Positions 1-64,000 of a stretch of DNA of 64,000 bases are shown here, in pieces. The position numbers and the translations under genes were made by a program. The stretch covers positions 1 to 64,000 of the forward strand of contig NZ_FNPX01000014.1 of NCBI RefSeq assembly GCF_900107415.1, read 5' to 3'. The DNA is from Jannaschia faecimaris. Its GTDB lineage: Bacteria; Pseudomonadota; Alphaproteobacteria; Rhodobacterales; Rhodobacteraceae. Within the stretch, counting starts at the first letter, position 1; each line of letters begins with the position of its first letter. The notes beneath the pieces were generated by a model, which was given only the letters and a program-made list of their open reading frames with translations, was not told the DNA's origin and did not search any database.

Positions 1-155
1 CACGCGACTTCGACCGACAGATCGCCGAGGTCCAAGTCCGTATCGCCATCATGAACGGCTATACCGCGCTCGGCCTACCCGTCACGAAAACCGTGCGATA
101 AATGTGTCCAGGGAAAGGGGAAGTCCGGTCAGCAGGAGTTTTGTGCAACAAAGCC
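1..155 (+). mobile_element. Right end of an IS5-family insertion sequence (left part outside window)
   Basis: The window opens inside an insertion sequence. The 3' end of a transposase gene (stop at 99-101) is followed by about 50 bp of non-coding DNA ending at 135-155 in GGAGTTTTGTGCAACAAAGCC minus its last base, which resembles the terminal inverted repeat (GGCTTTGTTGCACAAA when read inward) of IS5-type elements. Immediately after 155 the sequence becomes part of an IS3-type orfA read on the other strand, so the IS5-type element appears to have inserted into an older IS. The other end and the target-site duplication are outside the window, so completeness cannot be judged. The boundary is inferred from the repeat-like end. 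Confidence 0.7.
3..101 (+). CDS. IS5-family transposase, C-terminal 32 residues (5' truncated by window edge)
   Basis: The open frame enters from the left edge and reads RDFDRQIAEVQVRIAIMNGY followed by TALGLPVTKTVR and a TAA stop. This matches the C-terminal signature I know from alphaproteobacterial IS5-family DDE transposases (ARDFDRQVAE..VRIAVLNG.TALGIPVT). The catalytic residues lie upstream and cannot be seen. An alternative reading as the tail of a TolC-like outer-membrane protein was considered, but the adjoining IS end makes the transposase reading much more likely. Confidence 0.65.
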   Translation, partial: RDFDRQIAEVQVRIAIMNGYTALGLPVTKTVR

Positions 156-432
156 GCGTAGATCCTTGACCTCGCCCGAAGTCGCAGCGCGCGCTGTGTC
201 GCCCGCCAGGCACTTCTTTCCAGCTTCGAGGAATTCCCTGGACCAACTGTAATACAGGCTCTGGCGATGCCCTCGCGGCGGCACAGCTCGGCGATGCTGT
301 CCTCGCCCTTCAGGCCCCGTCCAGAACGATCCTGATCTTCTCCTCCGCCGAATACTGCTTTCGCGTCGCGCGGCGAATGTCTTTGACGACCTTCTCGCCG
401 TGGCTCTGCTTGGTTCCGGGTTTCTGTCTCAT
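156..432 (-). pseudogene. IS3-family transposase orfA fragment, frameshifted and truncated
   Basis: From ATG at 432-430 the frame reads MRQKPGTKQSHGEKVVKDIR, then RATRKQYSAEEKIRIVLDG, which is the helix-turn-helix start of an IS3-type OrfA. It then hits TGA because of one extra C. In the next frame the family sequence resumes (LKGEDSIAELCRREGIA), a missing base shifts it again, and it continues with SLYYSW and EFLEAGKKCLAGDTARAA until the IS5-type junction at about 156. Two compensating indels, an internal stop and loss of the 3' end show that it is non-functional. An AG-rich ribosome binding site (GAGGAGTGGAG) precedes the start. Confidence 0.7.
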
Positions 433-498
433 CTCCACTCCTCGGTGGTTACGATGAGCCAGAAACCCTCCCTTATCAAATCGACCTAAACTGTCCCA
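156..498 (-). mobile_element. Remnant of an IS3-family element (left end plus part of orfA)
   Basis: Read on the minus strand, the element seems to begin at 498 with TGGGACAGTTTAGGTCG, a TG-starting end as expected for IS3-family ends, followed by a short leader and an orfA beginning at 432. It is cut off at 156 by the right end of an IS5-type element, so orfB and the right IS3 end are missing here. The outer boundary at 498 is inferred only from the TG terminus; no partner inverted repeat is available to test it. Confidence 0.5.
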
Positions 499-881
499 TT
501 GGCGCTGACGTCAGACAGCCAGCCATCTCGTCGTCCTCCTGAAAACGGGATAATTCTATCCCAAAAGGTGGACCGCTTCAGTGGGCGCATTCCAACCAGC
601 TGCATCCGGCAGTTTCGGCTCATCAGAAACGATGACCGAGGCGCACAGCGATGCAGATCAAACTCTCCCCCGACGACATTGAAACCATCGCTCCAATGGA
701 CCAGACGCCGACTATGCACTTACAAATTGATCCGGACCACCCGATGGGGCACGCTGGTGCAATAAACGCTTTCTAACAACGGCGAAGGCCGCTTCCAATT
801 CCGAGCGATAGGACAAGCGGTAGGACATGGTGGCCGATATTATACCAAACCATTGAAATAAAATAAAATATTCTCAGTCCG
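499..881. other. Gap between IS remnants and tRNA-Ala; no confident gene
   Basis: No open frame here has both a good start and protein-like composition. The best small candidate is 651-776 on the plus strand, 41 codons from ATG to TAA (MQIKLSPDDIETIAPMDQ..., ending AGAINAF); it has no clear Shine-Dalgarno sequence and I do not recognise it. A perfect 6-bp inverted repeat with a 4-base loop (gggata/tatccc) lies at 547-562. The stretch may be the edge of an island at the 3' side of the tRNA, but no integrase or attachment repeat is visible. Confidence 0.4.
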
Positions 882-957
<76 letters not shown>

Positions 958-1039
958 CTACCGGCCTGCGACTTAGGACAGGCCATGGGGCGGCGCAAGC
1001 GGAAAAATTGCCTGCATCGCCCGAATTCAGCGACGTGCT

Positions 1040-1369
1040 TCAGTCGTCGTCGTCTTTGGCAACGTCGGCGATTTCGTCGAGCGATACGGTGTCGTCGTCG
1101 TCATCGTCGTCGAGGACATCCTCGTCGTCATCCTCGTCGTCATCGTCCAGGTCAACGTCGTCGTCCAGCAGCAGGTCATCATCGTCCTTGCTGTCCTTCT
1201 TGGCGTCCACGTCGTCCTTGTCTGCGACCAGGATGCGAGTCTTGCCGCCGGTATCGACGCTCACGACTTCGCCCGTGTACGGGCTGACGACGGGGGAGCG
1301 GTTCATATCGTAAAAGCGCTTGCCGGTCGTCGGGCAGACCCGCTTGACGCCCCATTCTTCCTTGGGCAT
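1040..1369 (-). CDS. FYDLN-acid-domain protein (TIGR02300 family)
   Basis: 109 residues. The first ~35 form the conserved domain: MPKEEWGVKR, the CPTTGKRFYDMN motif, and SPVVSPYTGE. This family is known as FYDLN acid/TIGR02300; its function is unknown to me. The last ~60 residues are almost pure aspartate with a few Lys, Leu and Glu, encoded by a GTC/ATC/TCG-rich stretch on the plus strand at about 1045-1200, which is a low-complexity repeat prone to length change. The start at 1369 was chosen because family members begin MPKEEWG; an upstream extension in the same frame has no family similarity. It lies between the tRNA and a divergent SprT-like gene. Confidence 0.9.
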   Translation of the reverse strand: MPKEEWGVKRVCPTTGKRFYDMNRSPVVSPYTGEVVSVDTGGKTRILVADKDDVDAKKDSKDDDDLLLDDDVDLDDDDEDDDEDVLDDDDDDDTVSLDEIADVAKDDDD

Positions 1370-1504
1370 GTCGGTTCCTTCATCTCGTCCGGCCGAAAGT
1401 GGCCTGGGTGTAGGGAATTGGGGTCGGATGCCACAGGGGGCAAGGGCTGGCAAGCCCCTCGATCGCACTGAACGATGGTACGGCTGTTGACTGGGGGAGA
1501 GACC

Positions 1505-2200
1505 ATGACAGATCGCCTTCCCGTTCCCGGCGCGCCGGGTATCGAGGTGGTGCTGCGCCGATCGGCGCGTGCCCGGCGCATGTCGCTCAAGGTCGGGCGA
1601 TCCGACGGGCGTGTTTCCCTGTCTTTGCCGGTGCTGATGCCCTTGGCGGAAGCCGAACAATTCGTTGCCCAGCAGGCCGACTGGATCGCGCGCCACGTCG
1701 CCGCCGCACCCGCCCCGCGCAGGGTTCAGGTCGGGGGGGTCTTGCCGTTGATGGGACGGGATGTCCCTCTGGTTCCCGGTACGGGGCGGTCCGCGCGATT
1801 CATTGGGGAGGCCATTGTCGTTGCCGACGACATGCGGGCGGCCCCGCGGGTCAAGGCCTTGTTGCAGACGATGGCGCGCACGCATCTCGCCGAAGCGGTC
1901 GACCGGCACGCCGAGGTGCTGGGACGTCAGCCCACGAAATTGACTTTGCGCGACACGCGGTCCCGCTGGGGGTCATGCTCCTCGCGCGGAGAGCTGATGT
2001 TCAGTTGGCGGTTGATCATGGCACCGGGGGACGTGCTGGACTACGTGGCCGCGCACGAGGTCGCGCATCTTGCCCACATGGACCATTCCAGCCGTTTCTG
2101 GGCGCAGGTCGAAACCCTGATGCCCGGTTATGCTCCACGAAGGGCATGGCTCAAACAGCATGGGGCGGCGCTGCATGCTGTGGATTTCGGCGGCAAGTAG
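1505..2200 (+). CDS. YgjP/SprT-like zinc metalloprotein (DUF45, M48-type)
   Basis: 231 residues. The C-terminal half has the hallmark RWGSCSSRGEL...WRLIMAP followed by VAAHEVAHLAHMDHSSRFW, in which HExxH and the later His supply zinc ligands and the catalytic Glu. This matches the UTP-pyrophosphatase/metal-dependent hydrolase family (PF01863). The N-terminal ~100 residues include the typical RRSARARRMSLKV strand. The start at 1505 is supported by GGGGGAGA just upstream; a start at 1475 would give ten extra residues. It is followed 15 bp later by a GntR regulator in the same direction. Substrate unknown. Confidence 0.85.
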   Translation: MTDRLPVPGAPGIEVVLRRSARARRMSLKVGRSDGRVSLSLPVLMPLAEAEQFVAQQADWIARHVAAAPAPRRVQVGGVLPLMGRDVPLVPGTGRSARFIGEAIVVADDMRAAPRVKALLQTMARTHLAEAVDRHAEVLGRQPTKLTLRDTRSRWGSCSSRGELMFSWRLIMAPGDVLDYVAAHEVAHLAHMDHSSRFWAQVETLMPGYAPRRAWLKQHGAALHAVDFGGK

Positions 2201-2215
2201 GGTCATGGTTGCGCG

Positions 2216-2863
2216 ATGATGCTCAACCCTCTTCCCGACGGTACCGGTGCCGCGCATGAACGGCTCTACCGGTCACTCCGCAGTCGAATCATGCATGGGG
2301 AGTTGGAGCCGGGGCAGTCGCTCACGCTGCGCGGGGTCGGGCGCGATTATGGTGTCAGCATGACCCCCGTCCGCGAGGCGATGCGACGGTTGGTTGCCGA
2401 AGGGGCACTTTCACTCTCGGCTTCGGGTCGGATCACAACGCCTGCCCTGTCGAATGACCGGATAGAGGAGCTGGCCGCATTGCGGTCCCTTCTGGAGCCG
2501 GAGTTGGCGCTTCGGGCATTGCCGCGAGCGCATCTGGCCTTGATCGACCGGATGGAGGCGATCAACACCGCGATCGCCGAGCAGATCGCGAAGCATGATG
2601 CCTCTGGTTATATACGCACGAATCTAGAGTTCCACCGCACGCTCTATTTGCGCGCGCAGGCACCAGCTATTTTGGCGATGGTGGAAACCGTCTGGCTGCA
2701 ATTGGGGCCGACGATGCGGGCGCTCTACGGTCGATTGAACCGGACCGAGTTGCCAAAGAATCATCGTCTGATTGTGGCGGCGTTGAGGGCTGGGGATGAA
2801 CCCGGGCTCCGTTTGGCCGTGCGCGCCGATGTCACGCAAGGATTGCGGCTTCTGGCGGGCTAA
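2216..2863 (+). CDS. GntR-family transcriptional regulator (FadR/FCD subfamily)
   Basis: 215 residues. The winged helix at about residues 10-70 has the typical pattern (LYRSLRSRIMHGELEPGQ, LRGVGRDYGVSMTPVREAMR, RLVAEGALSL), followed by a helical FCD-type ligand-binding domain (LRSLLEPELALRAL, NLEFHRTLYLRAQ). FCD regulators usually sense organic acids or amino acids. Two tandem ATGs (2216, 2219) are both possible starts. The gene is 15 bp after the SprT-like gene and converges on the following gene, overlapping it by 4 bp. Its target is not evident. It could be tested as a ligand of the TGTGATCACA operators upstream of sucC and sdhC, but nothing here proves that link. Confidence 0.85.
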   Translation: MMLNPLPDGTGAAHERLYRSLRSRIMHGELEPGQSLTLRGVGRDYGVSMTPVREAMRRLVAEGALSLSASGRITTPALSNDRIEELAALRSLLEPELALRALPRAHLALIDRMEAINTAIAEQIAKHDASGYIRTNLEFHRTLYLRAQAPAILAMVETVWLQLGPTMRALYGRLNRTELPKNHRLIVAALRAGDEPGLRLAVRADVTQGLRLLAG

Positions 2864-3486
2864 GCCGTGATCAGTGCGGCCAGGTCGCGCAGGTCTTTGT
2901 GCCCGAGGCCGAGGCCACGTGCGACTGTTCGCAGGAACGCCCGGTCAGAGCGTGAAAGCGGCCCGCCAGCAAGCAGCACGGACACGCTGGCGTTGAAGAT
3001 TACCATCCGTTCCGATGCAGTCAGACCGTCGCGCATCCACAGGAAGTTGGTCGGAACGATCACGCGATCGGCCCGGATCGCGATTTCACGCAGATGCTCC
3101 TTGGTGAAATCCATCTCGGTCGTATTGCGGGCGATTTCCAAAGCGCGGGCAAGCCGGGTCTCGTCTATCTTGCTGGCTTTCCAGATGGCGTGACACATCG
3201 CATCGACGACGCGGAAGCGCGGCCCGTTGCGCAGGCCCGAAATCGCGACCCGCGTCGCACGGCGGTGGAGCCGAAGCCGGTGCGCAACAAGAAGGACAAT
3301 TGCAATAACGGCAAGGCAGCCGCCGATCCAAGGCAGCAGCCGGTTCAACCCTTCGAACAACTGCCACAACGGCTCGGTAAGCGGACCCAGAAGTGCTTCC
3401 TGCTCTTCACGCGGCGTCGTGGCCAGCGCAAGCGCTGGCCAAACCGCGGCAGCCGCTACTCCCAAAACTGTTAAATAGTTACTCAT
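2860..3486 (-). CDS. Membrane-anchored protein with a TerB-like C-terminal region
   Basis: 208 residues, no assigned function. The N-terminus (MSNYLTVLGVAAAAVWPALALA) is signal-peptide- or TM-like. A clear transmembrane helix follows at about 53-70 (LPWIGGCLAVIAIVLLVAHR). The remaining 130 residues are helical and cytosolic, and the last ~60 (RMVIFNASVSVLLAGGPLSRSDRAFLRTVARGLGL) resemble the TerB/DjlA-type helical fold, in which an acidic-helix repeat may bind metal. That similarity is by pattern only. It converges with the GntR gene (4-bp overlap) and lies downstream of the lpdA terminator hairpin. Confidence 0.75.
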   Translation of the reverse strand: MSNYLTVLGVAAAAVWPALALATTPREEQEALLGPLTEPLWQLFEGLNRLLPWIGGCLAVIAIVLLVAHRLRLHRRATRVAISGLRNGPRFRVVDAMCHAIWKASKIDETRLARALEIARNTTEMDFTKEHLREIAIRADRVIVPTNFLWMRDGLTASERMVIFNASVSVLLAGGPLSRSDRAFLRTVARGLGLGHKDLRDLAALITA

Positions 3487-3542
3487 GGCAGGACAAACCC
3501 AGTCAGATGGAAGATTGCTTCCTTCTGTTTGACCATGAGAAA

Positions 3543-3569
3543 GCGGCAGGACTGGGAAAGTCCTGCCGC
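3543..3569 (-). terminator. Hairpin downstream of lpdA, likely end of the suc-odh-lpd transcript
   Basis: A perfect 11-bp stem (gcggcaggact at 3543-3553 with agtcctgccgc at 3559-3569) and a 5-base loop lie 46 bp after the lpdA stop. On the minus strand it is followed only by TTTCTC, so the U-tract is weak. It may act as a terminator or as a 3'-end-stabilising hairpin. Confidence 0.6.
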
Positions 3570-3615
3570 CGGATTGTGACCTTTACGAGGGCATCATGCC
3601 CAATGTGTTAACGGA

Positions 3616-5010
3616 TCATGCATGGATCGCGCCGTCTCCGCAGGCCAGCGCGGCTTCGCGCATCGCCTCCGAATAGGTCGGATGCGCATGGCAGGTGCGG
3701 GCCAAATCCTCGGCGGCGGCCCCGAATTCCATCGCGACACAGACCTCGTGAATCAGGTCCCCCGCCATCGGGCCGATAACATGACAACCGAGGATTCGGT
3801 CAGTCTTGGCGTCGGCCAGCATCTTGACGAAGCCGTCGCCGGCGAAGTTCGCCTTGGCCCGACCGTTGCCCATAAAACTGAACTTGCCGACCTTGTAGTC
3901 GCGGCCCTCTTCCTTGAGTTGCTCTTCTGTCATGCCGACCGAGGCGACTTCGGGATGGGTATAGATCACACCGGGGATCACGTCGTAATTCACGTGACCA
4001 GCCTGACCGGCGAGGATCTCGGCCAAGGCCATGCCCTCGTCCTCGGCCTTATGGGCCAGCATCGGGCCTTCGATCACGTCGCCGATGGCGTAGATGCCCT
4101 CCACGCTTGTCGCATAGCCGTCGTCCACTGCGATCTGACCGCGCTTGGTCATCTTGATTCCCAGTCCGTCCAGACCCAGCCCCTCGGTGTGCGGCTTGCG
4201 ACCGGTGGCGACCAGCACGGTGTCGGCCTTCAGCTCATGTTGGCTGTCGTTCTTGCGCAGGGCATAGTTGACGGTGGCCTTGCCGCCTTTCGCCTCGACC
4301 TTGCTGACGCCGGCCCCTGTGATGAATTTCAGGCCCTGCTTTTGCAGCAGACGCTGGAACTGCTTGGCAACTTCGGCGTCCTGGCCGGGCGTGATGGCGT
4401 CAAGGTATTCGATAACGGTCACGTCGGTCCCAAGCCGGGCATATACCGAGCCCAGCTCCAGCCCGATGACGCCGCCACCGACCACAACCATGGTTTTCGG
4501 GATCGATGCCAACTCCAGCGCGCCGGTTGAGGTCACGATGACCTTCTCGTCGATTTCCACCTCGGCCCCCGGCACATTGGCCGAATCCGATCCCGAGGCG
4601 ATGATGATGTGCTTGGCGTTGTGCGTGTCGTCTCCGACCTTCACCTTGCCGGCCTCGGGGATTGAGCCCCAACCCTTGATCCAGTCCACCTTGTTCTTCT
4701 TGAAAAGAAACTCGATGCCCTTGGTATTCTGGCCGATGACGTCGTCCTTGTAGGCCAGCATTTGCTTCCAGTCGACGGAGGGCGATTTGCCCTTGAGACC
4801 CATCTTGGCGAAGTTGTGCTCTGCCTCGTGCAGGGAGTGTGTGGCATGGAGCATCGCCTTGGAGGGGATGCAGCCGACGTTCAGGCAGGTGCCGCCCAGC
4901 GTCTCCCGCCCCTCGACCACGGCGGTCTTCAGACCCAGCTGCGCGCAGCGGATGGCGCAGACATAGCCGCCGGGGCCGCTTCCGATGATGATGACGTCGT
5001 ATTGGGCCAT
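3616..5010 (-). CDS. lpdA: Dihydrolipoyl dehydrogenase (E3) of 2-oxoglutarate dehydrogenase
   Basis: 464 residues, normal length for E3. It reoxidises dihydrolipoamide on OdhB with FAD and NAD+. Visible features are the FAD dinucleotide motif GSGPGG at 11-16, the redox-active disulfide [13 protein letters not shown] (Cys42, Cys47), an NAD-binding [11 protein letters not shown] around 180, a second FAD motif ([20 protein letters not shown]), and the C-terminal [13 protein letters not shown] with the His-Glu pair at the active site. It is the last gene of the mdh-suc-odh region on the minus strand, so this copy probably serves the 2-oxoglutarate complex. It is separated from odhB by two extra genes. 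Confidence 0.95.
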
Positions 5011-5219
5011 GATGCCTCCGGGTCAGTTTCGGGCGTATGCCCGCTCTATTGGTCGCGCCGTACGTCCGCATTACAGACGCGTCGCGCTTGGATCAGATGC
5101 AAACGGAGATAACCAACCGAACGCTCGCCGTGAACCCCAAGGGTCAGATGAATGATCGACGGTCGCGCCCCCCGAAGATGTGCGCCGGAGCGAAACCATG
5201 CGGGCGGTGAGGCCGGAGA

Positions 5220-5396
5220 TCATTTTCTACGCTTTATGATCACATAGGTCGTAAAGGCCGAGATCGCCGCATAGCCCGCCGCCAGATACCACAGGACCGG
5301 ATCAGGCCCACGCCACGCTTGCAGGATCAGAACGAGGATCACCGCGATGGCGACGCGGATGATCCAGAAGGCGATGGCGCGGCGGGTGGGGGTCAT
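5220..5396 (-). CDS. Small two-helix membrane protein between odhB and lpdA
   Basis: 58 residues: MTPTRRAIAFWIIRVAIAVI, then LVLILQAWRGPDPVLWYL and AAGYAAISAFTTYVIIKRRK. Two hydrophobic stretches (about 8-27 and 35-54) separated by a short polar loop, with positive charges at both ends, predict a two-pass inner-membrane protein with both termini inside. It sits in line with the TCA operon, 210 bp before lpdA and 42 bp after the MltR-like gene. It is short but composition and context argue that it is real. I know similar short ORFs beside lpd in related genomes, but no function. Confidence 0.65.
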   Translation of the reverse strand: MTPTRRAIAFWIIRVAIAVILVLILQAWRGPDPVLWYLAAGYAAISAFTTYVIIKRRK

Positions 5397-5437
5397 GGGG
5401 CGTCCTGTTCCAATCAGAGCCTAAGCACTTCCTACGA

Positions 5438-5968
5438 TTACTTCCACTCAACGGTTCTTTGATTTGACTCTGGATCAACTAGAATGTGTTTGATACGCAT
5501 CGACGAATACGGGCTCGACTCCCTTGCCCATACAAATCGGTTTCCCAGAACTTCGACTAATGAAATGCCGATGTAGTCTGCTTTGGCAAAGGCGACCTGA
5601 TGGCTATCCATTTCAGAACTATGCCGTATGTTGATGATCCCAAATCTCTCACAGATCCTCTGGATGTCTAATCCTGTAAAATCAGCCCTCCAATCATGTG
5701 AGAAACGATTCCGAACTTGGGCCAGCGTCTTAACCGCATTTGCCTCTTCACATGAGATCAAGCCCAAAGCTTCGGCAAACTGTCGAGTTTGGCTCGCGTT
5801 CATCCGCCCGTCCTCGCCAAAGAGAGCTTCAGCTGCCTTGTTCCGATTCAGGCATGCGAGAACGCCCTGCCGAATAAGTTCCTCGATATAGGAAGAAGCC
5901 AAGATGATACGTGAGCGGGGCCGCTCATCATTAAGTCGTAGAACGAACCCCCCTGCATCATTCTTCAT
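5438..5968 (-). CDS. MltR-like (mannitol-repressor-family) protein inserted in the odh operon
   Basis: 176 residues, all-helical prediction. Segments such as RIILASSYIEELIRQGVLAC, a short variable loop, then ALGLISCEEANAVKTLAQVR and NRFSHDW resemble the MltR family, where a helical bundle contains an RN.F.H motif (also seen in DUF4145/HEPN-like proteins). Base composition is clearly more AT-rich than the flanking TCA genes and codon use differs, which suggests recent acquisition. It lies between odhB (34 bp away) and the small membrane protein. Whether it regulates anything is unknown; a HEPN-like RNase or toxin role is an alternative because of the RN-F-H residues. Confidence 0.6.
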   Translation of the reverse strand: MKNDAGGFVLRLNDERPRSRIILASSYIEELIRQGVLACLNRNKAAEALFGEDGRMNASQTRQFAEALGLISCEEANAVKTLAQVRNRFSHDWRADFTGLDIQRICERFGIINIRHSSEMDSHQVAFAKADYIGISLVEVLGNRFVWARESSPYSSMRIKHILVDPESNQRTVEWK

Positions 5969-6002
5969 CTGGTGGACCTCTGAGCTTACGCATTCCGCAT
6001 CC

Positions 6003-7541
6003 TCACAAATCCATCAACAACCGACGCGGATCCTCCAGCGCTTCTTTCACGCGCACGAGGAACGTCACCGCACCCTTGCCGTCCACGATGCGGTGGTCAT
6101 ACGAAAGCGCCAGATACATCATCGGGCGGATCACGATTTCGCCGCCGACGACCATGGGGCGGTCCTGAATCTTGTGCATCCCGAGAATGCCCGACTGCGG
6201 CGGGTTAAGGATGGGCGACGACATCAGCGAGCCGTAGACGCCGCCGTTGGAGATGGTGAACGTGCCGCCCTGCATGTCGGCCATCGACAGCTTGCCGTCG
6301 CGCGCGGCGGCCCCCTTTTCAGCGATGGCCTTTTCGATCTCGGCAAAGGACATGGCGTCGGCGTCGCGGATGACCGGGACCACGAGGCCCTGCGGCGTGC
6401 CGGCGGCGATGCCCATATGGACGAAGTTCTTGTAGACGACATCGGTGCCGTCGATTTCGGCGTTCACCTCGGGCACTTCGCGCAGGGCATGAACACAGGC
6501 CTTGGTGAAGAAGGACATGAAGCCCAGTTTCACGCCGTGCTTTTTCAGGAACAGGTCCTTGTACTCGTTGCGCAGGTCCATGACCGCCTTCATGTCCACC
6601 TCGTTGTAGGTGGTTAGCATGGCGGCGGTATTCTGGCTGTCCTTCAGGCGCTTGGCGATGGTCTGGCGCAGGCGGGTCATCTTCACCCGCTCCTCCCGCG
6701 CCGCGTCGCTGGCTGCGACGGGCGCGCGGGGGGCTGCGGCGGGCGCGGGGGCGACCGGGGTGCTTGCCTTGGCGGCGGTGGCAGCTTTCATCACATCTTC
6801 CTTCATCACGCGTCCGTCCCGGCCCGAGCCGGAAACCTGATCTGCGGACAGGCCTTTTTCGGCCATCAGCTTCTTGGCTGAGGGGGCATTCTCCACGTCG
6901 GCCCCGGCGTCGGCGGGGGCGGCCTGCGGCGCGGGGGTATCGGACTTGGGCGCAGCGGTGCTGGCTCCGGACCCGGAGGTCAGTACGGCGAGCTTGCCAC
7001 CGGCGGCGACGGTCTCACCCTCCTTAGCCAGGATTTCGCCTAACGTACCGGCACCCGGGCTGGGCACCTCGACCGAAACCTTGTCGGTTTCCAGCTCGCA
7101 GAGCATTTCGTCGGCTTCGACGGTGTCGCCGATCGATTTGAACCAGGTGGCGACTGTGGCTTCAGAAACGGACTCGCCCAACGCGGGAACCATCACGTCG
7201 ATCACCTCGCCGCCGGTGTCTGCGGGGGGATCGCCTGCCGGTGCGTCGTCAGAGTCGGCTTCGGCTTCGGTTTTTTCGGGTTTGGGCGCGGGGGCCGCGC
7301 CTTCGCCTTCCGAGATGGTCGCCAACAGGGCGTTTACTCCTACGGTCTCGCCCTCGTTCGCAACGATCTCGCCCAGGGTGCCTGCGGCGGGGGACGGCAC
7401 TTCGACGGTGACTTTATCGGTTTCCAGCTCGCAGAGCATTTCATCGGCAGCGACGGCATCGCCCGGTTGCTTGAACCAGGTGGCGACGGTGGCTTCGGTA
7501 ACGGACTCGCCCAGGGTTGGGACTTTGACTTCGATGGACAT
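6003..7541 (-). CDS. odhB: Dihydrolipoyl succinyltransferase (E2) with two lipoyl domains
   Basis: 512 residues, longer than the ~405 of E. coli SucB because the lipoyl domain is duplicated. The first domain starts at residue 2 with lipoyl-lysine ETDK at 43, the second starts near 114 with ETDK at 154; the two are nearly identical over ~50 residues. They are joined by an Ala/Pro/Glu-rich linker. A peripheral-subunit-binding domain follows (about 220-255, [21 protein letters not shown]), then the catalytic domain ending in [16 protein letters not shown] with the catalytic His and Asp. It transfers succinyl from ThDP on SucA to CoA. It lies 3 bp after sucA, so the two are surely co-transcribed. 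Confidence 0.95.
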
Positions 7542-7544
7542 GAC

Positions 7545-10514
7545 TTACTCCGTGCTCAGCGCTTCGTCGACGAGCGCGGCTTGTTGGGCTTTGTGTTGGC
7601 TGGCGAGACCCGTTGCGGGTGAGGCACTGGCGGCCCGCCCGGCATAGACGGGTCGGGTATACTTCGCCCCGATGCGGGTCAGGACCCATTCGATATTCGG
7701 TTCCACGAAGGTCCAGGCCCCCTGGTTCTTGGGCTCCTCCTGGCACCAGACGATCTGCGCCTGCTTGAAGCGTTCCAACTCGTTGACCATCGACAGGGCC
7801 GGGAACGGATAGAACTGCTCCAACCGCAGTATGTAGACGTCGTCGATGCCGCGGGCGTCCCGCTCGTCCAGCAGGTCGTAGTAGACCTTGCCCGAGCAGA
7901 CGACGACGCGCTTGATCTTGTTGTCGGCGACCAGTTTGGTGTCCGAATTGCCCTGTTGGGCATCATCCCAAAGCACCCGGTGAAAGCTGGAACCGGTCGT
8001 GAACTCTTCCTTGGTCGAGACGGCCATCTTGTGGCGCAGCAGCGACTTGGGCGTCATCAGGATGAGGGGCTTGCGGAAATCGCGGTGCAGCTGGCGGCGC
8101 AGAATGTGGAAGTAGTTGGCCGGGGTGGAGCAATTTGCCACGATCCAGTTGTCCTGGCCGCATTGCTGCAAAAAGCGTTCCAGGCGGGCCGACGAGTGCT
8201 CGGGCCCCTGACCCTCGTAGCCGTGGGGCAACAGGCAGACGAGGCCCGACATGCGCAACCACTTGGATTCGCCCGAACTGATGAACTGGTCGAACATGAT
8301 CTGCGCACCGTTGGCGAAATCGCCGAACTGCGCTTCCCACATCGTTAGGGCGTTGGGTTCGGCAAGGGAGTAGCCGTACTCGAACCCGAGCACCGCATAT
8401 TCCGATAGGGCGGAGTCGATGACTTCGTACTGCGACTGGCCCTCGCGGATGTGGTTCAGGGGGTAATACCGCTCCTCGGATTCCTGGTTCACGAGGCCCG
8501 AGTGCCGCTGCGAGAAGGTGCCGCGCGTACTGTCCTGACCGGCCAAACGGACCTTGTAACCCTCGGTCAGCAATGACCCGAAGGCCAGCGCCTCGGCAGT
8601 GGCCCAGTCGAAACCCGTGCCAGTCTCGAACATCTTGGCCTTGGCCTCCAAGAGGCGACCAACGGTTTTGTGGACGGGGAAATCCTCGGGGGCCTTGGTC
8701 AGGGCGCGACCCACTTCATCGTAGGTTTCGGGCGCGATCGCCGTTTCGCCACGGACGTAGTCGTCTTCCTTGCGGCGATCCAGGTGCGACCAGCGCCCAT
8801 CGAGCCAGTCGGCCTTGTTGGGCTTGTAGTCACGACCGGCCTCGAATTCCTGGGCGAGGTGATCCTGGAAGGCGACCTTCATGTCCTCAATCTCACCCTC
8901 GGGGATGAGGCCATCCTTGACTAAACGCTCGGTATAGAGCGTCAGGCTCGTCTTCTGGCCCTTGATCTTCTTGTACATCAGCGGGTTGGTGAACATGGGC
9001 TCATCGCCCTCGTTGTGACCGAACCGGCGGTAGCAGAAAATGTCGAGCACGACGTCCTTGCCGAATTTCTGCCGGAACTCCGTCGCGACGCGCGCGGCGT
9101 GGACGACGGCCTCGGGATCGTCACCGTTTACATGGAAGATCGGAGCCTCGACCACCAGCGCGTTGTCGGTGGGGTAGGGCGAGGAGCGCGAGAAGTGCGG
9201 GGCGGTCGTGAAGCCGATCTGGTTGTTCACGACGATATGAATCGTGCCGCCCGTTTTGTGGCCGCGCACACCCGAGAGCGCGAAGCATTCAGCCACGACG
9301 CCCTGACCCGCAAAGGCCGCGTCACCGTGCAGCAGCAGCCCAGCTACTTGAGAGCGCTTGGTGTCGCCCAGTTGATCCTGCTTGGCGCGGACCTTGCCCA
9401 GAACAACCGGGTTCACGGCCTCCAGGTGCGACGGATTCGCCGTCAACGACAGGTGCACGACGTTTCCATCGAACTCCCGGTCAGACGAGGCCCCCAGATG
9501 ATATTTCACATCACCCGAGCCATCAACGTCCTCGGGCTTGAAGCTGCCGCCCTGGAACTCGTTGAAGATCGCCTTGTACGGCTTGTTCATCACGTTCGCC
9601 AAAACGCTCAGGCGGCCGCGGTGGGGCATGCCGATCACGATGTCGGAGAGGCCGAACTGACCGCCGCGCTTGATGATCTGCTCCATCGCGGGGATCAGCG
9701 CTTCGCCACCATCCAGACCGAAGCGCTTGGTCCCCATGTATTTGACGTGAAGAAACTTCTCGAAACCCTCGGCCTCGACCAGCTTGTTGAGGATGGCGCG
9801 GCGGCCGTTCTTGGTGAACTCGATCTCCTTGCCCAGACCCTCGATCCGCTCTTTCAGCCAGGAAGACTCCTCGGGATTGGAGATGTGCATGTACTGCAGG
9901 GCAAAGGTCCCGCAATAGGTCCGCTTCAGTATCGATACGATCTCCCGCAGGGTCGCGACGTCCAGGCCGAGAACCTTGTCGATGAAGATCGGCCGGTCCA
10001 TGTCGGCCTCCTTGAAGCCGTAGGATCGGGGATCCAGCTCGGGGTGCGGTACCTCGGCGCGCATGCCCAGCGGATCAAGGTCGGCGGCAAGATGCCCTCG
10101 AATCCGGTAGGCCCGGATCAGCATCAACGCCCGAATGGAATCGAGTACGGCGCGCTTGATCGCGTCATCGCTGGGGGCGGCCCCGATCTCGGCGGCCTTG
10201 GACTTGATCTTTTCCCCGGCGGATTTCGCTTCCTTGGGGTCGACGGGCGCGGCGGGCCACTCGCCGGTCAGCGCGACGGTCAGGTCGTCGGCGGGTACCG
10301 GTGGCCAGTCGGCGCGCGCCCAGCTAGGACCTGCAGCCTCGGCCTGCGCGATGCCGGCGTCGTCTTCCAGTGCCGCGAAAAACTGCTTCCACGTCTCGTC
10401 CACGGCATTCGGGTCATCGGCATACCGCGCGTACATGTGCTCGAGGTATTCGGCGTTGTGACCCTGCATGAAGCTGGTCGAATGGAAGATCTCGTTGTCG
10501 GATTGATCGGTCAT
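7545..10514 (-). CDS. sucA: 2-oxoglutarate dehydrogenase E1 component
   Basis: 989 residues, the usual length. The N-terminus (YLEHMYARYADDPNAVDETW) is the E2-binding segment typical of OdhA/SucA. ThDP-site features include GMPHRGRLSVLANVMNKPY and the downstream GDAAFAGQGVVAE and NNQIGFTT stretch. The C-terminal transketolase-like half has QFGDFANGAQIMFDQFISSGESKW and LPHGYEGQGPEHSSARLERF. It decarboxylates 2-oxoglutarate in the TCA cycle. The start ATG at 10514 is 106 bp downstream of three exported-protein genes, and the gene ends 3 bp before odhB. Confidence 0.96.
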   Translation of the reverse strand: MTDQSDNEIFHSTSFMQGHNAEYLEHMYARYADDPNAVDETWKQFFAALEDDAGIAQAEAAGPSWARADWPPVPADDLTVALTGEWPAAPVDPKEAKSAGEKIKSKAAEIGAAPSDDAIKRAVLDSIRALMLIRAYRIRGHLAADLDPLGMRAEVPHPELDPRSYGFKEADMDRPIFIDKVLGLDVATLREIVSILKRTYCGTFALQYMHISNPEESSWLKERIEGLGKEIEFTKNGRRAILNKLVEAEGFEKFLHVKYMGTKRFGLDGGEALIPAMEQIIKRGGQFGLSDIVIGMPHRGRLSVLANVMNKPYKAIFNEFQGGSFKPEDVDGSGDVKYHLGASSDREFDGNVVHLSLTANPSHLEAVNPVVLGKVRAKQDQLGDTKRSQVAGLLLHGDAAFAGQGVVAECFALSGVRGHKTGGTIHIVVNNQIGFTTAPHFSRSSPYPTDNALVVEAPIFHVNGDDPEAVVHAARVATEFRQKFGKDVVLDIFCYRRFGHNEGDEPMFTNPLMYKKIKGQKTSLTLYTERLVKDGLIPEGEIEDMKVAFQDHLAQEFEAGRDYKPNKADWLDGRWSHLDRRKEDDYVRGETAIAPETYDEVGRALTKAPEDFPVHKTVGRLLEAKAKMFETGTGFDWATAEALAFGSLLTEGYKVRLAGQDSTRGTFSQRHSGLVNQESEERYYPLNHIREGQSQYEVIDSALSEYAVLGFEYGYSLAEPNALTMWEAQFGDFANGAQIMFDQFISSGESKWLRMSGLVCLLPHGYEGQGPEHSSARLERFLQQCGQDNWIVANCSTPANYFHILRRQLHRDFRKPLILMTPKSLLRHKMAVSTKEEFTTGSSFHRVLWDDAQQGNSDTKLVADNKIKRVVVCSGKVYYDLLDERDARGIDDVYILRLEQFYPFPALSMVNELERFKQAQIVWCQEEPKNQGAWTFVEPNIEWVLTRIGAKYTRPVYAGRAASASPATGLASQHKAQQAALVDEALSTE

Positions 10515-10620
10515 TGGGGGACCTCGGGGGTTCGGAACTGGGGGATGTCAGGTGTCAGGTCGGGGTGGCCGGGTGGTTTCGCAACCGGGCCGGGCGGCGG
10601 TCTGTATCGGTGCGTTCGGA

Positions 10621-11253
10621 TCATTCGGCATCCTCCACGCTGGCGACCGGGAACATCTGCGTCGTCACGACCGCGTCGAGATGGGTGGGCATCACAGGCC
10701 CAGGATCGGGCAGGTGCCTCATGATCGCGACGGAGGAATACGGCAGGCTGCCTTCGTCTTCGGGCAGAAACGACAGGCTGCGCAGGCCGCCTTCGGGCAG
10801 AATTGCCTCCTCGGCCAGAAGGCGGCTGACGAGGTCGAGTTCGGGCCCGCCGATCAGGCAGGTGGTGCGATGGATGCGGCCCACCGTCTCGTCGGTGATC
10901 TGCTCGCCCATCAACAGCAGGATCGCGTCTCCGCGCGCATAGAGTGGTCGGTTGGTACTGCTGTCCTGAACCCAAGCGAGTGTCTCTTCGCGGTGAGACC
11001 ATCGGTCGGCCCAGCTTCCGCCCTCGCCGTGTTCAGCGTGCAATGCTGCCAGAAGGGCATGTGACAAGTTCCGCTGTGCGGCGGGCTTCTCGGATTCGGC
11101 CACCGGGGTCCAACCCTGCGCCCGGAGCGCCGCGACATACGGCGCGCCGGTTACATGCTTTTCCAGACACGGGGAAAGGGCCGGTCCAATATCGGGCAGG
11201 TCGACCGCCCCGGCCTGCGTGGCCGCGAGTGTCAGGAGGAAGGCGCGGATCAT
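10621..11253 (-). CDS. Exported protein of unknown function, third member of a tandem trio
   Basis: 210 residues with a short signal peptide (MIRAFLLTLAATQAGAVDLP). The mature part has two cysteines: one near the N-terminus (ALSPCLEKHV), followed by a LRAQGWTPV motif, and one in the middle (TTCLIGGPE). The same C...QGW...C layout occurs in the two genes upstream, so I read the three as diverged tandem paralogues, although overall identity is low. Its ATG overlaps the stop of the preceding gene (ATGA), implying translational coupling, and sucA follows 106 bp later. Periplasmic location is likely; no enzyme motif is visible. Confidence 0.7.
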   Translation of the reverse strand: MIRAFLLTLAATQAGAVDLPDIGPALSPCLEKHVTGAPYVAALRAQGWTPVAESEKPAAQRNLSHALLAALHAEHGEGGSWADRWSHREETLAWVQDSSTNRPLYARGDAILLLMGEQITDETVGRIHRTTCLIGGPELDLVSRLLAEEAILPEGGLRSLSFLPEDEGSLPYSSVAIMRHLPDPGPVMPTHLDAVVTTQMFPVASVEDAE

Positions 11254-11858
11254 TGCGCGATCTCCGGCGAGAGTGTCAGCAGCGTGGCGATGCCCGCGTG
11301 GGTGGCGGGCGTGTCCATGCCCGGCGTCGGGCGCGTGAGATAGAAGCTCAGGGTTTCATCGCCAGCTTCCGGGGTTTGGGTCAGGGTGATGACCTGCGTC
11401 TCGCCCGGTTCGGGAGTTCCGTTCGCATCTGTCAAAAGCTGCGCATACACATCGTCCATCCGGGTTCCGTCGGCAAAGGCCATCCAGCAGCGCAGCTGCG
11501 CGGCACCGTCGGGCGTAAAGCCGCCGCTGACCATCAGGGCCTGTGCCCCGTCGCTCGCCGTGAAGAGAAGCTGCGTTTCACCCATCCGGGCCCAAAGCTT
11601 GCGGCCTCGCTCCAATCGGTCGGCGCGGGGGCCGTCGTTACCGGCCACAAGGGCCAGGAACGTGTCATTGAGAAGCGTCAGTTGCGCCGCGCGATTCATT
11701 GCCGGGACCAAGCGCCAGCCCTGCGCCTCCAGGTCGGCGCGGTACCGGGCTGGGTCCAAGTGGCGGTCAGTGCAGGGAACCAGCGCTGGCGGTACTCCGT
11801 AGCTCTGGGCGGCGGCAGGAGCAGCAATGCAAACGATAAGGGCGAGGGCGCGGATCAT
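11250..11858 (-). CDS. Exported protein of unknown function, second member of the trio
   Basis: 202 residues with signal peptide MIRALALIVCIAAPAAAQS. Near the mature N-terminus it has ALVPCTDRHL and LEAQGWRLVPA, and further on the second mature cysteine in QLRCWMAFADGT. This parallels the neighbours on both sides. A third cysteine lies inside the signal peptide. Both junctions are 4-bp ATGA overlaps, so the three genes form a tight cassette between sucD and sucA. I do not recognise a domain. The two cysteines could form a disulfide in the periplasm (inference). Confidence 0.7.
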   Translation of the reverse strand: MIRALALIVCIAAPAAAQSYGVPPALVPCTDRHLDPARYRADLEAQGWRLVPAMNRAAQLTLLNDTFLALVAGNDGPRADRLERGRKLWARMGETQLLFTASDGAQALMVSGGFTPDGAAQLRCWMAFADGTRMDDVYAQLLTDANGTPEPGETQVITLTQTPEAGDETLSFYLTRPTPGMDTPATHAGIATLLTLSPEIAQ

Positions 11859-12463
11859 TCGGTCGCCCCTTTGGAATAGGTCAGGTGGGTTTCAACAAGC
11901 TGAGCCGTCACGACATCCCGGCCCGTTTCCTCCGCTAGGGCGGCGCGATCCAATGCAGTGATCTGGACGTATCCGTCCGCGATCCGTTCTTCTTCGTTGA
12001 CCGCAAAGAGCGTATTGCCCGGCGCGTCCGGACCATTCAACGCAAGGCGGCATTGATACTCGATGTGGTCCTGGTCAGGCTCACGCCAGAACACGATCAT
12101 CGCACCCGCGTCGCTTGTCATCAGGCGTGTCTTGCTACCGGTTATGTCACGTTTGCGGGCCAGCCCTTCCACGGTGCGGCGCTGCAATTCAAGGATCGAG
12201 GAGAGCGTCTCGCCGCCAGTGTCGCCGGTCATGTAGTATGCGACATAAAGCCAGACGAGTTGATCGCCGACAACTTCTGGAAGTGGACCATCGGGGAGAA
12301 CCCGCCAACCTTCGATCGTCAGGGCGTCGACGGCAGTGTCGATGCTATTGGTCGGAACCAGGCAAGCGGCAGGGGCCAGCCCGGCAAATGCCGTTTGCGG
12401 CATGCTCAGCAGGAGCGATGCCGCCACCATAGCGATGGCCCGCTGAGACCGTGGGAGAAGCAT
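11855..12463 (-). CDS. Exported protein of unknown function, first member of the trio
   Basis: 202 residues from the ATG at 12463, which has a strong GGAGG seven or so bases upstream; a longer reading from 12637 has no protein-like N-terminus. The signal peptide is MLLPRSQRAIAMVAASLLLS followed by MPQTAFA. The mature part has AACLVPTN, a LTIEGWRVLPDG motif, and a second cysteine in YQCRLALNGPDA, matching the layout of the two following genes. It starts 175 bp downstream of sucD and overlaps the next gene by 4 bp. Function unknown; position inside the TCA operon is the only clue. Confidence 0.7.
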   Translation of the reverse strand: MLLPRSQRAIAMVAASLLLSMPQTAFAGLAPAACLVPTNSIDTAVDALTIEGWRVLPDGPLPEVVGDQLVWLYVAYYMTGDTGGETLSSILELQRRTVEGLARKRDITGSKTRLMTSDAGAMIVFWREPDQDHIEYQCRLALNGPDAPGNTLFAVNEEERIADGYVQITALDRAALAEETGRDVVTAQLVETHLTYSKGATE

Positions 12464-12638
12464 CCCGGCTGCCTCCCGAGGATTCGGGCAAGACGACCCG
12501 ACCCGGACCAAGTGAGCCCGGGACAGTAAGCCCATAACGATTGATCCGACCCGAAACGCACGTAGGACGGGGCGTTCGCGGCAAACGATGCCGCGGACGA
12601 AGTCTCCGCCGAATGGTGTCCAGGCCGGGCAATGCATG

Positions 12639-13520
12639 TCAGCCGATCGCTTCCTTCACGGCTTCGCCGAGCGTGGCCGGGCTGTCGGCGACAACGATGC
12701 CGGCGGCCTTCATTGCTTCGATCTTGCTTTCCGCGTCGCCCTTGCCACCGGCGACGATGGCACCCGCGTGGCCCATGCGGCGGCCCGGAGGGGCGGTGCG
12801 CCCGGCGATGAACCCGGCCGTCGGCTTCCAGCGGCCAGCCTTCTTCTCGTCGGCCAGGAACTGCGCGGCATCCTCCTCGGCGGTGCCGCCGATTTCACCG
12901 ATCATGATGATCGACTGCGTCTCGGGGTCGGCCAGGAACAATTCGAGAATGTCGATGTGCTCGGTTCCCTTGATGGGATCGCCTCCGATGCCGACGGCGG
13001 TAGATTGGCCCAGGCCCATGTCGCTGGTCTGCTTGACGGCCTCATATGTCAGGGTGCCCGAACGGGACACAACACCAACGGAGCCGCGCTTGTGGATGTG
13101 GCCGGGCATGATGCCGATCTTGCAGGCATCGGGCGTGATGACACCCGGACAATTCGGTCCGATCAGGCGGGTCTTGGACCCGTCCAGCGCGCGCTTGACC
13201 TTCATCATGTCAAGCACCGGGATGCCCTCGGTGATGCAGATGACCAGCTCGATTTCCGCGTCGATGGCCTCGAGGATCGAGTCGGCTGCAAAGGGGGGCG
13301 GCACGTAGATCACGGAGGCGTTGGCCCCCGTTGTCGCAACGGCCTCGTGACAGCTGTCGAAGACCGGCAGGTCCAGATGCGTCTGTCCCCCCTTGCCCGG
13401 CGTGACACCGGCGACCATCCGGGTGCCATAGGCGATGGCCTGTTCGGTGTGGAACGTCCCCTGGGAGCCTGTGAGTCCCTGGCAGATCACCTTGGTATCT
13501 TTGTCGATGAGAATGGCCAT
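12639..13520 (-). CDS. sucD: Succinyl-CoA synthetase alpha subunit
   Basis: 293 residues, standard length. CoA-binding N-terminus ([20 protein letters not shown]), ESGVV-type loops ([23 protein letters not shown]), and the phosphohistidine in [20 protein letters not shown] near the C-terminus. With SucC it converts succinyl-CoA to succinate with ATP or GTP formation. The start at 13520 has GGAGGG five bases upstream; a longer in-frame extension to 13592 is not family-like. It is separated from sucC by two exported-protein genes, unlike the adjacent sucCD arrangement of E. coli. Confidence 0.96.
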
Positions 13521-13606
13521 TGGGCCCTCCTTGGTCCTGAAAAGTCTGGCCTGTTGGGGCCGGTGTCGGTTGCGCGCCCTGTCCGGGCGCATGTCTGTCT
13601 TGCTCC

Positions 13607-14188
13607 CTACTGGGGGCGGGAGTGAACGATGAGGATGACGGGATGGTCGAAAGCGGTGCCTTCGCCGGTTTCGGGGTCGGAGAAAGTTGTGCGCGCAACC
13701 GGAAGGGTCACCGCAAGGTTGCTGAAGAAGAAGCCAACGCCGCCATCGACATTGGTGCCGGCCCCAAGTGGTGCCAGCAGCGTGTCACTGCCGTCGATCA
13801 GCCGGGGTGCAAGGATCTCACCCGCGAGCTTGTTGGCAAGCCGCGTACCAACTGCCGGCGATCCGACGGAGCAGCCGTTGCCGGTGACCTTGCGGCGCGT
13901 GCCCTGTTCGTCGGTGAAGGTCTGTTCGGGCGCGGGGCCGATACGGATGAAGGTCAGCGTTCCGGGGCTGGCATAGACGATGGCTGAGCCGTCGCGCTCG
14001 CGCACAGCGTAGTTCAAGGCGCGGGCGGCCCGATCCTGACTGCGACGCGTGGTGTTGTTCAGGCAGACTGCCTCGGCGGCGAAGCGCATCCGCTGTGCCG
14101 CGATGTCGCCTACGCCCGCGCCGAATCCGTTGTTGCCGGTCTGGACGCAACCGGCCAGCGCCAGCAACAGGATCAGCGGCCGGATCAT
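13607..14188 (-). CDS. Lipoprotein of unknown function between sucC and sucD
   Basis: 193 residues. The first 14 residues, [14 protein letters not shown], are a lipoprotein signal with lipobox LAGC, so Cys14 should be acylated. The mature part contains two further cysteines (EAVCLNN and GNGCSVG), a pattern repeated in the lipoproteins between sdhA and sdhB. No enzymatic motif is recognised. Its start overlaps the stop of the upstream gene by 4 bp (ATGA), and sucD starts 86 bp after its stop. Probably on the periplasmic face of the inner or outer membrane. Confidence 0.75.
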
Positions 14189-14682
14189 CGGTTCGCCTCG
14201 CTGGCGTCCGGCGTCAGGCGCTCAACGGATAGGAAGGTCTCCACGCCGTTCGGTCCGGGCCGTGCACCGGTGTGGACGACGGCGATGCGCGCGGGGTTCA
14301 GAAACCGCGCGGCCAGCAGTGTCGTACCGGGCAGTTCGGCCTCCGTGTGGGTGTCGGGAAGGGGGGCTTCGGTTTGGATCCCTTCCGCTTGCAACCCGCC
14401 GAGGGCAACCTCTGCCGCCTGCGTGCCGTAGTCGCCATCAAACGACACCTCACACCGTCGATCGGTGCCGGGCGTCACGTTCCCGCCGGGCGTGGCCGGG
14501 ACATTGGAGAACGGGTTCAGATCGTAGAAGTCCACCCGCGCGCCGCTGCTGGTGATGTCGGCCTGTACCCGCGCCGATGTCAGATATGGCGAGAAGCAAT
14601 GCGCCGCGAAGGCCGCAAGCATGTCGTTGCGCTGCGGGTTGGCATGGGCAGGCGCGAGCGACACCGCGAAGGCAAAGATCAT
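14185..14682 (-). CDS. Exported two-cysteine protein downstream of sucC
   Basis: 165 residues from ATG 14682. The N-terminus MIFAFAVSLAPAHA is a hydrophobic stretch ending in an AHA signal-peptidase site, but it lacks the usual basic residues, so the true start may lie slightly upstream (no ATG or GTG with a good ribosome site was found in the preceding 60 bases). The mature part has two cysteines, AHCFSPYLTSA and RRCEVSFDGDY. The second resembles the CRLALNG and CWMAFADG positions in the trio upstream of sucA. It overlaps the following lipoprotein gene by 4 bp. Function unknown. Confidence 0.6.
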   Translation of the reverse strand: MIFAFAVSLAPAHANPQRNDMLAAFAAHCFSPYLTSARVQADITSSGARVDFYDLNPFSNVPATPGGNVTPGTDRRCEVSFDGDYGTQAAEVALGGLQAEGIQTEAPLPDTHTEAELPGTTLLAARFLNPARIAVVHTGARPGPNGVETFLSVERLTPDASEANR

Positions 14683-15044
14683 GCCTGTCAGAGCGGCGCA
14701 GACCGTTCTCGCGTCTGGTTCGTTAAGGGCAGTGAACCTGCGGAAACGTCGCCGCAGAGAGCCTTGCCTGACTTTCAGACATATCTCGAAAATCTTCAGA
14801 TACCCGCCCCTCGCAAGCCTGCGCGCGCGATACGCGGGCTTATCGCCCGCATCGACCACTTGTTGCAGGGCTTTCCGCTCCGCACGAGACGTCACAGAAA
14901 ATAAATCGCTGAAAGGTCCGTTTCTCAGGACTCGCCCGTCGACGATACCGACGAACGACAAGTCAAGGCACACCAGCCAGAACGTCCGGCTGTGCCGGAC
15001 CTCGACCGGTCGGTCGTCGATATCGGCGGGCACCATGATTCGAG
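14683..15044. other. 362-bp gap between sucC and the next gene
   Basis: The minus-strand reading frame of the downstream exported protein stays open across most of this stretch, but the encoded sequence is Arg-rich, lacks family character and has no ribosome site near an ATG at 15036, so I treat it as non-coding. A perfect 7-bp hairpin with a 3-base loop (gtccggc-tgt-gccggac, 14984-15000) lies 45 bp after the sucC stop with no T-tract. It could stabilise the sucC end of the transcript. Confidence 0.4.
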
Positions 15045-16238
15045 CTACCCCTTGACTGCCTTCACAATTTTCTGTGCGCCGTCCTTCAGGTCGTCGGCGG
15101 CGATCACGTCGAGGCCGCTTTCATTGATGATCTTCTTACCCTGCTCGACGTTGGTCCCTTCCAGGCGCACGACAAGAGGAACCTTCAGGCCCACCTGTTT
15201 CACGGCGGCGACCACGCCTTCGGCGATGACGTCGCAGCGCATGATGCCGCCGAAGATATTGACCAGGATGCCCTTCACCTGCGGGTCGGAGGTGATGATC
15301 TTGAACGCCTCGGTCACCTTCTCCTCGGTGGCACCGCCGCCGACGTCCAGGAAGTTGGCAGGCTCGGCACCATAAAGCTTGATAATATCCATCGTCGCCA
15401 TGGCCAGACCGGCGCCGTTCACCATGCAGCCGATCTCACCGTCCAACGCGATGTAGTTCAGGTCGTACTTGGAGGCGGCGAGCTCCTTGGGGTCTTCCTC
15501 GGTCTCGTCGCGCAATTCGGCGATGTCTTTGTGGCGATAGATCGCATTACCGTCAAAGCTGACCTTGGCGTCCAGCACTTTCAGGTCGCCCTTGTCAGTC
15601 ACGATCAGCGGGTTGATCTCCAGCATCTCCATATCCTTCTCGGTGAAGGCCTTGTAGAGTTGTCCCATCAACTGCACGCATTGCTTGACCTGCGCGCCCT
15701 TCAGCCCGAGGGCAAAGGCGACGCGACGGCCATGGAACGGCTGGTAACCGGTGGCAGGGTCGACGCTGAAGCTTATGATCTTCTCGGGCGTGTTCGCGGC
15801 CACCTCCTCGATGTCCATGCCGCCCTCGGTCGAGCAGACGAAGCCGACGCGGCTGGTCTGACGATCGACCAGAAGAGCCAGGTAAAGCTCCGTCTCGATG
15901 CCCGAACCGTCCTCGATATAGATGCGATTGACCTGTTTTCCGGATGGTCCCGTCTGGTGCGTGACCAGCGTGTTGCCGAGCATCTTGGCGGCTTGCTCTG
16001 CGGCATCCTCGACCGACTTGGCCAGGCGCACACCACCTGCCTCCCCGGCTTCGGCTTCCTTGAACGAGCCCTTGCCGCGGCCACCCGCGTGGATCTGCGC
16101 CTTCACGACCCAAAGCGGGCCATCAAGCTGGCTTGCCGCGTTTTTTGCGTCGGCGGCCTTGGTGACGGCGACGCCGTCCGAGACCGGTGCGCCATAATCG
16201 CGCAGCAGCGCCTTGGCCTGATATTCGTGGATATTCAT
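15045..16238 (-). CDS. sucC: Succinyl-CoA synthetase beta subunit (ADP- or GDP-forming)
   Basis: 397 residues, standard length. It begins [19 protein letters not shown], the universal SucC start. The ATP-grasp domain shows [13 protein letters not shown] and [17 protein letters not shown], and the C-terminal CoA-ligase part has the [15 protein letters not shown] and [16 protein letters not shown] signatures. It is the first gene of the suc-odh-lpd operon. The start at 16238 fits the family; the open frame running on to 16403 crosses the operator region and is not coding. Paired TGTGATCACA palindromes lie 111-141 bp upstream. Confidence 0.96.
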
Positions 16239-16348
16239 GGGACGCGCCCCCGTCTGGTCAATGGTTACCACGACCCCTGACACGCGATCAGTGGCTTTGA
16301 AACAGTATTTGGCGCGATTAGACGTATTTCGGCGATAATCTGAACATT

Positions 16349-16379
16349 TGTGATCACAGTAATGCGAGGTGTGATCACA
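16349..16379 (-). promoter_or_regulatory. Paired TGTGATCACA palindromes upstream of sucC (candidate operator)
   Basis: Two identical, perfect 10-bp palindromes TGTGATCACA at 16349-16358 and 16370-16379, 21 bp centre to centre, i.e. about two helical turns apart and on one face of the DNA. They lie 111-141 bp upstream of the sucC ATG. The same pair with 20-bp spacing occurs upstream of sdhC at 21444-21473. CRP sites have a 6-bp spacer between TGTGA and TCACA, so this is not a CRP consensus. Binding protein unknown; a GntR-, LacI- or other dimeric regulator would suit. Confidence 0.65.
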
Positions 16380-16442
16380 AAGAAATTGTGCCGCGTGGTT
16401 CAAGTGCGGTCCAAGCTCGAGGCACGGCTTCCGTTGAAAATG

Positions 16443-16465
16443 AAAAAGGGGGCCAGAAGGCCCCC
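16443..16465 (-). terminator. mdh: Rho-independent terminator of mdh
   Basis: Perfect 7-bp stem gggggcc/ggccccc (16448-16454 and 16459-16465), 4-base loop, followed on the minus strand by five T residues. It sits 22 bp after the mdh stop and upstream of the sucC operators, so it separates mdh from the suc operon transcript. Confidence 0.85.
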
Positions 16466-16487
16466 TCGGTCACGTGATTGATCGGCG

Positions 16488-18042
<1,555 letters not shown>

Positions 18043-18900
18043 ATGACCCAAGCCGACCGCCCTTTCCGCTCCGTTCTATATATTCCCGGTTCCAAGCCGA
18101 GGGCGCTGGAGAAGGCGAGAACCCTGCCAGTCGACTCAATTATTTTCGACCTGGAGGACGCGGTTTCGCCTGATGAAAAGATCATCGCGCGGAATACCTT
18201 GGCCGAGGCGCTCCGCTCTGGTGGCTATGGCGCGCGCCATTGTATCGTGCGCGTCAACGGGGCCGATACACCTTGGGGGGCCGATGATTTGGCGTGCTTT
18301 GCGGCGCTTGCCACTGACGCGGTACTTCTACCCAAGGTGAACGGTCCCGAGGACGTCGCCGCAGCCGCGAAGTACCTGACCGGCAAAACCGCGATCTGGG
18401 CGATGATGGAAACGCCGGAAGGAATCCTGAACGCCGCCGCGATCGCCCGCGCGCCGCGGATGGGCGGATTTGTGATGGGCACGAACGATCTGGCGAAGGA
18501 CCTGAACTGTCGCAGCCGGCCTGACCGGCTTCCGCTGATGACGGCGCTCCAGACCTGCCTTCTGGCCGCGCGGGTGGTGCGAATTCCCTGCGTTGACGGC
18601 GTGTTCAACGCTTATCTTGACGAGGAAGGGCTGCGCGCCGAGTGCGAACAGGGCCGCGATTTGGGGATGGATGGCAAAACACTGATTCACCCCTCGCAAA
18701 TTGCCATCGCGAATGCCGCGTTTGGCCCGACGGAAGACGAACTGGAATTGGCGCGCCGCCAGATCGCGGCTTTCGAAGCGGCCGTGGCTCAGGGGCAGGG
18801 CGTTGCCGTGCTGGACGGACGCATTGTCGAGAATCTTCATGTGGACACGGCCCGCCGGACACTGGCAAAGCAGGACGCGATAAACGCGTTGGAGGGCTGA
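18043..18900 (+). CDS. mcl2: CoA ester lyase/thioesterase of the HpcH/HpaI family, likely (3S)-malyl-CoA thioesterase
   Basis: 285 residues. CitE-like TIM barrel: RSVLYIPGSKPRALEKAR, a phosphate-binding start; FDLEDAVSPDEK with metal-binding acid; RVNGADTPWGADDL; and the METPEGILNA and HPSQIAIAN signatures. The ~285-residue length fits malyl-CoA thioesterase (Mcl2) better than the ~318-residue L-malyl-CoA/beta-methylmalyl-CoA lyase (Mcl1), so hydrolysis of malyl-CoA to malate at the end of the ethylmalonyl-CoA pathway is most likely. The start at 18043 has AAGGAG upstream. It heads a five-gene run with mch, consistent with that pathway. Lyase activity cannot be excluded. Confidence 0.8.
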   Translation: MTQADRPFRSVLYIPGSKPRALEKARTLPVDSIIFDLEDAVSPDEKIIARNTLAEALRSGGYGARHCIVRVNGADTPWGADDLACFAALATDAVLLPKVNGPEDVAAAAKYLTGKTAIWAMMETPEGILNAAAIARAPRMGGFVMGTNDLAKDLNCRSRPDRLPLMTALQTCLLAARVVRIPCVDGVFNAYLDEEGLRAECEQGRDLGMDGKTLIHPSQIAIANAAFGPTEDELELARRQIAAFEAAVAQGQGVAVLDGRIVENLHVDTARRTLAKQDAINALEG

Positions 18901-18901
18901 C

Positions 18902-19447
18902 ATGCCATTGCTGATCCTGGGACTGCTCCTTTGGGCGGGGGCCCATTTTTTCAAACGCCTTGCCCCGGACACGCGCGGTCGGATGGGTGACAAGGGCAAG
19001 GGGCTGATCGCAGTCGTATTGATCGTCTCGGTCGTTCTGATGGTGATCGGCTATCGTGGCGCGGATTATATTCCAATTTGGGAGCCGCCGGTGTTCCTGC
19101 GGCACCTGAACAACCTGCTGATGGTGCTGGCGTTCTATGTCTTTGGCGTTGGCGCGACCAAGGGCTTGTTGTCGGCTCGCATTCGCCATCCACAGCTGAC
19201 CGGGTTCAAGATCTGGGCGGTCGCGCACCTTCTGGTAAACGGTGATCTTGCGGCGATCGTGTTGTTTGGCGGACTGCTGGCCTGGGCGGTGGCCGAAGTC
19301 ATCGTGATAAACCGCAGCCAGCCGTGGGACCGGCCCAAGACCGTTTCGATCAAGGGCGATTTCACCGCGCTGGTGATCGGCCTCGTCCTCATGTCCATTG
19401 CTGCCGCCATTCACATCTGGCTTGGCGTTAACCCGTTCGGAGGTTGA
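18902..19447 (+). CDS. NnrU family membrane protein
   Basis: 181 residues with five or so hydrophobic segments (starting MPLLILGLLLWAGAHFFKRL, then GLIAVVLIVSVVLMVIGYRG). The HFFKRL motif, the RHPQLTGFKIWAVAHLLVNG segment and the LFGGLLAWAVAEVI segment are characteristic of NnrU, an integral membrane family first linked to nitrite/nitric oxide metabolism. Its biochemical role is uncertain. The ATG is 1 bp after the mcl2 stop codon and the next gene starts 4 bp after its stop, so it is co-transcribed with mcl2 and mch although no denitrification gene is nearby. Confidence 0.85.
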   Translation: MPLLILGLLLWAGAHFFKRLAPDTRGRMGDKGKGLIAVVLIVSVVLMVIGYRGADYIPIWEPPVFLRHLNNLLMVLAFYVFGVGATKGLLSARIRHPQLTGFKIWAVAHLLVNGDLAAIVLFGGLLAWAVAEVIVINRSQPWDRPKTVSIKGDFTALVIGLVLMSIAAAIHIWLGVNPFGG

Positions 19448-19451
19448 TCGG

Positions 19452-19658
19452 ATGGCCACACTCTATCGCCTGCTGACTGCCGAGGACGATTCGGCCTTCT
19501 GCCACAAGGTGAGCGACGCGCTGGCCAAGGGCTGGGTGCTGCATGGCTCGCCCACCTTTGCTTGGGATCAGAATGCAAATGCCATGCGTTGCGCGCAGGC
19601 GGTCACCAAGGATATTGCTGCAGCGTATGATCCGGCCATGAAATTGGGCGCACAATGA
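19452..19658 (+). CDS. DUF1737 domain protein
   Basis: 68 residues. The sequence LYRLLTAEDDSAFCHKVSDA followed by LAKGWVLHGSPTF is typical of the DUF1737 family, short cytosolic proteins with a GW.L.G turn whose role is unknown. The start at 19452 gives the family N-terminus; an upstream extension lies in the NnrU coding region. The stop overlaps the mch start by 4 bp (ATGA), so the two are translationally coupled. Confidence 0.8.
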   Translation: MATLYRLLTAEDDSAFCHKVSDALAKGWVLHGSPTFAWDQNANAMRCAQAVTKDIAAAYDPAMKLGAQ

Positions 19659-20680
19659 GCAAAACGAATTCGGGCCGCTTCTTTGAGGATTACACCGTTG
19701 GCGATGTGATCCGACACGCGGTGCCCCGCACTGTGGCCGAAGGGGAGCGTGCGCTTTACACCGCGCTCTATCCTCAACGGTTTGCGTTGCACTCGTCGGA
19801 TGCTTTCGCCCTTTGGTGCGGGCTGGACGGGAGTCCGATGGATGACCTGATCACCTTCCACACGGTCTTCGGCAAGACGGTGCCCGACATTTCACTGAAT
19901 GCGGTTGCAAACTTGGGCTATGCGGAGGGCCGGTTCCTGCAACCGGTCTTTCCGGGCGATACCCTACGGTCTGAATCGCAGGTGATCGGGGTCAAGCAGA
20001 ACTCAAATGGCAAATCGGGTGTCGTTTGGGTCCGCACCACCGGGATCAACCAGTCGGACGAGGCAGTGCTGAGCTATGTTCGCTGGGTCATGGTACGAAA
20101 GAAAGATGCCGCGGCACCCGCACCTGACACGGTTATCCCCGATCTGACGGACGCGGTTTCCCCGACCGACCTCGTAGTACCCGAGGGACTGAATTTCGAT
20201 GATTACGATTTCGGCCTCGCCGGTGAGCCGCACCGCGCCTCAGATTACGCAATCGAGGAGCGGATCGACCACGTCGATGGTGTTACGATCGAGGAGGCGG
20301 AGCACATGCTCGCCACCCGGCTCTGGCAGAACACGGCAAAGGTCCATTTCGACGCGACCCACCGCGAAGACGGCAAGCGGCTGATATACGGCGGGCACAT
20401 TATTTCCCTGGCCCGCGCACTATCGTTCAACGGCCTCGCCAACGCGCAATGCATCGCGGCGATCAACGGCGGGGCGCATGTGAACCCTTGTTTTGCGGGT
20501 GACACCGTGCGGGCATGGTCCGAGGTGCTGGACCGCGCCGATCTCGCGCCGGGCATCGCCGCGCTGCGCCTGCGGCTGGTCGCGACGCGGGGAGCAGCTT
20601 TTGCACTGCGGGATGAAAACGGGAAATATCTACCCGAAGTGTTGTTAGATCTGGATTACTGGGCTCTCATGCCCGCATGA
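19655..20680 (+). CDS. mch: Mesaconyl-CoA hydratase (MaoC-like double hotdog)
   Basis: 341 residues, matching the ~343 of characterised Rhodobacter mesaconyl-CoA hydratase. Two hotdog domains: N-terminal half with FFEDYTVGDVIRHAVPRTV and LYPQRFALHSSDAFA; C-terminal half with AKVHFDATHREDGKRLIYGG and HIISLARALSFNGLANA, containing the hydratase-type residues. It hydrates mesaconyl-CoA to beta-methylmalyl-CoA in the ethylmalonyl-CoA pathway. Co-transcribed with mcl2; overlaps DUF1737 and the next gene by 4 bp each. ecm and ccr of the same pathway are 10-14 kb downstream in this window. Confidence 0.88.
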   Translation: MSKTNSGRFFEDYTVGDVIRHAVPRTVAEGERALYTALYPQRFALHSSDAFALWCGLDGSPMDDLITFHTVFGKTVPDISLNAVANLGYAEGRFLQPVFPGDTLRSESQVIGVKQNSNGKSGVVWVRTTGINQSDEAVLSYVRWVMVRKKDAAAPAPDTVIPDLTDAVSPTDLVVPEGLNFDDYDFGLAGEPHRASDYAIEERIDHVDGVTIEEAEHMLATRLWQNTAKVHFDATHREDGKRLIYGGHIISLARALSFNGLANAQCIAAINGGAHVNPCFAGDTVRAWSEVLDRADLAPGIAALRLRLVATRGAAFALRDENGKYLPEVLLDLDYWALMPA

Positions 20681-21378
20681 TCCGCTTGCTTGCTCTTTGC
20701 TTTGTCGTGGTCCTGCTGGCCCCGGCCGCGCGGGCGGATTTCGTGATAAGCAACCTGCGCTTCACGCTATATCACGAACTCGGCCACGCGGTGATCGACC
20801 AACTGGCCCTGCCGGTCTTCGGGCCGCAGGAAAATGCGGCCGACAGTTTCGGGCTGGTGCTGGCTGACCGGATGCATTCGGAGTCCGAACTGGCGCGGAT
20901 CATCACCGACATGACAGCTTTGGCGCGACTGGAGGCCGAAGAAGAACTGTTCGATCCTTGGGACGAATACATGCCGGGCGCGCAACGATTGGCGCGCGCA
21001 ATTTGTCTGTACTACGGTCTGAACGCCGAGGCGCGGCTGGAAACGGCCCGTGGTCTTGGGATGCCGACCGGCTCCAAGCGAGGCTGCGCTGAAGATGCCC
21101 GCGCAACCAAGGCGGCCTGGATATCGGTTTTGCGCCGCTTGACCCCGTCGGAGGGGGCGGCCCCGGTTCAAAGCCTGCGCGCGGCGCAGCGCGGCAAGGC
21201 CTTGCGCCTGCTGGCCAAGGATATCGCACGGATCAACGCGACGCTGGTCCTGCCGCGCGCGATCCCGGTCGTTCAGGTCGACTGTGGCGAAGACAACGCC
21301 TTCTATTTCGACATCGACGAACGGATCGAGTTCTGTTCCGAAATGATCGACGCGCTTCGGGCACGCAGTCCGGGTTAG
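20677..21378 (+). CDS. Exported DUF4344 putative zinc metallopeptidase
   Basis: 233 residues. Signal peptide MIRLLALCFVVVLLAPAARA. The mature protein starts with FTLYHELGHAVIDQLALP, an HExxH zinc-binding motif, followed by a third ligand region GPQENAADSFGLVLADRM, as expected for DUF4344 peptidases. Three conserved-looking cysteines (ICLYYG, RGCAEDA, VDCGED) plus FCSEM suggest disulfides. The start overlaps the mch stop by 4 bp (ATGA). It ends the mcl2-mch operon 66 bp before the operator pair of sdhC. Substrate unknown. Confidence 0.82.
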   Translation: MIRLLALCFVVVLLAPAARADFVISNLRFTLYHELGHAVIDQLALPVFGPQENAADSFGLVLADRMHSESELARIITDMTALARLEAEEELFDPWDEYMPGAQRLARAICLYYGLNAEARLETARGLGMPTGSKRGCAEDARATKAAWISVLRRLTPSEGAAPVQSLRAAQRGKALRLLAKDIARINATLVLPRAIPVVQVDCGEDNAFYFDIDERIEFCSEMIDALRARSPG

Positions 21379-21443
21379 ACCTTCGGCGGCACATCCCTGT
21401 CGTTCAGAGAACTGTATGCCGCATACACGGGTTTCGGGTATTT

Positions 21444-21473
21444 TGTGATCACAGAATTAGAACTGTGATCACA
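21444..21473 (+). promoter_or_regulatory. Paired TGTGATCACA palindromes upstream of sdhC (candidate operator)
   Basis: Two perfect copies of TGTGATCACA at 21444-21453 and 21464-21473, 20 bp centre to centre, 120-149 bp upstream of the sdhC ATG. The pair matches the one upstream of sucC (16349-16379) in sequence and nearly in spacing and distance to the start codon. I found no third pair in the window. Together they predict a common regulator for succinyl-CoA synthetase/2-oxoglutarate dehydrogenase and succinate dehydrogenase. Confidence 0.65.
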
Positions 21474-21592
21474 GATAACGCAAAATTCCGGCCATTTCAT
21501 TGGCATGCGACCGCGCGCCCCCGTGACTCCCCGTCAAAAAACAGTAGATGTCACTCCGACGCGACTAAATCCGAGATCAAAGGAGGCCCGCG

Positions 21593-21976
21593 ATGGCCGA
21601 CGTGAACCGGGGCAACCGACCCCTCAGCCCGCATCTGCAAATCTATCGTCCGCAGTTGACCTCCATCACTTCCATCCTGACGCGCATCACGGGCAACGCG
21701 CTGATTATGGCGGGTCTGATGATCACCTGGTGGTTCGTGGCGCTGGCCGCCGGACCCGAGGCTTTCGCCACGGCCGATGCCTTCCTGACATCTTGGTTTG
21801 GCAAGCTGATCTTTCTTGGGTCGATCTGGGCTCTTTGGTATCACACGCTGGCCGGTATCCGGCACCTGATCTGGGACGCGGGCTATTTGCTTGAGGTCGA
21901 CAAGGCCGAGGCAACGGGCTGGGGCATCGTGATCGCCTCGGTCTGTTTGACCCTGTTCACAATCATCGTTCTCTGA
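21593..21976 (+). CDS. sdhC: Succinate dehydrogenase cytochrome b556 subunit
   Basis: 127 residues. The motif NRPLSPHLQIYRPQLTSITS followed by ILTRITGNAL is the SdhC signature, and HTLAGIRHLIWDAG carries the haem-ligand histidine. Three transmembrane helices are evident (about 35-55, 65-88, 106-126). With SdhD it anchors SdhAB and binds ubiquinone and haem b. A strong AAGGAGG lies just upstream of the ATG. It is the first gene of the sdh operon, preceded by the TGTGATCACA operator pair; sdhD starts 10 bp after its stop. Confidence 0.95.
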   Translation: MADVNRGNRPLSPHLQIYRPQLTSITSILTRITGNALIMAGLMITWWFVALAAGPEAFATADAFLTSWFGKLIFLGSIWALWYHTLAGIRHLIWDAGYLLEVDKAEATGWGIVIASVCLTLFTIIVL

Positions 21977-21986
21977 GGAAGCTTCC

Positions 21987-22361
21987 ATGGTTTTTATGAC
22001 TGATCGCAAACGTGTCATGGGGCTGGGTGCTTCCGGTTCCGGCACGACGCACCACTGGAACCAGACACTGCTTTCTGCGGCGCTGATAATCCTCGTGCCG
22101 CTGTTCCTCTTCACCTTCGGGGCCATCATCGGCGCGCCCTACCAAGAAGTCGTGGCCTATTACTCCCGCCCCTGGCCCGCGCTGATCGCGCTGCTGACGC
22201 TGACGGTCGGCTGGGTGCACTTCGCCAAGGGTGTTCAGGTTCTGATCGAAGACTATGTGCCGGGTATCGCCCGGAAGGTTGCCATCATCGCGACCACTTG
22301 CCTCAGCTACGGCGCTGCGTTGGCCTGCGTTTACGCATTGGCCCGTCTCGCGCTGCAATAA
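21987..22361 (+). CDS. sdhD: Succinate dehydrogenase membrane anchor subunit
   Basis: 124 residues with three hydrophobic helices (about 28-50, 60-80, 95-122). The N-terminal RKRVMGLGASGSGTTHHWNQ is typical of alphaproteobacterial SdhD, and WVHFAKGVQVLIEDYVPGIA contains the haem/quinone-side residues including the DY pair. It pairs with SdhC as anchor of complex II. The start has AGGAAGC upstream; sdhA follows 12 bp after its stop. Confidence 0.93.
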   Translation: MVFMTDRKRVMGLGASGSGTTHHWNQTLLSAALIILVPLFLFTFGAIIGAPYQEVVAYYSRPWPALIALLTLTVGWVHFAKGVQVLIEDYVPGIARKVAIIATTCLSYGAALACVYALARLALQ

Positions 22362-22373
22362 GGATCGACCGAC

Positions 22374-24185
22374 ATGGCATCTTACGAATATGAGACACAT
22401 GAATATGACGTCGTTGTCGTGGGGGCCGGCGGGGCCGGTTTGCGCGCGACGTTGGGCATGGCCGAGCAGGGCCTGCGAACAGCTTGCGTGACCAAGGTCT
22501 TCCCCACGCGTTCGCACACCGTGGCGGCGCAGGGCGGCATTGCCGCGTCCTTGGGCAACATGGGTCCGGACAGCTGGCAATGGCACATGTACGACACCGT
22601 CAAGGGATCCGACTGGTTGGGCGATACGGACGCGATGGAATACCTCGCCCGCGAAGCCCCCAAGGCGGTTTACGAGTTGGAGCACTACGGCGTGCCGTTT
22701 TCCCGCACCGAAGAGGGCAAGATCTACCAGCGGCCTTTCGGCGGTCACACGACCGAATATGGCGAAGGGCCCGCAGTGCAGCGCACCTGCGCCGCCGCCG
22801 ACCGCACCGGCCACGCCATTTTGCATACGCTGTACGGTCAGTCGCTCAAGCAGAAGGCCGAATTCTTCATTGAATACTTCGCCATCGATCTGATCATGTC
22901 GGAAGACGGAGAGTGTCAGGGCGTTTTGTGCTGGAAGCTGGATGACGGTACGCTTCATCTGTTCAGCGCCAAGATGACGGTTCTGGCGACAGGCGGCTAC
23001 GGCCGTGCGTACTTCTCGGCCACTTCGGCCCATACCTGCACCGGCGACGGTGGCGGCATGGTCGCGCGTGCTGGCCTGCCGTTGCAGGACATGGAATTCG
23101 TGCAGTTCCACCCGACCGGCATCTACGGAGCCGGCTGCCTGATCACCGAGGGCGCGCGGGGCGAAGGCGGCTACCTGACCAACTCCGAGGGTGAGCGGTT
23201 CATGGAACGCTATGCGCCAACTTATAAGGATCTGGCGTCGCGCGACGTGGTTTCGCGGTGCATGACGATGGAGATCCGCGAGGGGCGCGGCGTCGGCCAG
23301 AACGGCGACCACATCCATCTGAACCTTAATCACTTGCCTGCCGAAACGCTGGCCCTGCGGCTTCCGGGGATCTCGGAGTCGGCGCGCATTTTCGCTGGTG
23401 TTGATGTCACAAAAGAACCGGTCCCGGTTCTGCCCACCGTGCATTACAACATGGGCGGTATCCCCACGAACTACTGGGGTGAAGTCTTGGCCCCGACCGC
23501 CAAGGACGACAATGCCGTAGCACCCGGTCTGATGGCCGTGGGCGAGGCCGGCTGCGCGTCGGTCCACGGGGCGAACCGTCTCGGTTCCAACTCGCTGATC
23601 GATCTGGTGGTCTTTGGGCGCGCCGCCGCCATTCGTGCGGGGGAAATCGTCGATCCAAATAGTGCGGTTCCGACGCCCAACATGCGCTCGGTTGAGATGG
23701 CGCTGGCCCGATTTGACGGGCTGCGCCACGCGCGCGGTCAGGTCGGCACCGCCGAACTGCGTCTGGAAATGCAAAAGACGATGCAGGACGATGCTGCCGT
23801 GTTCCGCACCTCCGAAACCCTCGCGCAGGGGAAGGAGAAGATGGAGGGCATCGCCGGAAAATTGTCGGACGTGGCCGTCACGGACAACACGCTGATCTGG
23901 AACTCCGATCTGATGGAGACGCTGGAGCTGGCGAACCTCATGCCCAACGCCGTGGCCACGGTGGTCGCCGCCGAGGCGCGCAAGGAAAGCCGCGGTGCCC
24001 ACGCGCACGAGGATTTCCCGGATCGGGACGACGAGAACTGGCGCAAGCACTCCCTCACCTGGTTCAAGGGGGACGAACAGAAGGCCAGCCTGGGCTATCG
24101 CGGTGTTCACATGAACCCGCTGACCAGCCACAACGACGGCGGTATCGACCTGAAGAAGATCGCGCCCAAGGCGCGCGTCTATTGA
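22374..24185 (+). CDS. sdhA: Succinate dehydrogenase flavoprotein subunit
   Basis: 603 residues, standard length. FAD-binding [16 protein letters not shown] at 13-28, the covalent-FAD histidine in [11 protein letters not shown] (His48), substrate-site residues in [23 protein letters not shown] (split over about 238-260), the active-site arginine region [31 protein letters not shown], and [19 protein letters not shown]. It oxidises succinate to fumarate at the cytosolic face. Instead of sdhB following directly, four lipoprotein genes and a sulfotransferase gene intervene over 1.9 kb. Confidence 0.97.
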
Positions 24186-24282
24186 GGTGACCTGCGTCGG
24201 CCCCCTTGTCCCAATGTTTGGCCCCATCTGCCCCGAAGGCGCGCCCCGGCGATCCTTCGGGGCAATCGTGCCAGCTCTGGGT

Positions 24283-24292
24283 GGGGGGGGGG
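24283..24292 (+). repeat. Homopolymeric G10 tract upstream of a lipoprotein start
   Basis: Ten consecutive G residues end five bases before the ATG at 24298, where a Shine-Dalgarno sequence would be expected. Such tracts slip readily during replication. A length change would alter ribosome-site spacing, or the frame if translation starts further upstream at GTG 24268. It could also be a sequencing-length uncertainty. Confidence 0.9.
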
Positions 24293-24297
24293 CGCTA

Positions 24298-24459
24298 ATG
24301 CTTCTGTCGGCTTGCATGCCGACCGGTCCTGAAGCGCGGCGCGAGGCCTATCTTGATTGCGCCCGTGACCAGGGGCTCACCGTGGTGGACGGTACGATCC
24401 GCAGTACCGCTGCCGCTGACCTTCGCCGTCTCGACGCTTGCAAGGCTATTCCGCGATGA
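24298..24459 (+). CDS. Small lipoprotein between sdhA and sdhB (first of four)
   Basis: 53 residues from ATG 24298: MLLSAC, lipobox cysteine at 6, then a mature part with two more cysteines (YLDCARDQG and LDACKAIPR). The signal is very short from this ATG. Starting at the in-frame GTG 24268 adds ten residues (VPALGGGGAL) but still no basic residue, and would place the G10 tract inside the coding region. The gene ends in an ATGA overlap with the next lipoprotein. Not recognised; the YxxC...G.TVVDG...LxxLxxC pattern suggests a small helical fold closed by a disulfide (inference). Confidence 0.6.
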   Translation: MLLSACMPTGPEARREAYLDCARDQGLTVVDGTIRSTAAADLRRLDACKAIPR

Positions 24460-24752
24460 TCCGCGCCCTGATCCTTCTTCCGCTATTGGCCGCCTGTGCG
24501 CCGGTGCCGATGACACCCGAAAAGGCTGCGCGACTATGCCGGGCCGAAATCGGGCAGGCAGACGGAATTTCCGGTTCCGTCGGAGCCGGCGTGAGCAACG
24601 GTGGTCCCGTTGCGCGGGGCAGCATCACGGTCACGAACCGGGTCCTGAACCCTCAGACCGAGGCGGAGTTTTTGGAGGATTGTATCGCCCGCCGGGTGGC
24701 GGGAAAACCTGAGCCCACGACCTTCGGCGTCTCGATCGGACGGCGCACATGA
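24456..24752 (+). CDS. Small lipoprotein between sdhA and sdhB (second of four)
   Basis: 98 residues. MIRALILLPLLAAC is a lipoprotein signal (lipobox LAAC). Two further cysteines occur in AARLCRAEIGQAD and LEDCIARRVAG, flanking a Gly/Ser/Val-rich central strand region (GSVGAGVSNGGPVARGSITV). The start was chosen at 24456, where ATGA overlaps the previous stop and a lipoprotein signal begins. It overlaps the following gene by 4 bp. Function unknown. Confidence 0.7.
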   Translation: MIRALILLPLLAACAPVPMTPEKAARLCRAEIGQADGISGSVGAGVSNGGPVARGSITVTNRVLNPQTEAEFLEDCIARRVAGKPEPTTFGVSIGRRT

Positions 24753-24970
24753 TGCGCGCCTTTTTCGTCGCGTCCTGTGCAATGCTTCCGGGTTGTAATG
24801 CCCTTGGCAGCAGCGGCGCAGGGTCGCCTGATGCAGAGGTTCGGCCGGGCCTGGCTTCCTGCCTGGTGTCCATCGGACGCCCGGACGTTGTAGCCGACCC
24901 CGGAGCGGCGATGAGCAACACGGAAATCGCAGCCCTTTTGGACTGCACGGCAGAACGGGCCAGCCGATGA
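24749..24970 (+). CDS. Small lipoprotein between sdhA and sdhB (third of four)
   Basis: 73 residues. MMRAFFVASCAMLPGC gives a lipobox-like LPGC, slightly atypical but plausible. The mature part is short, with two further cysteines (LASCLVSIGRPD and LLDCTAERASR). Both ends are 4-bp ATGA overlaps, with the preceding lipoprotein and the following sulfotransferase. The A.L.DCTAxRA ending resembles the LEDCIARRVAG segment of the second lipoprotein, which hints at distant relationship. Function unknown. Confidence 0.65.
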   Translation: MMRAFFVASCAMLPGCNALGSSGAGSPDAEVRPGLASCLVSIGRPDVVADPGAAMSNTEIAALLDCTAERASR

Positions 24971-25767
24971 TGGACTTAATCGCCCCCCGCATTCTTTGCG
25001 TCGGCACACATCACAAGACGGGTACGCTATGGATGCGTGCTGTGTTTCGCGCGCTGGCCGATCGGTTGGGGGTCGGGCTTCACGTCGTCTTTCCGGCTTC
25101 GGGTGAGAAACTTATTCCCGCCGCCGATCGCGTGTTCCTTGTGCAATGGTCGTCGGCTTTTCCGCAGGCTGTGTTGGACCGCCCCGACGCGCGTATCCTG
25201 CATATCGTACGCGATCCGCGCAATGTCCTTCTGTCCGGCATGAGGTATCATCTGTCCGCATCTGAAGGCGGGGAGGAGTTCCTGCATTCGGCGCGCGCCG
25301 ATCTAGATGGCACCACCTATCAGCAGCATTTGAACGCTTTGCCAGACGAGACGGCCCGGCTGATATTCGAGATGGACGAGAAACACGCCGAGACATTGGA
25401 AGCAATGCTGACGTGGGACTACGAACGGCCGAATACGATCGAGGTTCGCTACGAAGACCTGATGACCGATACCGAAGGGAGAGCTTTTCGCGAGCACCTG
25501 CGGAACCTCGGTCTGCCGGAACCTGAGGTCGATCTGGGCGTACAGCTTTTCTGGGAAAATGCCCTGTTCGGCGGACTGTCCGATCCGGTGGCACGACCGG
25601 GTAGGATCAAGGCACATGTGACCGGGACTGCCACGCGTGACTGGCGCAGCAGCCTGCCGCGTGAAGTGGCCCGCATCTATGCCGACCGATACGGTGCGGC
25701 GCTGGTAAGACTGGGCTACGAATCCCACCCAACGCGATGGGTCGAGGAGATTCGTCATGCGGCCTAG
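24967..25767 (+). CDS. Sulfotransferase-family protein embedded in the sdh operon
   Basis: 266 residues. The N-terminal ILCVGTHHKTGTLWMRAVFR is the 5'-phosphosulfate loop of PAPS-dependent sulfotransferases (KTGTxW pattern), and ARILHIVRDPRNVLLSGMRY is the 3'-phosphate-binding segment (RDPR.V..S). VRYEDLMTD and the later helical region with RPGRIKAHVTG complete the P-loop-like sulfotransferase fold. It would transfer sulfate from PAPS to an acceptor that cannot be deduced; cytosolic, no signal. Overlaps neighbours by 4 bp (upstream) and 11 bp (downstream), so it is translated with the sdh genes. A sulfotransferase inside sdh is not an arrangement I know. Confidence 0.8.
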   Translation: MMDLIAPRILCVGTHHKTGTLWMRAVFRALADRLGVGLHVVFPASGEKLIPAADRVFLVQWSSAFPQAVLDRPDARILHIVRDPRNVLLSGMRYHLSASEGGEEFLHSARADLDGTTYQQHLNALPDETARLIFEMDEKHAETLEAMLTWDYERPNTIEVRYEDLMTDTEGRAFREHLRNLGLPEPEVDLGVQLFWENALFGGLSDPVARPGRIKAHVTGTATRDWRSSLPREVARIYADRYGAALVRLGYESHPTRWVEEIRHAA

Positions 25768-26074
25768 CGTTCTACTGATCCTGCCGGTGCTGGCCGCGTG
25801 CAATTCCCCTCTTGCCGATGCGGTCGCCCGTGATGCAGCCAAGCGCGCGGTGAACCCAGTTGTCGCGGCGCGCTTTCCCGGTGTGCCGCTGGAACCGGCC
25901 ACGAACTGCATTATCGACAACGCCAGCGCGGACGAGATCCTGACGCTGGCAACCGCCGCTGGAGCCGGCGCGAATGAAACCGCCACTCGCATCGTCCTGG
26001 ATGTAGCCGCGCGGCCCGATACCATCAGATGCATCGCGACCGAAGGTCTGCCGGTGCTGCTCAATACCCTCTAG
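25757..26074 (+). CDS. Lipoprotein directly upstream of sdhB (fourth of four)
   Basis: 105 residues. MRPSVLLILPVLAAC is a clear lipoprotein signal with lipobox LAAC. The mature part is helical, with two further cysteines (ATNCIIDNASADEIL and TIRCIATEGLP), the same one-plus-two cysteine plan as the preceding three. The NCIIDNAS..EIL..A segment reads like a conserved small domain I associate with the position before sdhB in related genomes, but no function is known to me. The start lies inside the sulfotransferase end (11-bp overlap); sdhB follows 12 bp later with its own AGGAGG. Confidence 0.75.
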   Translation: MRPSVLLILPVLAACNSPLADAVARDAAKRAVNPVVAARFPGVPLEPATNCIIDNASADEILTLATAAGAGANETATRIVLDVAARPDTIRCIATEGLPVLLNTL

Positions 26075-26086
26075 GAGGAAAAGACC

Positions 26087-26866
26087 ATGGTTCAATTTAC
26101 CCTTCCCAAGAATTCCAAGATCACCGTTGGCAAGACTTGGCCCAAGCCCGAGGGCGCAAGCAACCTGCGCAAGTTCCAAGTCTATCGCTGGAACCCCGAG
26201 GACGGGAAGAACCCGCGTCTGGACACCTATTGGGTGGACCTCGATACCTGCGGCCCAATGATCTTGGACGGGCTGATCAAGATCAAGAACGAGATCGACC
26301 CGACGCTGACGTTCCGTCGGTCCTGTCGCGAGGGTATCTGCGGATCTTGTGCGATGAACATCGACGGCGTGAACACTCTGGCCTGCACCTGGGGCATCGA
26401 TGAGGTTAAGGGTGACGTCAAGATCTACCCGCTGCCGCACATGCCGGTCATCAAGGACCTGATCCCGGACCTGACGCATTTCTACGCCCAGCACGCTTCG
26501 GTGATGCCGTGGCTTGAAACCAAGTCCAACACGCCCGCGAAGGAATGGCGTCAGTCGATCGATGATCGGGAGAAGCTGGACGGACTTTATGAGTGCATCA
26601 TGTGCGCATCGTGTTCGACAGCCTGTCCGTCGTATTGGTGGAACGGTGATCGCTATCTCGGGCCGGCAGCTCTGCTGCATGCGTACCGCTGGATCATCGA
26701 CTCACGTGATGAGGCGACTGGGGAGCGGCTCGACGATCTGGAAGACCCGTTCAAGCTCTATCGCTGCCACACGATCATGAACTGCGCCAAGACCTGTCCC
26801 AAGGGTCTGAACCCGGCCAAGGCCATCGCGAACATCAAGAAGATGATGGTCGAGCGCCAGATCTGA
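26087..26866 (+). CDS. sdhB: Succinate dehydrogenase iron-sulfur subunit
   Basis: 259 residues, standard length. The [2Fe-2S] ligands are in [20 protein letters not shown] and the following AC; the [4Fe-4S] ligands are in [12 protein letters not shown]; the [3Fe-4S] ligands are in [17 protein letters not shown]. It relays electrons from SdhA to ubiquinone at SdhCD. AGGAGG precedes the ATG. Last gene of the operon, followed by a strong terminator. Confidence 0.97.
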
Positions 26867-26891
26867 TTCGTTCTGACGTCGAAAGAAAATG

Positions 26892-26918
26892 GCCCGCGGC
26901 ACAAGCCGCGGGCTTTTT
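26892..26918 (+). terminator. Rho-independent terminator of the sdh operon
   Basis: Perfect 9-bp GC stem gcccgcggc/gccgcgggc with a 4-base loop (acaa), followed by TTTTT. It lies 25 bp after the sdhB stop codon. Confidence 0.93.
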
Positions 26919-27239
26919 CGTTGCCTCGACATCGGCGGCACACTGGTTAACACTTGAAACTAAAAGGGCCCCTACGCTGTGCGTGGGGCCCGTACTAGTT
27001 AACAAAACAAGTAACTAATTAACCTTTGCGCGGTCACAACACGACCGGCTCTCCTCTTCTTGTAACCCAACTTTGTCGGCGAGTCGAATGATTCTAAAGT
27101 GCCTTGAATCCCGTGATATCAAAAGATTGTTTTTAAAACAAATAGATAGATGTAGAAATGCTAAAGACTGTCTTTTTGGATAGGTGCTTTCAGCAAAAGT
27201 GATGCCGATGCGGCATAAATTGTCGTGATCGGGCAAGCG
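26919..27239. other. AT-rich gap after the sdh operon with a leftward-facing hairpin
   Basis: The stretch is much more AT-rich than its surroundings, notably 27000-27240. An open frame on the minus strand (27015-27236, 73 codons) has no ribosome site and atypical composition, and I do not call it. The hairpin at 26966-26991 is oriented so that a T-tract follows on the minus strand, implying an RNA transcribed leftward through this region. A small RNA is possible but unproven. Confidence 0.35.
26962..26991 (-). terminator. Hairpin with T-tract on the minus strand
   Basis: Stem gggcccc/ggggccc extended by acgc/gcgt with one bulged T and a 3-base loop (26966-26991), followed on the minus strand by TTTTAG. 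It would terminate a leftward transcript coming from about 27000-27515. It could also serve as back-up for the sdh transcript. Confidence 0.6.
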
Positions 27240-27515
27240 TTAACCTTTTGCTGGAGACAATGCGGCCTGACAGGCTTGAATTGACGCCTCGATGCGGTCA
27301 GCAAAGGCACCTGCACGGCCTAAAGTGTGAACGTCGATGTTCAGGGTGCCAATCGCCCTGTCGCCGCCAATATCCTGATCGAATGTCGCGTCCGAGCGTG
27401 ATTCGGCCTTGGTGCTGTCCGACGCGCAGCCCTCGGCCCCAGTGAGAGCGGATACTGAAACGAGTGGTTTCGCCGAGATCAGGATCTTGGCCCTCTTGCT
27501 GGAACTCCCTGACAA
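27240..27515 (-). CDS. Doubtful small hypothetical protein
   Basis: 91 codons from a TTG at 27515. The C-terminal half (FADRIEASIQACQAALSPAKG) looks protein-like, while the N-terminal half is Ser/Ala/Lys-rich without a signal. There is no ATG or GTG near the N-terminus and no clear Shine-Dalgarno sequence. GC content is close to the genome average, unlike the AT-rich DNA to its left. It may be the remnant of a longer gene. The leftward hairpin at 26962-26991 would be a fitting terminator. Confidence 0.3.
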   Translation of the reverse strand: MSGSSSKRAKILISAKPLVSVSALTGAEGCASDSTKAESRSDATFDQDIGGDRAIGTLNIDVHTLGRAGAFADRIEASIQACQAALSPAKG

Positions 27516-27660
27516 GTTCCCTGCGGTGGCCTTGTCCGGTGCGGCTTATTGGACATACCGGTAACGCATCTGCAAGTTTGAAGATTTTCGTGATTTTCCG
27601 TCTTGACCCGAATCCGGTTTGGTTTCATTGCGCCGCATATAGACGCCAACGCACGCGCCT

Positions 27661-27802
27661 CTGGCACGGCCGACGATGGAGCCCTTCCTTACTGGAAGCA
27701 CCACGGCACGGTTACGTAGCGACGGTAACGTCTCCTTTATGAAGTGAGCGGTCTGTGCCGGGATTTGACCCCCGGAATGGCCGGGTCTGTTGGAGATGAC
27801 CA
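27661..27802 (+). promoter_or_regulatory. Structured 5' leader of ornithine decarboxylase, candidate speF-type RNA
   Basis: An RNA motif named speF is known upstream of ornithine decarboxylase genes in alphaproteobacteria; position fits, but I cannot align it here. Directly visible: ggcac at 27663-27667 and again at 27705-27709 can each pair with gtgcc at 27755-27759. Close to the start codon two mutually exclusive hairpins share 27667-27675: ccggg(27758-27762)/cccgg(27771-27775), and gaccc..gg(27767-27775)/cc..gggtc(27781-27787). The second ends four bases before the TGGAG ribosome site. A 23-codon upstream ORF lies inside. All this suggests polyamine- or ornithine-responsive control. Confidence 0.5.
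27676..27747 (+). CDS. Possible 23-residue leader peptide upstream of ornithine decarboxylase
   Basis: ATG at 27676 to TGA at 27745-27747 encodes MEPFLTGSTTARLRSDGNVS then FMK. It spans the structured leader, and its stop lies 11 bases before the first switch-like hairpin, a position suited to ribosome-mediated control. No run of rare or regulatory codons is evident and the upstream ribosome site is weak, so it may be fortuitous. In enterobacteria speF has a regulatory leader peptide, which makes the position worth testing. Confidence 0.3.
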   Translation: MEPFLTGSTTARLRSDGNVSFMK

Positions 27803-28987
27803 ATGAACGCAGTAACCGGCTTTGGCCGTCCGCAATTCGTCACGTCTGTTTCGCGCGTGGAATCCTACATTGCCGCACACGACTTCGCGCATCCGACGTT
27901 GGTCATCGACGTGGACGCCGTCGAGCGTCAGTTTCGTGCCCTGTCCGCCGGTCTGGTCCGTCGTGACGGCCGCCACGCGCATATACACTACGCGGTCAAG
28001 GCGAACCCCCACACCGCAATAATCGAGCGTCTGGTCGCCTTGGGGTCCGGCTTCGATGCGGCGTCCCGTGGTGAAATCGAATTGGTCCTTGGCCAAGGTG
28101 CCGACGTCGATCACGTCTCCTTCGGCAACACCATCAAGAAGGCCTCCGACATTCGTTGGGCGCACGCCGTTGGCATCACGCTGTTCGCCGCAGACGCGGA
28201 GGAAGAGCTGGAGAAGCTGGCCGAGAATGCCCCCGGTGCTCGCGTCTACATCCGTGTGATCGTCGACAACCCCGAGGCCGACTGGCCCCTGTCGCGCAAG
28301 TTCGGCTGTGCGTCCGACAAGGTGATGCAGCTTCTGGACCGCGCGCGTGACTTGGGTCTCGTCCCCCACGGCCTGTCCTTTCACGTCGGCTCTCAGACCC
28401 GCGAAGCCCGCATGTGGACCGGCACGCTGGATCAGGTCGCTGCCATCTGGGCGCGTGCCCAGGACGAAGGGTTCGACCTGCAGCTTCTGAACATCGGTGG
28501 CGGTTTCCCCGCGTTCTATGGCGAGGAAATCCAGGCTCCGACGTCTTACGCGCGTTCGGTGATCGCTCTGATCGAAGACCGCTTCACCGATGTACCGCAG
28601 ATCATGGCCGAGCCGGGCCGTGGCATGGTCGCCGAAGCCGGTGCGATTGCCGCCGAGGTCGTTCTGGTCTCCAAGAAGTCGAACGATGACCTGCACCGCT
28701 GGGTCTATCTTGATATCGGTCGGTTTTCCGGTTTGGCCGAGACTGAGGGCGAGGCAATTCGCTACCAGTTCGTGACCCCACGGGACGGCGACGACACCGG
28801 CCCTTGTGTTGTGGCTGGCCCGTCATGCGATTCCGCCGACGTGATGTATGAAAAGCGCCCGCTCCAACTGCCTCTGTCGCTGAAAGCTGGCGACAAGATC
28901 GTGATCCGCAATTGCGGCGCGTATACCACGACCTATTCCTCCGTGGGCTTCAACGGCTTCCCGCCGCTGGACTCCGTGGTGATCTAG
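27803..28987 (+). CDS. Ornithine (or lysine/ornithine) decarboxylase, alanine-racemase fold type
   Basis: 394 residues, a group IV PLP-dependent decarboxylase. PLP lysine in HYAVKANPH (Lys66), FDAASRGEIE, SFGNTIKK, HVGSQTRE, the phosphate-binding GGGFPAFY, EPGRGMVAEAG, and the C-terminal CDSADVMYE segment with catalytic Cys and Asp contributed to the dimer partner, then NCGAYTTTYSSVGFNG. It decarboxylates ornithine to putrescine, first step of polyamine synthesis. Starts after TGGAG and a switch-like leader. Followed by a strong terminator. Lysine specificity cannot be excluded. Confidence 0.88.
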   Translation: MNAVTGFGRPQFVTSVSRVESYIAAHDFAHPTLVIDVDAVERQFRALSAGLVRRDGRHAHIHYAVKANPHTAIIERLVALGSGFDAASRGEIELVLGQGADVDHVSFGNTIKKASDIRWAHAVGITLFAADAEEELEKLAENAPGARVYIRVIVDNPEADWPLSRKFGCASDKVMQLLDRARDLGLVPHGLSFHVGSQTREARMWTGTLDQVAAIWARAQDEGFDLQLLNIGGGFPAFYGEEIQAPTSYARSVIALIEDRFTDVPQIMAEPGRGMVAEAGAIAAEVVLVSKKSNDDLHRWVYLDIGRFSGLAETEGEAIRYQFVTPRDGDDTGPCVVAGPSCDSADVMYEKRPLQLPLSLKAGDKIVIRNCGAYTTTYSSVGFNGFPPLDSVVI

Positions 28988-29024
28988 GGGCCAGACCGTG
29001 TAACCACCCGCATTGCACGACCCG

Positions 29025-29057
29025 ACCCCCGCCATTTGGCGGGGGTTTGCATTTTTT
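29025..29057 (+). terminator. Rho-independent terminator after ornithine decarboxylase
   Basis: Perfect 9-bp stem acccccgcc/ggcgggggt with loop attt (29025-29046), followed by TTGCATTTTTT. It lies between the convergent decarboxylase and deoD genes and is oriented for the decarboxylase. Confidence 0.9.
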
Positions 29058-29102
29058 GTGCGCGTCTCGAGACGATGCGTTTCGCCGCCAGGTCAGGGTT
29101 TG

Positions 29103-29807
29103 TCAGGCAAAGGCGGCCTCAAGCGCGATCTCGACCATGTCCCCGAAGGAGGTTTGGCGATCGGATGCGGGGAGTTCCTCTCCGGTGAGGAGGTGGTCGC
29201 TGACCGTCAGGACCGCCAGCGCGCGGCACCCATGACGGGCCGCTAAATTGTAAAGCTCCGCTGCCTCCATTTCGACCGCCAGAATACCGTGACGAGTCAT
29301 CATCTCATTCAGGTCGGGCCGTTCGTCGTAGAAGACATCCGAGGAATAGATGCCGCCGACATGCACCGCACTACCCTTGGCCTGCGCCGCGTCGTAGGCT
29401 GCGCGGAGGAGGCCGAAGTCGGCGCAGGGTGCGAAATTCACCTCCCGGAATATACCGGACGAAGGGGTTGAAATGCTGCTGGCTGTTTGTGCCAAGATCA
29501 CATCGCGCATCTTCACGTGGGATTGCATCGCGCCAGTCGAGCCGATGCGGATCAATGTCTTGGCCCCGTATTGGGTGATCAGTTCATTGGCATAGATCGA
29601 CAGGCTGGGCATTCCCATTCCTGACCCGTGAATCGTAACAACGTTGCCCTGCCATGTTCCGGTAAATCCCAGCATCCCTCTGACGTCATTTACCAATTCG
29701 GCGTTTCTCAGAAACGTCTCCGCCGCCCATTTCGCCCGCAGAGGATCCCCCGGCATCAGGACGGTTTCCGCGATCTGGCCTTTTCTGGCGCGTATATGGG
29801 CGGTCAT
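29103..29807 (-). CDS. deoD: Purine nucleoside phosphorylase, DeoD type
   Basis: 234 residues, typical of hexameric bacterial PNP. Motifs: [15 protein letters not shown] at the phosphate site, [42 protein letters not shown] at the ribose site (Glu-Met-Glu), and [18 protein letters not shown] with the catalytic Asp near the purine. It phosphorolyses purine (deoxy)nucleosides. It acts downstream of nucleoside uptake; a BMP-type nucleoside transporter and a second PNP (punA type) are encoded at 40445-46165. Confidence 0.95.
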
Positions 29808-29825
29808 TGGGAGCTCCGGGCAAAG

Positions 29826-29849
29826 AAAAGGGGCGCATGGTTGCGCCCC
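29826..29849 (-). terminator. Rho-independent terminator of the H-NS-like gene
   Basis: Stem ggggcgca/tgcgcccc (29830-29837, 29842-29849) with a 4-base loop, followed on the minus strand by TTTTCTTT. It lies 27 bp after the stop of the H-NS-like gene and 15 bp before the deoD start. Confidence 0.88.
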
Positions 29850-29875
29850 TTAAGCCGTAATCTCATCGTAATTGT

Positions 29876-30181
29876 CTAGATGGCCAGGTCTTCAGGCTTC
29901 TTGCCCGAGTCAATCGCGTCCTTGAACCACTGCGGCTGGCGTCCGCGTCCCGACCAGGTCTTGCCTGGGTTTTCAGGGTGGACGTATTTCGGTGCGGCAG
30001 AAGTGGCTTTGCCCTTCTTTCCGCCGGTGAAGTCAGCCAGCGAAAAACCCATTTCCTTGGCCATCGCTTCCAGTTTGTTCTGCGCTTCTGCTCGGATCCG
30101 GTCGTCGTAGTTCTTTACGGCAGCTCCGACCTTCTTCTGCAATTCCAGAAGTTCAGCCTTATTCATCTTGTCGAGATTCAT
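29876..30181 (-). CDS. H-NS/HvrA-family nucleoid protein
   Basis: 101 residues. N-terminal coiled-coil oligomerisation region (MNLDKMNKAELLELQKKVGA, then a helical stretch to about 55), a linker, and the C-terminal DNA-binding motif PKYVHPENPGKTWSGRGRQP followed by QWFKDAI, the AT-minor-groove hook of H-NS proteins. Start at 30181 has GGAG six bases upstream; an ATG 19 codons earlier adds a non-family sequence. Such proteins silence AT-rich or foreign DNA; the AT-rich MltR-like gene and 27000-27240 would be natural targets (inference). Monocistronic, between deoD and ecm. Confidence 0.92.
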   Translation of the reverse strand: MNLDKMNKAELLELQKKVGAAVKNYDDRIRAEAQNKLEAMAKEMGFSLADFTGGKKGKATSAAPKYVHPENPGKTWSGRGRQPQWFKDAIDSGKKPEDLAI

Positions 30182-30245
30182 CACATACTCCGAGTAAACA
30201 GATGAGATCGGCTTATGCGCCCAAATTATCTTTTGCAAGTAAATC

Positions 30246-32222
30246 CTATTGGGCCGCGATTTCTCTCGGGTCGGCCAATTCGATGATATCCGCCATGATC
30301 TTGTTCAATTCAAAATCCTTGGGGGTATAGACCGCCGCCACGCCATAACTGCGCAAAAGCTCCGCGTCGTCATCGGGAATGATGCCGCCGACAATGACGG
30401 AAACATGGCCCAATCCGGCGGCCCTCATTCGCTCCATCAGATCATCGACCAGCGGCAGGTGACTTCCGGAAAGGATCGAAAGGCCAACGACATGCGCGCC
30501 TTCCTCCAAGGCTGCGGCAACGATAGCTTCCGGGGTCAGTCGGATACCCTCGTACCGAATTGCCATGCCGCAATCGCGCGCGCGCACGGCAATTTGTTCA
30601 GCCCCGTTTGAGTGACCGTCCAAGCCCGGCTTGCCCATCAGGAAGGTCAGCCGCTTGCCCAGCCGGGTCGATACCGCGTCGACGGCGGCGCGCAGAACGT
30701 CCAACCCTTGTACGTCGTTCGATGGCGATGATGACACGCCGGTCGGCCCGCGATATTCACCGTGCACCGCGCGCATGACCCCGGCCCATTCACCGGTCGT
30801 CACGCCTGATTTCGCGGCGATTATCGATGGTGGCATGATGTTCGTGCCCTCCCGCGCAGCCTTTTCCAACGCGTCCAGCGCCGCGCGTACGGCTTCTGGA
30901 TCGCGGGCACCACGCCACGCGTTCAACCGTCCTACCTGTTCGGCCTCCACCGCCGGATCGACGGTCATTATCCCTCCATCCTCGCCTACCAGGGGTGAAG
31001 GTTCTCCATCGGTCCAGGCATTGACGCCGACAACGGTGGTCTCGCCGCGCTCAATACCGCCAAGACGGGCAGCGTTCGATTCGACCAACCGGGATTTCAT
31101 GTATTCGATCGCCGCGACTGCACCGCCCATACCGTCGAGAATTGCCAATTCGTCGCGCGCACCGTCTTTCAGGGCTTCGACTTTCTTGGCGACCACGGGC
31201 GACCCATCGAACAGGTCGCCGTATTCCAGAAGGTCGGTTTCATAGGCCAGAACCTGCTGCATTCGGAGCGACCATTGTTGATCCCAAGGACGTGGCAATC
31301 CCAACGCCTCGTTCCAGGCCGGGAGTTGCACCGCGCGGGCCCGCGCCGATTTGGAAAGCGTCACCGCCAGCATTTCCAGAAGGATACGATAGACGTTGTT
31401 TTCCGGCTGCTGCTCGGTGAGGCCCAGGGAATTGACTTGAACACCGTATCGGAACCGGCGGTATTTTGGATCTTCGACGCCGTAACGGTCGCGGCAGATC
31501 TCGTCCCACATTTCGACGAAGGCGCGCATCTTGCACATCTCGGTGACGAAACGGATGCCGGCATTCACGAAAAATGAGATCCGTCCGACCAGCCGGGGGA
31601 AATCATCTGCGGGGACCTTGCCGCGCAATTCATCCAGAACCGCCGTTGCTGTGGCCAGGGCAAAGGCCAATTCCTGCTGCGGCGTCGCGCCCGCTTCTTG
31701 CAGATGATACGAGCAGACGTTCATCGGGTTCCATTTTGGGATCTCGGAATAGCAGTACTCGGCCACATCCGCGATCAGCTTCATCGACGGTTTCGGCGGC
31801 AAGACATAGGTACCCCGCGACAGGTATTCTTTCACGATGTCATTCTGAACGGTGCCTTGAAGTTCCGAAACGTCCGCGCCCTGTTCATCGGCCACGGCAA
31901 CATAAAGCGCGAGCAACCACGGCGCGGTCGCGTTTATCGTCATCGATGTGTTCATCTGGTCCAGCGGGATATCCGCGAACAGGCTGCGCATGTCGCCCAA
32001 ATGGGCAACCGGAACGCCGACTTTCCCGACTTCACCGTGCGCCAGGATGTGATCGCTGTCGTATCCGGTTTGCGTCGGCAGATCGAAAGCGACGGAAAGG
32101 CCCGTCTGCCCGCGCGCCAGGTTTGCCCGGTAAAGTGCATTGGACTTCGTTGCGGTCGAATGCCCGGCATAAGTTCGAAATAGCCAGGGGCGATCTTTCT
32201 GCGGTCCGTCTTTCTGCGTCAT
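30246..32222 (-). CDS. ecm: (2R)-Ethylmalonyl-CoA mutase, coenzyme B12 dependent
   Basis: 658 residues, the length of Ecm and shorter than the ~715 of methylmalonyl-CoA mutase. N-terminal RPWLFRTYAGHSTATKSNAL and GLSVAFDLPTQTGYDSDH are Ecm-type signatures of the mutase barrel. The C-terminal cobalamin domain has GLDGHSNGAEQIAV (DxHxxG with the cobalt-ligand His), SILSGSHLPLV and VGGIIPDDD. It converts ethylmalonyl-CoA to methylsuccinyl-CoA. The pathway enzyme ccr is 1.6 kb away on the other strand. A TTGCGCAA palindrome lies 51 bp upstream of its start. Confidence 0.94.
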   Translation of the reverse strand: MTQKDGPQKDRPWLFRTYAGHSTATKSNALYRANLARGQTGLSVAFDLPTQTGYDSDHILAHGEVGKVGVPVAHLGDMRSLFADIPLDQMNTSMTINATAPWLLALYVAVADEQGADVSELQGTVQNDIVKEYLSRGTYVLPPKPSMKLIADVAEYCYSEIPKWNPMNVCSYHLQEAGATPQQELAFALATATAVLDELRGKVPADDFPRLVGRISFFVNAGIRFVTEMCKMRAFVEMWDEICRDRYGVEDPKYRRFRYGVQVNSLGLTEQQPENNVYRILLEMLAVTLSKSARARAVQLPAWNEALGLPRPWDQQWSLRMQQVLAYETDLLEYGDLFDGSPVVAKKVEALKDGARDELAILDGMGGAVAAIEYMKSRLVESNAARLGGIERGETTVVGVNAWTDGEPSPLVGEDGGIMTVDPAVEAEQVGRLNAWRGARDPEAVRAALDALEKAAREGTNIMPPSIIAAKSGVTTGEWAGVMRAVHGEYRGPTGVSSSPSNDVQGLDVLRAAVDAVSTRLGKRLTFLMGKPGLDGHSNGAEQIAVRARDCGMAIRYEGIRLTPEAIVAAALEEGAHVVGLSILSGSHLPLVDDLMERMRAAGLGHVSVIVGGIIPDDDAELLRSYGVAAVYTPKDFELNKIMADIIELADPREIAAQ

Positions 32223-32272
32223 GGCAATTCCCCTAGTAATAATGTTTCAACAATTACGAAATTCTGGTCAGA

Positions 32273-32280
32273 TTGCGCAA
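32273..32280. promoter_or_regulatory. TTGCGCAA palindrome in the ecm/acyltransferase intergenic region
   Basis: Perfect 8-bp palindrome 51-58 bp upstream of the ecm ATG. Related TTGCG sequences occur upstream of ccr (TGCG-A-CGCA, 33803-33811) and mcl2 (18004-18021). A shared regulator of the ethylmalonyl-CoA genes is possible, but 8 bp is short and could be chance. Confidence 0.3.
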
Positions 32281-32383
32281 GTCCAATTTGCCGCGCCGCG
32301 GCGTAGCGCGGCACGCGAGGGTTGACGGGGCTCATCCCGTGCTGTGCACCTGTGGGAGGAAATTGGTCTTCGCCGGAGGTCGG

Positions 32384-33745
32384 GTGTCGCGAACAGTTGA
32401 ATTGCCGCTTTGGATCCTGATTCTCCTTGGGCTCTTTGCGACCGTGACTTTCGCGTCGCATTTTCTGTTTCCATCGGTGCGCTGGTTCTTTCGCAAGCGG
32501 GCGGAGCGGCTGGTTGCCAAGCTCAACACGCGGTTGGCGCGGCCGATCCAGCCGTTCAAGCTGGCGCGGCGTATGGATACGATCAATCGCCTGATTCACG
32601 ATCCCGCAGTGGCACAAGCGGTCGTCGACCATGCGCGCGAACGGGACATTCCCGAAGACGTCGCCTATGAAACTGCCCGACGGTACGCGCGGGAAATCGT
32701 GCCCGGCTTTTCCGCTCTGTTGTATTTCGGGGTCGCCACCAAGCTGGCACGCTGGTTGTCGCGGGGCCTTTACCGCGTGCGCGTCAGCGGCGAAGAGTCG
32801 GTCCTGACACAGATCGATCCCAAAGCAACCGTAGTCTACGTGCTGAACCACCGGTCAAACATGGACTACGTGCTGGTTACGTGGCTGGCCGCCCGGCAGA
32901 CCGCGCTCGCCTATGCTGTCGGCGAATGGGCACGCCGTTGGCCGCTGGGCCCGCTGATCCGTGCCATGGGCGGCTACTTTGTGCGGCGAAGGGATTTGAA
33001 CTCCCTCTATCGTCGCGTGCTGGCGCGCTATGTCCAGATCGCGACCGCCAACGGCGTGACCCAAGCTGTATTCCCCGAAGGACGTCTGTCGCGAAACGGG
33101 GCGCTTCAGTCGGCGAAGCTTGGTATTCTGAGCTATATTCTGGCTGACCACGATCCCGCGCGCGATGTGGTCTTTGTCCCCGTCGCGGTTAACTACGAAC
33201 GGGTACTGGAAGATCGCGTTCTAATTGCCGCCGGGGGGGACACCGCGCATACGTTTCGGCTCCGTTGGTGGATGGTTGTGCGCTACCTCTGGCGGCATGT
33301 GCAATTGCGCCTGACGGGTCGGTTCAGCCGGTTCGGATATGCCGCCGTCAGCTTCGGGCGGCCAATCTCGCTTCAGCGATTCTTGTGGCAGGGGCGCTCG
33401 GACGCGGCCAGGGATCTGGGTGAAGCCCTTCTGGAGCGTATAGACGAGGTTCTGCCCGTCCTGCCGCTCGCGCTGGTCAGCGAAGCGTTGGTCGAAGGGG
33501 CGCGCGACGTCGCTGTCGTTGCAACCCACCTTGAGGTTCGGTCCGAATACTGGCGCGATGCGGGCCACCCCGTGCATAGTGCCCTGCGTGAGGCGCGGGA
33601 CGCGGCAATGGTGGCGCTTCGGATGCTTGAAATCAGGGGGGCCATAACGCTCGATTCGCACCGGATCACCGTCCGTGACGACTGGTTGCCTGTCATCCGC
33701 TACTACGCGAATAACTTGCCCCTGCAGCATTCTGACAAGACATAA
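32384..33745 (+). CDS. Glycerol-3-phosphate/lysophosphatidate acyltransferase (PlsB/PlsC-like)
   Basis: 453 residues from a GTG start at 32384 that has GGAGG just upstream. An N-terminal transmembrane helix (WILILLGLFATVTFASHFLF) is followed by a helical region, then the acyltransferase motifs: VVYVLNHRSNMDYVLVTW (HxxxxD), GGYFVRRRD, AVFPEGRLSRNG (block III) and VPVAVNYERVLED. The length and long C-terminal part resemble the PlsB-type rather than the ~250-residue PlsC. It would acylate a glycerolipid precursor at the inner membrane. Position between the ecm and ccr genes is unexplained. Its exact acceptor is uncertain. Confidence 0.8.
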   Translation: MSRTVELPLWILILLGLFATVTFASHFLFPSVRWFFRKRAERLVAKLNTRLARPIQPFKLARRMDTINRLIHDPAVAQAVVDHARERDIPEDVAYETARRYAREIVPGFSALLYFGVATKLARWLSRGLYRVRVSGEESVLTQIDPKATVVYVLNHRSNMDYVLVTWLAARQTALAYAVGEWARRWPLGPLIRAMGGYFVRRRDLNSLYRRVLARYVQIATANGVTQAVFPEGRLSRNGALQSAKLGILSYILADHDPARDVVFVPVAVNYERVLEDRVLIAAGGDTAHTFRLRWWMVVRYLWRHVQLRLTGRFSRFGYAAVSFGRPISLQRFLWQGRSDAARDLGEALLERIDEVLPVLPLALVSEALVEGARDVAVVATHLEVRSEYWRDAGHPVHSALREARDAAMVALRMLEIRGAITLDSHRITVRDDWLPVIRYYANNLPLQHSDKT

Positions 33746-33856
33746 AATTACAATACGCGGCAAACAGGGGTTGGAAAGTTACTTTTGTGCTGATAACTTC
33801 GTTGCGACGCAGCGTGGTTCCTTCCGCGGTGCAGCATCAACGCCGGAGGACATGAC

Positions 33857-35149
33857 ATGGCCCTTGATACACGCCCCGCCCCGCTGACCTACGATGCGGC
33901 TGTCAAAGACCTGTACGAAATGGGTGAAATGCCTCCGATGGGCCATGTCCCCAAGCAGATGTACGCTTGGGCCATTCGCCGCGAGCGGCACGGTGAGCCT
34001 GAAACCGCGATGCAGCAGGAAATCGTGGATGTTCCGGAACTGGACAGCCACGACGTCCTTGTTCTCGTGATGGCGGCGGGGATCAACTACAACGGTGTCT
34101 GGGCCGCGCGCGGCGAGCCGATCAGCCCGTTCGATGGCCATGGTCAGCCGTATCACATCGCCGGGTCGGATGCGTCCGGGATTGTCTGGGCCGTGGGCGA
34201 CAAGGTCAAGCGCTGGAAAGTGGGTGATGAGGTCGTCATCCACTGCAACCAGGACGATGGCGATGATGAGGAGTGCAACGGCGGCGACCCGATGTATTCA
34301 CCCACGCAGCGGATCTGGGGCTACGAGACGCCCGACGGCAGCTTCGCCCAGTTCACCCGTGTCCAGTCGCAACAGCTGATGCCGCGCCCCAGGCATCTGA
34401 CGTGGGAGCAGTCGGCCTGCTATACGCTCACCTTGGCCACTGCCTATCGCATGCTGTTCGGGCATGAACCGCATGACCTTAAGCCTGGTCAAAACGTGCT
34501 GGTTTGGGGGGCTTCCGGCGGCTTGGGGTCCTATGCGATCCAGCTGATCAATACGGCAGGTGCCAACGCGATCGGCGTCATCTCGGACGAGAGCAAGCGC
34601 GACTTCGTCATGGGGCTGGGTGCCAAGGGAGTCATTAATCGCAACGACTTCAACTGCTGGGGCCAGATGCCTACAGTCAACACGCCCGAGTACAAGGCCT
34701 GGTTCACCGAAGCGCGCAAGTTCGGCAAGGCGATCTGGGACATCACGGGCAAGGGCGTGAACGTCGATATGGTGTTCGAGCACCCCGGCGAAGCCACGTT
34801 CCCGGTCTCTACCTTCGTGTGCAAGAAGGGCGGCATGGTCGTAATCTGCGCCGGGACCACCGGATTCAACCTTACGTTTGACGTCCGCTACATGTGGATG
34901 CACCAGAAGCGCTTGCAGGGGTCCCACTTCGCTCACCTCAAGCAGGCGTCCGCCGCCAACAAGCTGATGGTCGAGCGGCGTCTTGATCCCTGCATGTCCG
35001 AATGTTTCGACTGGGCCGATTTGCCCGAAGCGCACATGAAAATGCGTCGGAACCAGCATAAGCCCGGCAACATGGCCGTTCTGGTTCAGGCCCCTGTGAC
35101 CGGGCTGCGCACCTTGGAAGACGTGCTGGAGGCCGGTTCGGCCACTTGA
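33857..35149 (+). CDS. ccr: Crotonyl-CoA carboxylase/reductase
   Basis: 430 residues, typical. MDR-family reductase without structural zinc. N-terminal region APLTYDAAVKDLYEMGEMPP, AGINYNGVWAARGEPISPFD, then the NADPH fold VLVWGASGGLGSYAIQLINT, and HQKRLQGSHFAHLKQ near the C-terminus, all characteristic of Ccr. It reductively carboxylates crotonyl-CoA to (2S)-ethylmalonyl-CoA using NADPH and CO2, the key step of the ethylmalonyl-CoA pathway. Upstream 111 bp contain TGCG-A-CGCA. GGAGGACATGAC spans the ribosome site. Terminator follows at 35171. Confidence 0.96.
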   Translation: MALDTRPAPLTYDAAVKDLYEMGEMPPMGHVPKQMYAWAIRRERHGEPETAMQQEIVDVPELDSHDVLVLVMAAGINYNGVWAARGEPISPFDGHGQPYHIAGSDASGIVWAVGDKVKRWKVGDEVVIHCNQDDGDDEECNGGDPMYSPTQRIWGYETPDGSFAQFTRVQSQQLMPRPRHLTWEQSACYTLTLATAYRMLFGHEPHDLKPGQNVLVWGASGGLGSYAIQLINTAGANAIGVISDESKRDFVMGLGAKGVINRNDFNCWGQMPTVNTPEYKAWFTEARKFGKAIWDITGKGVNVDMVFEHPGEATFPVSTFVCKKGGMVVICAGTTGFNLTFDVRYMWMHQKRLQGSHFAHLKQASAANKLMVERRLDPCMSECFDWADLPEAHMKMRRNQHKPGNMAVLVQAPVTGLRTLEDVLEAGSAT

Positions 35150-35170
35150 TCCCCTGCCGATTCTCGTTGC

Positions 35171-35201
35171 AACGGCCCCGTCTGACCGACGGGGCCGTTT
35201 T
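35171..35201 (+). terminator. ccr: Rho-independent terminator of ccr
   Basis: 12-bp stem aacggccccgtc/gacggggccgtt with a 5-base loop (35171-35199) and TTTT at the end, 22 bp after the ccr stop. Confidence 0.92.
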
Positions 35202-35727
35202 GCCTTGGTCCCATACGTCCGCGCTATCAATCGCGACCGATTGCAGTCCCCGCAGTTTCTGCGGAGGTCAGAAACGTGAATGGCCTGGTTTTCATCGGGC
35301 CGGCGCGCGTGCACCGCTTCGCGAAGAGCAAAGAAACAGTAAACTTGGCGGGGCTACTGGACGGGCGGCCACCGCTGCTCTCGCCAAAGCGGCCCGGGAT
35401 GCCGATGGTCAGGCGGTGCCGGATCGCCTGAAGTTGGACGACTGCCGGAGGGGCAAACGCATATCGCTGAACTAACGGACTTGCGCTAAGCGACTTGTGA
35501 CGAGCGCGCCCGCCTTTGGGAACAAGAGTTCAGCCTGCCGATCCGAGGTCCGCTTTGTCTTGTTTGTCGTAAGCAGACGTCCCGCAGGTGATGCCGAGGA
35601 TCGGTTCGACCGGCGGATAACAGGGAGCATTCGCCGGTGCACCAGAACCTTTTCGGCGGGCGCTAGGAAACCGTTAATCCGCCCCGCCTCATTCCCTCCC
35701 GTCACTATCGACAAAAAGGGGACAACT
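35202..35727. other. 526-bp gap upstream of luxI
   Basis: No convincing gene. Open frames here are short and Arg-rich, and the frame of luxI stays open back to 35497 without family similarity. I searched by eye for a lux box (about 20-bp palindrome) and found none. An inverted repeat accggcg/cgccggt with 16-bp spacing lies at 35609-35638. No luxR gene is present here or elsewhere in the window. Confidence 0.4.
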
Positions 35728-36351
35728 ATGATCCGCTATCTCTACGGTACGCAGCTGACCGACCATCCGGCGCTGGCCGCCGCCATGTTTGGCGACCGGG
35801 CCGCGCAATTTCGCGATCGCTTGGGCTGGGACGTCACGGTGGATGCGATGGGATGGGAGACGGATACCTATGACGCTCTGGATCCGCTCTACGTTATCGT
35901 TTGTGACGCGAAAGGCAGGCACGCCGGGTCCATGCGCTTTTTGCCGACGATAGGTCCGACGATGGTGTCGGAGGTCTTCCCGCATCTGACGGCGGGACCG
36001 GTCCGGTCGCCCGATGTCTGGGAATGTACTCGCGTCTGCCTGTCGCCGGGTACGGACGCGGGCGTGGCGGGACGACTTCTGCTGGGGGCATCGGAACTGG
36101 GGTTGGGTCTTGGCCTGAGGGCCTGCGTTGCGGTCTTCGATCAGGCCATGATGCGGGTCTGTCGTCGGCGGCGCTGGGCCCCAGACATCTTGGGCGGCGC
36201 GAACGGCATCAGCGTCGGTCGATGGACCTTTGACACCATCCGGCACGATGCGCTCTGCGCCGCGACTGGCACCTCGGCCCGGCAGTCGCGCGACTGGTGG
36301 GAGGTGACCTTCGGCGACCTGTCCATCGTGCCCCTTCCCGTCGGCGTCTGA
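35728..36351 (+). CDS. luxI: LuxI-family acyl-homoserine-lactone synthase
   Basis: 207 residues. The canonical residues fall at their usual positions: Arg24, Phe28 and Trp34 in FGDRAAQFRDRLGWDV, acidic residues in ETDTYDALDP, Arg70 in GSMRFLPT, Phe84 in SEVFPHL, and Glu99 in WECTRVCL. The ATG at 35728 has an AAGGGG ribosome site and starts the family-like sequence. It would make an AHL signal from SAM and acyl-ACP or acyl-CoA. Chain length cannot be inferred. There is no LuxR partner in the window. A helicase gene follows 17 bp later and an SDR gene overlaps that, so the three are likely one operon. Confidence 0.93.
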   Translation: MIRYLYGTQLTDHPALAAAMFGDRAAQFRDRLGWDVTVDAMGWETDTYDALDPLYVIVCDAKGRHAGSMRFLPTIGPTMVSEVFPHLTAGPVRSPDVWECTRVCLSPGTDAGVAGRLLLGASELGLGLGLRACVAVFDQAMMRVCRRRRWAPDILGGANGISVGRWTFDTIRHDALCAATGTSARQSRDWWEVTFGDLSIVPLPVGV

Positions 36352-36368
36352 GGGGCTACAAGGGGGCG

Positions 36369-37898
36369 ATGAACACGCCCGCCCCCCAACTCTCCCCGGA
36401 TCAGGCCGAAGCCTGGGATCGCATCGCTGAGGTGCTGTCCGACAGCGGCGTGTCGCTGGCCGACGGCTGGGCGTCTGAGCGGGAAGATGAGGAGAGCCGC
36501 GTGCTGGCAGTTACCGGCAAGGCAGGCTCGGGCAAGACCTTGTTGCTGGTGGAACTGGTCAAGTCCATGCGTGAAGCAGGTCTTGATTTGGTGACCGGTG
36601 ACTATGAGCGGAAGAAGAAGGACCGTCGATCGCTGGCTGTGCTGGCCCCTACGAACAAGGCCGCCAGCGTGTTGCGCAACAGGGGGGTGCCCGCGACGAC
36701 GATCCACCGCATTCTCTATACCCCTGTCTATGACCCTGAGTACGAACGGATCGCCGAGTGGCTGGCCGGGGATGCCAGCCGGCCTGACACTGACGCCCTG
36801 AGCGACGAGATGCTTGACCGCGCCAAGCGGGTCTTCGACGAGACAGGCTCCGTCCCCGGCGCGCTGGCTGCGGCTGGTCTGCGCGGATCGGATTTCATCA
36901 CCGGCTGGAAGCGGAGGGATAACCCGCTCGACGTGGGTTTTGTTGATGAATCCTCGATGCTCGATGACAAGCAGTTCGAAGACCTGAAGGAGATCTTTCC
37001 CACGTTGGTCCTGTTCGGCGATCCAGCTCAGCTAGCCCCGGTGAACCAGTCGGGGCGCATGGTTTTCGACCGGTTCTCCGGCGACGACCATCTGCATCTG
37101 GACCGGGTGCACCGACAAGAGGCGGACAATCCCATCCTGGATCTTGCCCATGCGCTGGGGGATTCGCAGCTTGGCTTCCACGAGTTTGAACAGATGATCG
37201 AAGAAGCCGCCGCCAAGGATGACCGCATCGTGGTTGCGGCCCGAGTGGACAGCGATCTGATGGCCCGGTCGCCGGTTCTGGTTTGGCGCAACGCGACCCG
37301 TATCCGCCTGATCCGCGCCTTCCGGCAGGCACACGGGGCCGATGACACGATGATGCTACCCGGCGAGCCGCTGATCTGCGACGGGCTGGAGCTGCCGCTC
37401 AAACACCGCAAGCGCCGCATTGATCTGGAGGCGCGGGGGCTGATCAAGGGCGCGCAGGTCGTTTACCTTGGGCCGGGGCGGAAACCGGGGTTCAGCAAGC
37501 TGCACGTGGTCGGCGCGCCCGAACCCGAGATTTCGGTCAGCTCCATCGTCAAGATCGAGCACCCGGATGAGGAGGAGCCCTTCCTTCCATTTGCCGCCCA
37601 CATGGGGGCGGCGTTCCTACACGGGGCTGCCGTCACCACGCACAAGGCGCAGGGGTCGCAGTGGGACAGCGTGCAGGTCTTTGCTCCCGATCTCTATGCC
37701 GCATCCCGCGCGGGCCGGGTCGAGGCGGGGCAACAGTTGTGGAAGCGGCTGGCCTATGTGGCGATCACGCGGGCCGTCTCTCGCCTGATCTGGGTGAAGC
37801 GCTATGCGCTGGCCATGCCCAAGTCGCCGCTGGACACGTCCGACTTGAAGGCCGAACCTGCGCCCCTGACACTCATGGCGCAGGAGGCCGAGGAATGA
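36369..37898 (+). CDS. RecD-like SF1B DNA helicase/ATPase
   Basis: 509 residues. Walker A in VTGKAGSGKTLLL (about 50), motif Ia LAPTNKAASVLRNRG, Walker B VDESSML, motif III LFGDPAQLAPVN, and the C-terminal TTHKAQGSQWDSV and YVAITRA motifs of the UvrD_C_2/RecD type. This matches RecD/TraA-like or Dda-like 5'-3' helicases. There are no RecB/RecC partners here. The ATG has GGGGGCG upstream. It lies 17 bp after luxI and shares a 4-bp overlap with the SDR gene. Role in repair or phage restriction is open. Confidence 0.88.
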   Translation: MNTPAPQLSPDQAEAWDRIAEVLSDSGVSLADGWASEREDEESRVLAVTGKAGSGKTLLLVELVKSMREAGLDLVTGDYERKKKDRRSLAVLAPTNKAASVLRNRGVPATTIHRILYTPVYDPEYERIAEWLAGDASRPDTDALSDEMLDRAKRVFDETGSVPGALAAAGLRGSDFITGWKRRDNPLDVGFVDESSMLDDKQFEDLKEIFPTLVLFGDPAQLAPVNQSGRMVFDRFSGDDHLHLDRVHRQEADNPILDLAHALGDSQLGFHEFEQMIEEAAAKDDRIVVAARVDSDLMARSPVLVWRNATRIRLIRAFRQAHGADDTMMLPGEPLICDGLELPLKHRKRRIDLEARGLIKGAQVVYLGPGRKPGFSKLHVVGAPEPEISVSSIVKIEHPDEEEPFLPFAAHMGAAFLHGAAVTTHKAQGSQWDSVQVFAPDLYAASRAGRVEAGQQLWKRLAYVAITRAVSRLIWVKRYALAMPKSPLDTSDLKAEPAPLTLMAQEAEE

Positions 37899-38617
37899 AC
37901 ACGATCCTGATCACAGGTGCCTCGTCGGGAATTGGTGCGGCGACAGCGAAACTGTTTCTGGATCGCGGCTGGACTGTGGGCCTGATGGCGCGCCGCGAAG
38001 AGGCCATGCGCGCGGTCGCCGCCGACCATCCGAATGCGCATATCCTGCCAGGTGACGTCACCGACCCCATACAAGCCGAGGCTACCGTCGATGCTTTCGT
38101 CGCGAAGGCCGGGCGTCTGGACGTGCTGTTCAACAACGCGGGCATTTTTATCCCTGCCGCTGACATTGACCGAACGGCTGTCGAGGATTGGAATACCGCC
38201 GTTTCAGTCAACTTGACGGGTATGTTTCTGATGGCCCGGGCGGCGTTCCGGGTGATGCGCGCACAGGGTGCGGGTCGGATCGTCAACAACGGCTCCATCA
38301 GCGCGCATGTGCCGCGCGAAGGGGCGGTGAGCTACACCGTTACCAAGCATGCCATCACAGGCCTGACGCGCCAGCTGGCGCTGGACGGACGGGCTCTGAA
38401 CATCGCTTGCGGTCAGATTGATATCGGCAATGCAAAGACCCCCATGCTGGAAGAGCTGGACGCCACGCAGCGCGCCAGTGGCGGTGCCGGTGTACCGATG
38501 ATGGCGGTCGAGGACGCGGCCCGCGCTGTCTTGCAAATGGCCGATTTGCCGGACGGCACCAACGTCCTGACCATGACGATCATGGCCAGCAAGATGCCCT
38601 ACGTTGGCCGCGGTTAA
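37895..38617 (+). CDS. Short-chain dehydrogenase/reductase (SDR)
   Basis: 240 residues, classical SDR. Nucleotide motif TGASSGIGAATAKLF at 7-21, NNAG motif (FNNAGIFIP), catalytic Ser in NNGSISAHVPREG and Tyr-Lys in SYTVTKHAITG, followed by the QIDIGNAKTPM loop. GLMARREE at the end of strand 2 suggests NADP preference. Substrate unknown. ATGA overlap with the helicase; converges with the TIGR02186 gene with a 4-bp overlap. A relation to the AHL signal is possible, since some SDRs reduce oxo-AHLs, but it is not shown. Confidence 0.88.
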   Translation: MNTILITGASSGIGAATAKLFLDRGWTVGLMARREEAMRAVAADHPNAHILPGDVTDPIQAEATVDAFVAKAGRLDVLFNNAGIFIPAADIDRTAVEDWNTAVSVNLTGMFLMARAAFRVMRAQGAGRIVNNGSISAHVPREGAVSYTVTKHAITGLTRQLALDGRALNIACGQIDIGNAKTPMLEELDATQRASGGAGVPMMAVEDAARAVLQMADLPDGTNVLTMTIMASKMPYVGRG

Positions 38618-39372
38618 CGTTTGAAGATGCGGAAGACGGCCGAAGCGCCCCAGCCCGCCGCTATCGCGATGAACAACGAGAGTAGGCCGTAGATCAGAGG
38701 CTGTTCATGGGCGAGAGCATAGATCCAACGTTCCAACCCGACCTTTTGAACGTAGATCGACGTGCCATAGCTATCGACCACCTTGCCGTCACGGGTCAGG
38801 AATATGCGGGTGTTGTAATTGCCCTCGGTCAAGTCGGCCGGCAGAGCGATCTCGGTCGAAAACAGGGTCGAGTCGCGGACATTCACCGACTCCTCCGAGG
38901 TGCCATAGATGCCCGAAGCCGTATGGACCCGGATCAGCGCATCGAGGAAATGGGGATCGCTGTCCGATATCATCGCCATTCCGGGGGCCGTCAGGGCGCG
39001 GCGGGTCGTGATGGACCATTCCTCGTCTTCCTCGGGCAGGAGGGCCTGCTCCAGGGGAACCGAGGACGACACGGCATAGAAGCTCGGCACGCCTATGGCT
39101 TCGATGGAGTCGGTGTTCACCCAGATGCCCAGACGCTTTTCCTTGCGACGGATCGTGACATCTTCGCGCGGGCCGGCCACGGTCACGATAATGGCAAGGC
39201 GCTGGCCGGTGGGCTCCGGCTGGTCGCGTTTGACCGCCCCGAAGATCAGAATTTCAGACCCGTCGAAATTGGTCGAGATGGAGATGCGATCCTGGCTCAT
39301 GTCGGCCACGATCTCTTCCGCCAGCAACGGCGCGGTCATCAGCAGCACAAGGGCAAGCGCGAGACGGATCAT
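38614..39372 (-). CDS. TIGR02186-family exported membrane protein
   Basis: 252 residues. Signal peptide MIRLALALVLLMTAPLLAEE, a large beta-rich periplasmic domain (ISISTNFDGSEILIFGAVKR, a segment typical of TIGR02186), and a C-terminal transmembrane helix (LIYGLLSLFIAIAAGWGASA) with a basic cytosolic tail. This family is known to sit beside TauE/TSUP exporters, as here, where it overlaps the exporter gene by 4 bp. An accessory role in sulfite or sulfonate export is likely but unproven. The longer open frame to 39945 runs inside the exporter and is not used. Confidence 0.85.
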   Translation of the reverse strand: MIRLALALVLLMTAPLLAEEIVADMSQDRISISTNFDGSEILIFGAVKRDQPEPTGQRLAIIVTVAGPREDVTIRRKEKRLGIWVNTDSIEAIGVPSFYAVSSSVPLEQALLPEEDEEWSITTRRALTAPGMAMISDSDPHFLDALIRVHTASGIYGTSEESVNVRDSTLFSTEIALPADLTEGNYNTRIFLTRDGKVVDSYGTSIYVQKVGLERWIYALAHEQPLIYGLLSLFIAIAAGWGASAVFRIFKR

Positions 39373-40292
39373 CCGTGGCCCCCGGCACCGATCGAGTAAA
39401 GCTCGGACGGTTGCAAAAGCAGGTCCAGCGCCAGCTTGCCGCAGACCGCCAGCACCATGAGCGCCAGCAGGATGCGCAACTGTTCGGCCTTCATCTTGAC
39501 CCCGATGCGCGTTCCGATCTGCGCCCCGACCACACCGCCAACCAGAAGCAGTACCGCCAGGACCATATCGACCGTGTAGTTCGTCGTCGCGTGAAGCATC
39601 GTGGCAAAGGCGGTGACGAAGATGATCTGGAACAGTGATGTGCCGATAACGACCTTGGTGGGCATGCCCAGCAGATAGATCATCGCCGGCACCATGATGA
39701 ATCCGCCGCCCACGCCCATGATCGCGGCAAGCACGCCGACCAGCAGGCCGACGACGACGGGGGGAATGACGCTTATGTACAGACCGGATGTCCGGAATTT
39801 CATCTTGAATGGCAAAGCGTGAATCCATCCGCGCTGCCGACGTACGGTACGGGGTGCGGGGCCCGCGCTGCGGGATTTGCGGATGGCGTTCAGGCTTTCG
39901 AAGAACATCAGCCCGCCGATGATCCCCAGGAAAAGGACGTAACAAAGCTTCACCAGCAGGTCTACCTGACCTAGTTCGCGAAGCATGTTGAACACCTGCA
40001 CGCCCAAGGCGGCACCGATTAGACCACCGACCAGCAGGACGAATCCCATTCGCAGGTCCACCGTCTTTCGCTTGAAGTGGGCCAATACACCCGAAAACGA
40101 CGAAGCGACGATCTGGTTCGCCTCGGTCGCGACGGCGACGGCGGGGGGGATTCCGATCATGAACAGAAGCGGCGTCATAAGAAAGCCGCCACCCACCCCG
40201 AACATTCCGGACAGTACTCCAACCAGCCCCCCCAACCCCAGCAGGAGGAAGGCATTTACCGAAACCTCGGCGATCGGAAGGTAAATCTGCAA
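39369..40292 (-). CDS. TSUP-family (TauE/SafE) sulfite/anion exporter
   Basis: 307 residues with about eight hydrophobic helices. Two characteristic glycine-rich repeats are visible: LLGLGGLVGVLSGMFGVGGG followed by FLMTPLLF, and LVGVLAAIMGVGGGFIMVPA, the paired TauE/SafE signature. The RTSGLYISVIPPVVVGL region starts the second half. It probably exports sulfite or an organosulfonate-derived anion. It is translationally coupled to the TIGR02186 gene downstream. No sulfonate-degradation gene is close, so the substrate is open. Confidence 0.88.
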   Translation of the reverse strand: MQIYLPIAEVSVNAFLLLGLGGLVGVLSGMFGVGGGFLMTPLLFMIGIPPAVAVATEANQIVASSFSGVLAHFKRKTVDLRMGFVLLVGGLIGAALGVQVFNMLRELGQVDLLVKLCYVLFLGIIGGLMFFESLNAIRKSRSAGPAPRTVRRQRGWIHALPFKMKFRTSGLYISVIPPVVVGLLVGVLAAIMGVGGGFIMVPAMIYLLGMPTKVVIGTSLFQIIFVTAFATMLHATTNYTVDMVLAVLLLVGGVVGAQIGTRIGVKMKAEQLRILLALMVLAVCGKLALDLLLQPSELYSIGAGGHG

Positions 40293-40444
40293 GGTGGCAC
40301 CTCTTGGGTGGATGCCCTCTTTGTCTGGAATGACGACGGTGGTGTCAAACCCCGTGCCACATTCAAATGGACAACATTCGAGATCTGATGGGAAGTGGCC
40401 CTAACTAGAAATCACCACTGGTCCTACATCACGACGCGGAAGGG

Positions 40445-41239
40445 TCAAGAAAGGAAACGGGTCAGGACCTTTTCCAGCTTGGCTGCGCCCAGCGGTGCCA
40501 TTGCCTTTGTGTGTTCATGGCTGATCGACTCGTTCGACAGACCTGCCGCCATATTCGTGATGGTGGAAACCGCGGCGGCCTTAAGGCCCAGAAATCGCGC
40601 CAGGATCACCTCCGGCACTGTGGACATGCCGACGGCGTCGGCACCCAACATTCGGATCGCGCGAATCTCGGCAGGGGTCTCGAAGGAGGGGCCCGAATAC
40701 CAAGCGTAAATACCTTCATGCAGATTGACGTCTTCGGCCTTGGCTGCCTGTCGCAAAGCCTCACGTAGGGCGGGATCATGCGCGTCGCCCATGGGAACGA
40801 AGCGACGGTCCGTCGACTCCCCGATCAACGGGTTCAGGCCCGAAAAATTGATATGATCCGACAGCAGCATCAGAGACCCGGTCGGCATATCCGCGCGCAA
40901 GCTGCCTGCGGCGTTGGTCGCGATGACACCTTCAGCCCCTAACTCCGACAAGACCTCCAGAGGCAGGCGCATCGCGTCTGACCGCCCGCTCTCATAGTAG
41001 TGTGCCCGGCCGCCAAAAACGGCGACGCGGGTGTTGCCGATCTGCCCGATCGCCAACTTTGGACTGTGCCCCGATACACCCGCATGTGGAAATCCCGGAA
41101 GGTCGGCATAATCAATCGCAACGCCGCGCACCTGATCCGCCAGATGGCTCAGCCCGGATCCCAGGATCAGGCCGAGGCGGGGTGCTTCGGCCCCGGCCCT
41201 GTCGCGAATCAGGGCGGCGAGATCAGCGCTCTTTGACAT
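40445..41239 (-). CDS. punA: Purine nucleoside phosphorylase, trimeric (inosine/guanosine) type
   Basis: 264 residues from ATG 41239. Phosphate loop LGLILGSGLSHLADQV, AVFGGRAHYYESGRSDAMR, IATNAAGSLRADMPTGSL, and the ribose/purine site GPSFETPAEIRAIRMLGADA followed by VGMSTVPE, all signatures of the PNPase family 2. It differs from the hexameric DeoD-type enzyme at 29103. It is the last gene of the nucleoside transporter operon and its start overlaps the upstream permease end by 17 bp, so it is coupled with uptake. Confidence 0.93.
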   Translation of the reverse strand: MSKSADLAALIRDRAGAEAPRLGLILGSGLSHLADQVRGVAIDYADLPGFPHAGVSGHSPKLAIGQIGNTRVAVFGGRAHYYESGRSDAMRLPLEVLSELGAEGVIATNAAGSLRADMPTGSLMLLSDHINFSGLNPLIGESTDRRFVPMGDAHDPALREALRQAAKAEDVNLHEGIYAWYSGPSFETPAEIRAIRMLGADAVGMSTVPEVILARFLGLKAAAVSTITNMAAGLSNESISHEHTKAMAPLGAAKLEKVLTRFLS

Positions 41240-42188
41240 AGGGTTCGCCTCCGGCACGCGGGGGGATGGCCTTGCCGACGAATCCGGCCAGGATCACCAC
41301 CGTCAGGATGTAGGGCAGCGCCTGCATGAACTGCGTCGGGATCGGAATGCCGAGGAGGTCGAGTGACTGAAAGCGATTTCCCAAGGCCTCCAACAGGCCG
41401 AACAGAAGCGTCGCGCCCAAGGCATACCACGGCCGCCACTTGGCAAAGATGAGCGCCGCCAGTGCGATGAACCCGCGGCCCGCCGACATCTCCTTGACGA
41501 AACCGGCGGAGAGGGCCGTTGCGAGATAGGCCCCGGCAACCCCGCAGAGCACGCCGCAGATCATCACGGCGGCGTAGCGCAAACCGACAACGCTGACCCC
41601 AGAGGTATCGACCGCTGCCGGGTTTTCGCCCACCGCACGCAGACGCAGCCCAAAGCGGGTGCGGAAGAGCACCCACCATGACAGGGGCACCAACGCCAAG
41701 GCTGCATAGACTAGGATCGAATGACCCGAGAGCAAATCCGCATAGATTGGTCCCAGAAACGGAATGTCGCGCAGGCTATCGGCGAAGGGCAGGGTTATTT
41801 CCTGGAACCGCGCGCGGCCTTCCAATTGCGGTGTGCGACCGCCGAGCGAGAACCACGCCTCGCCGATCACGACGGTCAGGCCAGATGCAAGGAAGTTGAT
41901 CGCCACACCCGAGATCAGTTGATTGCCCCGGAAGGTGATTGACGCCACCCCGTGAATCAGTGCCAGCGCCATCGACGCGACGATGCCCGCCAGCAGACCT
42001 AGCCAGACGTCGCCGGTAAAGCTGGCCACGGCCGCCGACATGAACGCCGAGGCGAGCATCTTGCCCTCCAGCCCGATATCGAAAATTCCGGCGCGCTCGG
42101 AAAACAGGCCGGCAAGGCAGGCTAGCAAAAGCGGGGTCGCCAGCCGCAGGGAGGAATCGAGGATCTGGATAATGCCGAGGAAATCCAT
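41223..42188 (-). CDS. Nucleoside ABC transporter permease (second permease)
   Basis: 321 residues, about eight to ten transmembrane helices, branched-chain-amino-acid-type permease family. Recognisable segments are LRLATPLLLACLAGLFSERAG, FDIGLEGKMLASAFMSA and GLRLRAVGENPAAVDTSGVS, the EAA-like coupling loop. Orthologues in BMP-type (purine nucleoside) transporters have the same IGLEG motif. It starts 1 bp after the stop of the first permease and overlaps punA. Confidence 0.92.
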   Translation of the reverse strand: MDFLGIIQILDSSLRLATPLLLACLAGLFSERAGIFDIGLEGKMLASAFMSAAVASFTGDVWLGLLAGIVASMALALIHGVASITFRGNQLISGVAINFLASGLTVVIGEAWFSLGGRTPQLEGRARFQEITLPFADSLRDIPFLGPIYADLLSGHSILVYAALALVPLSWWVLFRTRFGLRLRAVGENPAAVDTSGVSVVGLRYAAVMICGVLCGVAGAYLATALSAGFVKEMSAGRGFIALAALIFAKWRPWYALGATLLFGLLEALGNRFQSLDLLGIPIPTQFMQALPYILTVVILAGFVGKAIPPRAGGEPYVKER

Positions 42189-42189
42189 G

Positions 42190-43347
42190 TCAGCTCTCCA
42201 CCTTGCCTTTTTCGGGATGCCCGCCAGCCTCGAGCGGTGTGGTCGGCACCGGCGGGGATGGACGACGGCGACGCGATACGAAGATCCGCTCCAACGGCAG
42301 GCGCACCATGTTGTCGAGCGCGCCGGTGAAAAGGATGACCAGCGCCTGTATCACCAGGATCATCTCTCGGGTCATGCCGTTCATCTCGAATGTCAGCTCC
42401 GCTCCGCCTTGGTAGAGTGCGCCGAACAAGATGGAGGCGATGAACACGCCAAGTGGATGCGACCGGCCCATCAGGGCCACTGCGATGCCCACGAACCCCG
42501 CGCCCTGCACCGGGTCGAGGACCAGACGCTCGGCCTCGCCCATTGTGGCGTTCACGGCCATCAGCCCGCACAATCCACCCGAGATCAGCATGGCGACCAT
42601 CGTGATGCGTATTGGCGAGATGCCCGCGTAGACCGCACCCGGCTCCGATTTACCAAAGGACCGGATCTCGTAGCCCAGGCGCGTGCGCCAGATCAGGAAA
42701 TAGACGCCCACGCAGGCCAGGATCGCGACGAAAAAACTGACGTTGAGCGGGGTGGAGCGCGAGAACCCTAGGAACGGCAGCACATCATAGGCATTGGGCA
42801 GGCGTGCCCCTTCGACGAAACGGGCAGTTTCCGGTGAGGCGCTGCCCGGTACCTTGAGAACGTTCGCCAGAAGGTAAACCATCAGCGCCGAGGCGATGAA
42901 ATTGAACATGATCGTCGTGATGACGATATGGCTTCCTCGCCTGGCCTGAAGATAGGCCGGGATTGCGGACCAGAGCGCCCCGAAAAGCGCCCCGCCGATG
43001 ACGGCGGCCGGCAAGGCCAGTGCCCAGTGCGGCCAGTTGACCGACAGCGCCACCAGCGCAACGCCGAGGCCGCCCAACGCCGCCTGGCCCTCGCCCCCGA
43101 TGTTGAATAGCCTGGCGTGGAAGGCCACGGCGACGCCCAGCCCCGTGAAAATGAAGTTCGTCGCGTAGAACAGTGTGTAGCCCCAACCATAGGTCGATCC
43201 GACAGAGCCATTGACGAGGATGTAGAGCACCTCGAATGGGTTCTTCCCGATCAGCAGGACCACCAGCCCCGACACGAACAGCGCCAGGAAGAGGTTCACG
43301 ATGGGGATCAGGGCGATATCGACCCATTTCGGCAGCGCGTCGTTCAT
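42190..43347 (-). CDS. Nucleoside ABC transporter permease (first permease)
   Basis: 385 residues, multi-spanning. LYILVNGSVGSTYGWGYTLF, the FNIGGEGQAALGGLG signature of BMP-type permeases, and RTRLGYEIRSFGKSEPGAVY, the coupling loop. A long basic/proline-rich C-terminal tail (about 25 residues after FVSRRRR) is probably cytosolic. It pairs with the following permease, the double ATPase and the BMP-family binding protein. Its ATG overlaps the stop of the 64-residue ORF (ATGA). Confidence 0.92.
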   Translation of the reverse strand: MNDALPKWVDIALIPIVNLFLALFVSGLVVLLIGKNPFEVLYILVNGSVGSTYGWGYTLFYATNFIFTGLGVAVAFHARLFNIGGEGQAALGGLGVALVALSVNWPHWALALPAAVIGGALFGALWSAIPAYLQARRGSHIVITTIMFNFIASALMVYLLANVLKVPGSASPETARFVEGARLPNAYDVLPFLGFSRSTPLNVSFFVAILACVGVYFLIWRTRLGYEIRSFGKSEPGAVYAGISPIRITMVAMLISGGLCGLMAVNATMGEAERLVLDPVQGAGFVGIAVALMGRSHPLGVFIASILFGALYQGGAELTFEMNGMTREMILVIQALVILFTGALDNMVRLPLERIFVSRRRRPSPPVPTTPLEAGGHPEKGKVES

Positions 43348-43538
43348 GCCGCGTCTCCTGCTTGACTGAATTCGGGCACCAATTGCACGCCTCTCTCAGG
43401 GTCAAGACGGCAATATCCAGACCCTTGATTGGAAATGCGAATCCCAAGGGTCTTTCGTTGAGCGGCGAAGGGAAGCCGGCCACCCGATCCTCGTCGAGCA
43501 ATAGCTTGACGGCAGGTATCGATGAGCGCCCGGATCAT
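43344..43538 (-). CDS. 64-residue ORF coupled between ATPase and permease genes
   Basis: MIRALIDTCRQAIARRGSGG, then RLPFAAQRKTLGIRISNQGS and a short acidic C-terminus. It has no recognised domain, no membrane segment and two cysteines. The case for it being real rests on position: it fills the gap between the ATP-binding gene and the first permease, with a 4-bp ATGA overlap at both ends, so ribosomes could pass along without a break. It could also be only a spacer that couples translation. Composition is basic (many Arg). Confidence 0.45.
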   Translation of the reverse strand: MIRALIDTCRQAIARRGSGGRLPFAAQRKTLGIRISNQGSGYCRLDPERGVQLVPEFSQAGDAA

Positions 43539-45070
43539 GCGGCGGCCGTTCCTGTCATACCGGCCATCAAGAGTCCCAACTCTCGCTGGTCGGTCTCGGA
43601 CGGCAGTCGCTCGCCCATGATGCGGCCATCGAACATGACGGCGATGCGGTCCGAGAGGGCCATGATCTCGTCCAATTCAACCGAAACCAGCAAGATCGCC
43701 TTGCCCTGATCCCGCAGTGCGATGATCTGCTGATGGATGAATTCGATGGCCCCAATGTCGACACCGCGCGTCGGCTGACCAATCAGCAGGAGGTCCGGGT
43801 TCCGCTCGATCTCACGGGCCAGAACGATCTTCTGCTGGTTGCCGCCCGAGAAATTCTTGGCCGCCAGCGTCGGGTCAGGGGGGCGCACGTCGAAGCGCTC
43901 CATTTTGCCTTCGCAATCACGGCGCATCGCCCCGTGATCCATCAGAAGGCCGGGCGCGAATTCCGGATCGTCTTGGTAGCCAAAAGCAATGTTTTCCCAA
44001 GCGGCAAAGTCCATGATCAGACCTTCGCGCTGCCGGTCTTCGGGCACGTGGGCGATGCCGCGTGCGCGCCGGCTTCGCGCGTCCGAGGCGTTGCCTGTCA
44101 GGTCGATCGGTTGGCCGTTCACGCGAATGGTCCCGGTCCCGCGCGCATAGCCGCCCAGCACTTCCAGCAATTCGGATTGCCCGTTGCCCGCCACGCCCGC
44201 GATGCCCAGCACCTCGCCCGCGCGAATTTCCAGGTCGATGCCGCGCAGGCGCTCGACCTTCTGGCCGTCCACGACGCGCAGGTTCTCCACGTGCAGGATG
44301 ACGTCGCCCGGCTTGGCGGGCGTCTTGTCGACCCGCAGCAAAACCTTGCGCCCGACCATCAGCTCGGCCAGTTGCTCGGGAGAGGTTTCGGCGGTCTTGA
44401 CGGTGGCCGTCATTTCGCCACGGCGCATCACGGAAACGGTGTCGGTGATTTCCATGATTTCGCGCAGCTTGTGGGTGATCAGGACGATGGTCTTCCCTTC
44501 GTCGCGCAGACCTTGCAGAATCCGGAAAAGGTGATCCGCCTCGTCGGGGGTCAGGACGCCCGTGGGTTCGTCCAGAATCAGGATATCCGCCTCGCGGTAG
44601 AGCGCTTTGAGGATTTCCACGCGCTGCTGCTGGCCGACGCCCAAATCCTGGATGATGGCGTCAGGATCGACGTCCATCTCGTAATCTTCCGCCAATTTCT
44701 TCAGCAGTTTTCGTGCCTTCGACAACGACGGCTTCAACAGCCTGCCATCTTCCGCGCCAAGGATGATGTTTTCCAGCACCGAGAAGTTCTCGACCAGTTT
44801 GAAGTGTTGAAACACCATGCCGATGCCGGCATCGATCGCGGCTTGGCTGTCGGGGATTTCAGTCTTATTGCCGCCGATGAATATCTCCCCGCTGTCGGCC
44901 CTGTAGAAGCCGTAGAGGATCGACATCAGCGTGGATTTGCCCGCTCCATTCTCACCTATAATACCGTGGATCGAGCCGCGTTTGACCTGGATCGAGATAT
45001 CCTTGTTGGCTTGGACTGGGCCAAAGGCCTTGGAGATGCCGCGCAATTCGATCGCCAGTGTCTCGTCCAT
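43535..45070 (-). CDS. Nucleoside ABC transporter ATP-binding protein, two ABC domains
   Basis: 511 residues with two fused ATPase domains. Domain 1 has Walker A GENGAGKST near 40, a Q-loop (VFQHFKLVENF), signature LGVGQQQRVEILKAL, Walker B ILDEPTGVL. Domain 2 has a degenerate Walker A (GVAGNGQSE), signature FSGGNQQKIVLARE, and a modified Walker B (LLIGQPTRGVD), as is usual for the sugar/nucleoside-type double ATPases (CUT2/BMP). It energises uptake through the two permeases. A hairpin at 45107-45127 separates it from the binding-protein gene. Confidence 0.94.
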   Translation of the reverse strand: MDETLAIELRGISKAFGPVQANKDISIQVKRGSIHGIIGENGAGKSTLMSILYGFYRADSGEIFIGGNKTEIPDSQAAIDAGIGMVFQHFKLVENFSVLENIILGAEDGRLLKPSLSKARKLLKKLAEDYEMDVDPDAIIQDLGVGQQQRVEILKALYREADILILDEPTGVLTPDEADHLFRILQGLRDEGKTIVLITHKLREIMEITDTVSVMRRGEMTATVKTAETSPEQLAELMVGRKVLLRVDKTPAKPGDVILHVENLRVVDGQKVERLRGIDLEIRAGEVLGIAGVAGNGQSELLEVLGGYARGTGTIRVNGQPIDLTGNASDARSRRARGIAHVPEDRQREGLIMDFAAWENIAFGYQDDPEFAPGLLMDHGAMRRDCEGKMERFDVRPPDPTLAAKNFSGGNQQKIVLAREIERNPDLLLIGQPTRGVDIGAIEFIHQQIIALRDQGKAILLVSVELDEIMALSDRIAVMFDGRIMGERLPSETDQRELGLLMAGMTGTAAA

Positions 45071-45106
45071 ACCCAGTCCTCATCCCGTCTCCGGTCATCA
45101 AGTGGG

Positions 45107-45127
45107 AAAGGGGCCCGTGGGGGCCCC
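45107..45127 (-). terminator. Intra-operon hairpin after the binding-protein gene
   Basis: Stem ggggccc/gggcccc (45110-45116 and 45121-45127) with a 4-base loop, followed on the minus strand by TTTCCC. It lies between the BMP protein and the ATPase, a common place for a partial terminator or mRNA-stabilising hairpin that keeps the binding protein in excess. Confidence 0.65.
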
Positions 45128-45154
45128 GTTCTGATCGTGTATTGCGAACGCGCC

Positions 45155-46165
45155 TCAGTAGGCGGGGCAGGTGCTATCGGTGGTGAAGTCGTGGACCTCG
45201 ATCTCACCTGCGATGATCTTGGCCTTGGCCTCCTCGACGGTGGCGACCATTTCCGGTGTGACCAACTCGGCGTTGAACTCATCCATCGAGAAGCCGACGC
45301 CCTCGTTGTCCAGACCCATGACGGAGATCCCCGTCTCCAGTTCGCCTGCGGCGGCCTGGGTGAAGGTGTCATAGACGGCATTGTCGACGCGTTTGACCAT
45401 GGACGTCAGAACTTCGCCGGGATGTAGGTAGTTCTGGTTGGCATCGACGCCGATCGACAGGATGTCGGCGTCAGCGGCCGCCTGAAGCACACCGATTCCG
45501 GTTCCACCGGCCGCGGCGAAGACGACGTCGGATCCCTGGCTGATCTGGCTGCGGGTCAGTTCAGCACCCTTGACCGGGTCATTCCACGCGGTGGGGGTGG
45601 TGCCGGTCATATTGACGATGACGTTGGTGTCTGCGCTGACGGCTTTCGCCCCTTGGGCATAACCACAGGCGAACTTGGAGATCAGGGGCACATCCATGCC
45701 GCCGATGAAGGACACGGTCCCCGTTTCCGAGGCCATGGCAGCCATCATGCCCACTAGGTAAGAGCCCTGATGCTCGGAAAAGACGATCGACTTCACGTTC
45801 GGCTGGTCGACGACCATGTCGACGATCACGAAGTTGGTGTCGGGATAATCTGGTGCGACCACTTCGAGGGTCGATCCGTTGGCGAAACCCAAAACGACGA
45901 CGGGGTTGGCACCGCGCTCGGCCATGCGTCGCATAGTCTGTTCGCGCATCGCCTCGTTTGCCAGCTCGGTCTCCTCGTATTCGCCGCCGGTTTCCTCGAC
46001 CCAGCGTTGAGCACCGTTGTAGGCGGATTCGTTGAAGGATTTGTCGAATTTGCCACCGAGGTCGATGACGAGGCCGGGGGTCGCGGCGTGGCCGTCGGCG
46101 AACGACATGCCCGCAGTCAGGGCGATTGTCGCAACGGCACCCATGAGGGTTCTGTTGATGGTCAT
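45155..46165 (-). CDS. BMP-family substrate-binding lipoprotein/periplasmic protein, nucleoside uptake
   Basis: 336 residues. Signal peptide MTINRTLMGAVATIALTAGM, cleaved near SFADGHA; no lipobox cysteine, so it is soluble. The mature N-terminus TPGLVIDLGGKFDKSFNESA followed by YNGAQRW is the hallmark of the BMP/Med family (PF02608), which binds purine nucleosides. Later VFAAAGGTGIGVLQAAADAD and IGVDANQNYLHPGEVLTSMV match the hinge and nucleoside pocket. First gene of the operon with a conventional ribosome site (GGGAGAGACC). Confidence 0.93.
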   Translation of the reverse strand: MTINRTLMGAVATIALTAGMSFADGHAATPGLVIDLGGKFDKSFNESAYNGAQRWVEETGGEYEETELANEAMREQTMRRMAERGANPVVVLGFANGSTLEVVAPDYPDTNFVIVDMVVDQPNVKSIVFSEHQGSYLVGMMAAMASETGTVSFIGGMDVPLISKFACGYAQGAKAVSADTNVIVNMTGTTPTAWNDPVKGAELTRSQISQGSDVVFAAAGGTGIGVLQAAADADILSIGVDANQNYLHPGEVLTSMVKRVDNAVYDTFTQAAAGELETGISVMGLDNEGVGFSMDEFNAELVTPEMVATVEEAKAKIIAGEIEVHDFTTDSTCPAY

Positions 46166-46290
46166 TGGTCTCTCCCGTCGAGGGGCGCGCTTTTTGCCGG
46201 TCGACCGGTCTCCGCGCCACGATTAATGGATCGGATAAGGCCGTAGAGGGGGCGGAACGTCAACCTGAGTCGATGGGGTTTGACCCGATG

Positions 46291-46686
46291 TCAGAGGCTC
46301 TTGCGCAAGATCAGGGCGTCTGTGCCGTCGTAGTAGCCGGACCTGCGCCCGGCTTCCCGCCAGCCGGTTCCCGTATAGAGCGCGTGCGCCGGTGCGTTGT
46401 CGGCGGCGACCTCCAGGAAGGCTTCGGTTGCGTCACGAGCGCGGGCCTGCGCCGTGAACGCGTCGAGAAGTGCCCGCCCGATGCCCTGTCCCCGTGTCGC
46501 TTCGGCAACGACGACGGTTAAGAGCTCGGCCTCTTGGGCGACCACGCGCCCGAACAGGAAGGCATCGGCCCGCGTAATGTGGAACGCCAGCGGATCGGAC
46601 AGCATCTGGCAAAAGCTGTCCACCGACCAACGGGCCGCCCCTGAAAAATTCTCGGCGTGCAGCGTGGCCATTGCTTCGGGCGTCAC
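46291..46686 (-). CDS. rimI: Ribosomal-protein-alanine N-acetyltransferase-like GNAT
   Basis: 131 residues from a GTG at 46686 that overlaps the tsaB stop by 4 bp (GTGA). GNAT fold: acetyl-CoA loop VVVAEATRGQGIGRALLDAF (about 58-77), LEVAADNAPAHALYTGTGWR, and C-terminal RRSGYYDGTDALILRKSL. The tsaB-rimI adjacency is widespread, which supports RimI, although GNAT family members are hard to separate by sequence alone. The longer open frame to 47136 is inside tsaB and not used. Confidence 0.85.
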   Translation of the reverse strand: MTPEAMATLHAENFSGAARWSVDSFCQMLSDPLAFHITRADAFLFGRVVAQEAELLTVVVAEATRGQGIGRALLDAFTAQARARDATEAFLEVAADNAPAHALYTGTGWREAGRRSGYYDGTDALILRKSL

Positions 46687-47306
46687 GGCAGTATGACCGG
46701 AGGTGGGTCCGACGCCGGTGCGGCATCCGCCGGGCGCAGGTAGATTGGAGCGGGGCGCGGGCGGCCTGCTGCTGCACGCCGGGTGGCGATGCGGGCGACT
46801 TCCACGGCCAGAGCCGGCGTTTCGGCCAGCGCCCGCCCGGTCGCCTCGGCCACACGGATCGCGGCAGGTCCGGTCAGCGGCGCGTTCCATCCCGACGGAA
46901 CGGCGGACAGTGCCGCAAGTTCGATCACGTCTCCGTGGATGAAGTGGACCATATCGCGCGGTGCCGGCAGGCAAACCACGACGTCGCGCCCGGCGGCATA
47001 GGCTTCGGCGGCGGCGACGCCTTCGACCGGGATGCCCAGTCCGAGCGCCAGCCCGCGCGCCGCTGCGACGGCAATCCGGACGCCGGTAAAGTTCCCTGGC
47101 CCGATGCCGACGCCCAACGCTTCCAGATCGGTCCATGTGGCATCGGCTTCGGCCAGCAGCTCTTGCAAGAAGGGCATCAGCCTTTCGGCCTGTCCCTTGC
47201 GCATGTCTTCCAGACGGCTTGCCAGAACCCGGTCACCCGACAGCAAAGCGGCCGCGCAATGCGCGGCCGATGTGTCGAATCCGAGGGTCAGCCTGTCAGA
47301 GGCCAA
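46683..47306 (-). CDS. tsaB: tRNA threonylcarbamoyladenosine biosynthesis protein TsaB
   Basis: 207 residues. N-terminus LTLGFDTSAAHCAAALLSGD, the ASKHA-type strand, GPGNFTGVRIAVAAARGLAL (the GPGxFTGxR signature of TsaB/YeaZ), then VEGVAAAEAYAAG and LRPADAAP near the end. It partners TsaD in making t6A on ANN-reading tRNAs. It overlaps nfuA by 11 bp and rimI by 4 bp, so the three are translated together. Confidence 0.93.
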   Translation of the reverse strand: MASDRLTLGFDTSAAHCAAALLSGDRVLASRLEDMRKGQAERLMPFLQELLAEADATWTDLEALGVGIGPGNFTGVRIAVAAARGLALGLGIPVEGVAAAEAYAAGRDVVVCLPAPRDMVHFIHGDVIELAALSAVPSGWNAPLTGPAAIRVAEATGRALAETPALAVEVARIATRRAAAGRPRPAPIYLRPADAAPASDPPPVILP

Positions 47307-47856
47307 CGGGCCGAACTTCCAGAACTTCGGGAATATAATGGCGCAGCAGGTTCTCGATACCCATCTTCAGCGTCATCGTGGACGAGGGGCAGCCGGCGCA
47401 GGCCCCTTTCATCTGAAGATAAACGACGCCACGTTCGAAACCGTGAAAGGTGATGTCGCCGCCGTCTTGGGCGACCGCCGGGCGGACGCGGGTGTCCAGA
47501 AGCTCGGTGATCTGGCCAACGATTGCGCTGTCTTCCTCGGAATGGTTCGCGCCGTGGGCGGCTTCGGCGGCCCCTTCCATGATTGGTTCACCCGATTGGT
47601 AATGTTCCATGATCGCGCCCAGGATCGCGGGCTTCACATGGTCCCAGTCGGTGCCTTCGTCCTTGGTGACAGTCACGAAATCATTGCCGAAGAATACGCC
47701 GGTCACTCCGCCGATGGCGAAGATGCGCATGGCAAGAGGGGATTTCTCCCCAGCGTCGGCGGTCGGGAAATCAGCAGTGCCCGCGTCCAGTACGGTCTGA
47801 CCCGGCAGGAACTTCAGGGTAGCGGGGTTTGGCGTGGTTTCGGTCTGGATGAACAT
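47296..47856 (-). CDS. nfuA: NifU-like iron-sulfur carrier (NfuA type)
   Basis: 186 residues. The N-terminal Nfu_N domain begins MFIQTETTPNPATLKFLPGQ and contains GVTGVFFGNDFVTVTK; the C-terminal NifU domain has RPAVAQDGGDITFHGFERGV and the cluster-binding CAGCPSSTMTLKMGIE (CxxC). It carries [4Fe-4S] clusters to targets, which in this genome would include SdhB and other Fe-S proteins. Start at 47856 fits the family. The first gene of an nfuA-tsaB-rimI run. Confidence 0.93.
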   Translation of the reverse strand: MFIQTETTPNPATLKFLPGQTVLDAGTADFPTADAGEKSPLAMRIFAIGGVTGVFFGNDFVTVTKDEGTDWDHVKPAILGAIMEHYQSGEPIMEGAAEAAHGANHSEEDSAIVGQITELLDTRVRPAVAQDGGDITFHGFERGVVYLQMKGACAGCPSSTMTLKMGIENLLRHYIPEVLEVRPVGL

Positions 47857-48216
47857 GGGGCATCTCCGGTATGGCGACTTCATATGTGAGGGCTGGATGG
47901 GGCGGTGTCAACGACTTGGAACCGTTCTAAATACCGGGGCTTCAATTTCAGCGGCTCATTCGGGGTGCCAGTTACCGCGCCCTCGAAATGCAATCAGTGT
48001 TCTGAACCGTGAAGTGACACAGGGGACCGGACGTGTCGCGCGACAGCGGTTTTCGGTGAGATCGCACATGGTCGAAACGAGTCGTGGGCGGAACTGGGCC
48101 CTCGCAAAGAAGCGATCATCACTTGGTCGTTCATCCGGTCACCGAGCCTCCGCCCATGCGGTGGCACGGATTTTGACGCGTGGCCGGTCACCAGCATTGC
48201 CTGCCAGGCAGTCCTG
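47857..48216. other. 360-bp gap between the universal stress gene and nfuA
   Basis: I find no gene with family-like sequence in any frame; the longest frames are Arg/Ser-rich shadows. A short inverted repeat (tgcctg/ccaggca near 48199-48211) lies just beyond the stop of the universal stress gene on the minus strand and could help end its transcript. The rest would hold the nfuA promoter. Confidence 0.35.
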
Positions 48217-48672
48217 TCAGGCGATGCCCTCGAGCTGTTCCTTGGTCAAATCCCCCGGTACGATCGTCAGCGGTATCGGCAGGGTTCCGGCAGATTTCGT
48301 CAGGTAGGTGACGAGCGGGCCGGGCCCCTTGCCCCCCGAGCTTGCCCCGAGAACGACGACGCCGATCTCGGGGTCTTCGCTGATCTGGGCCAGGATCTCT
48401 GTCGCAGGCTCCCCTTCGCGGATGACCAGGTGTGGCTCCAGTTGGTGTCGGTCGCGCATCCATTTCGCGAAAACCTCGAAATGCGCGACGATGCGTTCGC
48501 GCGCCTCCTCGCGCATGATGTCGCCGACTCCGATCCAATGGTTGAATTCATCTGGCGGGATTACCGACAGGATTTCGATCCCGCCGCCGGTGTGTTCGGC
48601 GCGCAGCGCGGCGAAGCGCATGGCGTTCAGGCATTCACGGCTGTCGTCCAGGATGACGAGAAACTTGCGCAT
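48217..48672 (-). CDS. Universal stress protein, UspA family
   Basis: 151 residues from ATG 48672. MRKFLVILDDSRECLNAMRF gives the ATP-phosphate-binding first strand, AALRAEHTGGGIEILSVIPP the second, and VVVLGASSGGKGPGPLVTYL is the G-x-x-G-x9-G(S/T) nucleotide loop of the ATP-binding UspA class. Some start ambiguity: an ATG 13 codons upstream (MLNTTETITGAP) is in frame, but MRKFL is the usual beginning. Stand-alone on the minus strand; no sign of which stress it responds to. Confidence 0.88.
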   Translation of the reverse strand: MRKFLVILDDSRECLNAMRFAALRAEHTGGGIEILSVIPPDEFNHWIGVGDIMREEARERIVAHFEVFAKWMRDRHQLEPHLVIREGEPATEILAQISEDPEIGVVVLGASSGGKGPGPLVTYLTKSAGTLPIPLTIVPGDLTKEQLEGIA

Positions 48673-48846
48673 GGGGGCCCCGGTAATCGTTTCTGTGGTG
48701 TTCAGCATTGCCCTGCGCGGGTGGTTCTGTCCACCGGATTGCTGCCCTGTCGTCACATGATGCACGGCAAGCATCGGCGGGAAGGTGCGGTCGCGCGCGT
48801 CGCCCTTATGACGGCACGAGCGGCAGAGCCGCCGTCAGCCGCACGA

Positions 48847-49710
48847 TCAGGCGGCCGAGAGGGCCCAATCCCAATACATCTCTCGCACACGACGTGTGAC
48901 GGGCCCGACCTGGTACTGACGGTGGTCGAAAGCGGTCACGGGCGTCACCTTGGTCAGGTTTCCTGACAGAAATACTTCATCGGCACCGCGGAAATCATCG
49001 AAGGACAGAACCGTCTCGTGCACCTTCATACCATCGGCCCGAAGGTTGATGATATGACGAGCGCGCGTGATCCCGGCGAGGAATGTTCCGTTGGGAACCG
49101 GAGTGGAGACCTCTCCGTCTTTCACCATGAACACGTTGGAGGTGGCGCTTTCGGCCACGTTTCCCATCACATCCGCCGATAACGCGTTTCCGAAGCCCTT
49201 GGCCTGTGCCTCGGCGAGCATCCGTGCGTTGTTGGGGTACAAGCACCCCGCTTTCGCGTCACAGACCGAGCTTTCCTGCACGGGGCGCCGGAAGCGGGTT
49301 TCCGTCAGCGTCGTCGTCTTGTCGGGCGCGTGCATCGGGACTTCTTCCAGGCAGATGGCGAAGCCCGTTTCCGCCTTAGACGGAACCAGCCCCAATTCGC
49401 TTCCGTGAATGCCCCAATACATGGGGCGGATATAAATCGCCGCGTCAGGCGCATAGCCTTCCAGCCCTTCCTGCACCAACTCCGCAATCTGTGCGGGCTC
49501 CATCGTCGGTTCAAGCATCAGCGCTTCGGCCGAGCGGTTGACGCGGGCGCAGTGCTTATCGAGATCGGGTGTGACGCCCTCGAAACGGCGGGCACCGTCG
49601 AAGACCGAACTGCCCTGCCACATGCCGTGATCGGCGGCGCGCATCACCGGAACGTCGCCGTCGTGCCAGGTGCCCTCGAAATAGGTGCGGATTGCTTTGC
49701 CGAACGCCAT
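48847..49710 (-). CDS. ilvE: Branched-chain amino acid aminotransferase-like PLP enzyme (fold type IV)
   Basis: 287 residues. TYFEGTWHDGDVPVMRAADH, GSSVFDGARRFEGVTPDLDK with the substrate-specific segment, SSVCDAKAGCLYPNNARMLA with the PLP lysine in AKAGCLYPN, VAESATSNVFMVKDGEV, and a TPVPNGTFLAGITRARHI segment at the cofactor phosphate site. It resembles the short IlvE-like class IV aminotransferases; a D-amino-acid or aminodeoxychorismate lyase-like specificity cannot be excluded. Start at 49710; the open frame to 50082 runs antisense to the next gene and is not coding. Monocistronic. Confidence 0.85.
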   Translation of the reverse strand: MAFGKAIRTYFEGTWHDGDVPVMRAADHGMWQGSSVFDGARRFEGVTPDLDKHCARVNRSAEALMLEPTMEPAQIAELVQEGLEGYAPDAAIYIRPMYWGIHGSELGLVPSKAETGFAICLEEVPMHAPDKTTTLTETRFRRPVQESSVCDAKAGCLYPNNARMLAEAQAKGFGNALSADVMGNVAESATSNVFMVKDGEVSTPVPNGTFLAGITRARHIINLRADGMKVHETVLSFDDFRGADEVFLSGNLTKVTPVTAFDHRQYQVGPVTRRVREMYWDWALSAA

Positions 49711-49808
49711 GCCCGTTCTCCCGTCTGATACTAGGGGGACACTAGGTGCCGTGCCTTGTGAGGTCCAGCGGGGCCTTGCACTCGAATTGCGCCGTGCAAC
49801 AAGGGGAC

Positions 49809-50276
49809 ATGCCAAATACGTATCAGCCAGTTGATGACGATAGCCGCGCGCTTGCGGAAACTTTGCTGCGGGGGGCGGCTCATGCGGCGCTCGGCACCCT
49901 GCGGGATGGTGCGCCGATGGTGACGCGGGTGGGCTGCCTGTGGATGTCGGGGCAAGGGCTAGGTCTATTGCTGTCGGATTTGTCGGATCATGCGCGGTCT
50001 CTCGCTGAAGATGCCCGCTGCTCCGCCTTGACCGGAGAGCCTGCGTCACGCGGCGATCCACTGAACCATCCGCGGCTGACACTGTTGGGGCAAGCAGAGC
50101 CGGTCGACAAGGCGACGCATCGCGACACCTGGCTGGCCGCGCGCCCCAAGGCCGCGCTTTACTACGACTTCACGGATTTCCGGCTGCATATCCTCCGTCC
50201 GACCGCGGCGCTGCTCAACGGCGGTTTCGGAAAGGCTTTTCGGTTGTCCGGCGAAGACCTCGGCGTCGAACCATGA
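49809..50276 (+). CDS. Pyridoxamine-phosphate-oxidase-like FMN-binding protein (HugZ-like)
   Basis: 155 residues. The split-barrel signature is ARALAETLLRGAAHAALGTL with VTRVGCLWM and LLSDLSDHARSLAEDARCSA, followed by HPRLTLLGQAEPV and a C-terminal ALYYDFTDFRLHILRPTAAL. This belongs to the PNPOx-like/haem-utilisation HugZ group of split barrels. FMN or haem binding is likely; the substrate is unknown. The ATG at 49809 has AAGGGG upstream. Overlaps the next gene by 4 bp. Confidence 0.82.
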   Translation: MPNTYQPVDDDSRALAETLLRGAAHAALGTLRDGAPMVTRVGCLWMSGQGLGLLLSDLSDHARSLAEDARCSALTGEPASRGDPLNHPRLTLLGQAEPVDKATHRDTWLAARPKAALYYDFTDFRLHILRPTAALLNGGFGKAFRLSGEDLGVEP

Positions 50277-50755
50277 CCACCGCGATGATTCTCGGCTGTG
50301 CCGTGCTTCCCGACGGCAACCCGTCGCCGACGTTCGAATTGCGCATCCGCCATGCTTTCGAACTCTACCGGTCCGGACGTGTGTCACGGGTCTGCGTGAC
50401 CGGCGGCCTCGGACGATACGGGCCGCCCGAGGCCCATGTGGCCTATGACCGATTGCTCGCTCTTGGGGTGCGCTCAAACGACATACTGGTCGAGGACACG
50501 TCGATAAACACCATCCAGAATCTGACGCACGCGTTCCCGCTCGTTTCGGATGGTCCTGTCATACTCGTTTCCAACCGGTGGCATCTGCCGCGTGCGCGCC
50601 TTGTCGCGTGGATCATCGGTATGCCGGTGTCGGTGTCGGGGCCGCAGGGTACGGTCCCCCTGAAATCGACGATGGCGGCGATCCTGCGAGAGGTCGCCGC
50701 CACGCCATTCACGGTCGTGCGCGCAGTCAGGTGGGCGCGTCGCAACGCACGGTGA
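50273..50755 (+). CDS. YdcF/DUF218 family protein
   Basis: 160 residues. AMILGCAVLPDGNPSPTFEL (glycine-containing first loop), FELYRSGRVSRVCVTGG, GPPEAHVAYDRLLALGVRSN with acidic residue, LVEDTSINTIQNLTHAF (the conserved E..S.NT..N motif), and ILVSNRWHLPRARLVAW, the diagnostic end of DUF218. SAM binding has been reported for E. coli YdcF; function uncertain. Coupled to the previous gene by ATGA. Its last 29 bp overlap antisense with the end of the beta-helix gene. Confidence 0.87.
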   Translation: MTTAMILGCAVLPDGNPSPTFELRIRHAFELYRSGRVSRVCVTGGLGRYGPPEAHVAYDRLLALGVRSNDILVEDTSINTIQNLTHAFPLVSDGPVILVSNRWHLPRARLVAWIIGMPVSVSGPQGTVPLKSTMAAILREVAATPFTVVRAVRWARRNAR

Positions 50756-53027
50756 CGAAGCCGCGTCCCTTCACCGCCTCGGGCCAGTTCAGCCTGATGG
50801 ATTGCCTGTCGCTTCCCACCTGCCCGGTGGCATGGGGCGCGGAATAGACGGTCGTGTTGTTGCTTCTGCGTATTGCCCCGTCCGCCATGAATGCTGTGAT
50901 CACCTTTGCTTCGCCACCGAACGGAAGATAGTCGGCCAGGCTTACCTCCCAGGTCGATTGTACCGATCCTTCGTCGAGCGGGAGGGTAATTGGATTCTGG
51001 AACTGTTTTAGCACTGCGTGGAACGTGTTGGAATGGACGTTGACGTCCGTGAAGCGTTGGTAGTCCAGTTCTGCGTGGGTCGTATCGACCATGTCGACCC
51101 TTTCCAGTGCCTGTCCGCGGATCGTCTTGAACGAATTGCCGGTCACAGTCATCCCATTGACGTAATGCCCCGTTCCAAAAGGTTTGATGTGAAGCGGTCG
51201 ATAGCTGCTCGGGACATTGGAAGAGAAGATGATGTTGCCCACGATCTGCAAGCCGCCGAAGGAAAGCTCGCTTGCAAAATCGGGGTCACCGTCATGCTCG
51301 TTCGTCCACTCCAGATAGGCGTTGTCGACATAATTGCCCACGAAGACGGTTTTCGCCTGCGCCTCCGCAAACACGATTCCCGCAGTGCGGTTGCCCAACG
51401 CGTCGTTGTCGCCCTGGAAGAAATGGTTGCCCGTCACGATGTGCCCCGATCCGCCCAGCACGGCGAAATGCCGGAATTTTACCGCCCGGTTGTTGCGGAT
51501 CTTCGTGTCGTTGGCGTTCACGTTGAAGCCGATGCTGACCCGCTGGTTCACGTCGTCCTGCTGCTCGGAAGAAATGAACTGGCAGCGGTCGATCAGCAGG
51601 CCCTGACACCCAACTCCATGACTGGTGATGCCACGGTCCTTGGGGGCGTTGATATAACAGTCCTTCACATGAAAGATCAGGCCAGCTGGCGGCAACAGGA
51701 TGCCGGAAGAGCGCCCGGCCATCAGAATCTCGATATCCTCTAGCGTAAACCGCTGAAGTGTGTCGAAGCCGCTGAAATCGAGGGCATAGCGGAACCGCTT
51801 GAAGGTATAGGTCTGTCGGACTGGCGCGCCCCACAGGGCGGCGGATAACGTGATCTGGTTGCGCCCCACGTCCTTGGACAGCACGTAAACCTCGCGCCCG
51901 ACCCCCTGCGGGCCTTCGACAAGCGATCCGACCTCGATCTGCGCAATGTTTGCCACATTGGTCAGTTCGCGCGGTGTGGCCGGGTCGAAATCGGCCCCGC
52001 CTGTCGCGATGCCCGTGGCAAAGGCGGGCGAGTCCTGAATGTCGAGCTGGCCGTTCTTGATCGACCGCTGGTTGGCATAGGTCGTCTTGTCAAAGACGGC
52101 CGCCTGAACATCCAATGGCTGCGTCAGTTCGATCCGACGACCCCGAAGGTCCAGCGTATCGTGATCGGTGAAATTGAAAAGCGCCTGGATTCCCCGTCGC
52201 AACCCCTCTTCCTCAACCCCGCCGAAAGCGTCGATATAGCTGTTGATTTCGAAGTTCCGCACCAGGCTCAGGCGCTTGGACGCGGGCATCACGCAATGGC
52301 CCTGAAAACGGACGGGGCTGTTGAACGTCACATGCTCGTTCAGCATGTAGACGCCCTCCGATACCAGAACCGTTCGGCCATTCGCGGCGCTATCGGCCCG
52401 CTCGAAGGCCGCGCTGTCGTCGGTCACGCCGTCCCCAACCGCGCCATAGTCGCGCACATCGATCACGTCGATCAGGCCGCCCAAAAAGGCACCGGTTACG
52501 TCCTCGAGCTCGATATCGTCGATCCGTACGATTCCGCCGCTGTTCCCCAGAAGATCCAGACCCACGTGCACTGCCGCGACTTGCTCTCCGAATGTCAGAT
52601 CGACACCGCTGCGGTTGGATGTGGCGAAGATCACGCTGACCGTTTCGACTTGGCCATAGGACGAAAGGGTGATCTCGGATCCATAGGTATCGGGTCCGGA
52701 TACGACTGCGCCGTTCGAACTGACTGGTGTCACCGCCGCTCGCACACGCGGTAAATTGCCTGAGATTGCCTTCACCCGGACCGTGACCCGCAGATAGCAG
52801 CCGGGTGTGACTGGCGTGTCGCCCATCCAGCGGACTTTCTGAACCGTGCTTGCTTTCAGCAGCTCAAGCGCACCGCCAAAATCCTGGTCGGCCGGCACGA
52901 CCGCTGCATTGGTCGCATTGGCATAGGTGTCCGAACCGGGCACGCCGTCCTGGCTTGACCAGACGTCCAACCCGTTCTTGAACGGAGGTGGTGCCAATTG
53001 CAGTCCCTCAGTGATCACCTTGTTCAT
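50727..53027 (-). CDS. Large right-handed beta-helix protein, pectate-lyase/tailspike-like
   Basis: 766 residues. No signal peptide at the start MNKVITEGLQ (53027, ribosome site AAGGGG). Residues ~20-190 form a beta-sandwich-like carbohydrate-binding module (PGCYLRVTVRVKAI, VHVGLDLLGNSGGIVRIDDI). Then IDVRDYGAVGDGVTDDSAAF, the conserved start of the pectate-lyase-superfamily (GH28-like) beta-helix, followed by parallel coil segments such as CYINAPKDRGITSHGVGCQG, NVNANDTKIRNNRAVKFRHF and SGHIVTGNHFF. The final ~90 residues are a separate domain. It probably cleaves or binds a polysaccharide, as phage tailspikes and exopolysaccharide depolymerases do. Export route not evident. Confidence 0.75.
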   Translation of the reverse strand: MNKVITEGLQLAPPPFKNGLDVWSSQDGVPGSDTYANATNAAVVPADQDFGGALELLKASTVQKVRWMGDTPVTPGCYLRVTVRVKAISGNLPRVRAAVTPVSSNGAVVSGPDTYGSEITLSSYGQVETVSVIFATSNRSGVDLTFGEQVAAVHVGLDLLGNSGGIVRIDDIELEDVTGAFLGGLIDVIDVRDYGAVGDGVTDDSAAFERADSAANGRTVLVSEGVYMLNEHVTFNSPVRFQGHCVMPASKRLSLVRNFEINSYIDAFGGVEEEGLRRGIQALFNFTDHDTLDLRGRRIELTQPLDVQAAVFDKTTYANQRSIKNGQLDIQDSPAFATGIATGGADFDPATPRELTNVANIAQIEVGSLVEGPQGVGREVYVLSKDVGRNQITLSAALWGAPVRQTYTFKRFRYALDFSGFDTLQRFTLEDIEILMAGRSSGILLPPAGLIFHVKDCYINAPKDRGITSHGVGCQGLLIDRCQFISSEQQDDVNQRVSIGFNVNANDTKIRNNRAVKFRHFAVLGGSGHIVTGNHFFQGDNDALGNRTAGIVFAEAQAKTVFVGNYVDNAYLEWTNEHDGDPDFASELSFGGLQIVGNIIFSSNVPSSYRPLHIKPFGTGHYVNGMTVTGNSFKTIRGQALERVDMVDTTHAELDYQRFTDVNVHSNTFHAVLKQFQNPITLPLDEGSVQSTWEVSLADYLPFGGEAKVITAFMADGAIRRSNNTTVYSAPHATGQVGSDRQSIRLNWPEAVKGRGFVTVRCDAPT

Positions 53028-53081
53028 TTCAGTCCCCTTCGGCCTTGCGCCAGTGCAGTTCTTGATGGTGCCCAAACGAAA

Positions 53082-53116
53082 AGGACCGCCCTTGGCCTTC
53101 GGCCAGGACGGTCCTC
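53082..53116 (-). terminator. Long hairpin terminator of the DUF4864 gene
   Basis: aggaccgcccttggcc and ggccaggacggtcct form a long, nearly perfect stem around a 3-base loop (53082-53116), followed on the minus strand by TTTCGTTT. It lies between the DUF4864 gene upstream and the beta-helix gene, so it should isolate the latter's transcription. Confidence 0.85.
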
Positions 53117-53292
53117 GTCAGTGCGTATGCGGGGTTCCCCCGCAGAGGGGCGACTCAGTTGCCCCGATGGAGATCAATCTGCTCGGGAACGATTAACAGG
53201 CGGTTAAGCAAAATCGGCAACGATCCATTGCTCCCGACAATCATAGTGTTTCGATCTGGCCCAGATCTCGGCCAAGTATGCGAGCCGTCGCT

Positions 53293-53694
53293 TCACGCCC
53301 CGACCTCCGGTGCTTCCAGGAGTTGGACACCGGCGATCTTCCAACCATCGGGCGTCTCGATCATCGTGTATTTCAACTGGTGCAGCCTTCCGAAACCATC
53401 GGTTATCAACACATCCTGCATCCAGATCGCGCCATCGCTATCGGTGCCGAGGTATTCGATCGAGCCGGGTTGCCAGACCATCGGATACCCGCGTCGAACC
53501 ATAAGTCCGAAGTTATCAGCGGTTCCAAACATGCCTTTGATATTTGGTGCCGCGTAAGTGAATGCTGTCGTGAAGTCGTCGGCCTTGAAAGCCTCGATCT
53601 GCGCGCCGATCACTCTCTGAATCGCGCCTTCGTCCGCCTGTGCAGATCCAACCGCCCCCAGTGCAATCGCCACTGCCGCCAGAATACCCTTCAT
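53293..53694 (-). CDS. Exported DUF4864 protein
   Basis: 133 residues. Signal peptide MKGILAAVAIALGAVGSAQA cut before DEGAIQ. The mature part GAIQRVIGAQIEAFKADDFT, AFTYAAPNIKGMFGTADNFG, PDGWKIAGVQLLE matches DUF4864, a small NTF2/SnoaL-like cone domain that often ends in W.I.GV. Periplasmic; function unknown. Monocistronic, ends 177 bp before the long hairpin. Confidence 0.87.
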   Translation of the reverse strand: MKGILAAVAIALGAVGSAQADEGAIQRVIGAQIEAFKADDFTTAFTYAAPNIKGMFGTADNFGLMVRRGYPMVWQPGSIEYLGTDSDGAIWMQDVLITDGFGRLHQLKYTMIETPDGWKIAGVQLLEAPEVGA

Positions 53695-53765
53695 GCTCGC
53701 GCCCTCCTGAAACTCATTAATTTAGCTTAGAACGGTTCAGTCACGAAACAATGCGACCATGAGTT

Positions 53766-55334
53766 TCAGCCAAGCTGACCCGTCAGCGCCTGATCAATCA
53801 GATCTGCTGTCTCGGCTACACCATAGAGTGCGATGAAGCCGCCGAAGCGTGGTCCTTGATCCGCTCCGAGCAGAACCTGGTACAACGCCTTGAACCAGTC
53901 CCGCATCGGCTCGAACCTGTCCCGGCCTACGTCGTAGACCAGACCTTGCAGCGCTTCGTCCGTGACCTCGCCTTGCCAGCTTCGCAAGCCGTCACGCAAG
54001 GCTTCCAAAGCCTCGCGCTCGGCATCCGTTGGCGCACGGTACACTTTGCACGGCTTAACGAAATCGTTGTAATATCGCACCGCACCTGCTGCGGCCTTGT
54101 CCATTTGCGGGTTCGCCGCCGGCGATGCATCGGGTGCATACCGGTTGATGAAGCCCCAGAGAACGCCCTTGTCCTCGGCTCCCGAAACGCTCGCGATATT
54201 CAAGAGCATCGAGAACGGCACCACCATGTCCGACGTTGGCACTTCTCTCCCATGGATGTGGAAGACCGGGTTGTTCGCTTGCTTGTCCGCATCCTGATCG
54301 GGATAGGCGCGCAATTGCTGGTGGTATTCGTCCACGGCCTTGGGAATCACATCGAAATGCATCCGTTTGGCCGTTTTGGGCTTCTGGTACATGAAATATG
54401 ACAGGCTTTCCGTCGCCGCATAGGTCAGCCATTCGTCGATCGACAGACCATTTCCCGACGATTTGGATATCTTGTGCCCCTCGGCATCCAGAAACAGCTC
54501 GTACGTGAAATTCTCGGGGGGGCGTCCGCCCAAGGCCCGGCAGATTCCACCGTAAATCGGCGTGTTTGCGGCATGGTCCTTGCCGTACATCTCGAAATCC
54601 ACGCCTAGCGCGGCCCAGCGCGCGCCGAAGTCCGGCTTCCACTGCAGCTTCACGTGCCCGCCTGTGACCGGCAGGGTCCATTCGCGTCCGTCTTCGTCAT
54701 CGAAGGTCACCGTGCCTTCGGCCGCATTCACGTGCTTCATCGGCACATAAAGGACCCGCCCCGTTTCGGGGTGGATCGGAAGAAAAATCGAATATGTCTG
54801 CCGCCGTTCCTCGCGTAGGGATTTCAACATGATCGCCATCACGTCGTCATAACGTTCCGCCGCGCGTCGCAGCACCGTGTCAAACTTGCCGGAGCCATAG
54901 AATTCCGTGGCCGAGATGAAGTCGTACTCGAACCCGAAGGTGTCCAGGAATCGCCGCAGTATCGCGTTGTTGTGCGCGCCGAAGCTTTCGTGAGTGCCAA
55001 ACGGATCGGGAACGCTCGTCAGCGGCTTTTGCAGGTGTTCGCGCAAGGCCGCCGGGCCGGGCACATTCTCCGGCACCTTCCGCATCCCGTCCAGGTCGTC
55101 CGAGAAACAGATCAGCCGCGTCGGGATATCCGAAATCACGTTCAGGGCGCGACGTACCATCGTCGTTCGCGCCACTTCACCGAAGGTCCCGATATGCGGC
55201 AATCCGCTGGGGCCATAGCCGGTTTCGAACAGGACATGGTCCTTGCCGGCCCCTTCAACCCGTTTCAGCAGCTTGCGGGCCTCCTCGAACGGCCAGGCCT
55301 TTGACTTCAGGGCAGCGTCACGCAAGCTCGTCAT
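53766..55334 (-). CDS. lysK: Lysyl-tRNA synthetase, class I
   Basis: 522 residues. Class I Rossmann signatures: [20 protein letters not shown] (HIGH-like HIGT at 47-50) and [18 protein letters not shown] (KMSKS-like KISKS), characteristic of LysRS-I, found in archaea and several alphaproteobacteria instead of the class II LysS. Zinc-binding cysteines typical of some members are not seen. It charges tRNA-Lys. Single gene with its own promoter region on the right. No class II lysS is in the window. Confidence 0.95.
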
Positions 55335-55418
55335 GGGAGTATCCTCGGGGTTAAAGCGGCCTTGACCTATTGCGGCAGTGTGGCGTCGTCAATAAATCCT
55401 TGTGCGAAGGAGCCCGAC

Positions 55419-55835
55419 ATGACTGACACCAGCTTTTCCCCGCAGGACGCACTTGTCGCGTTGATGATTACGATCTCTGCGTCGGACGCCAGAATCCGCA
55501 CGTCGGAGTTGCTGACGATTCAGTCCATCGTGAACCACTTGCCGATTTTCGCGGACTTCGACGAAGATCGCCTAGAGGGCATCGCCCAGACCGTGTTTGA
55601 CCTTCTGGAGGAAGAGGACGGTCTGGATGCGATCATCGGTCTGATCAAGAATGCCCTGCCGGCCACACACTTCGAGACGGCCTACGCACTCGCCTGCGAC
55701 GTCGCGGCTGCGGACGGGACGGTTTTCCAGACCGAATTGGAGCTGTTACGCGAAATCCGTTATGAGTTCGATATCGATCCGCTGCATGCCGCGGCCATCG
55801 AGCGTGGCGCACGCGCCCGGCATCTGAAGTTGTAA
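55419..55835 (+). CDS. TerB-family protein
   Basis: 138 residues, all helical. The sequence LVALMITISASDARIRTSEL LTIQS (split around 20), TVFDLLEEEDGLDAIIGLIK and ALACDVAAADGTVFQTELEL show the paired acidic A/SDGxxxxxE helices of TerB/DjlA-type domains (metal-binding Asp/Glu). It is annotated in relatives as a tellurite-resistance TerB protein, but lone TerB genes have no proven role. Start at 55419 with AAGGAG upstream. Divergent from lysK. Confidence 0.85.
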   Translation: MTDTSFSPQDALVALMITISASDARIRTSELLTIQSIVNHLPIFADFDEDRLEGIAQTVFDLLEEEDGLDAIIGLIKNALPATHFETAYALACDVAAADGTVFQTELELLREIRYEFDIDPLHAAAIERGARARHLKL

Positions 55836-56120
55836 GGGTGCACACCGTTGGCGTGACCTTCTCCTTATGCTGTAGACGTCTTGCGATCCGTATCGTTCCG
55901 TCTTTCTATATCCAGCCTCGCGGCAAGTTCGAATTTTGAAGTAAGGGGCCTTCCGTCGTGATGCGACGCGCGGCTGGTCTCGCAGGGCGGCGGGTTCGGC
56001 ACGACGTTGATCGCCGCAACCCGACCCAATCAAGATCGATTACACTCAATTTACGCACCGCGAGGCCGGCTTGGTGCTTTGGATGTCTCTGACAATCGTC
56101 ATGCGGCTGGTCGCACGCTG

Positions 56121-57155
56121 CTAGCGTATAACCTGCGCCGCTTGGCGAAACGACAGCAATCGCTTGCTCTTCTCATCCCACAAATGCAGCCGCGCATTCG
56201 CAAAGCTCTCGCGAATGGTCATCCGGTTGCCGTTGGACAGAACGGCGTGATCGCGCAGCACCTCGGGCAGGCGGTAAAACGGGATGCGGCTGTAGAGATG
56301 ATGGACATGGTGGATGCCGATGTTCGCGCTCAGCCATTGCAGAACCGAAGGCAGAACGTAGTGCGAGCTTCCGTGCAGTGCGCTCTCGTGCAGGTCCCAG
56401 TCCTCATCGGACTCCCAGTTTGTCGTCTCGAATTGATGCTGCACATAGAACAACCATACCCCCCCGATCGCGGCCAGAAGAGTCGTCGGTACGAAGATCA
56501 GCAGGACGGGCATCAGACCGCCGAAATACACGATCAAGCCAAGCCCCGCGATAATCGCCGCATTCGTGTACATCGCACTGAACCAGTAACGTGCCTGCGC
56601 CATCAAGCCCAAGGGAAGACGGTTTTGCAGGAAGAACAGGTATCCCGGCCCCAGACCGAACAGGACGATGGGGTGGCGATAAAGCCGATATTTCAAGCGA
56701 CCCCAAGTCGACAGGCTCATGTATTCCGCGACAGTCAGCGTACTGATGTCGCCGATCCCACGCCGACCAAGGTTGCCCGAGGAACTGTGGTGGATCGAAT
56801 GCGACCGCCGCCACACATCATAGGGCGTCAGCGTGAGCACTCCCAGCGCGCGCCCGATCCAGTCGCTGACCGTGCGGCTTTTGAAGAAGGCACCATGGCC
56901 GCAATCATGCTGGATCGCGAACAGGCGGATCAGGAAGGCGGCGTTGCAAAGCGAAAGCGCCAGCGTCAGCCAGGGACTGACCGACAGGGAGAGCCAGGCC
57001 AGGGCCCACAGAACGATGAACGGCCCAAGCGTCACGGCCAGTTCGAAGGAGCTGCGCCACGCACTCGGTTCGCGGTAATCTGAAAGGATCTTGATCCAGT
57101 CGCGTGCTTTTTTCATCTCGGGCTCGGGGCGAGACAATCGGGTTGGATCGGTCAT
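56121..57155 (-). CDS. Membrane fatty acid desaturase
   Basis: 344 residues. Three di-iron histidine boxes: HDCGHG (near 85), HSIHH (near 120) and HHVHH (near 270), with four hydrophobic segments between. This is the acyl-lipid desaturase family (PF00487). The substrate could be membrane acyl chains or a carotenoid-like compound; the length and box spacing fit a delta-type lipid desaturase. The start at 57155 gives MTDPTRLSRPEPEMKKA; an internal ATG at residue 14 is a possible alternative. Monocistronic. Confidence 0.9.
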   Translation of the reverse strand: MTDPTRLSRPEPEMKKARDWIKILSDYREPSAWRSSFELAVTLGPFIVLWALAWLSLSVSPWLTLALSLCNAAFLIRLFAIQHDCGHGAFFKSRTVSDWIGRALGVLTLTPYDVWRRSHSIHHSSSGNLGRRGIGDISTLTVAEYMSLSTWGRLKYRLYRHPIVLFGLGPGYLFFLQNRLPLGLMAQARYWFSAMYTNAAIIAGLGLIVYFGGLMPVLLIFVPTTLLAAIGGVWLFYVQHQFETTNWESDEDWDLHESALHGSSHYVLPSVLQWLSANIGIHHVHHLYSRIPFYRLPEVLRDHAVLSNGNRMTIRESFANARLHLWDEKSKRLLSFRQAAQVIR

Positions 57156-57272
57156 GGGCCTGCTCTTCTAGTTGTTGCCGCCTTGATACCGGAATTGACC
57201 CTTAGGGCAACGTCGAACGCCCGTTATCGTGAAACGGGGCGAAACTGTCGCATCTCGGTCTGGCACCAAACG

Positions 57273-57290
57273 GCCCGGTTCAGCCCGGGC
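57273..57290 (-). terminator. Possible weak terminator after trpS
   Basis: Stem gcccgg/ccgggc with a 6-base loop, followed on the minus strand by CGTTTGG. Twenty bases after the trpS stop. Short stem and T-poor tail, so only tentative. Confidence 0.4.
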
Positions 57291-57309
57291 GAACAGGGCA
57301 AGATTGCGT

Positions 57310-58332
57310 TCAGCGAACCATGCCGATGATGTCGTAAACCTGCTCAAGGACGGGGACCGAAATTTCCCGCGCCCGCTCAGACCCGCGCGCGAGGACCCGG
57401 TCGATCTCGGCCGGATCCTTCATTAGGCGCGCCATTTCCGTCGATACCGGCGAAAGCTTCGATACCGCCAGATCGGCGAGATCCTGCTTGAAGTAGCCGA
57501 ACATCTTGCCTTCGTTCGCGGCCAGCACGTCGGCTACCGATGTCTCGGCCAATGCGGCGTAGATGTTCACCAGGTTACGCGCGTCCGGCCGCCCCTCCAG
57601 CCCCTCCGGCGTACCCGGAAGGGGGTCGGGGTCGGTCTTGGCCTTCTTGAACTTCTTGGCGATGGCGTCGGCATCATCGGTCAGGTTGATCCGGCTGGCC
57701 TCCACCGGATCGGACTTTGACATCTTCTTTGTCCCATCCTTCAGGCTCATGATCCGCGTCGCCGCCCCTTCAATCACCGGCGCGGTCATCGGGAAAAAAT
57801 CCACATCGTAATCGTGGTTGAACTTGGCCGCGATGTCGCGGGTCAGTTCGATGTGCTGTTTCTGATCTTCGCCGACCGGAACATGCGTCGATTTATACAG
57901 AAGAATGTCCGCGGCCATGAGAGCCGGATAAGCGAATAGCCCCAACGAGGCTGCCTCGGCGTTCTTGCCGGATTTGTCTTTCCATTGGGTCATCCGGCCC
58001 ATCCAACCCATCCGTGCGACGCAGTTGAAGATCCACCCAAGTTGCGCATGTTCGGGCACGCGGCTCTGATTGATCAGGATGGACTTCTCGGGGTCGATCC
58101 CGCTGGCGAGGAATCCGGCACACAGCTCGCGCGTGTTGTGGCGCAGCGTATCCGGGGCCTGCGGCACGGTGATGGCATGCAGGTCGACCATGCAGAAGAT
58201 CGTCTCGTGCGTCCCGCGGTTCTGCCAGTCGACGAATTTTGTCATCGCGCCAAGGTAATTGCCCAGCGTGAGGCTGCCAGACGGCTGGATGCCGGAAAAG
58301 ACGCGCGGGGTGAACTTCGGGGTCTCGGCCAT
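57310..58332 (-). CDS. trpS: Tryptophanyl-tRNA synthetase
   Basis: 340 residues. Class Ic features: [19 protein letters not shown] (TLGN, HIGH-like), [31 protein letters not shown], and [11 protein letters not shown] with the KMSKS loop. Length and motifs are normal for bacterial TrpRS. The start at 58332 overlaps no neighbour; a divergent rhomboid-like gene begins at 58428. It charges tRNA-Trp. Confidence 0.96.
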
Positions 58333-58427
58333 GGGAGCATTCTTTCGGCGGGGCCCAGTCGGAGGGGCTGGTCACGGATCGGCCCATCGCTTAGCCACCG
58401 GGGCACACCCCGTCAACGAGGCCCGCC

Positions 58428-59120
58428 ATGATGGACCCCCGCCAGCAAAGTCCCTTTAACGCCCTGCCGCCCGTCGTGGTGGCACTGGCCGTCGTCATCA
58501 TCGGCATCGAATTACTGTTCCAGGCCGGTACCGCAGGATTTATCGGCGGGCGAGAGGCCGTGGGCTGGCGATTGGGCGCGTTGCGTGACTGGGCGGTTAT
58601 CGATTCAGTTTGGGCCTGGATGTGGGAAAATCATGCCTACCCGCCACGACAGGTCGCACGCATTGTGGCGTATCCGTTCCTGCACGGCAGCATGGTGCAC
58701 GCGGCGTTCGTCGCGGTCTTTGTTCTGGCGATCGGCAATGCGGTCGCGCCCGTCTATCCGAACCTGCGCCTGCTGTTGATCTTCTTCGGGGCTTCCATCG
58801 GCGGGGCGCTTGTCTTCCTGATCTTCTTCGATGCGGCCTCACCGCTCTTAGGCGGCTATCCCGGAGTTTATGGTCTGATCGGGGCATTCACATACCTGAC
58901 ACAACGCGGTTTGACACGGGCCGATCCGGAGAAGGCTTTCTTGCTGGTCGGGTTCCTGCTGGCGATTCAACCGGTCTTCGGACTTGTCGCGACGCAGGGA
59001 TTCGGCTGGTTGCCGGACTGGTCTGCGGACTTGGGCGGGGCGGCGGCGGGTTACGGCCTTGCAATCGTGCTGTTTCCCGGTGCCTTGCGCCGCCTGCGCG
59101 ACAGAATGCGTCAGCGCTGA
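58428..59120 (+). CDS. Rhomboid-family membrane protein lacking the catalytic residues
   Basis: 230 residues with six or so transmembrane helices. The layout is that of a rhomboid protease: helix 2 with FLHGSMVHAAFVAVF, helix 4 with GGYPGVYGLIGAF (143-153), helix 6 with WSADLGGAAAGYGLA (199-213). The active enzymes need GxSG in helix 4 and AH..G in helix 6. Here Pro stands where Ser should be (GYPG) and Asp201 stands where His should be, and the helix-2 Asn of HxxxN is missing. I therefore predict a pseudo-protease. Divergent from trpS; its 3' end overlaps murJ by 10 bp. Confidence 0.85.
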   Translation: MMDPRQQSPFNALPPVVVALAVVIIGIELLFQAGTAGFIGGREAVGWRLGALRDWAVIDSVWAWMWENHAYPPRQVARIVAYPFLHGSMVHAAFVAVFVLAIGNAVAPVYPNLRLLLIFFGASIGGALVFLIFFDAASPLLGGYPGVYGLIGAFTYLTQRGLTRADPEKAFLLVGFLLAIQPVFGLVATQGFGWLPDWSADLGGAAAGYGLAIVLFPGALRRLRDRMRQR

Positions 59121-60688
59121 CGCCGGACGGCACCGCGAATATCGGCAAGTCTGACGGCACCGACCAATTGACCGATGCCAAAATACGACAGGATGCCCAT
59201 GGCAACAAGGATTGCGAGGGCTAGGCCGCGCCATGCTCCGGTCAACATCGGACCAAGGATCAGCATCGTCACCCAGAGGACAACGCCCATCAGGGCGGCT
59301 GCCAATACGATACGCCACGCCCGTTTGCGCGCCCGAACATCCAATGCGGCTACCTGGCCCAGTCCGCGTGCACCGCGCCACAGCAGGACAACCATTCCCC
59401 AGGCCGCCAGCGTGGTGCCGAGTGCAGCCGCCGGCCAGCCGATCACCGGTGCAAGGCCCAGCGCGACGGCGGCGTTGATGATCAGCGATGCAATCGCGAA
59501 GCGCAGCGGACTGCGCGTGTCTTCGCGGGCGAAATACAACGGTTGCAAAACCTTCTGCAAAACGAAAGCCGGGAGGCCTATCGCATAGATCATCAGGGCG
59601 ATGGCCGTCGCGGCGGTGTCATCGGCATCAAAGGCACCGCGCTCGAACAGGACCGATACCAGCGGCAGCGGCACCACCAGAAGGGCCACCGCCGAGGGAA
59701 ACGTCAGCAGCCAAGAGAATTCGAACGCGCGGGAATATGCGGCCTGCTGCCCGCCAATGTCGCCCGCGCGCACCCGGCGCGACAGGTCCGGAAGCAGGAC
59801 GACACCTATGGCGATCCCCACGACGCCGAGCGGCAGCTGGTACAAGCGGTCGGCATAGTTCAGCCAGGCCACGGCCCCGTCGAAATAGCTGGCCACCTGT
59901 CGCCCGACCAGCAAGTTCACCTGCACAACGCCGCCGGCCAACGCGGCAGGGGCGGCGATCATCAACAGGCGTTTGAGGTCCTTCGTCATGCGCGGACGAC
60001 GACGCGGCCAGAGGCTGTGCCCGGCCCGCGCCGCAGCCCACCAGACCAGCGCCAGTTGTGCCGCGCCTCCGAATGGAACGGACCAGATCAGCGCCTTGCC
60101 CACGATCAACTCCGGGATCGGCGTCGCCATCGGCAGCAGGCCAGGGAACATCCAGACCAGCACCATCGCGCCGATGAACACCATGTTGAGTAACGCAGGG
60201 GCTGCCGCTGCGGCGAGGAACCGGTTGTTGGAATTGAGCACGCCAGACACCAGTGCAGCCAGCGAGATCAGAAGGATATACGGAAAGGCAATCCGTCCAT
60301 AGGTCACCGCGAGGCTGAACCGCGCATCCTCGGCAAAGCCGCTCGCCATGGCCACGACCAGCGCGGGCATGAAGACGATCCCGATGACGGAAAATACCGT
60401 CAGGATGACCACCATCCCGGCCACCGCATCACGGGCGAAGGCGTCGGCGTCCTCTCCTCCCGCCTCCAGCTTCTTGGCGTAGAGCGGAACGAAAGCCATG
60501 TTGAACGCGCCCTCCGCGAAGAAGCGGCGGAACATGTTCGGCAGAGAAAACGCTACGAAAAAGGCCTCTGCGGCTAATCCGGTGCCCAGAAACCGCGCAA
60601 TCAAAATGTCTCGCGCAAAGCCCAGGACTCGGCTGAGCATGGTCCAGCCGCCAACGGTGACGAAGCCTTTGATCAGGCGGGGGGCCAT
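59111..60688 (-). CDS. murJ: Lipid II flippase MurJ
   Basis: 525 residues with about 14 transmembrane helices. The N-terminus KGFVTVGGWTMLSRVLGFAR followed by DILIARFLG is the MVF/MurJ signature, and SLPNMFRRFFAEGAFNMAFV has the conserved arginines lining the cavity. Later LPLGVVGIAIGVVLLPDLSR matches the second MATE-like half. It moves lipid II across the inner membrane for peptidoglycan synthesis. Upstream of it, after a gap and an unrelated gene, lies glnD, a neighbour known from relatives. Ends with a 10-bp overlap with the rhomboid-like gene. Confidence 0.94.
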   Translation of the reverse strand: MAPRLIKGFVTVGGWTMLSRVLGFARDILIARFLGTGLAAEAFFVAFSLPNMFRRFFAEGAFNMAFVPLYAKKLEAGGEDADAFARDAVAGMVVILTVFSVIGIVFMPALVVAMASGFAEDARFSLAVTYGRIAFPYILLISLAALVSGVLNSNNRFLAAAAAPALLNMVFIGAMVLVWMFPGLLPMATPIPELIVGKALIWSVPFGGAAQLALVWWAAARAGHSLWPRRRPRMTKDLKRLLMIAAPAALAGGVVQVNLLVGRQVASYFDGAVAWLNYADRLYQLPLGVVGIAIGVVLLPDLSRRVRAGDIGGQQAAYSRAFEFSWLLTFPSAVALLVVPLPLVSVLFERGAFDADDTAATAIALMIYAIGLPAFVLQKVLQPLYFAREDTRSPLRFAIASLIINAAVALGLAPVIGWPAAALGTTLAAWGMVVLLWRGARGLGQVAALDVRARKRAWRIVLAAALMGVVLWVTMLILGPMLTGAWRGLALAILVAMGILSYFGIGQLVGAVRLADIRGAVRRQR

Positions 60689-61084
60689 GGGTGTCCTGTC
60701 TTCCTGCGCGTCGGTTTCACCCCCGGTATAGCGCCCGCGGATGGGGTGTATAGGGCGTCGGATTTCAGGGGTGATCCACGGGTGATCGACGTCGGATCTG
60801 CGTCATACCCCAATTTCGCGCCTTTCGGGCTCTTTGCCGTGCGCCCGTGCGTGGCGCGGCGGACGGACCAGATCAGCGCGCGCCATCAGATACTCCGGAG
60901 GCCAAGCGAGAAAACAAAGCGGTTTCTTGCGATTCCGTTCTGGGCCGATCTGTCTCGCCGCAGGTTCCGCGGTGCCGCGAACCTCAGCTTGGTGCCCGTT
61001 CCGGGCAATCGGCCGGAACGTCGGAAAGTGTGCTACACTTAATGATCCGGACACTGTCATGCCGGATCTATAGTGGGGGGAACC
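60689..61084. other. 396-bp intergenic region
   Basis: Divergent promoter region of murJ (leftward) and the secreted beta-barrel-like gene (rightward). Open frames are short, Arg-rich shadows. The last ~90 bases before 61085 contain the ribosome site GTGGGGGGAACC. No repeat or known motif stands out. Confidence 0.35.
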
Positions 61085-61558
61085 ATGAAGATTATTCCTA
61101 TTACGACTTCTGTCCTGATCTTGCTGGCAGCGCCGGCCATCGCTGGATCAATTGACGTTTCGGGAACAGGACACGGCACGGCGACCAATACGGCAATGCC
61201 GGTCAGCGAGGATCTGGTCGTTGTTCACGCCAACACCGAGTACACGGGGTTTGAGGGGGATAACCCCGATAACCCGATGACGTCTTTCAAGGGGCCGTGC
61301 TTCGGATCGATCCTGATCAAGGCCGGTGTTGTGTCGGGCGGTGGCAATTGCCAATACACTGATGGCGACGGCGAGATGGCTGTCGTGACCTGGAACGCCG
61401 ACGGCATGAGCGCGGAAGGCCGGACACAGGGCACGTGGGAGATTGTCGGCGGTTCAGGGAAATGGGCGGCTGCTAACGGCGGCGGGCGTTTCGACGCCGG
61501 CACTGATGACCAAGGTGGCTACACCAACAAAGTCACGGGTGAAATTAACATGCCCTAA
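61085..61558 (+). CDS. Small exported protein with allene-oxide-cyclase-like beta-barrel motif
   Basis: 157 residues. Signal peptide MKIIPITTSVLILLAAPAIA, mature start GSIDVSG. The sequence is Gly/Thr/Asn-rich and beta-predicted. The C-terminal GTWEIVGGSGKWAAANGGGR is the G.W.IVGG.G.W..A.G.G pattern of allene-oxide-cyclase/dirigent-like eight-stranded barrels. Two cysteines (GPCFGS, GNCQYT) about 20 residues apart could form a disulfide. Acidic overall. Monocistronic with its own terminator. Function unknown. Confidence 0.75.
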   Translation: MKIIPITTSVLILLAAPAIAGSIDVSGTGHGTATNTAMPVSEDLVVVHANTEYTGFEGDNPDNPMTSFKGPCFGSILIKAGVVSGGGNCQYTDGDGEMAVVTWNADGMSAEGRTQGTWEIVGGSGKWAAANGGGRFDAGTDDQGGYTNKVTGEINMP

Positions 61559-61566
61559 CGGGTTGG

Positions 61567-61590
61567 CGGGCGGCTTGGCCGCCCGTCTTT
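61567..61590 (+). terminator. Rho-independent terminator of the secreted-protein gene
   Basis: 8-bp stem cgggcggc/gccgcccg with a 3-base loop (61567-61585), followed by TCTTTCC, nine bases after the stop codon. Confidence 0.8.
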
Positions 61591-61766
61591 CCATTCATCG
61601 CCGGCACGCAATGAACCAGATCGATTTACGAGGGTCACCGTTTATCCCAGCCGTCACGCACGAGACGAAGCGATTTCGCAAACCACCGGCTTGCGCGGCG
61701 AGGGGCGACTGAGTTCCTGACGCAGATATATGGAAACCGCTTTGTCCGCCTGGCACCTCTTGGTGC

Positions 61767-64000
61767 CTACGCCCCCGCCCGTTCGGCAGCCCTGCTGACC
61801 GCTTCGCGCAGCTTTTCAGCCAAGGTATCCTGCTTGGCCTTGGACAGCAGCTTCAGGCCGAACATATCCTTGACGTAAAAGCTGTCCACGACCTGCGCGC
61901 CGTAGGTCGCGATGACGGCTTGGCTGATGTAGATGTTCGACTGCGCCAGAACCTGTGTCAGGTCATACAGAAGGCCGGGGCGGTCGCGGGTGTCGACTTC
62001 GATGATCGTGTAGATGTCCGACCCTTCGTTGTCGAAACTGATGTTCGTCGGCACGGTGAACTTGCGCTCGCGCTTCTTGATTTCCTTGCCTTCCAGCGCG
62101 CGGCGCGTGGCCACCTGACCGCGCAGGATCTTCTCGATCATGTCGCGCAATCGTGGCAGGCGGCTGGGCTCGAAGGGGCGGCCTTCGGCATCCTGCAACC
62201 AGAATGCCGAAGTGGCGAACCCATCCTTCGATGTGTATGTCCGCGCATCGACGATGTTCGCGCCCGCCAGCGAAAGCGCCCCTGCCAGACGTGAGAAAAT
62301 GCCGGGATGGTCGTGACAGGCCATAAGGGCGCGCGTCGCGTCGCGATCCTCGTCGGCCTCCAGATCCAATCGCACTTCGCCGTCGGGCAGATCACGCAGC
62401 ATTTCAGCGAAGCGAACCTGTGCTGCTGTCGGGATGCCTTGCCAATAGGGGCCATAGTGGCGGCCCAGTTCCGCGCGAAGGGCACTTTCCGACCAGTCGG
62501 GCAACGCCTCGCGGAACAGTTTCTTGGCCTTCTTCTCGCGCGTCTCGCGGTTGACGTCCTCCAGTCCGTTCTCCAGCGCGGCGGCGGTCGCGCGGTGCAG
62601 CGCGCGCAGCATTTGCGCCTTCCAGTTGTTCCACACGCCCGGTCCGACGCCGCGAATGTCGCAGACGGTCAGCACCGTCAGCAGGTCCAGCCGCTCGCGC
62701 GTTTTCACCGCCTTGGCGAAATCGCGGATGGTGCGCGGATCGGCGATGTCGCGCTTTTGCGCCATGTCGGACATCAACAGGTGATGCCGCACGAGCCATT
62801 CGACGATTTCGGCATCCTTCGGTTTTAGTCCCAGCCGGGGGGCCACGACCCGCGCGATGCGCGCGCCAAGGACCGAGTGTTCCTCCGGGCGGCCCTTGCC
62901 GATGTCGTGCAGCAACATGGCGACATAAAGCACCCGTCGGTTTACGCCGGCCTTCAGGATGGAGGAGGCCAGCGGCAGTTGCTCTATCAGTTCGCCTCGC
63001 TCGATCTGAGCAAGGTTTGAGATGACCTGGATCGTATGCTCGTCGACCGTGTAGGAATGATACATGTTGAACTGCATCATCGCCATGACGGGCGCGAATT
63101 CGGGGATGAAGGCCGACAGGACCTCCAGCTCGTTCATCCTGCGCAGGGCCCGTTCCGGGTTTCCGTGTTTTAGAAGCAGGCCCAGGAAGAGGCGCGCCGC
63201 CTCGGGGGTCTCCCGTAGGTTCCGGTCGATCAGGTGGCGGTTCGCGGCGATCAGGCGCATCGCGTGCGGGTGCAACAACAGACCCGTGCGCAGCGCCTCC
63301 TCGAATATGCCCAGCATGTTGAGTGGCGTGCCCAGGAATGCCGCTTCGTCGTCGACGTCCAGCCGACCCTGCCGCTCGATATAGGGTGCCTTGACCCGGC
63401 GACGCCGCTTGAAAAGGCCGATCAGCGCTGGCTCCTGCTTGATGTTGTCCGCTTCCAGCGCCACCAGCAGAATGCGGGTCAGCTCACCAACGCGGGTGGC
63501 ATGACGGAAATAGTCCTGCATGAAATGTTCGACCGCACGCCGCCCCGCGTGATCGCGATAGCCCATGGCCGAAGCGACTTCGTCCTGCATGTCGAACGTC
63601 AGCATGTCGGAGGCGCGGCCCGTGATCAAATGCAGATGGCAACGCACGCACCACAGGAAGCGTTCCGCGCCCTCGAAGGCCTTGAACTCTTCGTGGGTGA
63701 AAACGCCCATCTTCAGAAGCGCGGCCGGATCTTTGACGCGGTAGCGGTATTTCGCAATCCAGTAGAGCGTCTGAAGATCGCGCAAGCCGCCCTTGGCCTC
63801 TTTGACATTGGGTTCAAGGATGTAGCGCTGACCACCCTGTTTGCGGTGGCGTTCGCTCCGTTCCCGCAGCTTTGCATCGATGAAGTCGGGCACAGTCTTC
63901 AGGAACAGGTCGTCCCAGAGCCGCTGCGCCAGCCGGTCTGCCAAGCCGTTCTCGCCACAGATGAGGCGCCGTTCCAGCAAGGCGGTTCGGATCGTGTAAT
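61767..64000 (-). CDS. glnD: PII uridylyltransferase/uridylyl-removing enzyme, 5' end outside window
   Basis: At least 744 residues of the C-terminal part of GlnD; the frame runs through the right edge (YTIRTALLERRLICGENG), so about 190 N-terminal residues including the catalytic GSxARxE part of the nucleotidyltransferase domain are missing. Visible: a middle helical domain (VKEAKGGLRDLQTLYWIAKY), the HD hydrolase domain (VDEHTIQVISN, MLLHDIGKGRPEEHSVLGAR), and two C-terminal ACT domains (about the last 170 residues, MACHDHPGIFSRLAGALSLA and DTRDRPGLLYDLTQVLAQSN) for glutamine sensing. It sets PII modification and nitrogen control. Confidence 0.95.
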   Translation of the reverse strand, partial: YTIRTALLERRLICGENGLADRLAQRLWDDLFLKTVPDFIDAKLRERSERHRKQGGQRYILEPNVKEAKGGLRDLQTLYWIAKYRYRVKDPAALLKMGVFTHEEFKAFEGAERFLWCVRCHLHLITGRASDMLTFDMQDEVASAMGYRDHAGRRAVEHFMQDYFRHATRVGELTRILLVALEADNIKQEPALIGLFKRRRRVKAPYIERQGRLDVDDEAAFLGTPLNMLGIFEEALRTGLLLHPHAMRLIAANRHLIDRNLRETPEAARLFLGLLLKHGNPERALRRMNELEVLSAFIPEFAPVMAMMQFNMYHSYTVDEHTIQVISNLAQIERGELIEQLPLASSILKAGVNRRVLYVAMLLHDIGKGRPEEHSVLGARIARVVAPRLGLKPKDAEIVEWLVRHHLLMSDMAQKRDIADPRTIRDFAKAVKTRERLDLLTVLTVCDIRGVGPGVWNNWKAQMLRALHRATAAALENGLEDVNRETREKKAKKLFREALPDWSESALRAELGRHYGPYWQGIPTAAQVRFAEMLRDLPDGEVRLDLEADEDRDATRALMACHDHPGIFSRLAGALSLAGANIVDARTYTSKDGFATSAFWLQDAEGRPFEPSRLPRLRDMIEKILRGQVATRRALEGKEIKKRERKFTVPTNISFDNEGSDIYTIIEVDTRDRPGLLYDLTQVLAQSNIYISQAVIATYGAQVVDSFYVKDMFGLKLLSKAKQDTLAEKLREAVSRAAERAGA

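Follow-up and report, generated by a model that had tools for sequence, protein, structure and literature searches.

Remnants of luxR upstream of an intact luxI gene at a probably decaying B1-type quorum-sensing locus

Gene content of the locus

We analysed a stretch of 64,000 nucleotides from a Jannaschia-like bacterium (hereafter the window), in which a luxI gene is followed at close distance by genes for a helicase and a short-chain dehydrogenase/reductase (SDR). The features of the locus are as follows.

33857 to 35149, forward strand: ccr, crotonyl-CoA carboxylase/reductase-like (430-aa ORF; named by eye and from the topology in PMC3824088)
35150 to 35727, forward strand: ccr-luxI gap (578 bp), site of luxR in relatives
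35413 to 35491, forward strand: luxR relic 1, start of luxR (profile positions 3 to 83), interrupted by single-base gaps
35503 to 35572, forward strand (35503 to 35579 in the 64-kb search): luxR relic 2, middle of luxR (profile positions 322 to 400)
35663 to 35678, forward strand: weak CtrA-like box, CTAG-N7-TTAAT, with two mismatches, 65 bp before the luxI start codon
35728 to 36351, forward strand: luxI, AHL synthase, 207 aa, B1 type by synteny (PF00765)
36369 to 37898, forward strand: SF1B helicase, RecD/Dda-like, 509 aa (PF13604, Dda-like profile and fold)
37895 to 38617, forward strand: SDR, 240 aa (PF00106, E 2.8e-47)

The luxI frame opens with the ATG at 35728 and closes with a stop codon at 36349-36351. 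The helicase gene begins 17 bp later (ATG at 36369) and ends with TGA at 37896-37898; the SDR gene, which ends at 38617, starts with the ATG at 37895, the shared ATGA forming a 4-bp overlap. An earlier sequence-only reading of the window had given the same coordinates, gap and overlap, all of which were borne out. It had missed ccr, as well as the luxR remnants in the ccr-luxI gap. It had also taken the three genes to be coupled, a view that would be contradicted if a terminator or promoter separated luxI from the helicase. In simple scans of 35100-38700 no sigma-70-like promoter was found (other promoter types may escape such a scan), and none of four terminator-like matches lay between luxI and the helicase.

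The locus is situated 36 kb inside a 103-kb contig of a draft genome (48 contigs, 99.95% complete). The same reading had noted that luxR is missing. We agree that an intact luxR is truly absent from the window, because the sole PF03472 match in the draft genome lies on another contig (contig 33). No substitute was found: this protein, the closest in the genome to the missing type, is only 27% identical to it, and a second luxI adjoins its gene. Since the draft is fragmented, there is a slight possibility that a further luxR falls into an assembly gap. Having no adjacent luxR, the luxI of the window corresponds to an orphan (solo) luxI as defined in PMC3824088.

Conservation of the gene order

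We compared the locus among 149 genomes of the family and 20 genomes of the genus, the window's own included. luxI adjoined the helicase gene in 79/149 family genomes (luxI matches weaker than about E 1e-17 were left out of the family neighbour counts). Within the genus, the luxI-helicase gap measured 16-19 bp in 15/19 genomes and 24, 38, 54 and 160 bp in the other four. The helicase-SDR overlap was 4 bp in all 15 genus loci with an SDR at E 1e-20, and no SDR was found at this threshold in the remaining five of 20. A ccr homologue (82-94% identical) was located upstream of the cassette or the helicase in 15/19 genus relatives, giving 16/20 loci with the window. luxR directly preceded luxI in 15/20 genus genomes. 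Four had luxI without luxR (the window, G156, G159 and G161) and one had neither gene (G160). Adjacency and spacing are thus conserved, and the data support a tightly spaced block of luxI, helicase and SDR.

The link between luxI and a helicase had been called unexpected. This does not hold: luxI beside a helicase and a dehydrogenase is an arrangement common to many marine relatives, and the order crotonyl-CoA reductase-luxR-luxI-helicase-SDR is already published as the B1 topology of roseobacters, with the same five genes in this order in 14 roseobacter genomes (Cude & Buchan 2013, PMC3824088). That paper also raises the possibility of AHLs as substrates of the SDR. The window has crotonyl-CoA reductase upstream of luxI and an ATP-dependent helicase followed by a short-chain dehydrogenase downstream, as in B1. 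However, every B-type locus in Table A1 of that paper contains luxR, whereas the window keeps luxR only as relics, and we therefore class it as a B1 derivative and not as a strict B1 locus. The synteny is known and the variant without luxR is mildly novel; no published case of a B1 locus with a decayed luxR and a retained luxI turned up in the literature searched.

Seven family genomes with adjoining luxI and helicase genes, including the window's own, had no luxR among the matches listed in the family neighbour table. On follow-up, G066 proved to have luxR, G013 to have it in two separate stretches, and G069 to have it moved and inverted. The loci of G061, G095 and G098 ended less than 400 bp from a contig end, so their luxR status could not be judged.

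Remnants of luxR between ccr and luxI

The ccr-luxI gap of the window compares with 1154-1320 bp (from the ccr match end) in 12 luxR-bearing loci. We searched it by nhmmer using a luxR DNA profile built from 12 relatives. When both strands of all 64 kb were searched, relic 2, which holds an unbroken run of 17 consensus bases, was the best match (E 7e-4; 8.5e-6 with the gap alone). Relic 1 ranked fifth in that search (E 0.76, not significant alone; 0.007 with the gap alone). Both relics are colinear with luxR, and when the gap was shuffled 1000 times with dinucleotides preserved, 5 bits was never reached. By tblastn with LuxR protein at loose settings, the relic was hit at E 0.001 and the best match anywhere in 35001-35900 had E 4e-4, which was no better than 20 base-composition shuffles (E 5e-5 to 0.026). 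A LuxR protein profile gave nothing significant; the best of 1750 fragments fell on the relic (E 0.65). Detection of the relics needed the DNA profile, and protein searches were insufficient.

luxR is present in the two closest relatives, G150 (helicase 93% identical) and G152 (92%), and the loss therefore occurred in the window's own lineage. We conclude that luxI stands alone in the window because the preceding luxR decayed in place. What is unusual at the locus is the missing receptor. The corresponding gaps of G156, G161 and G159, which also lack luxR, yielded no relics. Because a genus tree of helicase, ccr and SDR had many weak nodes, luxR losses were counted by reading the LuxI tree, without formal reconstruction. 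In the LuxI tree, G156 grouped with G159 (support 99), and G161 grouped with the luxR-bearing G164 and G165 (support 100).

CtrA boxes upstream of luxR and luxI

Among genus loci with ccr, a perfect CtrA box (TTAA-N7-TTAAC) was found 132-191 bp past the ccr match end in 12/12 that carry luxR, and in 0/3 with luxI but no luxR. The ccr-luxI gap of the window contains no perfect or one-mismatch box and so lacks the upstream TTAA-N7-TTAAC site typical of the CtrA regulon. The genome encodes a CtrA orthologue, 76% identical to the Caulobacter protein.

Nearer to luxI, a TTAA-N7-TTAA site with up to two mismatches occurred at -72 to -58 in 18/19 genus luxI genes (shuffles: mean 0.36, maximum 3). Two-mismatch sites in general abound in the window, where 41 occur against 44.7 expected. 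Outside the genus, 9/27 luxI loci had a perfect box, located -993 to -1047 relative to luxI (mean of 0.03 in shuffles), which indicates that CtrA control is not universal. This set comprised 27 of the 29 family loci nearest to the window LuxI, L011 and L032 being dropped for too short an upstream region. The shuffles for CtrA boxes preserve base composition only, not dinucleotides. Among ccr-helicase spacers without luxR and luxI, 0/32 had a perfect box; from 60 helicase loci without luxI or listed luxR, 52 were fetched, and 32 of these keep ccr upstream, within 3 kb and on the same strand. In Dinoroseobacter shibae, two perfect CtrA sites precede luxR2, and luxR2I2 expression is reduced in a ctrA mutant (PMC4046655).

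The LuxI synthase

LuxI matched PF00765 (Autoind_synth) with E 1.9e-21 and 76.9 bits (cut-off 24). Its AlphaFold model (pLDDT 90) has the AHL-synthase fold: the top 12 Foldseek matches were AHL synthases (query TM 0.58-0.78), with RpaI, LasI, TofI, MesI and BjaI as best PDB matches. The nine residues that we take to be canonical (R24, F28, W34, D46, D49, R70, F84, E99 and R102) are all present, as the sequence-only reading had claimed, and are invariant in 47/47 relatives.

Four private substitutions (F103V, Y145C, L148R and G149R) fall on sites invariant in 18 genus relatives. At 57 otherwise invariant columns the window thus has four changes, and 15/18 genus relatives have none. The luxR-bearing G163 has six, more than the window, and over 48 LuxI sequences the window has two such changes, the same as G151 and G163. 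Position 149 is G in 47/47 relatives and in the second LuxI of the genome. The pair G149R and L148R makes AHL production by the window LuxI uncertain.

Private substitutions in LuxI numbered 28 versus 14 against each sister (G150 and G152; P=0.044 each), marginal values from two tests that rest on the same 28 changes. The corresponding numbers were 14 versus 14 (G150) and 14 versus 23 (G152) for the helicase, and 17 versus 6 for ccr against one sister (P=0.035). In a codon branch model, fitted with at most 40 optimiser iterations and with only kappa, the omegas and the foreground branch re-optimised in the tests, the omega of the window LuxI (0.130) was not significantly above the background (0.104; LRT 0.46), so this test does not indicate relaxed selection on luxI. 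Neutrality was rejected for the same branch (LRT 29.3). LuxI shows weak signs of relaxed constraint. With its full-length frame, its canonical residues and the rejection of neutrality, it may be functional and selected.

The helicase

The helicase matched PF13604 (E 2.9e-23) and the Dda-like profile phrog_325 (E 3.1e-51, residues 7-476); UvrD_C_2 scored 27.3 bits, just under its cut-off of 27.4. Walker A, Walker B and motifs III, V and VI were read by eye. Its model (pLDDT 74.6) placed T4 Dda on Foldseek ranks 1 and 2 (E 1e-16, query TM 0.47-0.52). Dda, DSH9 and RecD2, all SF1B helicases, were the best matches, but the window helicase is only 16-18% identical to them. Assignment to RecD2 or RecD was rejected, since its scores, 61.4 bits for RecD2 and 46.4 bits for RecD, fall far below the NCBIfam cut-offs of 500 and 310.

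Relatives of the helicase in the family are 55-93% identical to it. The gene was found in 145/149 family and 20/20 genus genomes, luxI-less ones included; the class-wide search was run at the stringent threshold of E 1e-60, at which more distant homologues outside the family could be missed. In 60/145 helicase-bearing family genomes neither luxI nor luxR was among the matches listed beside it. Being near-universal and often without luxI, the helicase looks like a core neighbour and not a quorum-sensing payload. It is probably retained for some function of its own, not as an output of quorum sensing. Deployment of the helicase according to cell density, as suggested earlier, is not supported by this distribution or by the spacers of cassette-less loci, which have no perfect CtrA box.

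The sequence-only reading also proposed an anti-phage role, which gained no specific support. Twenty PADLOC models matched the helicase at E up to 0.01, the best being PDC-M16A (E 2.7e-23), with typeIV_RecD at E 7.2e-18. These are models of longer helicases, and the matches cover motifs that any RecD-like helicase has, so they do not single out the gene as a defence candidate. LuxI and the SDR matched no PADLOC model.

Probable decay of the locus and alternative explanations

We consider it probable that the window holds a decaying, formerly CtrA-controlled B1 quorum-sensing locus, in which luxR has decayed together with its CtrA-box promoter, with a loss of about 600 bp. In the ancestral state, the cell-cycle regulator CtrA would have turned on luxR-luxI; LuxI would have made a long-chain AHL and LuxR would have read it. 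On decay of luxR and the promoter, luxI, helicase and SDR would have stayed behind as a close block, the last two as downstream neighbours of the cassette. At most, the window LuxI could supply the contig-33 LuxR, a member of the second luxR-luxI pair. From the sequence-only reading the tight conserved block survives, the surprise at the link and the density-dependent helicase do not, and decay explains the absence of luxR.

Alternatively, signalling may be active without its receptor: LuxI would be under selection, either the contig-33 LuxR or neighbours would sense its AHL, and such rewiring would have happened repeatedly in the genus. This explanation agrees with decay on the loss of luxR and differs on the usefulness of LuxI. 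It is a real possibility, if one that we doubt somewhat. It is consistent with intact luxI without luxR in four genus genomes, where omega is 0.130, 0.111, 0.062 and 0.066 on the terminal branches and neutrality is rejected (LRT 24-33). Moreover, three of the four have a CtrA-like box with no more than one mismatch before luxI (G156, G161 and, perfect and at -87, G159), and in Vibrio fischeri signal synthesis has been proposed to bring a selective advantage beyond the regulatory role known for it (PMC3688970). However, the terminal branches span time before luxR was lost, so that low omega is no proof of later selection; the box of the window is the weaker one, and its LuxI carries G149R.

It is quite improbable that AHL signalling controls the helicase for repair, DNA uptake or anti-phage defence, with the SDR tailoring the signal and the genes acting as a unit. 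The conserved tight spacing and the frequent adjacency in the family agree with this, as do the links between quorum sensing, CtrA and the SOS response in D. shibae (PMC6473078) and a proposed operon of a LuxR solo and a helicase (PMC4338825). Against it stand the 60 helicases without luxI or listed luxR, the 0/32 perfect boxes in cassette-less loci, the genus loci without a detected SDR and the lack of a specifically matched defence family; the D. shibae time-course paper does not use the word 'helicase' in its main text. That luxR exists in the strain and was misassembled or broken by a sequencing error is highly improbable, since, draft or not, the genome is nearly complete with one PF03472 match, the locus lies deep inside its contig and the missing part is about 600 bp, not a few bases.

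The decay of luxR gives an ordinary cause to the puzzle of a luxI without luxR by a helicase, and the helicase would be a neighbour of the site rather than an effector of quorum sensing. For the genus as a whole, going by the LuxI tree, the receptor of this CtrA-controlled cassette may have been lost three times or more, with the synthase intact and a CtrA box kept or gained. This reading is rather unlikely. If true, quorum sensing would have become a one-way broadcast: AHL would be emitted on a cell-cycle cue without a cognate receptor alongside, to be read by the second LuxR or by other species, and the window strain would be the case of broadcast now fading. The genus offers natural replicates at one site (luxR with luxI, luxI only, neither), and luxR-only loci occur in other genera of the family. 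Such replicates could show how AHL circuits shed the receptor and the synthase one after the other, and whether purposes beyond self-sensing preserve a CtrA-driven synthase.

Comparison with known systems

The luxR2-luxI2 operon of D. shibae (Dshi_2852/2851) is a B1 operon by its locus tags and has the perfect CtrA sites before luxR; in the window both receptor and box are lost. We identified luxI2 as Dshi_2851 by elimination, luxI1 being Dshi_0312 (PMC4046655), and from Table A1 of PMC3824088. The orphan luxI genes of roseobacter topologies H, I and J and sscI of Ruegeria sp. KLH11 likewise have no adjacent luxR. Unlike these, the window luxI arose by decay of luxR in place: those of H, I and J adjoin histidine kinases (PMC3824088), and sscI is a proposed duplication. 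Group 2 LuxR solos (ccr-luxR solo-helicase; Subramoni et al. 2015, PMC4338825) have the same flanks and have also lost half of the pair. They are the mirror image of the window, luxR being kept and luxI absent, and luxR-only loci of this kind were present in at least six family genomes of our sample.

The luxI locus has a published gene order

The sequence-only reading had described luxI coupled to a RecD-like helicase and a short-chain dehydrogenase (SDR). This observation was right, and the three genes are tightly packed: the coordinates, the 17 bp gap between luxI and the helicase gene and the 4 bp overlap of the helicase and SDR genes were confirmed, with Pfam support for all three genes. 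The window is the first stretch (1-64000) of a 103-kb contig, and the draft genome comprises 3.81 Mb in 48 contigs.

33857-35149, crotonyl-CoA reductase-like gene (ccr), upstream of luxI
35728-36351, plus strand, LuxI (Pfam)
36369-37898, plus strand, helicase (Pfam)
37895-38617, plus strand, SDR (Pfam)

The AlphaFold model of LuxI (pLDDT 90) matched RpaI, LasI, TofI, MesI and BjaI best, and its nearest named relatives in one contig scan were from Jannaschia rubra (64%) and an uncultured Jannaschia (60%), which makes Jannaschia the most probable genus. The top structural matches of the helicase model (pLDDT 74.6) were T4 Dda, DSH9 and RecD2, and the top viral profile was 'Dda-like helicase'. 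Assignment to RecD2 or RecD was rejected, as the scores fell far under both equivalog cut-offs.

The same reading had regarded the linkage of luxI to a helicase as unexpected, but it is established synteny. Cude and Buchan (PMC3824088) give the order of the B topology as crotonyl-CoA reductase, luxR, luxI and ATP-dependent helicase. In the B1 subtype (14 genomes) a short-chain dehydrogenase comes next after the helicase, and action of the SDR on AHL substrates is already proposed there as possible. Because a crotonyl-CoA reductase-like gene lies at 33857-35149, the window locus is a B topology locus.

We joined the match coordinates of luxI, helicase and luxR in 149 family genomes, one per genus, and judged luxR status among the matches listed only. 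The row luxR-luxI-helicase was present in 72/149 genomes, and seven, the window's included, had luxI-helicase with no luxR among the matches listed. Six had luxR-helicase with luxI absent, 60 had the helicase with neither luxI nor luxR among the matches listed, and four had no helicase.

The helicase was thus present in 145/149 family genomes, and also in 20/20 genomes of the genus. It is not tied to luxI: in 32 of the 52 fetched loci lacking both luxR and luxI, ccr lay within 3 kb upstream of it on the same strand. A class-wide draw of 240 genomes (E 1e-60) gave three helicase matches, all from this one family, and therefore this helicase form looks like a family trait; outside the family, no match to the 509-aa SF1B helicase was found at that threshold. 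The protein is apparently family-specific and near-universal there. The adjacency of luxI and the helicase fits best with a quorum-sensing cassette that sits within a stable reductase-helicase neighbourhood and is often lost from it.

The missing receptor is a decayed luxR gene

No intact luxR occurs in the window, as the sequence-only reading had stated; the apparent puzzle is explained by decay. A luxR DNA profile built from 12 relatives was run over both strands of the whole 64 kb. Its top match (35503-35579, E 7e-4) fell between ccr and luxI, as did the fifth-best (35413-35491, E 0.76), which alone is not significant. Both have the order and strand expected for luxR. When only the gap was searched, the E values were 8.5e-6 and 0.007, and 0/1000 dinucleotide shuffles of the gap reached 5 bits. 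Single-base gaps in the alignments mean that the relic no longer has a continuous frame. Searches at the protein level, taken by themselves, gave nothing better than chance.

No substitute receptor was found. Elsewhere in the draft genome the most similar LuxR was only 27% identical; it lies on contig 33, as part of a second luxR-luxI pair (L117, 3113-4392; LuxR 204 aa, LuxI 195 aa). This LuxR is the sole PF03472 match in the genome, where genus genomes have 1 to 6 (median 4). Judged by eye, the pair's neighbours are rpoA-like and RarA-like genes; at a guess from this context, it may represent the roseobacter 'C' topology (Dshi_0311/0312 type).

Among 20 genus genomes, our own included, 19 carried the luxI of this locus, with luxR immediately ahead of it in 15. 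Upstream of luxR, ccr was present in 12 of these 15 loci and was not found in the fetched stretch of the other three (G153, G164, G165). Four genomes had luxI without luxR (the window, G156, G159 and G161), and G159 was missing ccr as well; in a further genome, G160, luxR and luxI were both absent and the locus consisted of reductase-helicase-SDR alone. The nearest sisters, G150 and G152, carry luxR, and their helicases are 93 and 92% identical to the window's. Counted from the end of the ccr match, the ccr-luxI gap was 578 bp in the window compared with 1154-1320 bp in the 12 luxR-bearing loci; G156 and G161 had still shorter gaps, of 215 and 251 bp. The lasting interest of the locus is that receptor loss is naturally replicated within one genus. 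In another genus, luxR of locus L168 (G013) appeared as two overlapping tblastn stretches, seemingly frame-broken, ahead of an open luxI, possibly another early luxR loss.

Group 2 LuxR solos (ccr-luxR-helicase; PMC4338825) have kept luxR and are the mirror case of the window locus; either half of the pair can therefore be lost at this site. Our six luxR-helicase genomes, in which luxI was not found, have luxR directly ahead of the helicase (G018, G039, G050, G070 and G088, loci L163-L167, and G139, whose locus is at a contig edge). Among the literature search results listed, none described the form with luxI kept and luxR decayed.

LuxI is intact but carries private changes

All nine usual LuxI residues are intact. 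Four private changes (F103V, Y145C, L148R, G149R) fall at positions where the other 18 genus LuxIs do not vary; such changes numbered zero in 15 of these 18, one in G165, three in G151 and six in G163. In a wider set of 48 LuxIs the window had two, the same number as G151 and G163. Position 149 is glycine in 47/47 relatives, as it is in the second LuxI, whereas V103 is shared with that second LuxI. The model places residue 149 after helix 139-147, which it may cap.

Private LuxI substitutions numbered 28 in the window and 14 in each sister (p 0.044 each; the tests are not independent, as the same 28 changes enter both). The corresponding counts against G150 and G152 were 14 to 14 and 14 to 23 for the helicase, and against the two sisters 17 to 13 and 17 to 6 for ccr and 11 to 6 and 11 to 25 for the SDR. 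A codon model gave omega 0.130 for the window LuxI branch versus 0.104, a difference that was not significant, and rejected neutrality of that branch. Taken together, these results point weakly to a recent relaxation of constraint on LuxI, following selection along most of its branch.

Where present, the perfect CtrA box accompanies the luxR-luxI cassette

A perfect CtrA consensus (TTAA-N7-TTAAC) lay 132-191 bp past the end of the ccr match, before luxR, in 12/12 genus loci with luxR and ccr, and in none of the three luxR-less luxI loci with ccr (window, G156, G161). In other genera, a perfect TTAA-N7-TTAA was present in 9/27 luxI loci, at -993 to -1047 relative to luxI (mean in shuffles 0.03), and a single locus had an additional perfect site at -100; the remaining 18 had none. 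The perfect box was absent from 32 luxRI-less reductase-helicase spacers and from three luxR-only loci with a measurable ccr-helicase stretch, and thus, wherever it is present, it follows the luxR-luxI pair rather than the helicase.

A weaker site (up to two mismatches) was found at -72 to -58 before 18/19 genus luxI genes (shuffles mean 0.36); the window's reads CTAG-N7-TTAAT. Sites with at most one mismatch lay close upstream of luxI in luxR-less G156, G159 (perfect, -87) and G161, and also in luxR-bearing G150, G153 and G165.

A CtrA orthologue is encoded in the genome and shares 76% identity with the protein of Caulobacter. For D. shibae, PMC4046655 reports lower luxR2I2 expression in a ctrA mutant and two perfect sites ahead of luxR2; the locus tags suggest that luxR2I2 corresponds to the B1 operon. 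From the motif matches, CtrA would be predicted to bind at this locus and to have driven the ancestral cassette here. The helicase and SDR would now be expressed from a remaining promoter near luxI, and AHL output may be reduced, or pointless for self-sensing.

The core of the CtrA consensus, TTAA-N7-TTAA, has a single exact occurrence in the window, at 53193-53207, ~118 bp upstream of a 782-aa ORF (50727-53075, minus strand) whose product, judged by eye, looks like a parallel beta-helix or tail-spike-like protein.
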